The notes below the pieces were generated by a model, which was not told the DNA's origin, ran no database searches, and worked only from the letters and a program-made list of their open reading frames with translations. Both the position numbers and the translations under genes were made by a program. A stretch of DNA of 39,536 nucleotides from Bacteroidaceae bacterium (GTDB taxonomy: Bacteria > Bacteroidota > Bacteroidia > Bacteroidales > Bacteroidaceae). Of the stretch, positions 1-39,536 are shown piece by piece. The stretch covers positions 1-39,536 of the forward strand of contig JAFTUK010000025.1 of assembly GCA_017466325.1 (NCBI GenBank). The letters run 5' to 3'. Every line of letters starts with the position of its first letter. Positions within the stretch are counted from its first letter, which is position 1.

Positions 1-28
1 CTACACCGATGTAATGATCTTTTTTCAT
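1..28 (-). CDS. Start of a leftward gene cut by the window edge
   Basis: On the minus strand an ATG at 28-26 opens a reading frame that runs off the window after nine codons (MKKDHYIGV). A TATATTTG box (plus 107-114) fits the Bacteroidales TAnnTTTG -7 element and would give a leader of roughly 70-80 nt. The short N-terminus is compatible with several families, including sugar kinases, but nine residues do not allow a call. Confidence 0.4.
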
Positions 29-440
29 ACCTTTGTACCGATTAAACGAACAATTGGTTAACCAGGAGTTGAACTAACTACATCCTTTATTAGATCTATG
101 AATCTACAAATATAGTTGGCTCTTCCGTTCAACGGAAAGGATAAGAGGACTGTTTCTGTGTTATAGTTCATTAGCTAGATGACACAATAGTTCACCTCTC
201 TCCTTTGGTTAACTTTTTGCAAAGATAGCACTTTTTGCTTACCTTTCTTTTTCTTCGCAAATCTAAAGGAAATATAGGTACGTTTACATGCGAAAAGACT
301 GCATGGAATGTGCAAAAAAATACGAATTTTTATTATTGCATGTTGATTGCAATGGAAGTTGTGGGGCAACAGGTGTGGGAAAAGCATGTGGGATGAGGCG
401 TTTTTGCCAATGGTGTAAAGGGGATTATCGCTATTTTTTA
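29..440. other. Intergenic region, no convincing gene
   Basis: No credible coding frame is visible; the open frames on both strands here lack family features and overlap promoters. Two minus-strand -7-like boxes are present, TATATTTG at 114-107 and TATCTTTG at 227-220, both reading toward the gene at the left edge. A small perfect hairpin (TTCCGTT, C, AACGGAA at 123-137) lies between them. Confidence 0.5.
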
Positions 441-448
441 TATCTTTG
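441..448 (+). promoter_or_regulatory. Promoter -7 box (TATCTTTG) of the C10 protease gene
   Basis: A perfect TATCTTTG matches the Bacteroidetes TAnnTTTG element. No clear TTG lies at the usual 19-20 nt upstream. The expected transcription start near 455 is only about five bases before the ATG at 460, so the mRNA would be nearly leaderless. Confidence 0.6.
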
Positions 449-459
449 CCGTGCAAATT

Positions 460-2046
460 ATGTACAAATATATATACCCATTGGTGCTCGTGTTGTTTTT
501 GGCAACACGGTCGTATGCCCAACCATTGCCAGAGCGTGCGGTGGAACCGTTGCTGAATACTGTCAGGGTGCAGAGCGCTCCCTTCAACAATTCATGCCCG
601 TATTACAACTATGGCGACTCGGTCAGTTCTGAGCGTTGCCTTGTGGGGTGTGTTGCCACCGCAATAGAGCAACTTCTCAGTTTCTACCGTTATCCAGATG
701 CCTTGCTGGACAGTATCCCCGGTTGGGAGACCGATAACTATTCGCTTGCCACGGTGCCTGCCGGCAGTGTGATAGACTGGGACGATGTGGCCGACCTGAG
801 TCTGTGGTGTGGCATGATAGTGCAGATGAAGTACAGCCCCAATGCCAGTGCGTCTGGTATGTGGAAGGCAGAGGAACCGCTCAAACGTGTGTTCGGCTAT
901 AAGACGGTAAGGGTGATGGACCGCAGCCTTTACAGTTTTGATGCCTGGCACAGGATATTGCAGAACGAGTTGATGTGCGGACGTCCTGTGGCATACGTTG
1001 GTTATAACAATGTTATGGGCGGTCATGCCTTCAACATAGATGGTGTGGACGAGAACGGGCTTTACCATTGCAACTGGGGAGAGGGTGAGCATCAGAACGG
1101 GTATTTCTCATTGGAGCATCTTTGCCAGATGCAACCTCACTGGGATGCTACGGATTGGGGACGCATGGTGGGGTATCATGCCAACGAATACATGCTGCTT
1201 CTTCATCCGGACAGTGTTGCTGATGTGTTGGAACCTGATACCTTGGCCGATTTCGCCCATGCGGTGAGGGTGGATAGCATCTCCTTCAGGCGTCAGATGA
1301 CAAACAGGGAATATGTGCTTACCGACGTGACACTGACCAATTTGAGCGCCGATACGCTCTACCATACGTATGAAGTGCTGCTCAATTCGCCTTCTGACAC
1401 TTCCATATTGGAGCTGTGCAGGGAGATAGCCCTGTCGTCTGTAAAACTATTTCCTGGTGAAACAAGGACGCAGGCCGTTGCCTGCCACTATCCTGCCGCA
1501 CCTGGAGAATGGTTGGTGAGCCTGACGTTTGACGGCTTGGAGGTAGCATATACCAAGCGTGTGCAGGCTGTTTCGCCCACGGTAGAGCAACTTTCCTTCA
1601 AGACGGATGACGTGTCATTCCCTCAGGCCGGTAGTGTGAAGATACAGTTGCAGACACACAATTCAGCAAAAGAGGGTACGGCAGGACGATTGCTTTATTA
1701 TAGGCTATATGAGGCGGATAAAGATTACTCATGCTCAATGGATTACCGTTTTCTTAACCTGCCCTTCGGAGAGTTGGCATGCGATACTCTGTGCTTCAAC
1801 AGACTGAAACCGGGTACGGATTATGTCCTGCGCATAGGAGGATGGAGTTCTACTATGCATACAGTGGCCTTTACAATGCCGGGCAATTCTACCAGCATAA
1901 CTGATTGTCAAGATGATGCAAATGCAGAGAAACACCCCGACGGCATATTGTATGACATGAAGGGCAGAGTGGTGCTTTGTCCTGAAAAAGGTATATATAT
2001 AAGGAACGGAAAGAAGGTCTATTATGAAGGCAGAAGAGATAATTGA
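460..2046 (+). CDS. Secreted C10-family (streptopain-like) cysteine protease
   Basis: The 528-residue product starts with a signal peptide (about residues 1-20, ending SYA). The C10 catalytic signatures are visible: VGCVATA with the nucleophile at Cys64, GGHAFNIDG with the general base at His189, and NWGEGEHQNGYF after it (Asn205-Trp206). The catalytic Cys lies only about 44 residues after the signal peptide, so the long N-terminal propeptide of SpeB-type enzymes is missing. Residues from about 260 look like beta-sandwich domains. The last 30 residues (DMKGRVV, GIYIRNGKKVYYE) resemble the C-terminal sorting tails of Bacteroidetes type IX secretion substrates, which suggests surface export. 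ATG 460 is preferred over the in-frame GTG at 451, because the latter precedes the predicted transcription start. The end overlaps the HD-domain gene by 23 nt. Confidence 0.85.
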   Translation: MYKYIYPLVLVLFLATRSYAQPLPERAVEPLLNTVRVQSAPFNNSCPYYNYGDSVSSERCLVGCVATAIEQLLSFYRYPDALLDSIPGWETDNYSLATVPAGSVIDWDDVADLSLWCGMIVQMKYSPNASASGMWKAEEPLKRVFGYKTVRVMDRSLYSFDAWHRILQNELMCGRPVAYVGYNNVMGGHAFNIDGVDENGLYHCNWGEGEHQNGYFSLEHLCQMQPHWDATDWGRMVGYHANEYMLLLHPDSVADVLEPDTLADFAHAVRVDSISFRRQMTNREYVLTDVTLTNLSADTLYHTYEVLLNSPSDTSILELCREIALSSVKLFPGETRTQAVACHYPAAPGEWLVSLTFDGLEVAYTKRVQAVSPTVEQLSFKTDDVSFPQAGSVKIQLQTHNSAKEGTAGRLLYYRLYEADKDYSCSMDYRFLNLPFGELACDTLCFNRLKPGTDYVLRIGGWSSTMHTVAFTMPGNSTSITDCQDDANAEKHPDGILYDMKGRVVLCPEKGIYIRNGKKVYYEGRRDN

Positions 2047-2560
2047 CAAATACTACGAGGGTCAGGAAGAACTGAAACAACTCCTCCTGATGCATTCGCG
2101 TCAGGTTGCGGACAAGGCTATGGAGGTGCTTGACCTTCATCCCGAGATAGAGGCAGACCGGACTTTTGTATATGAGGCTGCGATGCTACACGACATAGGT
2201 GTGCTGAAGACCGACGCCCCGGGTATAGGCTGCCATGGCGAGCATCCCTATATATGCCACGGCATGCTGGGCGCAGAGATGCTTCGTGCCGAGTCCCTCC
2301 CCAGGCATGCCCGTGTGGCAGAACGCCATACCGGTACCGGGTTGACCAAGGCGACAATCCTTTCCCAAGGTCTGCCTTTGCCCGCAGACGACTTTTCTCC
2401 GGAAACCATAGAAGAACAGATAGTCTGCTATGCCGACAAGTTCTTCTCCAAAAGCCATCCCGAACGTGTAAAGACGGTGGAGCAGGTCCGCCAGATGCTT
2501 TCCAGATTCCCGGATGCCAACCTCGAACGATGGGACAAGTGGGTAGAGCTTTTTAGTTAA
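2024..2560 (+). CDS. HD-domain (HDIG-type) phosphohydrolase
   Basis: This 178-residue protein carries the metal-binding pattern of the HD superfamily: His24 (LMHSRQVADKA), His56-Asp57 (AMLHDIG), His102 (ERHTGTG) and Asp138 (CYADKFFSKS). Small stand-alone HDIG proteins usually hydrolyse phosphate esters of nucleotides or similar substrates in the cytoplasm. The substrate cannot be read from the sequence. The start codon lies inside the 3' end of the C10 protease gene, so translation is probably coupled, but no functional link between the two is obvious. Confidence 0.8.
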   Translation: MKAEEIIDKYYEGQEELKQLLLMHSRQVADKAMEVLDLHPEIEADRTFVYEAAMLHDIGVLKTDAPGIGCHGEHPYICHGMLGAEMLRAESLPRHARVAERHTGTGLTKATILSQGLPLPADDFSPETIEEQIVCYADKFFSKSHPERVKTVEQVRQMLSRFPDANLERWDKWVELFS

Positions 2561-2584
2561 AAGATGCAATATAGGCATGTCAGG

Positions 2585-2617
2585 TTTTGCTAATATGGCG
2601 GAAAAGTCGTATCTTTG
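2585..2617 (+). promoter_or_regulatory. Promoter of the LptD-like gene
   Basis: TTTTG at 2585-2589 is separated by 20 nt from TATCTTTG at 2610-2617. This is a textbook Bacteroidetes -33/-7 pair, with transcription expected near 2624. Confidence 0.75.
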
Positions 2618-2638
2618 TCGAGATAACTGTTTGTTAGC

Positions 2639-5467
2639 GTGGCATTGAAAACCGGAACGCATTATATACTTTTTATTATCAGTGCTTTAATGCTCTTGGC
2701 AGGCAATGCCATGCCTGTCATGTCTGTGTATCCTGAAGTGCCGGACTCTATTACTATTGTGCGCGATTCGGTGCTGTTGAACGATTCTTTAAGGAGAGTC
2801 GCGGCATTGGACAGTATGAAGGGGTACACCATTTATGCCGATACCAGCGTATGGGCAAATGACACGGCCAAGGTGGATACGACGCCTTATAGCAAGAATT
2901 CCTTGGATGCGCCCGTAGAGTATACGGCATCGGACAGTATAACATTTGATATGTTCGAGAGTCGTGCCAACTTGTATGGTAACAGTCAGGTTGACTATCA
3001 GAATCTTGAACTTACGGCCGATGAGATAACAATTTCTCTGGACAGCAGTCTGGTGCATGCCGCAGGTCGCAAGGATAGTGTCGGTGAGATGGTTGGCAAA
3101 CCCCTTTTCCGCCAAGGCAATGAGGAGTACGAACCAGACCGGATTTCGTACAACTTCAAGACCCGTAAGGCATTCATCACTAATGTCTATACCAAGCAGG
3201 GCGAGGGTTTCATGACCACGAACGAAAGCAAACGAGACAGTTCTGGCGTGATGTATCTTGACGGTGGCCGTTATACCACATGCGATGCCCAGCATCCGCA
3301 TTTCTACTTGAAGATGTCCCGTGCCAAAGTACGTCCTGGCAAAGATATTGTGTTCGGGCCTGCTCATCTGGTGGTTGAAGATGTGCCCTTGCCGTTGGCT
3401 GTGCCCTATGGCTTCTTCCCCTTTTCGCATAGTTATCAAAGTGGTTTCATTATGCCATCTTATGGCGACGAAACTGAACGGGGTTTCTATCTCCGTGAAG
3501 GTGGCTACTATTTCGCTATCAACGACTATGTGGATCTGAAAATATTGGGCGACATATACACAAAGGGCTCTTGGGGTATTTCGGCTACGACAAATTACCG
3601 CAAGCGATACAAGTTCTCTGGAAACCTGTACATCAGTTATCAGAAGACCGTTTATGAGGACAAGACAATGCCCAGTGTGGGTGACTTCAAGATAACCTGG
3701 ACACATCGTCAGGATCCCAAGGCCAATCCGTCGCAGAGTTTCTCGGCAAGTGTGAACTATGCTTCTACATCGTATGACAAGAACAACCTTACCTCACGTT
3801 ACGAGCCGGAAAGCTACACGCAGAGTACACGAACCAGTTCTGTAAGTTATAGCAAGACATTTGAAGATCTAGGCCTTACCCTTTCCGGTACGTTCAACCT
3901 GTCGCAGAGTCTCAGGGACAGTATGGTGTCCGTCACCTTGCCAACATTGAATATTACATTGGCTCGCTTGTATCCCTTCAAGCGCAAGCATGCCGTGGGA
4001 AAGGAACGTTGGTACGAGAAGATCGCTTTGTCATATACCGGTACGTTGCAGAATAGTATCAGCACTAAGGACTATAAACTGTTCAAGAGCAACCTTATAA
4101 AGGACTGGCGCAATGGCATGAGGCATCAGGTTCCCATCTCTGCAAGTTTTCAGTTGTTCAAGTATATCAACCTGACCACATCCTTCAACTTCACCGACCG
4201 CATGTACATGCAGAAGGTACGTCAGGATTGGGACGAAAAGAACCAGAAGGTAGTAAGGGACACGACACTGGGTTTCTATAATGTGTATGACTACAACATG
4301 AGCATGTCGCTCAATACAAAGTTGTACGGAATGTATAAACCTGCAAAATGGGCAGGTGGCAAGAAGATATTCGCCATAAGGCATGTCTTTACGCCAAGTG
4401 TGAGTTTCTCTTATGCGCCGGATTTCGGTTCTGACAGTTACGGGTACTATGGTACATATCAGCGTACCGACCGCAACGGTATTCCCGTAGGTGACCCTGT
4501 CACATATTCCTATTTTGCAAGTTCCCTTTACGGCACGCCTTCCAGGGGAATGCGAGGCAACATCACCATGGACGTCTCCAACAATCTGGAAATGAAACTT
4601 CATTCCAAGAAGGATACCACAGGGTTCAAGAAAGTCAGTCTCGTTGATGAGCTTGGAGCTTCGCTCAGTTATAATATGGCAGCAAAGTCGCGTCCATGGA
4701 GTGACCTTTCCATGCGTCTGCGCCTGAAGCTCAGCAAAAGCAAGACAATCAGTCTGAATGCAGTCTTTGCAACCTATGCATACGAGTTTGACAAGAACGG
4801 CAATGTAGTTGTCGGAGAAAGGACAGAGTGGAGTTATGGCAGGTTTGGACGTTTTCAGGGTATGAGTCAGAATTTCTCATATACGATCAATAACCAGACA
4901 TTCAAGAAACTTCGGGATAAGTTGCTGGGATTGGATACCTCGCCCAAGAACAAGGATGACGAAGATGAGGAGGATGACGAAGACGAGGAGGTAGACCCCG
5001 AGATGCAGAATGTTGACCCTGATCGTCGTAAGGGAGAAACCGGCGCCAAGAGAAAGGAAGGTGGGTATAATGTAGATGAGGACGGTTATCTTAAGTTCCA
5101 GATGCCATGGAGCTTTACGGTAAGTTATGGTGTCATCATGCGCGAAAACACCTCTGCCAAGATAAATCCCAAGAACATGCGGTACCCCTATAAGTTCACC
5201 CATACTTTGAACTTTTCCGGTAATCTGCGCATTGCCGAGGGATGGAACATAGCCTTCTCTTCTGGTTACGACTTCAACTACAAGCGCCTGTCCATGACAA
5301 CGGCATCCCTAAACCGCGACCTCCACTGCTTTTCCATGTCATGCTCAATGGTGCTGATGCCCTACAGAAGTTTCAACTTCAACTTCCAGGCCGATGCTTC
5401 TGCTTTGAGGGACGTCCTGCGCTGGCGCAAGCAAAGTTCATACAGTACCAATATCGAGTGGTATTGA
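2639..5467 (+). CDS. lptD: LptD/OstA-like outer-membrane LPS assembly protein
   Basis: The 942-residue protein begins with a hydrophobic export segment (about residues 8-28). An OstA/LptA-like beta-jelly-roll follows at about 100-260 (FESRANLYGNSQVDYQ, LTADEITISLDSS, FKTRKAFITNVYTKQGEGFM). Most of the rest is a long barrel with alternating aromatic and polar strands ending in Trp-Tyr. In Gram-negatives LptD inserts lipopolysaccharide into the outer leaflet of the outer membrane. A very acidic stretch (about residues 773-790, rich in Asp and Glu) lies within the barrel part and is probably an exposed loop. The start is GTG at 2639, 22 bp after the TATCTTTG box; no ATG gives an intact signal segment. 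The family assignment is confident, but equivalence to E. coli LptD is by homology only. Confidence 0.85.
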   Translation: MALKTGTHYILFIISALMLLAGNAMPVMSVYPEVPDSITIVRDSVLLNDSLRRVAALDSMKGYTIYADTSVWANDTAKVDTTPYSKNSLDAPVEYTASDSITFDMFESRANLYGNSQVDYQNLELTADEITISLDSSLVHAAGRKDSVGEMVGKPLFRQGNEEYEPDRISYNFKTRKAFITNVYTKQGEGFMTTNESKRDSSGVMYLDGGRYTTCDAQHPHFYLKMSRAKVRPGKDIVFGPAHLVVEDVPLPLAVPYGFFPFSHSYQSGFIMPSYGDETERGFYLREGGYYFAINDYVDLKILGDIYTKGSWGISATTNYRKRYKFSGNLYISYQKTVYEDKTMPSVGDFKITWTHRQDPKANPSQSFSASVNYASTSYDKNNLTSRYEPESYTQSTRTSSVSYSKTFEDLGLTLSGTFNLSQSLRDSMVSVTLPTLNITLARLYPFKRKHAVGKERWYEKIALSYTGTLQNSISTKDYKLFKSNLIKDWRNGMRHQVPISASFQLFKYINLTTSFNFTDRMYMQKVRQDWDEKNQKVVRDTTLGFYNVYDYNMSMSLNTKLYGMYKPAKWAGGKKIFAIRHVFTPSVSFSYAPDFGSDSYGYYGTYQRTDRNGIPVGDPVTYSYFASSLYGTPSRGMRGNITMDVSNNLEMKLHSKKDTTGFKKVSLVDELGASLSYNMAAKSRPWSDLSMRLRLKLSKSKTISLNAVFATYAYEFDKNGNVVVGERTEWSYGRFGRFQGMSQNFSYTINNQTFKKLRDKLLGLDTSPKNKDDEDEEDDEDEEVDPEMQNVDPDRRKGETGAKRKEGGYNVDEDGYLKFQMPWSFTVSYGVIMRENTSAKINPKNMRYPYKFTHTLNFSGNLRIAEGWNIAFSSGYDFNYKRLSMTTASLNRDLHCFSMSCSMVLMPYRSFNFNFQADASALRDVLRWRKQSSYSTNIEWY

Positions 5468-5534
5468 CGCCAGGAGATCTTCTTAATTATAATAAGGTGT
5501 TTAAATAAATGTATAATAAATTCTACTGCTAATT

Positions 5535-5927
5535 ATGAAAAAGTATCTCTTCTTTATGTTGCCTTTGGTAGCAATGCTCTTTATGTCTTGTAGCAAGGAA
5601 ATATCCTATGAGTATATAGAGGCCTCATACGTTACTCCCGCCGAAGGCCTGATTCCTGCCGATGGAGGTGAGATAACAATCAAGGTCGCTTCAACCCATT
5701 CCTTCAAGTTGTCTTCCCCGTCTTCTGCGTTCTCCTTCTTCAAGGATGGAATTGTCAATTATAGCCAAGATGGCGTGGCTGTAGTAGAAACAGAACATAC
5801 AGTGCATGTTGCTCCCAATGAAACCGGCAAGGAGCGTCATCTGTTTATTGTAGCAAACCATCTGCGCAATCCTGACATGGAAACATCGCTTGTTTTCCTT
5901 CAGCCTGCAAAGGAGGGCAATCAGTAG
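5535..5927 (+). CDS. Small lipoprotein with a BACON-like Ig domain
   Basis: The 130-residue product has a lipoprotein signal peptide with lipobox LFMSC (Cys19). A single beta-sandwich follows: the start resembles BACON-type domains (GLIPADGGEITIKVAST), and strands such as RHLFIVANHL and TSLVFLQP close it. BACON domains are common in Bacteroidetes surface proteins and often accompany glycan-binding modules, but here the domain stands alone. It follows the LptD-like gene by 67 nt in the same direction and may share its transcript. The function is unknown. Confidence 0.7.
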   Translation: MKKYLFFMLPLVAMLFMSCSKEISYEYIEASYVTPAEGLIPADGGEITIKVASTHSFKLSSPSSAFSFFKDGIVNYSQDGVAVVETEHTVHVAPNETGKERHLFIVANHLRNPDMETSLVFLQPAKEGNQ

Positions 5928-6015
5928 TTTCTAGCCTTTTGTGAGGGTGGGAGGCAGGACTTGTCCCGCATTATGGGGTAAAATGAAAGAATTATTTGAT
6001 TTTTGCCTCTAAATA

Positions 6016-6047
6016 TTTGGTTAATCCCCATAAATGTTGTACCTTTG
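6016..6047 (+). promoter_or_regulatory. Promoter of tRNA-Cys
   Basis: TTTG at 6016-6019, a 20-nt spacer and TACCTTTG at 6040-6047 form a good Bacteroidetes promoter. It lies directly upstream of the tRNA. Confidence 0.75.
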
Positions 6048-6067
6048 CACTCGCAAACAAGGAACAA

Positions 6068-6139
6068 GGTGCCTTGGATGAGTGGCTTAGTCTACGGTCT
6101 GCAAAACCGTCTACGGCGGTTCGAATCCGCCAGGCACCT
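6068..6139 (+). tRNA. tRNA-Cys (anticodon GCA)
   Basis: A full cloverleaf can be folded. The acceptor stem GGTGCCT (6068-6074) pairs with AGGCACC (6132-6138). The anticodon stem ACGGT/ACCGT encloses loop CTGCAAA, with anticodon GCA at 6101-6103. The T stem GGCGG/CCGCC encloses TTCGAAT. The discriminator base is T (U73), the identity element of tRNA-Cys. CCA is not encoded. Confidence 0.95.
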
Positions 6140-6144
6140 CCTAC

Positions 6145-6177
6145 AAAAGATGATGAGTTAACTCATCATCTTTTTTT
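6145..6177 (+). terminator. Rho-independent terminator of tRNA-Cys
   Basis: A perfect 15-bp palindrome (AAAAGATGATGAGTT and its complement, 6145-6174) runs directly into a T tract just after the tRNA. It is symmetrical, with the opposite-strand tail AAAA at 6145. Confidence 0.85.
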
Positions 6178-6209
6178 GTCTCTTCATTTTCGGCGGGACA
6201 ACAGGTGTA

Positions 6210-6245
6210 TAAAAAAGCTGCGATGTAATGAATTACACCACAGCT
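6210..6245 (-). terminator. Terminator of the serine palmitoyltransferase gene
   Basis: On the minus strand AGCTGTGGTGTAAT (6245-6232) pairs with ATTACATCGCAGCT (6229-6216) through a 2-nt loop. Two of the pairs are G-U, and they become mismatches on the plus strand. A TTTTTT tract follows. The structure therefore works only in the leftward direction, 30 bp past the gene's stop. Confidence 0.8.
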
Positions 6246-6273
6246 CTCTTAATATCTTTAGTTTGAATGTCTG

Positions 6274-7461
6274 CTACTTGATGATGTCCATTTCCATGAA
6301 AACCTTCTTCAGTTTCTCTACGGCGCGGTCAACCTGCTCGGTGGTGTGGTTGGCCATAAGGGCGAAGCGCACCAGGGTGTCGGTGGGGGCACATGCGGGA
6401 GGAATAACTGGGTTGATGAATACGCCTTCCTCGAATGCACGTGCAGTGACGATGAAGGTCTTCTCCAGGTCGCGGACATACAAGGGGATGATGGGGCTTT
6501 CTGTATCGCCAATCTCGAAGCCTTCTTCCTTAAAGCGCTTCAGGGCATAACGTGTAACGTCCCACAGGGCTTCCAGACGCTCGGGTTCGGCCTTCAGGAT
6601 GCGAAGTGCCTCACGTGCCGATGCTGTGGCGGCAGGAGTACAGCTGGCGCTGAAAATGTATGTACGTGCGGTATGGCGAAGGTAGTTGATGACGGTCTTG
6701 TCTGCGGCAATGAAACCGCCCACGCTTGCCAGACTCTTGGAGAAAGTGCCCATGATGAGGTCTACTTCGTGTGTCAGACCGAAATGGTCGCAGACGCCAC
6801 GGCCGTTGCGTCCGAATACGCCAATGCCATGAGCCTCGTCCACCATGATGGCGGCGTTGTACTTGTGCTTCAACTCTACGATTTCGGGCAGTTTGCAGAG
6901 GTCGCCCTCCATGGAGAATACACCGTCAACGACAATCAGTTTGATGCTGTCGGGGTTGCAACGCTTCAGTACGCGCTCCAGATCCTCCATGTCGTTGTGC
7001 TTGAAGCGCAACTGTGTGGCGAAACTGAGACGGCGTCCGTCCACGATGGATGCATGGTCGCGGTCGTCACAGATGATATAGTCGTCCTTGCCCAACAGTT
7101 GGGGGATAACGCCGCTGTTTACGGTGAAACCTGTTGCGAAAACCAGGGCATCGTCCATGCCGACAAATTCGGCAAGTTCCTTTTCCAATTCTACGTGGAT
7201 GTCCAGAGTTCCATTGAGAAAGCGGCTGCCTGCGCATCCGCTACCATACTGTCTCATAGCCGCAACACCGGCTTCGATGACACGGTCGTCGCCTGTCAGG
7301 CCTGTGTATGCATTACTGCCGAACATCAGTACGTTGTGTCCGCCCATGGCAACTTCTGTGCCCTGCTTACCCTCGATTTCACGGAAATAGGGGTAAATGC
7401 CTTTCGCCTTGATTTCGTCTGGCAAGGTGTACTTGGCCAGTTTGTCTTGTAACAATCCCAT
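6274..7461 (-). CDS. spt: Serine palmitoyltransferase
   Basis: The 395-residue product is a PLP-dependent alpha-oxoamine synthase that condenses serine with an acyl thioester to form 3-ketosphinganine, the first step of Bacteroidetes sphingolipid synthesis. The N-terminus (MGLLQDKLAKY, YPYFREIEGKQGTEV) and the segment GSGCAGSRFLNGTLDIH match, from memory, the Bacteroides enzyme better than KBL or BioF. The cofactor lysine is Lys242 (GTFSKSLASVGG). His136, Asp208 and His211 (VDEAHG) are the expected PLP-contacting residues. Length and both ends are normal. It is divergent from the lipid kinase operon, with its own TATCTTTG box at 7516-7509 and a dedicated terminator. Confidence 0.92.
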   Translation of the reverse strand: MGLLQDKLAKYTLPDEIKAKGIYPYFREIEGKQGTEVAMGGHNVLMFGSNAYTGLTGDDRVIEAGVAAMRQYGSGCAGSRFLNGTLDIHVELEKELAEFVGMDDALVFATGFTVNSGVIPQLLGKDDYIICDDRDHASIVDGRRLSFATQLRFKHNDMEDLERVLKRCNPDSIKLIVVDGVFSMEGDLCKLPEIVELKHKYNAAIMVDEAHGIGVFGRNGRGVCDHFGLTHEVDLIMGTFSKSLASVGGFIAADKTVINYLRHTARTYIFSASCTPAATASAREALRILKAEPERLEALWDVTRYALKRFKEEGFEIGDTESPIIPLYVRDLEKTFIVTARAFEEGVFINPVIPPACAPTDTLVRFALMANHTTEQVDRAVEKLKKVFMEMDIIK

Positions 7462-7508
7462 ATCTTTGTCTGTATTATATGTACTGTTGTATGTGTTAAT
7501 ATCAACTG

Positions 7509-7516
7509 CAAAGATA
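7509..7516 (-). promoter_or_regulatory. Promoter -7 box of spt
   Basis: TATCTTTG on the minus strand, about 47 bp before the spt ATG. No clear TTG is seen at the -33 position. Confidence 0.55.
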
Positions 7517-7622
7517 AGAATTTTATTTTTAAAATCTGCCTATGCTTGCATGATTTCTTTGTTTGTGTGCAATTTTATTCCTCTGTATATTATATAATAT
7601 GTATGGAAAGGCATAAAATCAG

Positions 7623-7630
7623 TATCTTTG
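7623..7630 (+). promoter_or_regulatory. Promoter -7 box of the lipid kinase operon
   Basis: TATCTTTG on the plus strand, 28 bp before the GTG start at 7659. With the oppositely oriented box at 7516-7509 it makes a divergent promoter region. No good -33 TTG is visible. Confidence 0.6.
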
Positions 7631-7658
7631 CCCAGTAATATATAAAAACACGACATTA

Positions 7659-8687
7659 GTGAAGAGAATTTGGTTCATCGTAAATCCTATATCGGGAACG
7701 CATGACAAAAAAGGAATTGTGGCCAAGATACCGGAATACTTTCCCGAATGCAGATTTGCGACAGAAATAAAGTATACGGAATATTCCGGTCATGCAGCTG
7801 AGATAGCCCGCATGGCCGTTGAGCAGGGGGTGGACATAGTCGTGGCCATTGGCGGTGACGGAACGGTCAACGAGACCGCCCGTGCTCTGATCCATTCCAA
7901 TGTGGCCTTGGGTATCGTGCCATGTGGCAGTGGCAACGGGCTTGCCCGTCATCTTTTCCTTCCCATGAATCCCGACGGTGCGTTGCAGGTGATTTCCGAA
8001 TGTAACATTCACACTCTGGATTACGGTCTGATAAACGGTCTGCCCTTTTTCTGTACGGCAGGTGTGGGGTTTGATGCTTTCCTCTCGGACAGGTTCAACA
8101 AGTCCGGCAAGCGTGGTTTGCTTTCCTACATAGAAAATGCACTGACAGAAGGTGTTTCCTATGAACCGGAAACCTACGAACTGGAGATATTGGGTGAGGA
8201 GTCAGAGGTAAAGACATACAGGGCATTCCTCATAACATGTGCCAATGCATCGCAGTACGGCAACGACTTCTACATTGCCCCACATGCATCTATGTCCGAC
8301 GGTCTGATGGACGTGACGATAATGGAACCGTTTACCGTTTTCGAGACTCCACAGATAGCCTACCAGTTGGTACACAAGACCATTACACAGAACTCGCACA
8401 TTAAGACGTTCCGATGCAAGGACCTGATTATCCGAAGGACTAAGCCAGGCGTAATTCACGTGGACGGGGATCCGAAGGATTCAGAATCTGAGGTGCGTGT
8501 CTCGCTGGTCCCTAAGGATATACGCATGGTGGTGAATGCCAATAAACAGCCATGGCAACCGCCATTGCTGAGGATGTTTACAGATATCTATACGGGTGTG
8601 AGTGCTCCTTTCAAGCAAACGCCAAAGAAGATAAGCAAGATAAACGACGAATTGCTGAACAAATTGCGCCGTAAAGACCAACCCTAA
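7659..8687 (+). CDS. Diacylglycerol/sphingoid-base kinase family lipid kinase
   Basis: The 342-residue protein is of the DAGK catalytic family. It has the N-terminal IVNPISGT motif (residues 7-14), the ATP-binding GGDGTVNE (65-72) and GSGNGLAR (90-97), and a C-terminal beta-sandwich lobe ending in a product-site segment (VIHVDGDP). Members phosphorylate lipid hydroxyls such as diacylglycerol or long-chain bases. Its position head-to-head with serine palmitoyltransferase favours a sphingoid base or ceramide-type substrate, but that is inference. The start is GTG, giving MKRIWFIVNP; no upstream ATG is in frame. It is the first gene of a tight operon, and ispE begins 15 nt after it. Confidence 0.85.
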   Translation: MKRIWFIVNPISGTHDKKGIVAKIPEYFPECRFATEIKYTEYSGHAAEIARMAVEQGVDIVVAIGGDGTVNETARALIHSNVALGIVPCGSGNGLARHLFLPMNPDGALQVISECNIHTLDYGLINGLPFFCTAGVGFDAFLSDRFNKSGKRGLLSYIENALTEGVSYEPETYELEILGEESEVKTYRAFLITCANASQYGNDFYIAPHASMSDGLMDVTIMEPFTVFETPQIAYQLVHKTITQNSHIKTFRCKDLIIRRTKPGVIHVDGDPKDSESEVRVSLVPKDIRMVVNANKQPWQPPLLRMFTDIYTGVSAPFKQTPKKISKINDELLNKLRRKDQP

Positions 8688-8702
8688 TCACACACAACAG
8701 AA

Positions 8703-9593
8703 ATGATACTTTATCCCAACTGCAAGATAAACCTTGGATTGAACATAGTTGCCAGACGAAGTGACGGCTATCACGATATAGAAACGGTATTCCTGCCGAT
8801 TCCTTTGTCTGATTGCTTGGAAATAACCCCGGCCCCTGAAGACTCATTTGTGATAGACGGAAGGGAACTGGATTGTTCTGCCCAGGACAATCTTGTTGTC
8901 CGCGTGCTGAACATGCTCCGTGCCGAGGAGAGGGACATACCGCCAGTTTCCATACGCCTGACAAAGAACATCCCCTCTGGTGCAGGTCTTGGCGGAGGTA
9001 GCACGGATGCAGCTTTTATGATGAAGGGGCTGAACGAATTGTTCGACCTTGGACTTTCCGATGCCCAGATGGCCATACGGGTAGGACGGCTTGGCGCGGA
9101 TTGTCCGGTTTTCATTGCCAACAACCCCGTTTATGCAGAGGGAAAGGGTGATGTTTTCACACCGCTCCCAGTTCCCTTGGTGGAGAAAAACTATTTCTCC
9201 CTGCCTCCCGTGGGCAGCATACTGCCCCCAACCATCCCTCTGTCTATCCCTGCCGTGTTGGATGGATATTGGTTGGTGTTGGTGAAGCCTAACGACTTCA
9301 TTTCCACAAGGGAGGCTTATGCCGCCGTAACACCACGTCCTTCCAAGGTTTCGTTGAAGGACATCATTTCGCAACCTGTAAAGACCTGGCGCGGACAGAT
9401 GGTAAACGACTTCGAGGCAAGCGTATTCCCCACGCACCCTGTGGTAAGTTCCATTTGCGACCAACTGTATATGCTCGGTGCATCCTATGCCGCCATGAGC
9501 GGAAGCGGCAGCACAGTATATGGCCTGTTCCGCCAGCAACCGGTGCTTGGCGATGTGTTCTCCGGTTGTTTCTTGTGGCAGTGCAAGTTATAA
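8703..9593 (+). CDS. ispE: 4-diphosphocytidyl-2-C-methyl-D-erythritol kinase
   Basis: A 296-residue GHMP kinase of the non-mevalonate isoprenoid pathway; it phosphorylates the 2-hydroxyl of CDP-methylerythritol using ATP. Visible signatures are Lys8 in PNCKINLGL, the glycine-rich ATP loop PSGAGLGGGSTDAA (residues 91-104), catalytic Asp133 in GADCPVF, and the C-terminal MSGSGSTVYGLF motif. Length is normal for the family. It lies 15 nt after the lipid kinase and 20 nt before the Nudix gene, consistent with one transcript. Confidence 0.95.
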   Translation: MILYPNCKINLGLNIVARRSDGYHDIETVFLPIPLSDCLEITPAPEDSFVIDGRELDCSAQDNLVVRVLNMLRAEERDIPPVSIRLTKNIPSGAGLGGGSTDAAFMMKGLNELFDLGLSDAQMAIRVGRLGADCPVFIANNPVYAEGKGDVFTPLPVPLVEKNYFSLPPVGSILPPTIPLSIPAVLDGYWLVLVKPNDFISTREAYAAVTPRPSKVSLKDIISQPVKTWRGQMVNDFEASVFPTHPVVSSICDQLYMLGASYAAMSGSGSTVYGLFRQQPVLGDVFSGCFLWQCKL

Positions 9594-9613
9594 TTTTCAG
9601 ATAGATATTTGGT

Positions 9614-10174
9614 ATGGAAAGAGAAGATAGGTGGAAGATTCTGGAGAGCACCTACATATCCCGCCGCCCATGGATGACGGCCCGTCTGGACAAGGTGCAA
9701 CTTCCCGACGGACGCATCAATCCCGAGTATTGGGTCCTGGAGTTTCCTGATTGGGTAAATGTGATTGCCATTACCAAGGACGGTGAAATGGTGATGGTAC
9801 GCCAGTATCGTCATGCGTTAGGGATTACGGAATATGAACTATGCGCCGGTGTGATGGAGGAGGGGGAGACACCCTTGCAGGCAGCCAAGCGTGAACTTAT
9901 GGAGGAAACCGGTTTCGGAGGCGGTGAATGGATGGAATACATGACCATCTGTGCCAATCCCTCCAACCACACCAATCTGGCACGTACCTTCCTGGCAACA
10001 GGCGTGGAGCGCCTTGCAGAGCAGCATCTCGACGACACCGAGGAACTTACATGTCATCTGCTCTCACAGGAGGAGGTCTTTGGCATGCTGCAACGTGGAG
10101 AGATACTTCAGGCCCTTATGGCAGCTCCCCTTTGGAAGTATTATTATGAGAAGCAGACGCTGAATTCTTTATAA
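9614..10174 (+). CDS. Nudix hydrolase (ADP-ribose pyrophosphatase-like)
   Basis: The 186-residue protein has a perfect Nudix box (GX5EX7REUXEEXGU) at residues 79-101, with the metal-binding REL-MEE core. The preceding segment (VNVIAITKDGEMVMVRQYRHALG) is typical of the ADP-ribose/nucleotide-sugar branch. It probably cleaves a nucleoside diphosphate linked to another moiety; the substrate is not determinable here. It is part of the lipid kinase-ispE operon. Confidence 0.85.
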   Translation: MEREDRWKILESTYISRRPWMTARLDKVQLPDGRINPEYWVLEFPDWVNVIAITKDGEMVMVRQYRHALGITEYELCAGVMEEGETPLQAAKRELMEETGFGGGEWMEYMTICANPSNHTNLARTFLATGVERLAEQHLDDTEELTCHLLSQEEVFGMLQRGEILQALMAAPLWKYYYEKQTLNSL

Positions 10175-10187
10175 TACATATATAGAT

Positions 10188-10313
10188 ATGGGACAATATT
10201 GGACACGAAAAGGAGACCAGGAGGACAAGGACGAGCGCACTGTATGTCCATGGACAGAGCATGTGGGGCATGGAGACAGGTTCATGCCCGACCCTAAATC
10301 GGATAAAGAATAA
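10188..10313 (+). CDS. 41-residue small protein of unknown function
   Basis: ATG 10188 to TAA 10313 encodes a hydrophilic peptide beginning MGQYWTRKGDQEDKDERTVC and ending in DPKSDKE. It has one Cys, two Trp and three His and no membrane or signal segment. It sits 13 nt after the Nudix gene and 29 nt before the ThiD/AraC gene, in the same direction, with gaps like those elsewhere in the operon. I do not recognise the family. Codon use resembles the neighbours. It could be a genuine small protein or a chance frame in an intergenic gap. Confidence 0.5.
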   Translation: MGQYWTRKGDQEDKDERTVCPWTEHVGHGDRFMPDPKSDKE

Positions 10314-10342
10314 CTATATATTACAGAAGGGGAGGATATACT

Positions 10343-11443
10343 ATGCGTTTTCAACTTCCGTCTGTATTAACCATTAACGGTTCGGATGCCGTAGGCGAGG
10401 CAGGCCTTGGTGTTGATGTCCATACTATTTCCGCAATGGGAGGCCGTTCCCTGGTGGCAATGACATCGCTTGCTCTCAGGACAGGAAGAGAGGAAGTCGT
10501 ATTCCACGACCTCCAGCCGCACTTGGTGGCCGACCAGATAGAAGCGGCTTTGTTTGACAGTAAGCCCAAGGCAGTGAAGGTTGGTCTGGTACGCCTGCCT
10601 GAAACCATGTTGCTCGTATCCCGATTGATTGCCGGCCTGCCTCACAGGGTGATGGCACCCTCAATCATGACTTCCGAAGGTAAACTGCTTCTTTCTACAG
10701 AGGAGGTGTCTGCATGGATGAAACACCTTCTGCCCTTATCAAACCTTTTGATTCTCAGGGTCCGCGAAGCGGAGATAATGCTTGGCCGGACTATTTCCTC
10801 GGACGAACAGATGTTGCAGGCGGCCATGGAACTGCATGCCCTTGGTGCAGGTGCTGTGTTGTTGCGTGGCGGTCATGTCATAGACAATTATCTGACCGCC
10901 CTTTTGTATGATGGTGAAAAGCATAGTTTCTTTACTTCGCGCAACACCTCGGGATGGCAACGCCATGGTGTGTCGGGTGCCATGACGTCGGCAATAACCG
11001 TACGTTATGCCATGGGAGATTCCACGGAGCAGGCGGTGGCAAATGCACATTCCTATGTACATTCTCGTATAGTATATGCCGTTTCTCCTTCAAAGGGGAC
11101 ATATACCATGCGCCCGGCCGACATATACAACAACTTCCTTTCGCTATTGGCTGCCCACTACACCAAGGCGCACGATGTTGTTTTCTATGCGTCCATGCTC
11201 TGCGTGTCTCCAAGGTACTTGCAATACATTACTGATAAGGTGGTGGGGCGTTCGCCCAAGCAAATCATATCGGATTACCTGATGCAGGAATCACGCTCCA
11301 TGCTCATGTGCACGCGTTTCACCATTCAGGAAATAGCCATCCGCCTTGGCTTTTCCTCACAGGCACAGTTTGCGCGTTTCTTTACCAGAGAGCAGGGTAC
11401 AGCACCGCAGGCATACAGGCACAGTTTGTCCGTTTCGGAATAA
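10343..11443 (+). CDS. ThiD-like kinase domain fused to an AraC-type DNA-binding domain
   Basis: The 366-residue protein has two parts. Residues about 5-240 follow the ThiD/PdxK ribokinase-like fold: INGSDAVGEAGLGVDVHTISAMGG for the ThiD IAGSDxSGGAGIQADLKT segment, KVGLV for KIGML, and AVLLRGGH. Key catalytic segments have diverged. The GTGC anion-hole/catalytic motif reads HGVSGA, the conserved DxVM aspartate is replaced (MAPSIM), and TPNLPEA reads ILRVREA. Residues about 255-366 form an AraC/XylS helix-turn-helix pair (MLCVSPRYLQYITDKVVG, FTIQEIAIRLGFSSQAQFARFF). The simplest reading is a regulator whose inactive kinase domain senses a pyrimidine or B6 vitamer. Before the island was inserted, pdxS would have followed directly, so PLP control is a plausible role. 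The DNA from codon 239 on is duplicated at 18241. Confidence 0.8.
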   Translation: MRFQLPSVLTINGSDAVGEAGLGVDVHTISAMGGRSLVAMTSLALRTGREEVVFHDLQPHLVADQIEAALFDSKPKAVKVGLVRLPETMLLVSRLIAGLPHRVMAPSIMTSEGKLLLSTEEVSAWMKHLLPLSNLLILRVREAEIMLGRTISSDEQMLQAAMELHALGAGAVLLRGGHVIDNYLTALLYDGEKHSFFTSRNTSGWQRHGVSGAMTSAITVRYAMGDSTEQAVANAHSYVHSRIVYAVSPSKGTYTMRPADIYNNFLSLLAAHYTKAHDVVFYASMLCVSPRYLQYITDKVVGRSPKQIISDYLMQESRSMLMCTRFTIQEIAIRLGFSSQAQFARFFTREQGTAPQAYRHSLSVSE

Positions 11444-11484
11444 GATTTTGCGTTACGGGAATAAAACACCATCCTTCTTCTTTA
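11058..11484 (+). repeat. Direct repeat copy 1: 3' end of the ThiD/AraC gene
   Basis: These 427 bp align without gaps to 18241-18667, with about 19 mismatches. Fifteen fall in the coding part, 12 of them silent and three replacing residues (F/Y, K/R, Q/H). Homology starts abruptly inside codon 239 and ends about 40 bp after the stop codon. Confidence 0.9.
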
Positions 11485-11498
11485 ATTAAACATATATA

Positions 11499-11515
11499 CT
11501 ACAGTTTTTCTGTAG
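11499..11515. terminator. Short hairpin between convergent genes
   Basis: CTACAG, a TTTTT loop and CTGTAG form a 6-bp hairpin in the short gap between the rightward ThiD/AraC gene and the leftward GLPGLI gene. There is no T tract, so it is a weak candidate terminator at best. Confidence 0.25.
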
Positions 11516-11517
11516 CC

Positions 11518-12417
11518 TTAATATAATTCTAGCGGTTGATGGCAATTGGTAATATATTCCAATAACCCATCCTCTCGTTCCCTGCATGGATATTTTATCC
11601 CATTGACAGAAATAAACGGACGAATACCTAAGTCTTTTCTTGATTTTGCATTTAATATCGCCATACTGACATTAGCTCTATCATTGTAGTATGGAGTCGT
11701 CAACCATTTGGGATTGCTCTTTATCTTATTCCTCGTTTTGATAAACACATCTCGTTTTGTTTCCTTTGGCGTATACCATTTATCATTTTTCCTTACAATG
11801 GATTGATTGTCTACATTAAATATTGAATTGGCTTGAAAAATATGTGTACCCGTTTTATCTATAGCAAACAGCACAAAGCCTGGTAGACCGGTCAACTTCC
11901 AAGGACCAGAGGATATGGGGATTTCTTCTGTATACCATGCCATCCACTCCCTTCCAGCATATTGCAAACAAGCCTTGTGGCAGGTGTACTTCATGATAAT
12001 GGAATCGCCAGAAAGAAGTTCCCAGCGTAGTGAGTCCATAGATTCTATGTACGAGAAAAAAGCTGGATGAAGAGCCTCTTCTACGGTAAACATTCCTTCT
12101 TTTGGATAATTCTGTATCACCCATAGATGTTCGTCTCTCAGGCAATCTCCCTTTTCCAGCCCCTTCATCTCACTCGGAAGATATTTCTTTTGAGAAGTAT
12201 ACGTGGACAATTCTCCATATTTTTTGACAGAATCTCCGACTTCAAGGATACTATAAAATGAATCCACCGTAGCCACATGTTCTCTGTTTTCTGTCTGTAC
12301 ATAATGCGTATACAGACAACAAAAAGAAGTCTTATCAATTTCATCTTTTTGCGCGTGACAAAATATAGAAATTATAAGAAAGGATATAATCATACTATTA
12401 ATTCTCATTCTTTTCAT
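11518..12417 (-). CDS. GLPGLI-family exported protein, copy 1
   Basis: The 299-residue product has a signal peptide (about residues 1-22, ending CHA) and then a Cys pair in FCCLYTHYVQ. The family hallmark sits at about residue 170 (GPWKLTGLPGFVL) after a conserved AGREWMAWYTEEIP segment. GLPGLI proteins are secreted Bacteroidetes proteins of unknown function. It is the last gene of a leftward operon, 58 nt after the barrel gene, and is paralogous to the GLPGLI protein at the head of the operon. Base composition is A+T rich, unlike the barrel gene beside it. An outer-membrane or periplasmic location, with a role together with the barrel and peptide, is inferred from context. Confidence 0.8.
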   Translation of the reverse strand: MKRMRINSMIISFLIISIFCHAQKDEIDKTSFCCLYTHYVQTENREHVATVDSFYSILEVGDSVKKYGELSTYTSQKKYLPSEMKGLEKGDCLRDEHLWVIQNYPKEGMFTVEEALHPAFFSYIESMDSLRWELLSGDSIIMKYTCHKACLQYAGREWMAWYTEEIPISSGPWKLTGLPGFVLFAIDKTGTHIFQANSIFNVDNQSIVRKNDKWYTPKETKRDVFIKTRNKIKSNPKWLTTPYYNDRANVSMAILNAKSRKDLGIRPFISVNGIKYPCREREDGLLEYITNCHQPLELY

Positions 12418-12475
12418 TGGTATTAAGTTTAAGATGTTAGAAAAAAAAATAGATTAAACATTTACCATAAGGCAT

Positions 12476-15073
12476 TTACATCCATATAATTGAGAATAAC
12501 AATTCTCTTCCACGCATACGATAGTCGTAGGTGTAGGAATTCAGACCGCTGTACACCGTGTAGTTGTAACTCTTCTTGTTGAGCAAGTTGTTCATCTCCA
12601 GGCGCAGACGAATCTTCTTCTTGCTTATCTTGTATTCCGCACGGGCGTCCAGTAGCAGGGAAGTCTTGTGGTCTCCGTCCATTAGTGTCGTGTAGCGCCA
12701 TTCCCCGCTGGCACGCAGGTTCAGGGACTTGATAGGGATGTATGTGAGGGTGAGCCGCTGGCTATAGTTGGTGTGCCTACTGCGCTGTTCCGCTGTATGC
12801 TGCCGGGTCTGCTCGCCTTCCACGCGATAAACGGCCTCAAACTGCTCAATGGGGTTGGTCCGCACGTTGAGGTAAGCGCCATAGCCACTGCCGTAAACGG
12901 TAGTGGGCTTGCCGGACGAAAACATTTCGGCGTTCGAGCGTGTGTAGTGCCCGCCGGCCACAAGGTTCGTCTTGGCAGAAAGCAGATATTTGCTCAGCTC
13001 CACATCCACAAACACGTTATTGCTCGTGTTCTCTCTCATCTGCTCGGTGAGCGACAGGTCATTGCCGCTCATGTCCTGACCGCGCATCGTGTTACTGAAG
13101 TTGCGCGTGTAGCTGACACTAGTGTGAAACGACCAGAACGAGAGGGGCAGCTGCCATTGATAGGCCAGGCGCGAGCGCCAGGTGCGCCCCGTACCGAACT
13201 GTCCCGAGCGCGTTTGCAGAGTGCGGTAGTCTGTTTGGATAGGATTGCCCAACAGCGAGAAGTAATCACCATAACTGTGCCACCAGTCCGTGCGGCCTTC
13301 AAAGTTGGAACTGGCGTTGAGGATGAAATGGAAGAACATGCTGGCATCCGCGAAGCAACGGTTGAACTTCATCCGGCGATCGGCCAAACGGTTCTCATAG
13401 TCGTTGCGCAGGAACTTCAGCGGCACATCCACGGCGACGCGGAAGCGGCGGTCGGCCGTCTGGTAGTCCATGCTCGGTGCCACGTTCATTTCCATGTCCC
13501 ACCCTGCCAGGTCATTGCCCGCAGGGTCTTGTTTGCGCTCCAGGTCCGTCTGCAGCGAACCAGCATTCAGCGTGAAGGTGACGGGGAGCGCGAGGGTGAG
13601 GCCGGGCAGCACCTCATAACCCGTGTAGAACCTCTCGCGTGTCTTGAACATACGACTACGGGCTTTCTGCAATGCCAGCTGTTCTTCTCCCAAGCGGATG
13701 TCCAGTGCCCCCTCCGGTGTCTCGGAATACTGCATTTCACTCTTCAGCCGCCACTTCCATTTCTTTTGCTTCTTTACCAGGGAGAAGCTGTTGCGCACGC
13801 CCAACACGTCCTGGTCCTGCACCTGTCGATAGCGGTCGCTGTTGATGGCGGCATCCCCTTCCGCGTCGGCAAACTGCCCGTAAAGCGAAAAGGTGTTTTC
13901 AATCAGGCGCAAATCTTTGTTGGAACGATACTCCACATCCATCGTGGCTTTGTGCTTCTTATGCAGGTAGTCCAATTGCTCGTTTGTTTCGTAAAGTTCA
14001 TCGCCCAGTTGGTATTTCGACGCGATGGCGTAGCCGTAGTCGCTTCGTTCGTGTGTATAGTTGGCGTTCACCTTTAGTTGGTTGTCCTCGGTCAGCTTCT
14101 GCAAGGCGTTGGCGCTGAACATCTCGTTGCTCTGTTTTTTATAAAGATACTCGGCAAAGGGCGGTCGACCTCCGGCAATCAGCGGAAGTGCCTGCTCGGT
14201 TCCCGAGTTCCACGAGATGGCTCCGAAGTGACTTCGTGTCTCGTCCACGCCCATGCGCCCCTCGTTGCCCAGTTTCAGTGTGGTGAGCAGCTGGAATGTC
14301 TTACGGAACAGCATGGCCGTGCCGCTCGCGGCATACAGCGGACGCTTTTCGTCTTCCAGTCCCGCACGCAACTCATACGTGCCGAAGGGCTTGATCTTCG
14401 CCTTCTCTGAGAGGCGTATGTTCAGGGCCACATCGGCTGTCAGCTCGTTTTTGTCCACCTTGTTGTGCTGGTGATGACGCAAGACCTCCACGCCGGTCAC
14501 CTTGTCTACGGGGATGTTGCGCGTAGCCAGATTGTATCGTCCGCCCAGCAGGTTCAGTCCTTCGATGTAGAACTGGCTGATGTCACGCCCCATATAACTG
14601 ATGGCTCCGCTCTCGCTGACCTTGATGCCGGGGATACGCTTCAGCCCGTCCTCCAGGCTTACATCCGTGCCTGTGGCGAATTGCCCCATGAAGAAGCGCA
14701 AAGTGTCGCCGCTCTGCTCCACAGCAGGTGCTTTCACGATCACCTCGCGCAAGGATTCCTCGCCGGGCGACAAGACTGCATCAAGTGTGGTTTGCCCTGC
14801 AGGCAAGTCAAGTATCCGATTGGCATAGTTCAGTTTCCGCACGTTCACCGTCAACTTTCGCTTGGTGTTGGCCTCGGGTATAGTCAGCTTGTAACTGCCG
14901 TCCTGCCTGCTGTTTCCAAAAGCCACGTTCTTGTCGCCGTCATACACCTGAATGATGGCTCCGGCCAGCGGTTTCCCGTCCGCCGAAGTTATCTTCCCGT
15001 TCAATGTGCGCTGGGCAGAAGCGGACAAAGCGGCAAACAAAGTCAGGAATAAGGTAAGGCAATAACGTAGCAT
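12476..15073 (-). CDS. TonB-dependent-receptor-like outer-membrane protein with CarboxypepD-regulatory-like N-terminus
   Basis: The 865-residue product starts with a signal peptide (residues 1-20, ending ASA). A carboxypeptidase-regulatory-like beta-sandwich follows (about 21-108: LNGKITSADGKPLAGAIIQV, QDGSYKLTIP), then a plug-like region (about 110-215: SLEDGLKRIPGIKVSESGAI, YIEGLNLLGGRYN). The rest is a long run of amphipathic strands ending in a C-terminal aromatic strand (ELLFSIIWM). This is the layout of the SusC-like and outer-membrane beta-barrel receptor families. It lacks the size of full SusC proteins and no SusD partner is present. The GLPGLI proteins on either side and the GG-leader peptide upstream suggest transport, export or sensing of a peptide, which is inference. 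It is clearly richer in G+C than both neighbouring genes. Confidence 0.82.
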   Translation of the reverse strand: MLRYCLTLFLTLFAALSASAQRTLNGKITSADGKPLAGAIIQVYDGDKNVAFGNSRQDGSYKLTIPEANTKRKLTVNVRKLNYANRILDLPAGQTTLDAVLSPGEESLREVIVKAPAVEQSGDTLRFFMGQFATGTDVSLEDGLKRIPGIKVSESGAISYMGRDISQFYIEGLNLLGGRYNLATRNIPVDKVTGVEVLRHHQHNKVDKNELTADVALNIRLSEKAKIKPFGTYELRAGLEDEKRPLYAASGTAMLFRKTFQLLTTLKLGNEGRMGVDETRSHFGAISWNSGTEQALPLIAGGRPPFAEYLYKKQSNEMFSANALQKLTEDNQLKVNANYTHERSDYGYAIASKYQLGDELYETNEQLDYLHKKHKATMDVEYRSNKDLRLIENTFSLYGQFADAEGDAAINSDRYRQVQDQDVLGVRNSFSLVKKQKKWKWRLKSEMQYSETPEGALDIRLGEEQLALQKARSRMFKTRERFYTGYEVLPGLTLALPVTFTLNAGSLQTDLERKQDPAGNDLAGWDMEMNVAPSMDYQTADRRFRVAVDVPLKFLRNDYENRLADRRMKFNRCFADASMFFHFILNASSNFEGRTDWWHSYGDYFSLLGNPIQTDYRTLQTRSGQFGTGRTWRSRLAYQWQLPLSFWSFHTSVSYTRNFSNTMRGQDMSGNDLSLTEQMRENTSNNVFVDVELSKYLLSAKTNLVAGGHYTRSNAEMFSSGKPTTVYGSGYGAYLNVRTNPIEQFEAVYRVEGEQTRQHTAEQRSRHTNYSQRLTLTYIPIKSLNLRASGEWRYTTLMDGDHKTSLLLDARAEYKISKKKIRLRLEMNNLLNKKSYNYTVYSGLNSYTYDYRMRGRELLFSIIWM

Positions 15074-15121
15074 ATCGTTTCTTATTTCAGTTCCAAATGA
15101 ACAAAGCCTCAGTTTTTTTAA

Positions 15122-15988
15122 TTATTCCAATTCTAATGGCTTGTACAAATGGTCATAGCCACCACTTATTGGTAAACTAATACCATTAATATTTAGACTA
15201 GGAGCTAATCCATATTTGTTTCTTTCTTTAGTGATTATAAGACTTCTAATATCAGCTTCATTCATATAATATCCAGCATTCTTCGCCCATCTTTTATCAC
15301 ATTTCAAGCGATTTCGAAACGTAATAAATTTATTACGTTCTATTATAATGTCTCTTTCTTCTTTTTTAAAATAAATGTTTTGTGCTTTAACGTTAAATAA
15401 AATTTGTGCAATAAATTCGTGTGTACCATCTTCACTTTCTGCCTTCAGAATAAGCCCAGGAAGTCCATTCAATTTCCATGGACCGTTAACAGAAGGAATG
15501 TCCTCCGTATAATATACCAACCAAGTTCGACCAGCATATTTTGCAAATGCCTTTTTACACCTATATCCTAAAATACTATCTTGACCATCAACAAATTCCC
15601 AATGATGATTTAGTTGTTCTTCATAAAGATAAAAATTAGGAAGAAGCCCCTCCCTTATTGTCTGTTTACCATTTTGAGGAAAATTTTGGTAGATAGTTAT
15701 TCCATCATTGGATCGAGGATCGCCATCCATATATTCCACAGAGTATCCACTGGGCCTTTTTCCCTGATATGCAGAATAGTCTTCATATTTGGAAACATTA
15801 TCACCAACTTCTAAAATGGCTATCGTTGAATCATTAACATTCTTTCCGTTGAGGTCGGTTGTTTTTACCTTATGTTTATAAATGCAACAAAACAATGTAC
15901 AACCAATAGAGTCCAACTTCTCTGCACTAGCAAAAACATTGCCGAATAGAAATATAGAAAGGATGACAAATAAATGTATGATTCTCAT
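15122..15988 (-). CDS. GLPGLI-family exported protein, copy 2
   Basis: The 288-residue product starts at ATG 15988 (MRIIHLFVIL). An in-frame TTG at 16006 would add six residues before the signal peptide and is less likely. The signal peptide ends near residue 20 (VFASA). FCCIYKHKVK matches the Cys-pair segment of the other copy. The hallmark reads GPWKLNGLPGLIL, preceded by AGRTWLVYYTEDIP. The two copies share architecture and motifs but are well diverged. It lies 43 nt after the peptide gene and 48 nt before the barrel gene. Function is unknown for the family. Confidence 0.8.
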   Translation of the reverse strand: MRIIHLFVILSIFLFGNVFASAEKLDSIGCTLFCCIYKHKVKTTDLNGKNVNDSTIAILEVGDNVSKYEDYSAYQGKRPSGYSVEYMDGDPRSNDGITIYQNFPQNGKQTIREGLLPNFYLYEEQLNHHWEFVDGQDSILGYRCKKAFAKYAGRTWLVYYTEDIPSVNGPWKLNGLPGLILKAESEDGTHEFIAQILFNVKAQNIYFKKEERDIIIERNKFITFRNRLKCDKRWAKNAGYYMNEADIRSLIITKERNKYGLAPSLNINGISLPISGGYDHLYKPLELE

Positions 15989-16031
15989 ATAATAAAGAAA
16001 AGCCAAAACTTTACAATAATAATTGGGTTAG

Positions 16032-16220
16032 TTAGTACGTAATCACACAAGCACACATATAACTTCCCGTAACACTGATGTATTCCATGCCACAATTACC
16101 CTGCTTTGTACCAGAATAACAAACACCATTACAAGAACTCTCTGATGCTTGTGGATTACATGTTACATCACTTGGTCCATTTGCGCCACCGATAACATTT
16201 TTCATTTCCGTATCGCTCAA
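16032..16220 (-). CDS. GG-leader peptide with six-cysteine core
   Basis: The frame reads SDTEMKNVIGG followed by a 50-residue core. This leader end is typical of the Bacteroidales double-glycine natural-product precursors. The core has six cysteines (two near its start and middle, a closing CAC) and is rich in Gly, Ser and Asn, so it could form three disulfides or be modified. The full leader should start at ATG 16262 (MKLGKL), but codon 7 is TAA. The coordinates given use the TTG at 16220 immediately after the stop in the same frame. Either a short leader is made from this weak start or the gene is a recent nonsense pseudogene. It is the first gene of the operon with the GLPGLI proteins and barrel. 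No peptidase-containing ABC exporter or modification enzyme is in the window. Confidence 0.6.
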   Translation of the reverse strand: MSDTEMKNVIGGANGPSDVTCNPQASESSCNGVCYSGTKQGNCGMEYISVTGSYMCACVITY

Positions 16221-16262
16221 GAGAACATCTGAGAAACGAACTTATAATTTGCCTAATTTCAT
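16221..16262 (-). other. Interrupted N-terminal part of the peptide leader
   Basis: From ATG 16262 the codons read M-K-L-G-K-L, stop (TAA at 16244-16242), V-R-F-S-D-V-L, then LSDTEMKNVIGG. Apart from the stop, this is a normal-looking GG-type leader in the same frame as the core, so a single base change (for example AAA to TAA) is the likely cause. The ATG lies about 36 nt after the predicted transcription start. Confidence 0.6.
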
Positions 16263-16304
16263 TTTATTACTTGTTTTAATTTTATACATTCGGCTTCTTG
16301 GTTG

Positions 16305-16335
16305 CAAATTTATAATTATATATTGAATCAACAAA
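16305..16335 (-). promoter_or_regulatory. Promoter of the peptide-GLPGLI-barrel operon
   Basis: On the minus strand TTTG (16335-16332), a 19-nt spacer and TAAATTTG (16312-16305) form a good Bacteroidetes promoter. It places the transcript start near 16298, 36 nt before ATG 16262. The insertion sequence begins 18 bp upstream of the -33 element, so the promoter is intact. Confidence 0.7.
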
Positions 16336-16353
16336 GAAATTGGTGTTTTTTAT

Positions 16354-16378
16354 CCCAAATCGGTCATTAGAAATTTCT
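16354..16378 (+). repeat. Left terminal inverted repeat of the IS1380 element
   Basis: CCCAAATCGGTCATTAG followed by AAATTTCT. It pairs with 17810-17833, the first 17 bases exactly. Confidence 0.9.
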
Positions 16379-16479
16379 TAACTACATATCTCTAATGACC
16401 GCCAATAGAAAAAAATATTGCACATTTTGTTGTTTGTGAACAAGTTAGTAACTTTACCACGCCAAAAGTGTGTTTACAT

Positions 16480-17820
16480 ATGACGCTTGACTATGACATA
16501 AAGTTCGTGAACAAGGAGATTAGCCCATTTGGTGGTCTGTCTCTATTTTTAAAAATGCTGGAGCGTTGCCGCTTTTCGGAAAAACTTGAAGCTTCAGGGT
16601 TGCCTCTTCAGGGTTCTAACCGTGGTTACAATCCTATACAGCTCATACTGGGCTTGTTTGCTGGTATATGGTGTGGAGCAAACTGTTTCGGTCATCTTGA
16701 CGTTGTGCGCTATGACAATGTACTCTGCCGTCTGCTCGGTTGGAATCGCGGTGCAGACCACAGAGCCTACCAACGTTATTTTAATAAGTTTTCCCAGGCG
16801 GTCAACCTGCGTGTGTTCGGTGAGCTCTACCATTGGTTCTTCTCTCAGTTGGTCTTTGACAACTATACCCTAGACTTCGACTCTACGGTTATGGTTCGCG
16901 AAGGGTGTCAAGAGGGTGCTGTTAAGGGATATAACCCCAAGCGCCCGGGACGCCCTTCCCATCATCCGCTGCTGGCTTTCGTTTCAGACGTGAGGATGAT
17001 AGCCAATTATTGGTTACGTCCAGGAAATACGTCTGCCACTAGCAACTATCTTGCCTTTCTTGAGGATACCTTGTCAAGATTGACTGGAAAGCACGTGGGG
17101 CTTGTCAGGATGGACAGCGGATTTTTCTCCAAGGACATACTTTACTGTTTGGAGAGCAAGCACTTGCATTACATCATTGCTTGTCGTTTCAACAACCGAA
17201 TCAAATACAGCCTGACTCATCAGCAAGCATGGACAGAACTGGCAGAATGGCTTGATATTGCAGAAACAGTCTATCAGGCGGAAGGATGGGGAGAAGCAAG
17301 GCGCATTGTGATGGTACGGCAGGAAATAGAGAAACGCCCTAAGGCCGCCGGCAAGGTGGTCAAACAACTGGAACTGTTCGAAGATGAGGCAGAATACGGA
17401 AAATACAGGTATAGTTGTTATGTCACGAACCTTGACTTGCCTGCAAGGATTGTATATGATTCCTATCGTGGCAGGGCTGATTCTGAAAACAGGATCAAAG
17501 AACTTAAGGCTGACTTCGCGCTGGACGAATTTGTTTCGCACAACTTTTGGGCTACAGAGGCCTGCGGAAACTTCATCATCATGGCCTACAATTTCATGTC
17601 ACTCTTTCGTCATGCACTAATTAACTCCGATAAGAAACAATTTCTCAAAACCATACGCTACGAGTTACTTTCAACACCTGCATATTTAGGAAGTAGCAAG
17701 GGAACGAAAGACAAGCATATATTGTATCTTGCCAGATCATTAAAAACAAGAAAATCCTTCCTTACTTTATGGAATAAACTTAAGGATTTCTCTCTGCCAT
17801 ACGACACAGAGAAATCCTAA
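16480..17820 (+). CDS. IS1380-family transposase
   Basis: The 446-residue DDE transposase has the IS1380 signature GYNPKRPGRPSHHPLLAF after the first acidic site (LDFDST), a second site in VRMDSGFFS and the C-terminal RADSENRIKELKADFALDEF block. ATG 16480 is chosen; an in-frame GTG at 16468 would add four residues. The stop codon lies inside the right inverted repeat, as is common in compact IS elements. No frameshift or stop interrupts it, so it should be functional. Confidence 0.93.
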   Translation: MTLDYDIKFVNKEISPFGGLSLFLKMLERCRFSEKLEASGLPLQGSNRGYNPIQLILGLFAGIWCGANCFGHLDVVRYDNVLCRLLGWNRGADHRAYQRYFNKFSQAVNLRVFGELYHWFFSQLVFDNYTLDFDSTVMVREGCQEGAVKGYNPKRPGRPSHHPLLAFVSDVRMIANYWLRPGNTSATSNYLAFLEDTLSRLTGKHVGLVRMDSGFFSKDILYCLESKHLHYIIACRFNNRIKYSLTHQQAWTELAEWLDIAETVYQAEGWGEARRIVMVRQEIEKRPKAAGKVVKQLELFEDEAEYGKYRYSCYVTNLDLPARIVYDSYRGRADSENRIKELKADFALDEFVSHNFWATEACGNFIIMAYNFMSLFRHALINSDKKQFLKTIRYELLSTPAYLGSSKGTKDKHILYLARSLKTRKSFLTLWNKLKDFSLPYDTEKS

Positions 17821-17833
17821 TGACCGATTTGGG
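17810..17833 (-). repeat. Right terminal inverted repeat of the IS1380 element
   Basis: Read on the minus strand it begins CCCAAATCGGTCATTAG, identical to the left end over 17 bp. It contains the transposase stop codon at 17818-17820. Confidence 0.9.
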
Positions 17834-17988
17834 TTTATATATTATAATACAGCATTTTTGACTGACAGATTAACCCCCCAAACCTTAATCCTATTTTTTG
17901 ACATAGGAAACATCATAATATAGACTCAAGTTTTTCAATAATCAGCAAACAGAGTATAGAAATTCCGTTTTTAGCATCAAGTCAATTA

Positions 17989-18219
17989 TTACAATCGAAT
18001 GGCCTTTCTGCCAGAAATGTAGTGTGCCTCTTGTCCATCCTTCTCTTTTTCGGCAACCTCCGGCGCAGATAGCGCTTATTCTAGTTGGTTTTTGCAGTCA
18101 AGTGCAGCAAGTTCGAACTTCACCTGTTTCTGTTCGTTCTTTTTCTACACTTTGTTTACTATCTCCTATAACTGCAGAATCTCTTTTTCCATAACCTCGT
18201 TCTTCGCCTTGTACTGGCA
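17989..18219 (-). pseudogene. Decayed coding fragment, probably coiled coil
   Basis: One minus-strand frame reads like coding sequence (CQYKAKNEVMEKEILQL, KKNEQKQVKFELAALDCKNQLE, ALSAPEVAEKEKDGQEAHYI) but is broken by three stops (TAG, TAG, TAA). The charged heptad-like pattern suggests a coiled coil. I cannot name the family; a transposase accessory or mobile-element protein is one possibility. It fills the gap between the IS and the second direct repeat. The stretch 17839-17988 holds nothing I can support. Confidence 0.4.
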
Positions 18220-18240
18220 ATGATGGACGGGGGGGCTTCG

Positions 18241-18626
18241 TACATTCTCGTATAGTATATGCCGTTTCCCCTTCAAAGGGGACATATACTATGCGCCCGG
18301 CCGACATATACAACAACTTCCTTTCGCTACTGGCTGCCCACTACACCAAGGCGCACGATGTTGTTTACTATGCGTCCATGCTCTGCGTGTCTCCAAGGTA
18401 CCTGCAATACATTACGGATAGGGTAGTGGGGCGCTCGCCAAAGCAAATCATATCGGATTACTTGATGCAGGAATCACGCTCCATGCTCATGTGCACGCGT
18501 TTCACCATTCAGGAAATAGCCATCCGCCTTGGCTTTTCCTCACAGGCACAGTTTGCGCGTTTCTTTACCAGAGAGCATGGTACAGCACCGCAGGCATACA
18601 GGCATAGTTTATCTGTTTCGGAATAA
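18241..18626 (+). pseudogene. Orphan 3' fragment of the ThiD/AraC gene
   Basis: The frame encodes the C-terminal part of the regulator from its residue 239 equivalent to the stop, with no kinase domain. An internal ATG at 18291 could give a 111-residue protein (MRPADIYNNF) that keeps both helix-turn-helix units. Differences from the intact copy are mainly silent, so this was functional coding sequence until recently. It is best explained as the original chromosomal 3' end cut off by the island. Expression as a free DNA-binding domain is possible but unsupported. Confidence 0.75.
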
Positions 18627-18667
18627 GATTTTGCGTTACGGGAACAAAACGCCCTCTTTCTTCTTTA
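18241..18667 (+). repeat. Direct repeat copy 2: 3' end of the ThiD/AraC gene
   Basis: 427 bp, ungapped match to 11058-11484 (offset 7183 bp, about 95.5% identity). It begins just after a run of seven G. It marks the right boundary of the island and leads straight into the pdxS promoter. Confidence 0.9.
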
Positions 18668-18674
18668 TTCTCTA

Positions 18675-18704
18675 TACTTTTGCCGGCAGAAAAGAATGCC
18701 GGCA
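18675..18704 (+). promoter_or_regulatory. pdxS promoter with tandem TGCCGGCA palindromes
   Basis: TACTTTTG at 18675-18682 fits the TAnnTTTG -7 box, with transcription expected near 18689. The 8-bp palindrome TGCCGGCA occurs at 18681-18688 and again at 18697-18704, 16 bp apart, overlapping the -7 box and the start region. The placement suggests an operator, possibly for the ThiD/AraC regulator; that link is inference. No -33 TTG is seen. Confidence 0.5.
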
Positions 18705-18743
18705 TAAACATTAATCGTATCAACAAGGTTAACAAGTAGAATT

Positions 18744-19613
18744 ATGGAAGAGAAGAAGTTTGACCGCAATCTTGCTGAAAGACTCAAGGGCGGTGTAATC
18801 ATGGATGTAACCTCACCGGAACAGGCCCGTATTGCCGAGGCGGCCGGTGCTGTGGCCGTTATGGCTCTTGAACGTGTGCCTGCCGACATCCGTGCTGCCG
18901 GTGGCGTGTCCCGTATGAGCGACCCGAAGGTAATAAAGGCAATACAGAATGCTGTCAGCATCCCTGTGATGGCCAAGTGCCGCATAGGTCATTTCGTGGA
19001 GGCACAGATATTGCAAGCATTGGGCATAGATTACATAGATGAGAGCGAGGTCCTGTCACCGGCCGATGACGTCTACCATGTGGACAAGCGCCAGTTCCGT
19101 GTCCCGTTTGTATGCGGAGCGCGTGACCTCGGCGAAGCATTGCGACGCATCAATGAAGGTGCTATGATGATTCGTACAAAGGGAGAGGCCGGAACTGGCG
19201 ATGTGGTACAGGCTGTCCGTCACATGCGTGCCATGCAAAGTGAGATACGTCGTATCGTATCCCTCAATGCAGATGAACTCTACGAGGCCGCCAAAGGTCT
19301 GTGTGTCCCCTACGAACTTGTGTTGTATGTCCACGACAATGGCCATTTGCCAGTTCCAAACTTTTCTGCAGGTGGTGTGGCCACTCCGGCCGATGCAGCC
19401 CTGATGAGACAGTTGGGCGCAGAGGGTGTCTTTGTAGGCAGCGGTATATTCAAGAGTGGGAATCCGGCAAAGCGTGCCAATGCCATTGTGCAGGCCGTTG
19501 CCAACTACAACAACCCCGGCATCATTGCAGAACTGAGCGAGGACCTTGGCGAAGCCATGGTGGGCATCAACGAGAGTGAAATCAGGATATTGATGGCAGA
19601 GCGCGGACAGTAA
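18744..19613 (+). CDS. pdxS: Pyridoxal 5'-phosphate synthase, PdxS subunit
   Basis: The 289-residue (beta/alpha)8 lyase makes PLP from ribose 5-phosphate, glyceraldehyde 3-phosphate and ammonia supplied by the glutaminase PdxT. Catalytic residues are present: Asp21 (GGVIMDV), Lys78 ([11 protein letters not shown]) and Lys146 ([11 protein letters not shown]), at positions equivalent to the well-studied Bacillus enzyme. Length and C-terminus are normal. pdxT is not in the window. The gene lies 117 nt after the fragment of the ThiD/AraC gene. Confidence 0.95.
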
Positions 19614-19664
19614 CCGGTCGCCTGCCCGGCTTGAAGTGCCCAGTTGTCTTTTGTTGGCAGGATG

Positions 19665-20369
19665 TCAGGTTAATTGTGCGAACAGGGAGGCTGTTATCAC
19701 GGTGAGTACACCGCTGGTGACGATGGCCAGCGAACTCATCGCACCTTCCGTCTGTCCCATTTCCATTGCCTTGGACGTTCCTATTACGTGCGAAGCCGAA
19801 CCGATAGCTATACCCTTGGCTATCGGTTCCTTTACTTTTATTAGCCTGAGGAACTTCTCTGCGAAGATGTTTCCTGTTATGCCGGTAATCACTATCACAA
19901 GTATTGTCACCGGCACGTTTCCTCCGAGTTCCTCGGAAACGCCCATTCCTATGGCTGTGGTTATGGACTTGGGCAACAGGGTGACGTATGCCTGATGATC
20001 CATGCCAAGAAGCAGCACCATCCCCAGTATGCTTAGCATGCTGGACAACACCCCGGCAACGATGCCAAGAGTGACGGCATAATAGTTGCGTTTCAGATGC
20101 TCTATCTGTTCATAAAGCGGCACGGCCAGGCACACCGTGGCGGGGGTGAGCAGGTAACTGATTACGTCCGCCCCCTTGGCATAACTCTCGTACGATGTGC
20201 CTGTGGCACACAGAAAACCTATGGACAGGACTATGGAAACCAACAACGGATTCATCAGTGTCCATCCGCTCACTTTCTTCATCCATATGCCTATGCAGTA
20301 TGTTCCCAGGGTGAGCATTACGCCCATATATACGGACTCTGCCAGAAAATCATGCATTGTCTTTTCCAT
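19665..20369 (-). CDS. lrgB: LrgB-family membrane protein
   Basis: The 234-residue polytopic inner-membrane protein has the LrgB/CidB family segments PATVCLAVPLYEQIEHLKRN and LPKSITTAIGMGVSEELGG, and a C-terminal SHVIGTSKAMEMG block. LrgAB systems are linked to murein hydrolase control and, in several bacteria, to transport of pyruvate or glycolate-like acids. The gene overlaps lrgA by 20 nt, so translation is coupled. It converges on pdxS. Confidence 0.9.
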   Translation of the reverse strand: MEKTMHDFLAESVYMGVMLTLGTYCIGIWMKKVSGWTLMNPLLVSIVLSIGFLCATGTSYESYAKGADVISYLLTPATVCLAVPLYEQIEHLKRNYYAVTLGIVAGVLSSMLSILGMVLLLGMDHQAYVTLLPKSITTAIGMGVSEELGGNVPVTILVIVITGITGNIFAEKFLRLIKVKEPIAKGIAIGSASHVIGTSKAMEMGQTEGAMSSLAIVTSGVLTVITASLFAQLT

Positions 20370-20742
20370 TCCCGCTTTCCTCCTGTATTCTTCTATTCTT
20401 CTGCCAGAGTATAATCCTCTGCGTTGTCCATCCTGCTATGGCCATTACCGCAAAGGTACTTGCGAAAGTGATGGCCAGATACTCCGGCCAGTTGTCTTTG
20501 ATGTTCTCCCACGAACTTATCAGTCCCACGGCAGGGGGCACGAACATCACCGGCATGGAAATTATCAGCGTTGTGCTTACCTCTCGTATCTGCTTTACCT
20601 TAACCCATTTGAGTTCCAGCGCTATGAAAAGCAGGACAATGCCGTAGATGCTTGCCGGGATAGGGAAGGGCAGTAGTCTGCGCATCAGTTCCCCTGCAAA
20701 GGAGAAGCATATTATTATAAATAGTTGTATCACGTATCTCAT
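20350..20742 (-). CDS. lrgA: LrgA/CidA-family holin-like membrane protein
   Basis: The 130-residue protein has four hydrophobic segments and the family motif FPIPASIYGIVLLFIALE, followed by the positively charged C-terminus typical of CidA/LrgA. A longer frame opens upstream at 20847, but ATG 20742 has a strong Shine-Dalgarno (AGGAGG, eight bases upstream) and matches the family start. It is the first gene of the lrgAB pair. Confidence 0.88.
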   Translation of the reverse strand: MRYVIQLFIIICFSFAGELMRRLLPFPIPASIYGIVLLFIALELKWVKVKQIREVSTTLIISMPVMFVPPAVGLISSWENIKDNWPEYLAITFASTFAVMAIAGWTTQRIILWQKNRRIQEESGNGKDNA

Positions 20743-20855
20743 GACGATTCCTCCTATATAATATATATATATAATGTATTTGGGTATCGGTTTACTTAAA
20801 AAGTGTTTAGAGTTCAAAATTGATGCAAAATTACAAATATTTTCCAAGATAATAC

Positions 20856-20886
20856 TTGCAAGTGATTAGAAATTGCCATACCTTTG
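20856..20886 (+). promoter_or_regulatory. Promoter of rubrerythrin
   Basis: TTG at 20856-20858, a 20-nt spacer and TACCTTTG at 20879-20886. This is a good Bacteroidetes promoter, 64 bp before the rubrerythrin ATG. Confidence 0.7.
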
Positions 20887-20950
20887 TAATGACTACAAAA
20901 GATAAGTCATCAAAAGAGCAACTAATATTAACCTATAAAACCATAAGATT

Positions 20951-21487
20951 ATGTCAAAGTACAAAGGAACACAGACCGAGAAGAACCTGATGGAAGCATT
21001 CGCTGGCGAGTCACAGGCAAGAAACAAGTACACCTACTTTGCTTCTAAGGCAAAGAAGGAGGGCTTCGAGCAGATCGCAGAGATTTTCCAGAAGACTGCT
21101 GATAACGAGAAGGAGCATGCAAAACTCTGGTTCAAGGAACTGGAAGGCATCGGCGATACCGCACAGAACCTGTTGGCTGCTGCCGAGGGTGAGAACTACG
21201 AGTGGACAGACATGTACGAGGGTTTTGCCAAGACCGCCGAGGAGGAAGGTTTCAAGGCTCTTGCCATGAAGTTCCGTCTGGTTGCCGCCATCGAGAAGCG
21301 TCATGAAGAGCGCTACCGTGCACTGCTCAAGAACGTTGAGATGCAGGAAGTGTTTGCAAAGAGCGACGTTAAGGTTTGGGAATGCCGCAACTGTGGTCAC
21401 ATCGTAGTAGGCGAGAAGGCTCCCGAGATTTGCCCCACCTGTGCACATCCCCAGGCTTACTTCGAGATTCACATTGACAACTACTAA
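20951..21487 (+). CDS. rbr: Rubrerythrin
   Basis: The 178-residue protein joins a diiron ferritin-like four-helix domain to a C-terminal rubredoxin-like iron site. Ligand motifs of the first domain are [18 protein letters not shown] and EKRHEERY; the iron site is CRNCGH with CPTCAHP about 12 residues on. It acts as an NADH-linked peroxidase protecting anaerobes from hydrogen peroxide. A rubredoxin follows 79 nt downstream as the likely electron donor. Confidence 0.95.
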
Positions 21488-21500
21488 TCTTCAAGACTTA

Positions 21501-21519
21501 CGGCAGCTTCGTGCTGCCG
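21501..21519 (+). terminator. Hairpin after rubrerythrin
   Basis: CGGCAGC, loop TTCGT and GCTGCCG form a perfect 7-bp stem, followed by GAAGTTTT. It may terminate part of the rbr transcript before the rubredoxin gene. Confidence 0.55.
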
Positions 21520-21566
21520 AAGTTTTATGACAACATTCTAATTACAAAACAATAAACAAGTCAACT

Positions 21567-21728
21567 ATGAAAAAATATATTTGCGACGTATGCGGTTGGG
21601 AGTATGATCCCGAAGTTGGAGTACCCGAGCAGAACATTGCCCCCGGCACAGCATTTGAGGACCTTCCAGAGGATTTCTTCTGTCCTCTGTGCGATGTAGG
21701 TGCAGACCAGTTCTCTCCGATGGAATAA
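21567..21728 (+). CDS. Rubredoxin
   Basis: This 53-residue protein (ATG 21567, TAA 21726-21728) has the two iron-binding CxxC motifs YICDVCGWEYDP and FCPLCDVG of classical rubredoxins, and the conserved GTAFEDLPEDF segment between them. It carries single electrons and here probably reduces rubrerythrin in the peroxide detoxification path. Confidence 0.95.
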   Translation: MKKYICDVCGWEYDPEVGVPEQNIAPGTAFEDLPEDFFCPLCDVGADQFSPME

Positions 21729-21771
21729 TGTGTGATACTACGAGGAAAAAACATTGCTTTGTAACAAAATC

Positions 21772-21801
21772 AGGGTGTGCCGTAAGGCATGCCCTTTTTT
21801 A
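21772..21801 (+). terminator. Terminator after rubredoxin
   Basis: AGGGTGTGCC pairs with GGCATGCCCT (two G-U pairs) around a GTAA loop, followed by TTTTT. It lies 43 bp after the rubredoxin stop. Confidence 0.85.
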
Positions 21802-21929
21802 TTTTTTAGCAAAGGTCTTGCTTGAGATTTCTAATTGGTAATTGCCCCCCCCTAATATGGTTAGTTGAACCTAGGGCGAGGTATGGTTTATGCGTTTCCC
21901 GTTTTCTGTCCCATATAGTCCCTCTGCGA

Positions 21930-22010
21930 GCCCTCGGTGGCGCTGAAAAGAGCCGCCCTCGGCGATAAAGTTCACCGCCACTGGCGGTTCATTTTACCGC
22001 CACCGAGGAC
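21930..22010. repeat. Palindromic interspersed repeat, copy A
   Basis: About 81 bp bounded by CCCTCGGTGGCG and CGCCACCGAGGAC, with a further inner palindrome (CCGCCACTGGCGG). Nearly the same sequence recurs at 39215-39317, which has an extra 22-bp unit. It is G+C rich against its A+T-rich surroundings and lies in a gene-free gap between rubredoxin and glyA. Its function is unknown; REP-like or MITE-like elements are options. Confidence 0.8.
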
Positions 22011-22047
22011 TGTGATGAGATACTGTTATCGTCTATTCGAATGATAT

Positions 22048-22081
22048 GAAAAAAGGCTGTGCCTCGAAATGACACAGCCTT
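22048..22081 (-). terminator. Terminator of glyA
   Basis: On the minus strand AAGGCTGTG (22081-22073) pairs with CACAGCCTT (22061-22053) around an 11-nt loop and runs into TTTTTT. It lies just past the glyA stop. Confidence 0.85.
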
Positions 22082-22102
22082 AATTATATAAGCGATATGA
22101 TT

Positions 22103-23377
22103 TTACCAGGCAAAGAGGGGGTATTCGGCCATCATGGCATTAACCTCAGCGCGAACGGTGGCGATGTTCTCCTCATTCTCGGGGTCGTTGAGTACACGCT
22201 CAATCAGAGAGGCGATAACGGCCATCATGTCTTCCTTGACACCGCGAGTGGTGATGGCAGGTGTACCCAGACGGATGCCTGAGGTCTGGAAGGCAGAACG
22301 GCTGTCGAAGGGAACCATGTTCTTGTTGGCGGTAATGTCGGCGGCAACGAGAGCCTTCTCGGCAACTTTTCCGGTCAGTTCTGGATACTTGGTGCGCAGG
22401 TCCACCAGCATGGAGTGGTTGTCCGTACCTCCGCTGACAATGTAGAAACCGCGCTTCTGCAACTCGTCTGCCAGCACCGCGGCATTCTTCTTCACCTGAG
22501 CGGCGTACTCGCGGAACTTGGGGTCGAGTGCCTCGCCGAATGCTACTGCCTTGGCAGCAATCACATGCTCCAGAGGACCGCCCTGTGTACCGGGGAATAC
22601 GGCGCTGTTCAGCAGTGCGGACATCATCTTCACCTCGCCCTTGGGTGTAGTCTTGCCCCAGGGGTTGGGGAAGTCCTTGCCCATCAGTATGATACCGCCA
22701 CGGGGACCGCGCAGGGTCTTGTGGGTGGTGGAGGTTACGATGTGGGCATACTTGACGGGGTTCTCCAGAAGGCCTGCGGCAATAAGACCGGCAGGGTGGG
22801 CCATGTCTATCATCAGGATGGCGCCAACCTTGTCGGCAATCTCGCGCATGCGGCGGTAGTCCCACTCGCGGCTGTATGCAGAACCGCCGCCCACGATGAG
22901 TTTGGGCTTGTGTTCCAGAGCCAGGCGCTCCATCTCGTCGTAATCCACACGGCCGGTTTCCTTGTTCAGGTTGTAGCCTACGGGCTTGTAGTTGATGCCG
23001 GAAGTGTTTACCGCAGAACCGTGAGACAGATGGCCGCCATGGTCGAGGTTGAGGCCCATGAAGGTGTCGCCAAGGTTCAGGCATGCCAGGAACACGGCAG
23101 CATTTGCCTGGGCGCCTGAGTGAGGCTGCACGTTGGCATACTCTGCATCGAACAGTTTGCAGATTCTTTCAATGGCCAGTTCCTCCACCTTGTCCACCAC
23201 CTGGCAGCCGCCATAGTAGCGCTTGCCGGGATAACCCTCGGCATATTTGTTGGTCAGAACACTGCCCATGGCCTGCATAACCTGGTCAGAAACAAAATTC
23301 TCGCTGGCGATAAGCTCTATGCCACGCATCTGGCGTGCACGCTCTTCGCTGATTAAGTCAAAGACAATCTTGTCCAT
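22103..23377 (-). CDS. glyA: Serine hydroxymethyltransferase
   Basis: The 424-residue fold-type I PLP enzyme interconverts serine and glycine with transfer of a one-carbon unit to tetrahydrofolate. Signatures are [10 protein letters not shown], the tyrosine-containing [19 protein letters not shown] and the PLP lysine Lys220 in [15 protein letters not shown]. Length is normal. It has its own promoter region (TAATTTTG at 23464-23457) and a terminator, so it is probably transcribed alone. Confidence 0.97.
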
Positions 23378-23456
23378 ATTATAATGTTTTTGTTTGTTGC
23401 GTGAATAAGTGTCCGATTGATGTTGGATATTTGTCCTGTTGTCATAAAAGAGACCG

Positions 23457-23464
23457 CAAAATTA
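23457..23464 (-). promoter_or_regulatory. Probable -7 box of glyA
   Basis: TAATTTTG on the minus strand, 79 bp before the glyA ATG, fits TAnnTTTG. No good -33 element is visible. Confidence 0.4.
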
Positions 23465-23571
23465 TAAAAAATCTTCTTACCTTATGTTATACGCACGCGT
23501 TATTTTCTCCTTTTTATGTTATTTATGTTAAAATACCTATGGTATGCCCCAAGTTTTTATATATAAAGTCG

Positions 23572-23579
23572 TATCTTTG
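23572..23579 (+). promoter_or_regulatory. Promoter -7 box of pyrBI
   Basis: TATCTTTG, with transcription expected at about 23585. An in-frame ATG at 23582 would lie at or before the transcript start, which favours the downstream ATG at 23606 as the pyrB start. Confidence 0.65.
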
Positions 23580-23605
23580 GCATGAAAAAGAGTAAGCTTA
23601 TAGCC

Positions 23606-24550
23606 ATGAAGAATAGAAGTCTTGTGACCCTTGCCGGTCACACCAGAGAGAAGATCGAGTATCTGATAAGGATGGCTCAGGAGTTTGAAAAGTACCCCAA
23701 CCGCAGAATCTTGGCAGGTAAGGTGGTAGCAACATTGTTTTTCGAACCCTCTACCCGTACACGATTGAGTTTTGAAACGGCAGCCAATCGTTTGGGCGCA
23801 CGTGTGATAGGTTTTGCCGACCCCAAGGTGACCAGCGGAACCAAGGGCGAGACACTGAAGGATACCATCATGATGGTGTCCAGTTATGCCGACGTGATAG
23901 TGATGCGCCATTTCCTGGAAGGCGCTGCCTTGTATGCAAGCGAGGTGGCCCCCGTGCCCATTGTTAATGCAGGTGACGGAGCCAACCAGCATCCTTCGCA
24001 GACCATGCTGGACCTGTACACCATCAACCAGACACAGGGAACGCTGGACAACTTGAACATCTATATGGTGGGCGACCTGAAGTACGGACGTACAGTGCAC
24101 TCATTGCTGATGGCCATGCGCCATTTCAATCCCACTTTCCATTTCATCGCACCAGACGAACTGGCCATGCCGGCAGTTTACAAGAGGTATTGCGATGAGT
24201 ACGGAATAAAGTATGTTGAGCATCAGGATTTTGACGCAGACACGATAAGCGATGCCGATATCCTCTATATGACCCGTGTGCAGAAGGAACGTTTTGCGGA
24301 TCTTGACGAATACGAACGCGTCAAGGACCGTTACCTGTTGAAGAAGGACATGCTGTGCAAGGCGCGTCCCAATATGAAGATTCTTCACCCCCTGCCACGA
24401 GTGAACGAGATAGAGTACTCCATAGACGATACACCATACGCATATTATTTCCAGCAGGCACAGAACGGACTTTATGCCCGTCAGGCCCTGATATGTGACG
24501 TACTTGGCATAACTTTGGAGGATGTGAAAAACGACAAGACTATCCTGTAG
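23606..24550 (+). CDS. pyrB: Aspartate carbamoyltransferase catalytic subunit
   Basis: The 314-residue enzyme makes N-carbamoyl-aspartate, the committed step of pyrimidine synthesis. The carbamoyl-phosphate site is [20 protein letters not shown], followed by [17 protein letters not shown] and [10 protein letters not shown]. The start [12 protein letters not shown] matches the family N-terminus as I remember it and fits the promoter position; an upstream ATG at 23582 would add eight residues. pyrI follows 47 nt later. Confidence 0.95.
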
Positions 24551-24597
24551 AGGCAGAGTTAGCAAACAAATTTATAAACCGAACGAAAGACCACTCC

Positions 24598-25056
24598 ATG
24601 AATAAGAAGGAAATGATGGTTGCCGCCATAGAGAACGGTACCGTATTGGATCATATACCCAGCGACAGGCTCTTTGACGTGGTAAGCATGTTGCATCTGG
24701 ACAAGATGGGTAATGCCATCACCATCGGCTATAACCTGAAGAGTGCTGTTATGGGCAGGAAGAGCATCATAAAGATAGCCGGCAAATATTTTACCGATGA
24801 AGAACTCAACCAGTTGTCGGTAGTTGCTCCCAACATTACTCTATGTGTAATCAAAGACTACGAGATTATAGAGAAGCGTACCGTGGTGATGCCCGAAGAA
24901 CTGGTTGGAATAGTGATGTGTCCGAACCCCAAGTGTATCACCAACAACGAACCCATGAAGACACGCTTCCGCTCCGTAGCCCCAGGCAAGGATATTATCC
25001 GGTGCTGTTATTGTAACAAGGATGTAGAGTTGAACGACGTACGTATAGTAGAATAA
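24598..25056 (+). CDS. pyrI: Aspartate carbamoyltransferase regulatory subunit
   Basis: The 152-residue subunit has an N-terminal allosteric nucleotide-binding domain (VAAIENGTVLDHIP) and a C-terminal zinc domain with the four cysteines in CPNPKC and CCYCNK. It binds CTP/ATP and tunes PyrB activity. It is in the same transcript as pyrB and is followed after 25 nt by the penicillin-binding protein gene. Confidence 0.95.
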   Translation: MNKKEMMVAAIENGTVLDHIPSDRLFDVVSMLHLDKMGNAITIGYNLKSAVMGRKSIIKIAGKYFTDEELNQLSVVAPNITLCVIKDYEIIEKRTVVMPEELVGIVMCPNPKCITNNEPMKTRFRSVAPGKDIIRCCYCNKDVELNDVRIVE

Positions 25057-25081
25057 ACCACAAGCAAGACATGTTTTCAAG

Positions 25082-27412
25082 ATGAGGAAGGCTATATTCA
25101 TATTCCTGTGGCTGTTGCTCGTAGGCGGAACGGCTGGAGTGGGCTGGGTATTCTGGTCAATAAATGAGGGCCGTATCGGCTATATGCCTGATATGGAGCA
25201 ACTCTCCAATCCGGTGGACAAGTTTGCTAGCCAGATAATGACATGCGACGGTAAACTGATGGGTACATACAGTTACGGATCCAACAACCGTATCTTTACC
25301 GAATATGATTCTATAGCCCCCGCAATGATACAAGCGCTTATCGCTACCGAGGACGAACGCTTTTATGAGCATGCTGGCATAGACTTCAAGGCATTGTTCA
25401 GGGCGATAGTCAAGCGTGGCCTTTTGGGACAGAAGAGTGCAGGCGGCGGTTCCACCATTACCCAGCAGTTGGCCAAGCAACTTTATAGCGAGAGGGCGTC
25501 CAATACAATGGAGCGCCTTTTCCAGAAGCCTATAGAATGGATGATTGCCTTGAAGTTGGAACGCTATTATACCAAGGAGGAGATAATAACAATGTACCTC
25601 AACTACTTTGATTTCCTCCATAATGCAGTGGGTATAAAGACGGCATCCCGTACATATTTCGGCAAAGAACCTCAGGCTTTGTCCTTGGAGGAAAGTGCAA
25701 CACTGGTGGGAATGTGCAAGAACCCCTCATACTTTAATCCCGTCCGTATGCCCGACAGAACACGTGCCCGTCGTAATGTCGTGCTTGGGCAGATGGTACG
25801 TTCGGGGTATTTGTCACAGGCAGAGGCTGATAGCGTGATGCAATTGCCGTTGACATTGAACTTCCGTAGGGCGGATCACAAGAGCGGTACTGCCATGTAT
25901 GTCCGCGAGCGTTTGCGTAGAGTGCTGATGGCCAAACGCCCCAATCGCAATGACTATCAGGACTGGCAAGAGCAACAGTATTACGAGGATTCTCTGGCAT
26001 GGGAAGATGACCCTTTGTATGGCTGGTGCAACAAGAATGTAAATAAAGAGGGCAGGCACTATAACCTTTATACAGATGGTCTGAAGATATACAGCACTAT
26101 AGACAGCCGTATGCAACGATATGCAGAGGAAAGCATGTCTGAGCATGTGGTGGGAAGCCTTCAGCCAGCCTTTGACAAGGAGCAAATGAAGAATCCGCGC
26201 AAACCGTACAACCGCAGTCTCCCTGCTTCGAGGGTGGCAGACGATCTTCAGCGTGCAAAGCGTCAGAGCGCCAGATACGTGACAATGAAGGCGGCTGGGA
26301 TTCCTGTTGAGGAGATAGAGGCCTCTTTCAATAAACCGAGGGAAATGACGGTATATTCGCCAGCCGGTGATATTGATACCCTGATGACACCCCTTGACTC
26401 CCTCAAGTACTATAAGGGTTTCCTGCATTCCGGTTTTGTGTGTATGGATGTGGAGATGGGAGACGTGAAAGCGTATGTCGGAGACATCAACTACTCTCAT
26501 TTCCGTTATGATATGGCAGGTCAGGCACGCAGGCAGGTGGGTTCTACAATCAAGCCTTTCCTGTATGCCTTGGCAATGGAGAGCGGATACAGTCCTTATG
26601 ACCTGGCACCCAATGAACAGGTGACGTATCAGGATGGGGACAAGGAGTGGACCCCTCGCAATGCCAGTCAGAGCAGGTATGGTGAAATGGTGACGCTGAA
26701 GTGGGGATTGGCGCAATCCAACAACTGGATTTCTGCCTGGTTGATGAATCAGCTGAGCCCTGAATTGCTAGTCAGTCTGATACATGAGTTCGGTGTGTTG
26801 AACCGCGAAATTGAACCGGTAATGTCCCTGTGTCTTGGCGCATGCGAAATCAGTGTTCTGGAGATGGTAAGTGCATATACTGCTTTTGCAAACGAAGGAA
26901 TGAGAAGAGCTCCACGTTTCGTTACCCGTATAGAAGACGCGGACGGCAATGTGCTGGCAACTTTCTCTCCGCAAATCCGGCATGTAATCAGCAGAGATGC
27001 AGCATGGAGAATGGTGGAACTGATGCGTGGAGTGATGGATGGCGGTACTGGTTCGCGTATGCGTTTCCGCTATAACATCAAGTCTCCCATGGCTGGTAAG
27101 ACTGGAACTACGAATGACAATTCCGACGGTTGGTTTGTGGGTTATACTCCAAGTCTTGCCTTTGGCGCTTGGGTGGGTGGTGATGAAAGGGACATTCACT
27201 TCTCGTCTATGGCTTATGCGCAAGGAGCTGCATCGGCACTTCCCGTAGTGGCCCTGTTCCTTAAGAGGGTGTATGCCGACAAGCAACTGGGATATGATCC
27301 AGATGAAAAGTTCGAGATTCCGCAGGAGATTTCTGCCGCATGGCTTGAGGCTCAGGAAGCTTCTGGCGAGGCGAATGGAGTCGCTCTTGATGAGGATGCC
27401 ATGAATCCTTAA
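25082..27412 (+). CDS. Class A penicillin-binding protein (PBP1A-like)
   Basis: The 776-residue bifunctional peptidoglycan synthase has a short cytoplasmic end and one membrane anchor (about residues 4-26). The GT51 glycosyltransferase domain shows Glu90 in ATEDERFYEHAG and the motif GGGSTITQQLAKQL. The transpeptidase domain carries the SxxK serine near residue 487 (GSTIKPF), an SNN-type motif (AQSNNW) and KTGT near residue 671. It polymerises and crosslinks glycan strands on the outer face of the inner membrane. Its position directly after pyrBI suggests co-transcription. A charged insert at about 270-400 lies between the two domains. Confidence 0.93.
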   Translation: MRKAIFIFLWLLLVGGTAGVGWVFWSINEGRIGYMPDMEQLSNPVDKFASQIMTCDGKLMGTYSYGSNNRIFTEYDSIAPAMIQALIATEDERFYEHAGIDFKALFRAIVKRGLLGQKSAGGGSTITQQLAKQLYSERASNTMERLFQKPIEWMIALKLERYYTKEEIITMYLNYFDFLHNAVGIKTASRTYFGKEPQALSLEESATLVGMCKNPSYFNPVRMPDRTRARRNVVLGQMVRSGYLSQAEADSVMQLPLTLNFRRADHKSGTAMYVRERLRRVLMAKRPNRNDYQDWQEQQYYEDSLAWEDDPLYGWCNKNVNKEGRHYNLYTDGLKIYSTIDSRMQRYAEESMSEHVVGSLQPAFDKEQMKNPRKPYNRSLPASRVADDLQRAKRQSARYVTMKAAGIPVEEIEASFNKPREMTVYSPAGDIDTLMTPLDSLKYYKGFLHSGFVCMDVEMGDVKAYVGDINYSHFRYDMAGQARRQVGSTIKPFLYALAMESGYSPYDLAPNEQVTYQDGDKEWTPRNASQSRYGEMVTLKWGLAQSNNWISAWLMNQLSPELLVSLIHEFGVLNREIEPVMSLCLGACEISVLEMVSAYTAFANEGMRRAPRFVTRIEDADGNVLATFSPQIRHVISRDAAWRMVELMRGVMDGGTGSRMRFRYNIKSPMAGKTGTTNDNSDGWFVGYTPSLAFGAWVGGDERDIHFSSMAYAQGAASALPVVALFLKRVYADKQLGYDPDEKFEIPQEISAAWLEAQEASGEANGVALDEDAMNP

Positions 27413-27436
27413 CATTTATATTGTCGATGAATTTAC

Positions 27437-27476
27437 TAAAGACTTGTTGCCGAATGTTGTCGGTAACAAGTCTTTA
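27437..27476 (+). terminator. Terminator of the pyrBI-PBP operon
   Basis: A 16-bp stem (TAAAGACTTGTTGCCG with its complement, one G-U pair) encloses an 8-nt loop. It lies 24 bp after the PBP stop and ends in CTTTA, with only a short T run beyond. The stem itself is very strong. Confidence 0.75.
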
Positions 27477-27509
27477 TGTTTGAATGTGGCATAAAAAATG
27501 ACCGAATGC

Positions 27510-27540
27510 TTGTTTGTGTCAATAAAATTTCATATCTTTG
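27510..27540 (+). promoter_or_regulatory. Promoter of the MORN-protein gene
   Basis: TTG at 27510-27512, a 20-nt spacer and TATCTTTG at 27533-27540. The expected transcript start is near 27547, 19 bases before the TTG start codon. Confidence 0.7.
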
Positions 27541-27565
27541 CTCGCAAATATATAAATAAGGTACA

Positions 27566-28630
27566 TTGCATTCAAATTACATTGTCATACGCACTCTTAC
27601 TTTTGCAGCCATATTGCTTTTTGCGGTTGTAGGTTCTTCGTATGCCCAGAAGATACGGATAGGATCTTATGAGTTCTCTGATGGTGCAGTTTATCAGGGT
27701 GAATTGATCAAGGGTAAACCCAGTGGAAAGGGAGTGACTCATTTTAAGAATGGTGACCGTCATGAGGGACAGTATCTGAAAGGAATGCGCCATGGCCATG
27801 GAGTTTATGTGTTTTCAGATGGCGAGAAATACGTTGGTGACTGGTTTCAGGGTCAGCAACATGGTATAGGCACATATTATTTCATTAACAACAATCGTTA
27901 CGAGGGTCTTTGGTTCCGTGATTATCAGCATGGAAAGGGAACCATGTATTACTACAATGGTGATGTCTATGTCGGGAATTGGGAACGCGATATGCGAGAG
28001 GGACACGGTTCCTATACATTCAGTAATGGTGCGTCGTATGTTGGTGAATGGAAGAAGGACATGAGGGAAGGCGAGGGAGTCTTCGATTGGGCCGACGGCA
28101 ATAGGTATGAAGGCACATGGAAGGAAAACAAGAAGTCTGGACATGGCACTTTTGTATATGCTACGGGCGACAAGTATACTGGTGAATGGCAGAACGACGA
28201 GCAACATGGTCGTGGAATCTACATGTTCGGCGATGGTAATGTATATGAGGGCACGTATGTCCGGGGGCAACGTACTGGAGAGGGCATCTTTACGTTCAAG
28301 AATGGCGACAGGTATGTAGGTAACTTTCTGGACGGAAACCAGAATGGTCTTGGGACATTCACATGGAGAGGAGGAGCAGTTTATGTAGGAGAATGGAAGG
28401 ACAATCGTCAGCATGGAAAAGGAAAATACACTTCTGCCAATGGTGATGTCTACGATGGAGATTGGGTGGACGGACTCATGGAGGGGGAAGGAATCCTGCG
28501 TCAGGCTGATGGTACAAAATATAAAGGACAATTCCGCGCAGGTTTGAAAGACGGGCATGGAATACAGGAAGACAAGGACGGTAATCGTTTTGAAGGCGAG
28601 TTCAGAGCCGGAGAAATGATTGGACGTTAA
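27566..28630 (+). CDS. Exported MORN-repeat protein
   Basis: The 354-residue product has a signal peptide (residues 1-28, ending SSYAQ), then 13 consecutive 23-residue MORN units (pattern YxGEWxxGxxHGxGxYxxxxGD) from residue 41 and a partial last unit. MORN repeats form an elongated beta-hairpin ribbon and often serve as scaffold or lipid-contact modules. No enzymatic domain is attached. The start codon is TTG at 27566; no ATG or GTG lies between the promoter and the signal peptide. The branching enzyme gene follows after 46 nt and may share the transcript. Confidence 0.85.
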   Translation: MHSNYIVIRTLTFAAILLFAVVGSSYAQKIRIGSYEFSDGAVYQGELIKGKPSGKGVTHFKNGDRHEGQYLKGMRHGHGVYVFSDGEKYVGDWFQGQQHGIGTYYFINNNRYEGLWFRDYQHGKGTMYYYNGDVYVGNWERDMREGHGSYTFSNGASYVGEWKKDMREGEGVFDWADGNRYEGTWKENKKSGHGTFVYATGDKYTGEWQNDEQHGRGIYMFGDGNVYEGTYVRGQRTGEGIFTFKNGDRYVGNFLDGNQNGLGTFTWRGGAVYVGEWKDNRQHGKGKYTSANGDVYDGDWVDGLMEGEGILRQADGTKYKGQFRAGLKDGHGIQEDKDGNRFEGEFRAGEMIGR

Positions 28631-28676
28631 ATGATGGGTGTAAGTTAGATTGCAATTACTTTAAATCATATATCAT

Positions 28677-30833
28677 ATGGCAACCAAGAAGATCGATGCC
28701 ACGAAGGCATCTAAGACCACCAAGAGCGCAACATCTGCCAAGAAGACAACGGCAAAGAAAGCGTGTGCTAAGAAGGCAAGCACAAAGAAAGTGGCAGTTC
28801 CAGAAGAGGAGAAGGTTCCGGCCGTTCTTCGTCTTATCAAGAATGACAAGTATTTGGCGGAGTATGCAGAGGCCATAAATGGCCGTCATCAGTCTGCGCT
28901 TAACAAGATTGCGGAACTGACCAACAATGGCGAGAAAACTCTTTCTGAATTTGCAACCGGTTATCTGTATTTCGGTCTGCATAAGGAAGGCAAGAACTGG
29001 GTTATCCGCGAATGGGCTCCCAATGCTACTGCCATTTATCTGATCGGTGATTTCAACGGTTGGAAGGAAGATGGCCATTATGCTTTCAAGAAACTTGGCG
29101 ATAGCGGTAATTGGGAATTGGTATTGCCAGAGAAGGCATTGAAGCATGGAGACCTGTACAAGATGAGCGTACATTGGGAAGGCGGTCAGGGTGAGCGCAT
29201 TCCTGCATGGGTGCGTCGTGTTGTCCAGGACGACCTGACAAAGATATTCTCTGCCCAGGTTTGGGATCCCGAGTACAAGTATGAATGGAAGAACACCAAG
29301 TTCAAACCCAATACAAGTCCTCTGCTCATTTACGAGTGCCACATCGGTATGGGACAGGATGCAGAGAAGGTGGGTTCTTACGAGGAGTTCCGCGTAAACG
29401 TTCTGCCCCGTGTGCATAAGGCTGGATACAACTGCATTCAGATTATGGCCATCCAGGAGCATCCCTATTATGGTAGTTTCGGATACCATGTTAGCAGTTT
29501 CTTTGCTGCCAGCAGCCGTTTCGGTACGCCTGAGGAGTTGAAGGCACTGATTGATGAGGCTCATGGTTTGGGCATCGCTGTCATCATGGACATCGTTCAC
29601 AGTCATGCCGTTAAGAATGAAGTGGAAGGACTTGGCAATCTTGCCGGTGATCCTTGCCAGTATTTCTATCAGGGTGACCGTCGCGAGCATCCGGCATGGG
29701 ACAGCCTTTGCTTTGACTACGGCAAGAACGAGGTCCTGCACTTCCTGTTGAGTAACTGTAAGTATTGGATGGACGAGTTCCACTTTGATGGTTTCCGTTT
29801 CGACGGCGTGACATCTATGCTGTACTACAGCCATGGTCTTGGCCAGGCTTTCGGTGGATATGGCGATTACTATAATGGAAGTCAGGATGACAATGCCATC
29901 GTTTATCTGACTCTGGCCAACTGCTTGATTCATCAGGTAAACAAGAAGGCCATTACCATAGCAGAGGAAGTTAGCGGTATGCCAGGTCTGGCTGCATCGT
30001 TCGAGGCTGGCGGTTATGGTTTCAACTATCGTATGGCCATGAATATTCCTGATTACTGGATCAAGATAATCAAGGAGTTGCGCGATGAGGACTGGAAACC
30101 CAGCAGTATGTTGTGGGAAACTACCAACCGCCGTGCTGACGAGAAGACCATCAGTTACTGCGAGAGTCATGACCAGGCACTTGTAGGTGACAAGACCATT
30201 ATCTTCCGCCTTGTGGATGCCGATATGTACTGGCACTTCAAGAAAGGTGACGAGAACTATACTGTGGAGCGTGGTATAGCCCTGCACAAGATGATACGTT
30301 TACTGACCTGCAGCACCATCAACGGTGGTTACCTGAACTTCATGGGTAATGAGTTCGGTCATCCCGAATGGATTGACTTCCCGCGTGAGGGTAATGGCTG
30401 GAGCCACAAGTATGCACGCCGCCAGTGGAATCTGGTGGACAACAAGGAACTGTGCTTCCATTATCTTGGCGACTTCGACCGCAGCATGCTGAAGATTATC
30501 AAGAGTGAGAAGGATATGCAGAAGACCAACGTTACGGAAATCTGGCACAACGATGGCGACCAGGTGTTTGCATTCCAGCGTGGCGAGTTGCTGTTCTTCT
30601 TCAACTTCAGCCCGTTCCGCAGTTATACCGACTATGGCTTCATGGTGAAGGCTGGAACTTACCAGTATCTGCTCAATACTGATGATGTCAAGTTCGGCGG
30701 AAAGGGATTCAACGATGACACCCTCAAGCACCTGACTATCTACGACCGCGAACTGGCCAAGGACGGCAAGGGTTGGCTCAAACTCTACTTGCCTGCACGC
30801 AGTGCATGCGTCCTCAAGATGGTTAAGGACTGA
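28677..30833 (+). CDS. glgB: 1,4-alpha-glucan branching enzyme with lysine-rich N-terminal tail
   Basis: The 718-residue GH13 enzyme cuts alpha-1,4 chains and transfers them to alpha-1,6 positions in glycogen. A CBM48-like domain (about 90-190, REWAPNATAIYLIGDFNGW) precedes the catalytic barrel. Catalytic motifs are DIVHSH, GFRFDGVTSM (nucleophile Asp near 374), AEEVSG (acid/base Glu near 430) and CESHDQ. It resembles the eukaryotic-type subfamily more than E. coli GlgB. Residues 1-39 are an extra tail of Lys, Ala, Thr and Ser with 13 lysines, reminiscent of histone H1 tails. No other Met precedes the enzyme domain, so the tail should be translated. Confidence 0.93.
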   Translation: MATKKIDATKASKTTKSATSAKKTTAKKACAKKASTKKVAVPEEEKVPAVLRLIKNDKYLAEYAEAINGRHQSALNKIAELTNNGEKTLSEFATGYLYFGLHKEGKNWVIREWAPNATAIYLIGDFNGWKEDGHYAFKKLGDSGNWELVLPEKALKHGDLYKMSVHWEGGQGERIPAWVRRVVQDDLTKIFSAQVWDPEYKYEWKNTKFKPNTSPLLIYECHIGMGQDAEKVGSYEEFRVNVLPRVHKAGYNCIQIMAIQEHPYYGSFGYHVSSFFAASSRFGTPEELKALIDEAHGLGIAVIMDIVHSHAVKNEVEGLGNLAGDPCQYFYQGDRREHPAWDSLCFDYGKNEVLHFLLSNCKYWMDEFHFDGFRFDGVTSMLYYSHGLGQAFGGYGDYYNGSQDDNAIVYLTLANCLIHQVNKKAITIAEEVSGMPGLAASFEAGGYGFNYRMAMNIPDYWIKIIKELRDEDWKPSSMLWETTNRRADEKTISYCESHDQALVGDKTIIFRLVDADMYWHFKKGDENYTVERGIALHKMIRLLTCSTINGGYLNFMGNEFGHPEWIDFPREGNGWSHKYARRQWNLVDNKELCFHYLGDFDRSMLKIIKSEKDMQKTNVTEIWHNDGDQVFAFQRGELLFFFNFSPFRSYTDYGFMVKAGTYQYLLNTDDVKFGGKGFNDDTLKHLTIYDRELAKDGKGWLKLYLPARSACVLKMVKD

Positions 30834-30860
30834 TTGATAGACGTAAATACGTAGAATTAA

Positions 30861-30911
30861 ATATCCGCATGGTACTATCCGCTTAAAATCCGGATAGGGC
30901 TATGTGGATAT
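30861..30911 (+). terminator. Long imperfect hairpin after glgB
   Basis: ATATCCGCAT and CTATCCG pair with CGGATAG and TATGTGGATAT to make a two-part stem of about 50 nt in all, 27 bp after the glgB stop. The downstream T run is short (TTCTTC), so it may be a terminator or another RNA structure. Confidence 0.5.
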
Positions 30912-30967
30912 TCTTCAAAAGTGAATGGAATAGGGTATGGGTATAAACAGATAACCTGAAGACAAGC

Positions 30968-32200
30968 ATGAAGTATCACTATAAGAGTACACAGCATAAG
31001 GCAATTTTCCTTTCAATTGCCTCTTTTGTGTTGTTTGTGCTATACTCTTTCCATATGTATATGAAGCATCAGACAGGAGTAGTGGCATTGAGTTACTTTG
31101 TTGCTTCGGGGATGTCTCTTACATCCGCAACCTCTTCTGGTGCATGGATTGGTGCTCTGTTGGGAACACTCCTGTGTATTATACCGGCACTGATATTGTC
31201 CCGATTGCTGTATTTCCCTCTTAGGTTCAAAGCATTGGCTTTACTGCCTTCGTATATTATTCTTGGACTTATAACGGGAATTTCTCCAGAGAATATAAAC
31301 TCAACGGAAAACAGTATCCCGCTATTGTCCTCAATGGCGTTGTTGCTCTTTTCGGTTTTGTTGGTGTTCTTGAGTCAGGTTTATCATGAGGATCGTGCAG
31401 AGCACGCTCCGATATGCAATTATCTGACTCCAAATGTCTTCATCTCATGCATTGGCATGTTGTTCTGCATGCTTCTGACAAATACGGACTGTCAATTGCA
31501 TGTACAATTGGACCTTGCAAACGGCATACATCAAAACGACCATTCGGTGGTTGACCGACTACCTCATGGAGAAACCACCACCAACAATACCATTACTTCC
31601 CTTCAGGTTCTTAGTCTGAGCAAGCGAGGCCAATTGGCAGACAATCTATTTTCTTTACCGCATCTGAAGGGGAGTAATAGCCTGTTGCCAGATAAGGTGC
31701 CGGCATCTGCTGTATATCATACTCCGACTTTGGTATATGGACATTTACAAGCCGTCCCTGTCGGTGAATTTCTAAGTGCCACTTCCTTTTTGGAAAAGGC
31801 CCTGTCAAGGCGCATGGCTTTGCTAAGCGACACGTCAGCCACACAGGCAGACAGTCTTCGTGTCAGGCCTTTGATAGATTATTACCTTTGTGCATTGTTG
31901 TTGGATAGAGACATACCTAGTTTTTCCGATGAAGTCTTCAAATATTATAACGTGGACGAGACGTTACCCAAACACTATCGTGAGGCCCTAATATTGTACA
32001 ATAGTCAGGATTCTCTTGCCACGCGTATTTATGAGGACTTGCCAATGGACAGTGTTTTCTGGAACTATGCAGAATTACAGGCTAAGCACAAGGGGAACGT
32101 TCCTGTTCAACGTAAGGCATGTGTCAGGGCCTATCCACATTCATATTGGAACTATTATTTCTACGGATATAACAACTTAGATTACCAACCTCACAATTAA
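30968..32200 (+). CDS. Membrane protein of unknown function
   Basis: The 410-residue protein has about five hydrophobic segments in its first 180 residues (for example FLSIASFVLFVLYSF, LLGTLLCIIPALILS, LLSSMALLLFSVLLVFL). A soluble C-terminal half of about 230 residues is rich in Leu, Tyr and Asp and looks alpha-helical, perhaps TPR-like. The segment SLSKRGQLADNLF recalls a Bacteroidales family of unknown function, possibly DUF6057, but I am not sure. It starts 134 bp after glgB and ends 11 nt before the aminotransferase gene. The C-terminal helical part may lie in the periplasm. Confidence 0.65.
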   Translation: MKYHYKSTQHKAIFLSIASFVLFVLYSFHMYMKHQTGVVALSYFVASGMSLTSATSSGAWIGALLGTLLCIIPALILSRLLYFPLRFKALALLPSYIILGLITGISPENINSTENSIPLLSSMALLLFSVLLVFLSQVYHEDRAEHAPICNYLTPNVFISCIGMLFCMLLTNTDCQLHVQLDLANGIHQNDHSVVDRLPHGETTTNNTITSLQVLSLSKRGQLADNLFSLPHLKGSNSLLPDKVPASAVYHTPTLVYGHLQAVPVGEFLSATSFLEKALSRRMALLSDTSATQADSLRVRPLIDYYLCALLLDRDIPSFSDEVFKYYNVDETLPKHYREALILYNSQDSLATRIYEDLPMDSVFWNYAELQAKHKGNVPVQRKACVRAYPHSYWNYYFYGYNNLDYQPHN

Positions 32201-32211
32201 GTATAAAGCCT

Positions 32212-33411
32212 ATGCCACAAATATCAGTTCGTGGTCAGGAAATGCCTGAGTCACCAATTAGAAAACTTGCTCCTTTGGCAGATGCCGCAAAGAAGCGTGG
32301 CGTTCATGTCTACCATTTAAACATAGGTCAGCCGGATTTGCCCACTCCGCAATCGGCCATTGATGCCATACGCAATATAGACCGTAAAATATTGGAATAT
32401 AGTCCCTCGCAGGGATACCTCAGTTACCGTCAGAAACTTGTCGGATACTATGCCTCATATAATATCAACCTGTCTGCTGATGACATTATCATTACCAGTG
32501 GCGGTTCCGAGGCCGTGCTCTTCTCCTTTCTGGCATGTCTGAATCCAGGCGACGAGATTATAGTTCCCGAACCTGCCTATGCCAACTATATGGCCTTTGC
32601 CATTTCTGCCGGTGCTAAGATACGTACCATCTCCACAACAATCGAGGAGGGATTCTCCCTGCCCAAGGTGGAGAAGTTCGAGGAACTTATAAACGAGCAC
32701 ACCCGTGCCATTCTTATCTGTAACCCTAACAATCCTACAGGTTATCTCTACACACGACGTGAGATGAACCAAATACGCGATCTTGTCAAGAAGTACGATC
32801 TTTACCTGTTTTCCGACGAGGTTTATCGCGAGTTCATTTATACGGGTTCTCCCTACATTTCTGCATGTCACCTTGAAGGTATAGAGAACAACGTTGTGCT
32901 CATAGACTCCGTTTCAAAGCGCTATTCCGAGTGCGGTATCCGTATAGGCGCCCTTATCACTAAGAGTCCGGAGGTACGGAAGGCCGTGATGAAGTTCTGT
33001 CAGGCCCGACTCAGTCCCCCGCTTATCGGACAGATAGCGGCAGAGGCTTCCTTGGATGAGCCTGAGGAGTACAGCCGTGAGGTGTATGACGAATATGTGG
33101 AGCGTCGTAAGTGTCTTATTGACGGTCTAAACCGCATACCTGGCGTGTATAGTCCCATACCTATGGGCGCTTTCTATACCGTTGCCAAGTTGCCTGTGGA
33201 TGATGCCGACAAGTTTTGCGCATGGTGTCTGAGTGAATTCCAGTATGAAGGTGAGACAGTCATGATGGCCCCTGCTTCTGGTTTCTACACAACACCAGGT
33301 GCCGGTCGTAACCAAGTACGTCTTGCATACGTGTTGAAGAAGGAAGACCTTGTCCGTGCCCTATTCGTCCTGCGCAAGGCCCTGGAGGCTTATCCTGGAA
33401 GGACCGAATAA
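32212..33411 (+). CDS. Class I/II pyridoxal-phosphate aminotransferase (aspartate aminotransferase-like)
   Basis: The 399-residue fold-type I enzyme has the motifs INIGQPDLPTP-type (LNIGQPDLPTP), ICNPNNPTGYLYT, LFSDEVYREF, the PLP lysine near residue 236 in DSVSKRYSECGIRIG, and the carboxylate-binding arginine in AGRNQVRLAY. It probably transfers amino groups between aspartate or another amino acid and 2-oxoglutarate; the exact amino acid is not resolvable. It is embedded in a run of closely spaced genes (11 nt before, 19 nt after). Confidence 0.9.
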   Translation: MPQISVRGQEMPESPIRKLAPLADAAKKRGVHVYHLNIGQPDLPTPQSAIDAIRNIDRKILEYSPSQGYLSYRQKLVGYYASYNINLSADDIIITSGGSEAVLFSFLACLNPGDEIIVPEPAYANYMAFAISAGAKIRTISTTIEEGFSLPKVEKFEELINEHTRAILICNPNNPTGYLYTRREMNQIRDLVKKYDLYLFSDEVYREFIYTGSPYISACHLEGIENNVVLIDSVSKRYSECGIRIGALITKSPEVRKAVMKFCQARLSPPLIGQIAAEASLDEPEEYSREVYDEYVERRKCLIDGLNRIPGVYSPIPMGAFYTVAKLPVDDADKFCAWCLSEFQYEGETVMMAPASGFYTTPGAGRNQVRLAYVLKKEDLVRALFVLRKALEAYPGRTE

Positions 33412-33430
33412 GTCATTCATAGGTATTGAT

Positions 33431-34666
33431 ATGTATTTTGTAGCCAAGAGGATATACCATGGCGGTGAGGTCGGGCGTGCCTCTGCATCCGCTGTCCGTA
33501 TTGCCACAGCTGGTGTTGCTGTGGGTATCTTGGTTATGATTATCAGTATATGTGTCACCATCGGTTTCCAGCGCGAAATCAAGGGTAGGGTAGCATCGTT
33601 GGTAGGACACATACAGGTTGTAAATTCGGAAACTCTCTATCGTAACACTCCTGCTCCGATAGAAGTTTCCGACTCGCTCTGTCAGGAAATATCCTCCTTG
33701 CCTGGTGTGGCCCATGTGCAACGTTTTGCCTTGTGCATGGGAATGCTCAAGACGGATAATGCCTTTCGCGGCATTTATTTCCGTGGTGTTGATTCTACGT
33801 TTGAATCATCCTTCCTTGCTGACAACCTTGTTTCGGGCAGTGTGCCTTCGTTCGGATTGGGAGATACACCGTCCGACAGTATCCTTATCTCTGCCTCGAT
33901 GGCATCAGTTTTGCAGATAGAAGTCGGGCAGAAGGTCTATGCCTATTTCTTTGACAAGACCCTGCGTGCCCGTCGTTTCATCGTATCCGGAGTCTTTCAG
34001 ACCAATATGGCCGATTTTGACGGCAAGATGTGTTATGCCGATGTGCGCACTGTCCAGCGCTTGTCCAAGTGGGAAGCAGACCAGTATAGTGGAGCCGAGA
34101 TTATGCTTGATGACTTCAATGCCATGGATTCCGTTAGTGCAAACCTGTCTGCCATGTTTTTCATGAGAGAGGACGCATACGGCCAGTACTATGCCACACC
34201 ACGTGTAGACGAATTGTTCCCGCAGGTCTTCTCATGGCTTACCTTGTTGGATACCAATGTTGTGGCCATCCTTATCCTGATGATATGTGTGGCCTCTGTA
34301 ACGATGGTGAGCGGATTGCTCATCATAATCCTGGAACGCACTCGTTTCATTGGTGTAATGAAGGCTATGGGGGCTACAAACAGACAGTTGCGTTCTGTAT
34401 TTCTTTACCTTTCTGCCATGATTGTCATGCGTGGCTTGTTCTATGGAAATGCTGTTGCCCTCTTGTTGCTTTTAATACAGAAGATGACGGGTATCATTGC
34501 CCTTGCCCCGGAAAGTTACTATCTGTCACAGGTTCCTGTGTACTTCCCCGTGTGGAGTATCGCTCTTGTCAATGTAGTCACCCTTGTTGTCTGTGTGTTG
34601 GTACTTGTTATACCCACCCATGTGGTAAGCCGTATCCATCCGGCACGAAGCATCAGATTCGAGTGA
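33431..34666 (+). CDS. FtsX/LolC-E-type ABC transporter permease
   Basis: The 411-residue inner-membrane protein has one N-terminal membrane helix (about 20-42), a large periplasmic domain, and three C-terminal helices (about 278-302, 325-350, 370-398), the layout of the FtsX/MacB/LolC family. The N-terminus (FVAKRIYHGGEVGRASASAV) and the region after TM2 (IILERTRFIGVMKAMGATNR) are typical of lipoprotein-releasing LolC/E proteins. No ATPase gene is adjacent. The frame is open upstream to 33350, but that would overlap the aminotransferase; ATG 33431 fits the family start. Confidence 0.85.
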   Translation: MYFVAKRIYHGGEVGRASASAVRIATAGVAVGILVMIISICVTIGFQREIKGRVASLVGHIQVVNSETLYRNTPAPIEVSDSLCQEISSLPGVAHVQRFALCMGMLKTDNAFRGIYFRGVDSTFESSFLADNLVSGSVPSFGLGDTPSDSILISASMASVLQIEVGQKVYAYFFDKTLRARRFIVSGVFQTNMADFDGKMCYADVRTVQRLSKWEADQYSGAEIMLDDFNAMDSVSANLSAMFFMREDAYGQYYATPRVDELFPQVFSWLTLLDTNVVAILILMICVASVTMVSGLLIIILERTRFIGVMKAMGATNRQLRSVFLYLSAMIVMRGLFYGNAVALLLLLIQKMTGIIALAPESYYLSQVPVYFPVWSIALVNVVTLVVCVLVLVIPTHVVSRIHPARSIRFE

Positions 34667-34729
34667 TGCCAGGAAGAAGTCCTACCTGCCCTTTCCTGCA
34701 TAGGCTTATTTATAAATAATGTGTATAAA

Positions 34730-35638
34730 ATGAAGTATTACGAAGTCCGGTTTCATATATCACCTAATTCAGAGGTGGCGGCTGATATTCTCAGTGCACT
34801 GATTGCAGATGAAGGTTTTGAGGCTTTTGAACCTTTCGATGCCGGACTCCTGGCATGGGTTCAGCAGACCATGTATTGTAAGGAAGGTGTGGAGCGTGTC
34901 ATAGGAAATTTTCCTCTGCCGGATACATATATTACATACTCCGTCTCCGAGGCCCCAGATGAAAACTGGAACCAGCAATGGGAACAGGAAGGCTTCAGGC
35001 CTATCGTGATTTCAGAAGAGGGTGGTGATAAACCCATTATCGTCATACATGATACCGCTCACGACGATGTTCCTGAGGCACAGTATGATATCCGTATAAA
35101 TCCTTGTCAGGCTTTTGGTACAGGTACACACGAAACCACGCGTATGATATTGAGGCAACTTCTTGCCATGCCCATGTCTGGACGGCATGTCGTGGATGCC
35201 GGTACCGGTACTGGTATTCTGGCCATTCTGTGCAGGATGCTTGGAGCTGCTCATGTGTTTGCCTATGATATAGATGAGTGGAGCGTTCGGAATGCCGAGG
35301 CCAACCTACTCCTTAATGGCATTCATGATGCCGTTGAAGTGCACCTGGGTGACAGCCGTGTCCTGCCGACACCGTTTTCTGCTGTTTCTGCAGATTCACA
35401 TCCTTCATTCTCACCAACACTTCTCATTGCCAACATAAACCGCAATATCCTTTTGGCCGATATGCCCCGTTTTGCCGCTTGCCTGTCTGATGGAGGAGAA
35501 TTGCTTTTGAGCGGTTTCTACACCGAGGATGTGCCTGTTCTGCTTGCCGAAGCCGCAAAACACGACTTGCATCCAGTTCTTCAACACCAGGATGCCAATT
35601 GGTCATTGATATTGCTAAAAAAGGAAAACCCCTCTTAA
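34730..35638 (+). CDS. prmA: Ribosomal protein L11 methyltransferase
   Basis: The 302-residue enzyme uses S-adenosylmethionine to trimethylate ribosomal protein L11. An N-terminal substrate-recognition domain (about 1-95, ENWNQQWEQEGFRPI) precedes the Rossmann methyltransferase fold with FGTGTHETTR, DAGTGTGILAILCRMLGA and LIANINRNIL in the position of the family NI-x-N motif. ATG 34730 is chosen over an in-frame GTG nine bases upstream because it begins the conserved KYYEVRF. Confidence 0.92.
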   Translation: MKYYEVRFHISPNSEVAADILSALIADEGFEAFEPFDAGLLAWVQQTMYCKEGVERVIGNFPLPDTYITYSVSEAPDENWNQQWEQEGFRPIVISEEGGDKPIIVIHDTAHDDVPEAQYDIRINPCQAFGTGTHETTRMILRQLLAMPMSGRHVVDAGTGTGILAILCRMLGAAHVFAYDIDEWSVRNAEANLLLNGIHDAVEVHLGDSRVLPTPFSAVSADSHPSFSPTLLIANINRNILLADMPRFAACLSDGGELLLSGFYTEDVPVLLAEAAKHDLHPVLQHQDANWSLILLKKENPS

Positions 35639-35655
35639 TAATAGGATAATGCCCA

Positions 35656-35685
35656 TTGGGCTTTGTGCCTAATTTTGTATCTTTG
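35656..35685 (+). promoter_or_regulatory. Promoter of the Trp/Tyr/Arg-rich protein gene
   Basis: TTG at 35656-35658, a 19-nt spacer and TATCTTTG at 35678-35685, 39 bp before the ATG at 35725. Confidence 0.65.
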
Positions 35686-35724
35686 ACCCGTAGAAAAACG
35701 TATATAACATAAAATCCTTTAGAT

Positions 35725-36855
35725 ATGAAGCACCTGACAATACTACTTGGCACTTTGATGCTCACACTTTCTCCTGTAGTAATGGCACAGGAGGATGATA
35801 TGTATTTCACCTCCAAAAAGGACAAGAAGGCTTCCAAGACAGAGAAGACCACTCACAAGGTGGAGATAGTGTACGAAACGGAAGAGCCTGCCCCGACATC
35901 CCGTGTCGTGGCAACTGCACCTGTATCGGACACACGTGATGTGGACGAATATAACAGACGTGGCAGACGTCCCTCTTCTGTATCTGACGATACCCTGACA
36001 TCCGACATGCCAGTTGCCGATACGCGTCAGGTCCAGACCTATGAACTCTCTGCGCAAAGTCTCTACGACCTGGGATATAGCGAGGGCTACAACGAAGGGT
36101 TCTCGGACGGTAACGATATGGATTTTTACTACGGTCTCCGTCTGGCACGTTTCCATGGATGCCATTTCTATGACCCATGGTACTGGAACCGTGTATCATA
36201 CGTGTATGACCCATGGCATTGGGATCCTTGGTATTGGGACCCCTGGTATCGTCCCTACTACTATGGCGGATGGTATTCTGTGGGATGGGGGGTAGGCTAC
36301 TGGGGCAGTTATTGGAATCCCTATTGGCCGGGGTATTATCCTCACCACCATCACCATCCTCATTGGGGACACGGAGGTTATTATGGACATGGCCCGCGTA
36401 TTTCCACAGAACGCAACCGCGACTATGGCCGTACACGTATAGTAGACCGTAGCAACCGTGCAGGTGATCGCGGACGTTATGACGGACGTTCTGACAGGAG
36501 TGTTTCCTCCAATCGTTCAGTTGGTCGTAGCAATGATCGTTCATCACGTTTCAACGACCGTGCAACAGACCGTTACAACCGTGTGACGGACCGCTCCTCT
36601 AACCGCTCTACAAACCGTTCGGTCAATAGGAGCACTGACCGTTCAGTCAATCGTAGCACTGACCGTTCCAACCGTTCTTCCAATCGTAGCGGTGTAGAGC
36701 GTTCTTCCAGCCGTAGTACCGACCGTTCTTCCAGCCGTTCAGGAGGCAGTTACTCTTCTTCCTCCAGAGGCGGAGGCTTCGGTTCTGGCTCACATGGCGG
36801 AGGCGGCTTCGGTTCACGCGGCGGTGGTTCACGCGGCGGTGGACGAGGCAGATAG
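35725..36855 (+). CDS. Exported low-complexity protein: Trp/Tyr/His-rich core and Arg/Ser-rich tail
   Basis: The 376-residue product has a signal peptide (about residues 1-21, ending VMAQ). A basic then acidic linker leads to a region (about 135-225) dominated by Trp, Tyr, Pro, Gly and His (DPWYWN, DPWHWDPWYWDPWYRPYYYG, a five-His run). The tail (about 228-376) is built from NRS/DRS/TDRS repeats and ends in Gly/Ser/Arg (RGGGFGSG, GGRGR). I do not recognise a domain. The tail resembles RNA- or polyanion-binding low-complexity sequence, yet the signal peptide predicts export. It is possibly an envelope or matrix protein. Codon use is ordinary for the genome. Confidence 0.7.
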   Translation: MKHLTILLGTLMLTLSPVVMAQEDDMYFTSKKDKKASKTEKTTHKVEIVYETEEPAPTSRVVATAPVSDTRDVDEYNRRGRRPSSVSDDTLTSDMPVADTRQVQTYELSAQSLYDLGYSEGYNEGFSDGNDMDFYYGLRLARFHGCHFYDPWYWNRVSYVYDPWHWDPWYWDPWYRPYYYGGWYSVGWGVGYWGSYWNPYWPGYYPHHHHHPHWGHGGYYGHGPRISTERNRDYGRTRIVDRSNRAGDRGRYDGRSDRSVSSNRSVGRSNDRSSRFNDRATDRYNRVTDRSSNRSTNRSVNRSTDRSVNRSTDRSNRSSNRSGVERSSSRSTDRSSSRSGGSYSSSSRGGGFGSGSHGGGGFGSRGGGSRGGGRGR

Positions 36856-36871
36856 AGGTTTCTTGTTTCAC

Positions 36872-36927
36872 GTTTCATGTTCCCAAGTTTAAGTAAATCC
36901 CATATCATTCAACTTGCAACCTGAAAC
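36872..36927. terminator. Inverted repeat between two genes
   Basis: GTTTCATGTTCCCAAGTT (36872-36889) and AACTTGCAACCTGAAAC (36911-36927) form an imperfect stem of about 17 bp with a 21-nt loop. There is no T tract. It may separate the transcripts of the neighbouring genes. Confidence 0.35.
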
Positions 36928-36978
36928 ATAATACAATCATGCAAGCATTATCATAACAATTACATCATAGAAACAATT

Positions 36979-38541
36979 ATGAAGAAGATATTTCTTTTGG
37001 CCCTTTCTGCCCTCTGTCTTACGGCGTCGGCTCAGGACCCTTATCTCAACAATACAATCATCAACACCTCCGATATTTTCGGCACATCACGCTTCGTAGG
37101 TATGGGCGGTGCTATGGGTGCTCTTGGCGCAGACCTCTCGGTCATCAGCAGCAATCCTGCCGGTCTTGGTATGATAAGCAAGAATGAAATCTCGTTTACG
37201 GCCGGTGCTTCGTGGTTGGGCAACAACAGCGCCAAGGGAATGGCCGCAGGCACCTTCGGCCAGTTCAATCAGGTCGGTGCCGTGGCTTCGTTCAAGGGCA
37301 ACGGCAAGTTGCGCAATATCAATCTTTCCTTCAATTATCAGAAGAAGGCGGATTATAACAACAGTTTCTTCGGAGAAACCTATACCGCCGCATCATGGGC
37401 CGACCAACTCAATGGCTTGGCTGGAGAGGCGTATGACAACAGAGGACTGCTTTATGGCCGCCCCGACACTTATTACAACACCTTGTATAATCTTGCGGAG
37501 ACAAGCGGTCTGTTTGACGATGTGATTGTAAAGGATCCTTCCGACCCCAACAGCACTCTCTCCGTTTCACGCGGTTCGCTCAGTGCTTACGAGTTCAACC
37601 TGAGCATGAACCTTGAAAACCGCTACTTCCTGGGTATGACTGTGGGAGTGGACAACGTGGACTTCCGTCGCGGTACCGACTATTGGGAACAGCGTACCGA
37701 CGAGTTCGGGCAGATTCAGGATTTCGGCTATGTCAACGAGCAGATCATCACGGGCAACGGATTCAATCTCAAGTTCGGTGCCATTGTCCGCCCCTTCGAG
37801 TCCAGTCCTTTCCGTTTGGGATTCACCGTAGAGACCCCCACATGGTACAATCTGAAGTATATTGACGACCAGAGCCTCACCACCAAGTACTACTGGGATG
37901 ACAAGGCGGGCAAGGCTTTCTACGATCCTGCTCCCGGCCAGTATTATACCCATTACGTTTACGACCTTTCCGACTCCTATATCAATTATCTTGAGTACCG
38001 CATCACCACTCCATGGAAGGTGCGTGCACAGATGGGCAGTACCGTTTCCACCAACTTTGCGTGGGGATTGGAGTACGAGTATGCCAACTATCCCGGTGCA
38101 AGCACTCGCTACCCCTCTTCCTATGGTGGCACTACCGTGGACCAGGATTTCAAGGACATTACCGAGATGATGTTCAAACCCCAGCACACCCTGCGTGCAG
38201 GTATGGAGTTCAAACCAGTCAGCGCCCTGTCGGTGCGTGCAGGCTACAACTACATCACCTCCACCACAACTCCCGACTCCTATTGGGATCCGTATTTCTC
38301 TGACAATGCTCTGGCATATCCCACAGTCCTTGACTACATGAATTTGTCCGACACTCACATAGCCACCTTCGGTCTTGGCTACCGTCACAAGTGGTTCTAT
38401 GCCGACCTGGCATATAAGTACAGGCGTCAGACCGGCGAGTACTATGCTTTCGACTCTTTCTATAGCAACGTGGAAATGTCTCCCATTCCCGTGGACCTCA
38501 GTCGTCACAGCATAACCGCTACCTTGGGAGTGAGATTCTGA
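36979..38541 (+). CDS. OmpP1/FadL-type outer-membrane transport protein
   Basis: The 520-residue product has a signal peptide (residues 1-18, ending ASAQ). A FadL-like N-terminal hatch follows (SRFVGMGGAMGALGADLSVISSNPAGLGM), then alternating beta strands ending in a C-terminal aromatic strand (TATLGVRF). FadL-family porins let hydrophobic molecules such as long-chain fatty acids cross the outer membrane; older annotations call Bacteroidetes members hemin receptors. The substrate is unknown. A strong terminator follows, so the gene ends its transcript. Confidence 0.88.
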   Translation: MKKIFLLALSALCLTASAQDPYLNNTIINTSDIFGTSRFVGMGGAMGALGADLSVISSNPAGLGMISKNEISFTAGASWLGNNSAKGMAAGTFGQFNQVGAVASFKGNGKLRNINLSFNYQKKADYNNSFFGETYTAASWADQLNGLAGEAYDNRGLLYGRPDTYYNTLYNLAETSGLFDDVIVKDPSDPNSTLSVSRGSLSAYEFNLSMNLENRYFLGMTVGVDNVDFRRGTDYWEQRTDEFGQIQDFGYVNEQIITGNGFNLKFGAIVRPFESSPFRLGFTVETPTWYNLKYIDDQSLTTKYYWDDKAGKAFYDPAPGQYYTHYVYDLSDSYINYLEYRITTPWKVRAQMGSTVSTNFAWGLEYEYANYPGASTRYPSSYGGTTVDQDFKDITEMMFKPQHTLRAGMEFKPVSALSVRAGYNYITSTTTPDSYWDPYFSDNALAYPTVLDYMNLSDTHIATFGLGYRHKWFYADLAYKYRRQTGEYYAFDSFYSNVEMSPIPVDLSRHSITATLGVRF

Positions 38542-38590
38542 TGTTAAGATAATTTTTGCCAAACAGTCATATACGAATTGTTTTACGTGT

Positions 38591-38640
38591 CTACTTCCAT
38601 ACAGCAATGTATTTCGTGCTGTGTGGAAGTAGTCTTTGTT
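38591..38640 (+). terminator. Terminator of the FadL-type gene
   Basis: CTACTTCCATACAGCA pairs with TGCTGTGTGGAAGTAG (16 bp, one G-U pair) around a 10-nt loop, followed by TCTTTGTTT. It lies 49 bp after the stop codon. Confidence 0.8.
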
Positions 38641-38662
38641 TAGACGTGGATTATTACTGTGA

Positions 38663-39253
38663 GTTTATGATTTTGCTCGGGTTGTCGGAATAGCATCATT
38701 CTATGTATTGTGTATTTTGCCCGATGAGTTGGCCACAATGTGTGTTAACTGGTATAATGCCAATCCCTTGGAGGATAGTGATAAACCAAGTGTCTCTGCT
38801 TCTGATTACAAGAAGATTGATATTGATCCCAATGCAACGGAGATAATTTCCCCCGAAGAGTTCGCTGCTCCCTCTGTTATAAACGGATTGATAGACCATT
38901 TGGCAGAGTTGGAACAGAACATATCCATAGTAGAAGTTAATCAGGCTAATATCCACAAGATGTTTGCCGCTTTGGCAGAATATTCTTCTACGGTAAATAG
39001 TCTTAACGACTATAAGGATGCTTTTACTGCTTATGGCGAGTTGCTAAGTATCACATATATTCCTAAGGCCGAATGGGGAACCATTATTCTGCCAATCAAC
39101 TGGGCAAATCTCGAAGGTTGGGGTCGTTATACTTGTGCGGAGACAGAGGCTAGCCTGCGTCCCGTGGTACTTTTCCGTGCCACGGGGCGATGCTTTTATG
39201 TACGTCATCACGATGCCCTCGGTGGCGGTGAAATGAGCCGCCCTCGGCGATAA
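38663..39253 (+). pseudogene. Remnant of a secreted protein running into a palindromic repeat
   Basis: The frame is open from 38663 to a stop at 39251-39253, with a TTG at 38708 and an ATG at 38732 (MCVNWYNANP) as possible starts. No signal peptide precedes it. The translation looks like the interior of a larger Bacteroidales surface protein: coiled or helical (LIDHLAELEQNISIVEVNQA), then a beta segment (AEWGTIILPINWANLEGWGR). The last 13 codons (DALGGGEMSRPRR) are encoded by repeat copy B. Loss of both ends suggests a decayed gene cut by the repeat; a short functional protein is less likely. Confidence 0.5.
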
Positions 39254-39317
39254 AATTCACCGCCACTGGCGACAAAGTTCACCGTCGGTGGCGGCTCTTT
39301 TCACCGCCACCGAGGAC
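39215..39317. repeat. Palindromic interspersed repeat, copy B
   Basis: Its outer arms CCTCGGTGGCGGTGAAA (39217-39233) and TTTCACCGCCACCGAGG (39299-39315) are perfect complements over 17 bp. The interior repeats CACCGCCACTGGCG-type units. Compared with copy A at 21930-22010 it contains one extra 22-bp unit (ACAAAGTTCACCGTCGGTGG plus CG) and few substitutions. The variable unit number implies internal duplication or loss. Confidence 0.85.
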
Positions 39318-39437
39318 TATTTGAAGTGGCTGGTGGGACTGACCGATGATTTCTGTACCGAGGTTATGGATGAATGATACGGTTTATAAAAGGGAATATT
39401 GGTGTCCGATAAAAGTTTAAAAGTGTATAAGAGTGTG

Positions 39438-39476
39438 TCTCAATCGCAGTATTTATGCGGTTGAGATTTCTTTTTT
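39438..39476 (+). terminator. Terminator near the right edge
   Basis: TCTCAATCGCA pairs with TGCGGTTGAGA (one G-U pair) around a 7-nt loop, followed by TTTCTTTTTT. No intact gene precedes it within 180 bp, so it may have served the decayed gene at 38663. The remaining bases to 39536 hold nothing else I can support. Confidence 0.7.
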
Positions 39477-39536
39477 CAAATTCCAAGCCCCCAATTCAGA
39501 AAAGAGTTAATTGATGTGGCGAAATTTCATCAAAAA

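Follow-up and report, generated by a model that had tools for sequence, protein, structure and literature searches.

A GLPGLI and TonB-Receptor-Like Barrel Operon with a Broken-Looking Cys-Rich Peptide Gene: A Possible Receiving Module in a Bacteroidaceae Genome

A 39,536-nucleotide stretch of DNA from a Bacteroidaceae bacterium (the window) carries an operon in which a gene for a GG-leader Cys-rich peptide stands with two GLPGLI proteins and a TonB-receptor-like barrel. This raises the question of what such a set does with the peptide. The original prediction was that it may export, import or sense the peptide, or protect against it; our analysis supports the link to a peptide, and export appears unlikely here. 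To our knowledge, no role is known for the GLPGLI family, which is therefore named after its motif. In the searchable parts of the literature, no function is stated where the name occurs, nothing was found for its accessions and GLPGLI was not seen joined with peptides.

The Operon and Its Genomic Setting

The four leftward reading frames that had been predicted are present, in the order of peptide, GLPGLI protein G1, barrel and GLPGLI protein G2, with a candidate promoter upstream of them (Table 1). The intergenic gaps are 43, 48 and 58 nt if ATG 15988 is taken as the start of G1. The promoter has the form TTTG-N19-TAnnTTTG, which we take to be the Bacteroidetes promoter consensus; four matches to it were found in the window against 0.72 expected, and this number was reached in 2 of 100 shuffles. 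The sole Rfam match at gathering scores was one tRNA.

Table 1. Coordinates of the operon and its flanking elements in the window.
Feature	Position	Strand	Basis
Left flanking direct repeat: thiD-araC (10343-11443) 3' end plus the next 41 nt	11057..11484	+	repeat match
GLPGLI G2	11518..12417	-	TIGR01200, 120.6 bits
TonB-receptor-like barrel (N-domain of CarboxypepD_reg/SusC type, plug-like region)	12476..15073	-	AF2 model and fold match
GLPGLI G1 (ATG 15988 the likelier start)	15122..16006	-	TIGR01200, 128.4 bits
GG-leader six-Cys peptide gene	16035..16289	-	leader cut by in-frame TAA 16244-16242
Bacteroidetes-type promoter TTTG-N19-TAnnTTTG	16305..16335	-	consensus match
IS1380-family element, just upstream of the operon	16354..17833	+	NF033539, TIR and target duplication
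Right flanking direct repeat: partial second 3' end of thiD-araC, ahead of pdxS 18744	18240..18667	+	repeat match

The operon lies beside thiD-araC as a 7-kb insert, and the direct repeats flanking it are identical at 409 of 428 positions. The IS1380 element is intact, with 22-nt terminal inverted repeats and a 5-bp target duplication (TTTAT). Its transposase (16468-17820) is open and belongs to the NF033539 family (232 bits, cut-off 180).

The Peptide Gene and the Host Genome

The predicted GG-leader six-Cys peptide was recovered in part: the core (16184 to 16035) has its six Cys, but the leader is not open. Either leader ATG (16289 or 16262) runs into the TAA, after which 69 codons remain open (16241-16035, minus strand). 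The first start codon past the stop is TTG 16220, giving a 12-residue leader that ends in GG, and the next ATG would leave a leader of 7 residues. When the gene was read through the one TAA, the leader was seen across the stop and the TIGR04149 score was 22 bits, under the cut-off of 25; the open part alone reached 17.9 bits, likewise below threshold. The peptide gene of the window thus looks disabled, while the gate and its GLPGLI partners look intact.

The host genome has four GLPGLI genes and three adjoining barrels, all open. Two peptide genes were found in it, both broken, the second being a relic on contig C32 detected by the six-Cys alignment search; no peptide was seen upstream of the third module (G000:C10). 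The host assembly, which is 88% complete, yielded no C39 exporter in a search that was positive in 8 of 14 genomes as a control and in which a C39-VKOR fusion might also have surfaced, and its best score for the TIGR04148 maturase was 70.8 bits against a cut-off of 300. Within the genus, GLPGLI was found in 14 of 37 genomes, and ten of these 14, the host included, are without C39. With its peptide apparently disabled and no exporter detected, this operon is unlikely to serve export here. The original prediction had missed the in-frame TAA, the upstream IS1380 element, the insert setting and the lack of a detectable C39 exporter.

GLPGLI, Barrels and Peptides in Other Genomes

G1 and G2 are members of the family by the curated TIGR01200 cut-off of 50 bits, and the FCC and YAGRxW..YTE segments expected to be common to them are present in both. 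The AF2 model of G1 (pLDDT 86) suggests, by fold match, a bowl of the LolA/RseB type. In the model of the barrel (pLDDT 83), a predicted N-domain, a plug-like region and a barrel are visible, and we take its segment SLREVIVKA to resemble a TonB box. The best fold match of this model was the barrel chain of the Mtr complex, aligned over the barrel part alone; most of the other large-barrel matches listed were TonB-dependent importers, with the alignment running through the plug. The OprC copper transporter was among the tied matches, and the same list held many siderophore and vitamin receptors. Judged from the differences at the three codon positions against a 57% relative (0.32/0.24/0.64), the barrel sequence is constrained.

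GLPGLI was paired with a barrel in 72 of 80 loci, in 62 of the 80 within 300 nt. In the order-wide set the pairing was seen in 37 of 40, where the 'omp' model accounted for five of the barrel calls and part of the 'bar' scores were low. As anticipated, GG-leader Cys-rich peptides adjoin such pairs in other genomes. Three other peptides, one in locus L068 and two in L074, have a six-Cys pattern near that of the window, and both loci hold a C39 exporter, L074 additionally VKOR/Trx. Peptide and GLPGLI genes alternate one by one in L271 (peptide-GLPGLI-peptide-GLPGLI), and in G129 11 calls of GG-leader peptides accompany C39, HlyD, VKOR, two GLPGLI and a barrel; clusters reach seven GLPGLI copies. 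In L206, L209, L210 and L153, GLPGLI and a barrel lie inside radical-SAM/pseudo-rSAM/C39 loci. Among TIGR04148-type radical-SAM loci, 4 of 17 contain both against 0.034 expected, with a 5-kb limit that was set after the loci had been inspected; leaving aside G060, first met through its exporter, the figures are 3 and about 0.031. GLPGLI, a widespread bacterial family, adjoins an outer-membrane gate and secreted Cys-rich peptides in several gut bacteria.

The peptide is no obligate neighbour of GLPGLI, and only a minority of clusters demonstrates the link: no peptide was detectable in 39 of the 49 scanned. These 49 were drawn from 77 clusters, the others being 26 that were unfetched, a second G253:C7 cluster outside the region, and G056. 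The leader model was built from 15 leaders, some of them from loci counted later (L206, L209, L210, L042, L068, L074, L122). Apart from its own training leaders, it found the peptides of the window, L050, L261, L266, L271 (two) and L260/L295; some of the 168 gaps of one leader scan come from contigs that are near-copies of each other. The peptide of G060 was missed by both this model and TIGR04149 and was found by regular expression and eye only. Such pattern searches returned mostly antisense noise, from which frames with a leader or an adjoining GLPGLI were kept by eye. A plain similarity search with the peptide core in 41 genomes gave the core itself and weak scattered matches only; the six-Cys alignment over 393 genomes recovered, besides the window peptide itself and the relic on C32, five weak matches that look like chance. 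On the barrel tree, which has some long branches, the peptide label needs nine changes, a number as low in 5 of 500 shuffles; it is scattered over both halves, somewhat clustered and not confined to one clade.

A Receiving Module, Its Alternatives and Known Systems

Since the module stays open where exporter and peptide have been lost, we regard it as a receiving module rather than an exporter. The operon may be the receiving half (uptake, sensing or immunity) of a secreted-peptide system that has lost its sender, a reading that we hold with about even confidence. Its direction, binding and purpose we infer as follows. In complete loci elsewhere, the GG-leader peptide would be modified by radical SAM enzymes or oxidised by VKOR/thioredoxin, then cut and exported by the C39 ABC transporter. 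At the outer membrane, the barrel would import this small Cys-rich peptide or be gated by it; the GLPGLI proteins, as periplasmic bowls, would bind it in the periplasm, whether for onward transfer, sensing or neutralisation. The host, with its broken leaders and no exporter found, would have kept the receiver and lost the sender. The set itself arrived as an insert.

The strongest alternative is an export route, in which C39/HlyD delivers the peptide to the periplasm and a LolA-like GLPGLI ferries it to the barrel, through which it crosses the outer membrane. C39, often with HlyD, does occur in the same loci, the LolA-type fold is a carrier fold, the best fold match is the Mtr chain, and in the accessible parts of two papers on Bacteroidales RiPP clusters the OMP genes are assigned to export (PMC10352776; PMC8939145). 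In spite of this, we consider the route improbable: the host module is open without exporter or working peptide, most GLPGLI-bearing genomes of the genus are without C39, the importer matches include the plug, and up to seven GLPGLI per cluster are hard to fit to one exit pore. It is also unlikely that GLPGLI and barrel perform another envelope task (lipid, lipoprotein or nutrient) and that peptide genes merely travel with them. The peptide-less clusters, the LolA-like fold and the nine label changes would agree with this, whereas the co-location with GG peptides and radical-SAM loci, the position of the peptide immediately ahead of GLPGLI (1:1 in L271) and the clustering of the label in both tree halves argue against it. 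A sub-case of the receiving reading, in which the secreted peptide binds metal and is imported loaded, draws on the barrel adjoining a Cys-rich peptide and on the OprC match; the many siderophore and vitamin receptors in the same list, and VKOR/Trx neighbours, which suggest disulphides and not free thiols, make it quite improbable. That the peptide is a spurious frame with chance neighbours, as the broken leader and the lack of a convincing plain-sequence match in 40 other genomes might suggest, is contradicted by six-Cys relatives at the same position, and the second host relic and the leader-model match also speak against it.

If the receiving reading is true, Bacteroidales peptide systems gain a receptor or immunity part, which was not detected in the portion seen of a survey of these systems (PMC10352776) and was likewise not found in the passages seen of the bacteroidetocin study (PMC6671954). 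A wider form of it, possible though doubtful, is that GLPGLI proteins are Bacteroidota-wide envelope peptide receptors, each Cys-rich GG peptide having its own LolA-fold receptor and TonB-type gate whatever its chemistry; peptide-less arrays would then be receiver repertoires in strains that make no such peptides themselves but sense, consume or withstand those of their neighbours. Fold and genomic context render the family testable.

Among known systems, the LolA/LolB/RseB/MucB bowls resemble G1 in its predicted fold, but no LolA family was among the Pfam matches (E up to 0.01), which for the GLPGLI proteins were Porph_ging and PNGase_F-II_N only. PF22252 (PNGase F-II N-terminal domain) did not reach its cut-off of 27.6 bits, and the PNGase domain of PNGF-II is absent from the GLPGLI proteins in this search. 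GLPGLI differs from all of these, the PNGF-II N-domain included, by its own conserved GPWxLxGLPGLI and C144. In the model, the barrel protein appears to share N-domain, plug-like region and barrel with SusC/RagA and other TonB-dependent transporters; its neighbour, however, is GLPGLI, and TIGR04056 (SusC/RagA, cut-off 368) gave no match at E up to 1. Bacteroidetocins (class IIf), according to the part seen of their description (PMC6671954), are likewise small Cys-rich peptides with a GG leader, and their ABC peptidase-exporter and thiol oxidoreductase recur in the complete relatives L074 and G129. They have four Cys and a leader of 15 residues, against six Cys and about 26 residues in the window, and their loci have a TM protein, with no immunity protein reported there, where the window operon has barrel and GLPGLI and no producing genes. 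From the GG-Bacteroidales radical-SAM peptide loci (TIGR04148/TIGR04149/TIGR04150) the window differs in having no radical SAM gene and a peptide under the TIGR04149 cut-off; four of those loci, L206, L209, L210 and L153 (in L153 with both enzymes under cut-off), combine GLPGLI, barrel and GG peptide.

Operon and probable insertion site

Four leftward genes, for a peptide, a GLPGLI protein, an outer-membrane barrel and a second GLPGLI protein, had been proposed in the original prediction, and this order was confirmed by the open reading frames at 16241-11518 (minus strand). Taking ATG 15988 as the start of the first GLPGLI protein (G1), the intergenic gaps are 43, 48 and 58 nt. Both GLPGLI assignments held as well, G1 and the second protein, G2, each passing the family model TIGR01200. 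An open frame of 434 codons antisense to the barrel gene (12773-14077, plus strand) is probably a shadow frame. A Peptidase C10 family protein is encoded at 451-2043 (plus strand).

Coordinates of the operon, the adjoining element and other peptide loci
Feature	Location	Coordinates	Strand	Remark
Candidate promoter	window	16335-16305	-	match of Bacteroidetes type
Small peptide frame	window	16241-16035	-	ORF, six Cys
GLPGLI protein G1	window	ends 15122; start if ATG 15988	-	passes TIGR01200
Barrel	window	15073-12476	-	865 residues
GLPGLI protein G2	window	12417-11518	-	passes TIGR01200
IS1380 element	window	16354-17833	+	22-nt inverted repeats, TTTAT duplications
Second peptide relic	L050 (G000:C32)	6361-6189, and 6926-6942		three Cys left; IS1380-end-like sequence upstream too
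G129:C16 peptide locus	L295; L260	4696-18287; 140-6830		11 GG-leader calls

The end of the IS1380 element is separated by 18 nt from the promoter match of the operon downstream. A 428-bp stretch (11057-11484), the 3'-terminal part of thiD-araC, is directly repeated at 18240-18667 with 409 identities. The thiD-araC gene was found in four other genomes (40 searched, E up to 1e-60). In two of them (G008 and G004) pdxS directly follows thiD-araC, and in G005 and G012 the roughly 1.5 kb of flank retrieved did not contain it. The operon together with the element is taken to be an inserted segment of about 7.2 kb that separates thiD-araC from pdxS.

The predicted precursor peptide stood in part: the six-Cys frame was confirmed, but a TAA closing the leader (16244-16242) had been overlooked. 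It is reached from both ATG 16289 and ATG 16262, and the match across the peptide to TIGR04149, the model of GG-Bacteroidales precursors (22 bits), holds one TAA. The 69 codons open after it contain all six Cys, and TTG 16220 as an alternative start would leave a leader of 12 residues. The peptide is therefore either freshly disabled, misassembled or produced from a very short leader.

GLPGLI, barrels and peptides in other genomes

The barrel alignment, used as a query against genome contigs, yielded 150 relatives. The best 80 of these were kept, mostly from rumen and gut Bacteroidales MAGs; GLPGLI was present at 72 of the 80 loci and lay within 300 nt of the barrel on the same strand at 62; several of the eight loci without it start at or near a contig end. 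The barrel adjoins GLPGLI at 37 of 40 order-wide loci chosen by GLPGLI matches, the exceptions being two at contig edges (L276, L287) and one with a fragment only (L268). The peptide side of the nearest barrel relative (L063, 57%) is unseen because the contig starts within the upstream GLPGLI gene. Differences between this barrel and that of the window (0.32, 0.24 and 0.64 by codon position) fit purifying selection. Frames resembling fused double GLPGLI proteins were seen in L122 (1587-3359), L128 (3564-5414) and L075 (6346-8001), and two TIGR01200 stretches were verified in the first.

Peptides beside GLPGLI and barrel genes, expected by the original prediction to recur in other genomes, are present in six-Cys form at two loci. 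The order in L068 is GLPGLI, six-Cys peptide, 942-residue OMP, C39 ABC exporter, GG Cys peptide, GLPGLI and barrel; that in L074 is C39 exporter, six-Cys peptide, 942-residue OMP, C39-like/VKOR/thioredoxin protein, six-Cys peptide, GLPGLI and barrel. Their three six-Cys peptides follow the pattern CX8-9CX3CX7-9CX8CXC, the window peptide being CX8CX3CX8CX12CXC; all three lack a strict GG, two having GR and one GA at its position. Downstream of the L068 set lies a hybrid histidine kinase with a response-regulator-like frame (13155-16846). More peptides precede GLPGLI in L122 and L042/L158, and peptide and GLPGLI genes alternate on G170:C1. In G129, the 11 GG-leader calls score weakly (6.4-13.3 bits), and several show a knottin-like spacing of their Cys residues; C39, HlyD, VKOR/Trx, a barrel and two GLPGLI genes are encoded at the same locus. 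Locus L154 (9321-18895, G004:C35) encodes a pair of GG Cys peptides, and directly downstream of each is an OMP roughly 968 residues long; the first OMP matches PF14905. The locus also holds a TIGR04157-like glycosyltransferase and a single C39 exporter.

When the 168 gaps preceding GLPGLI or barrel genes were scanned for leaders with stops tolerated, the highest scores (36.7 to 7.2 bits) belonged to six peptides. Of these, four came from the training set; the others were those of the window (12.0 bits) and of L050 in its own genome (7.2 bits). The next unrelated upstream match reached 3.6 bits, and no match on the other strand exceeded 1.8 bits. Peptides were present in 10 of the 49 scanned GLPGLI clusters (39 without), and 2 of 10 TIGR04149 matches in 61 genomes adjoin GLPGLI.

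Across 247 Bacteroidales genomes, the cut-off of the radical-SAM maturase model TIGR04148 was exceeded at 16 loci in 15 genomes, and GLPGLI gave 101 matches (56 genomes, 77 clusters). G060 is slightly under the maturase cut-off (292.9 bits vs 300), and its pseudo-rSAM is likewise under its own. GLPGLI and a barrel of the window's family lie within the radical-SAM loci of G200, G170, G158 and G060, together with a GG peptide, pseudo-rSAM and C39, and with HlyD in three of the four; the chance expectation for GLPGLI within 5 kb of such loci is 0.034. GLPGLI was not seen at the remaining 13, several of which are on short contigs.

Apparent loss of the sender and the proposed role of the module

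The window's own genome carries four GLPGLI genes and three adjoining barrels of the same family, all open, and two peptide genes were found in it, both with broken leaders. The second, the L050 relic, precedes a GLPGLI and barrel pair and has a stop immediately after its ATG and a frame break. No C39 domain was found in this assembly, which is 88% complete. Among 37 genomes of the genus, GLPGLI occurs in 14 and C39 in 6, and C39 was not found in 10 of the 14 with GLPGLI (drafts 61-91% complete). Beyond the genus survey, the leader of a GG Cys peptide at the G060 radical-SAM locus (L153, 12669-12481) has an in-frame TGA, where 11 other frames end in TAA, TAG and, once, TGA; the L261 leader is also broken, with no start and a short core. 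By contrast, an inner stop was seen in 1 of the 101 GLPGLI matches. Intact-looking peptides are those of L068, L074, L122, L042, L266, L271 and the radical-SAM loci L206, L209 and L210.

The main rival reading assigns export to the GLPGLI/barrel module. Mainly because peptide and exporter appear lost while GLPGLI and barrel stay open, we infer from this gene loss in draft genomes that the module is on the receiving side. GLPGLI is most likely a bowl that binds peptide in the periplasm, with a TonB-type gate serving it, and the module may act in feeding, sensing or protection.
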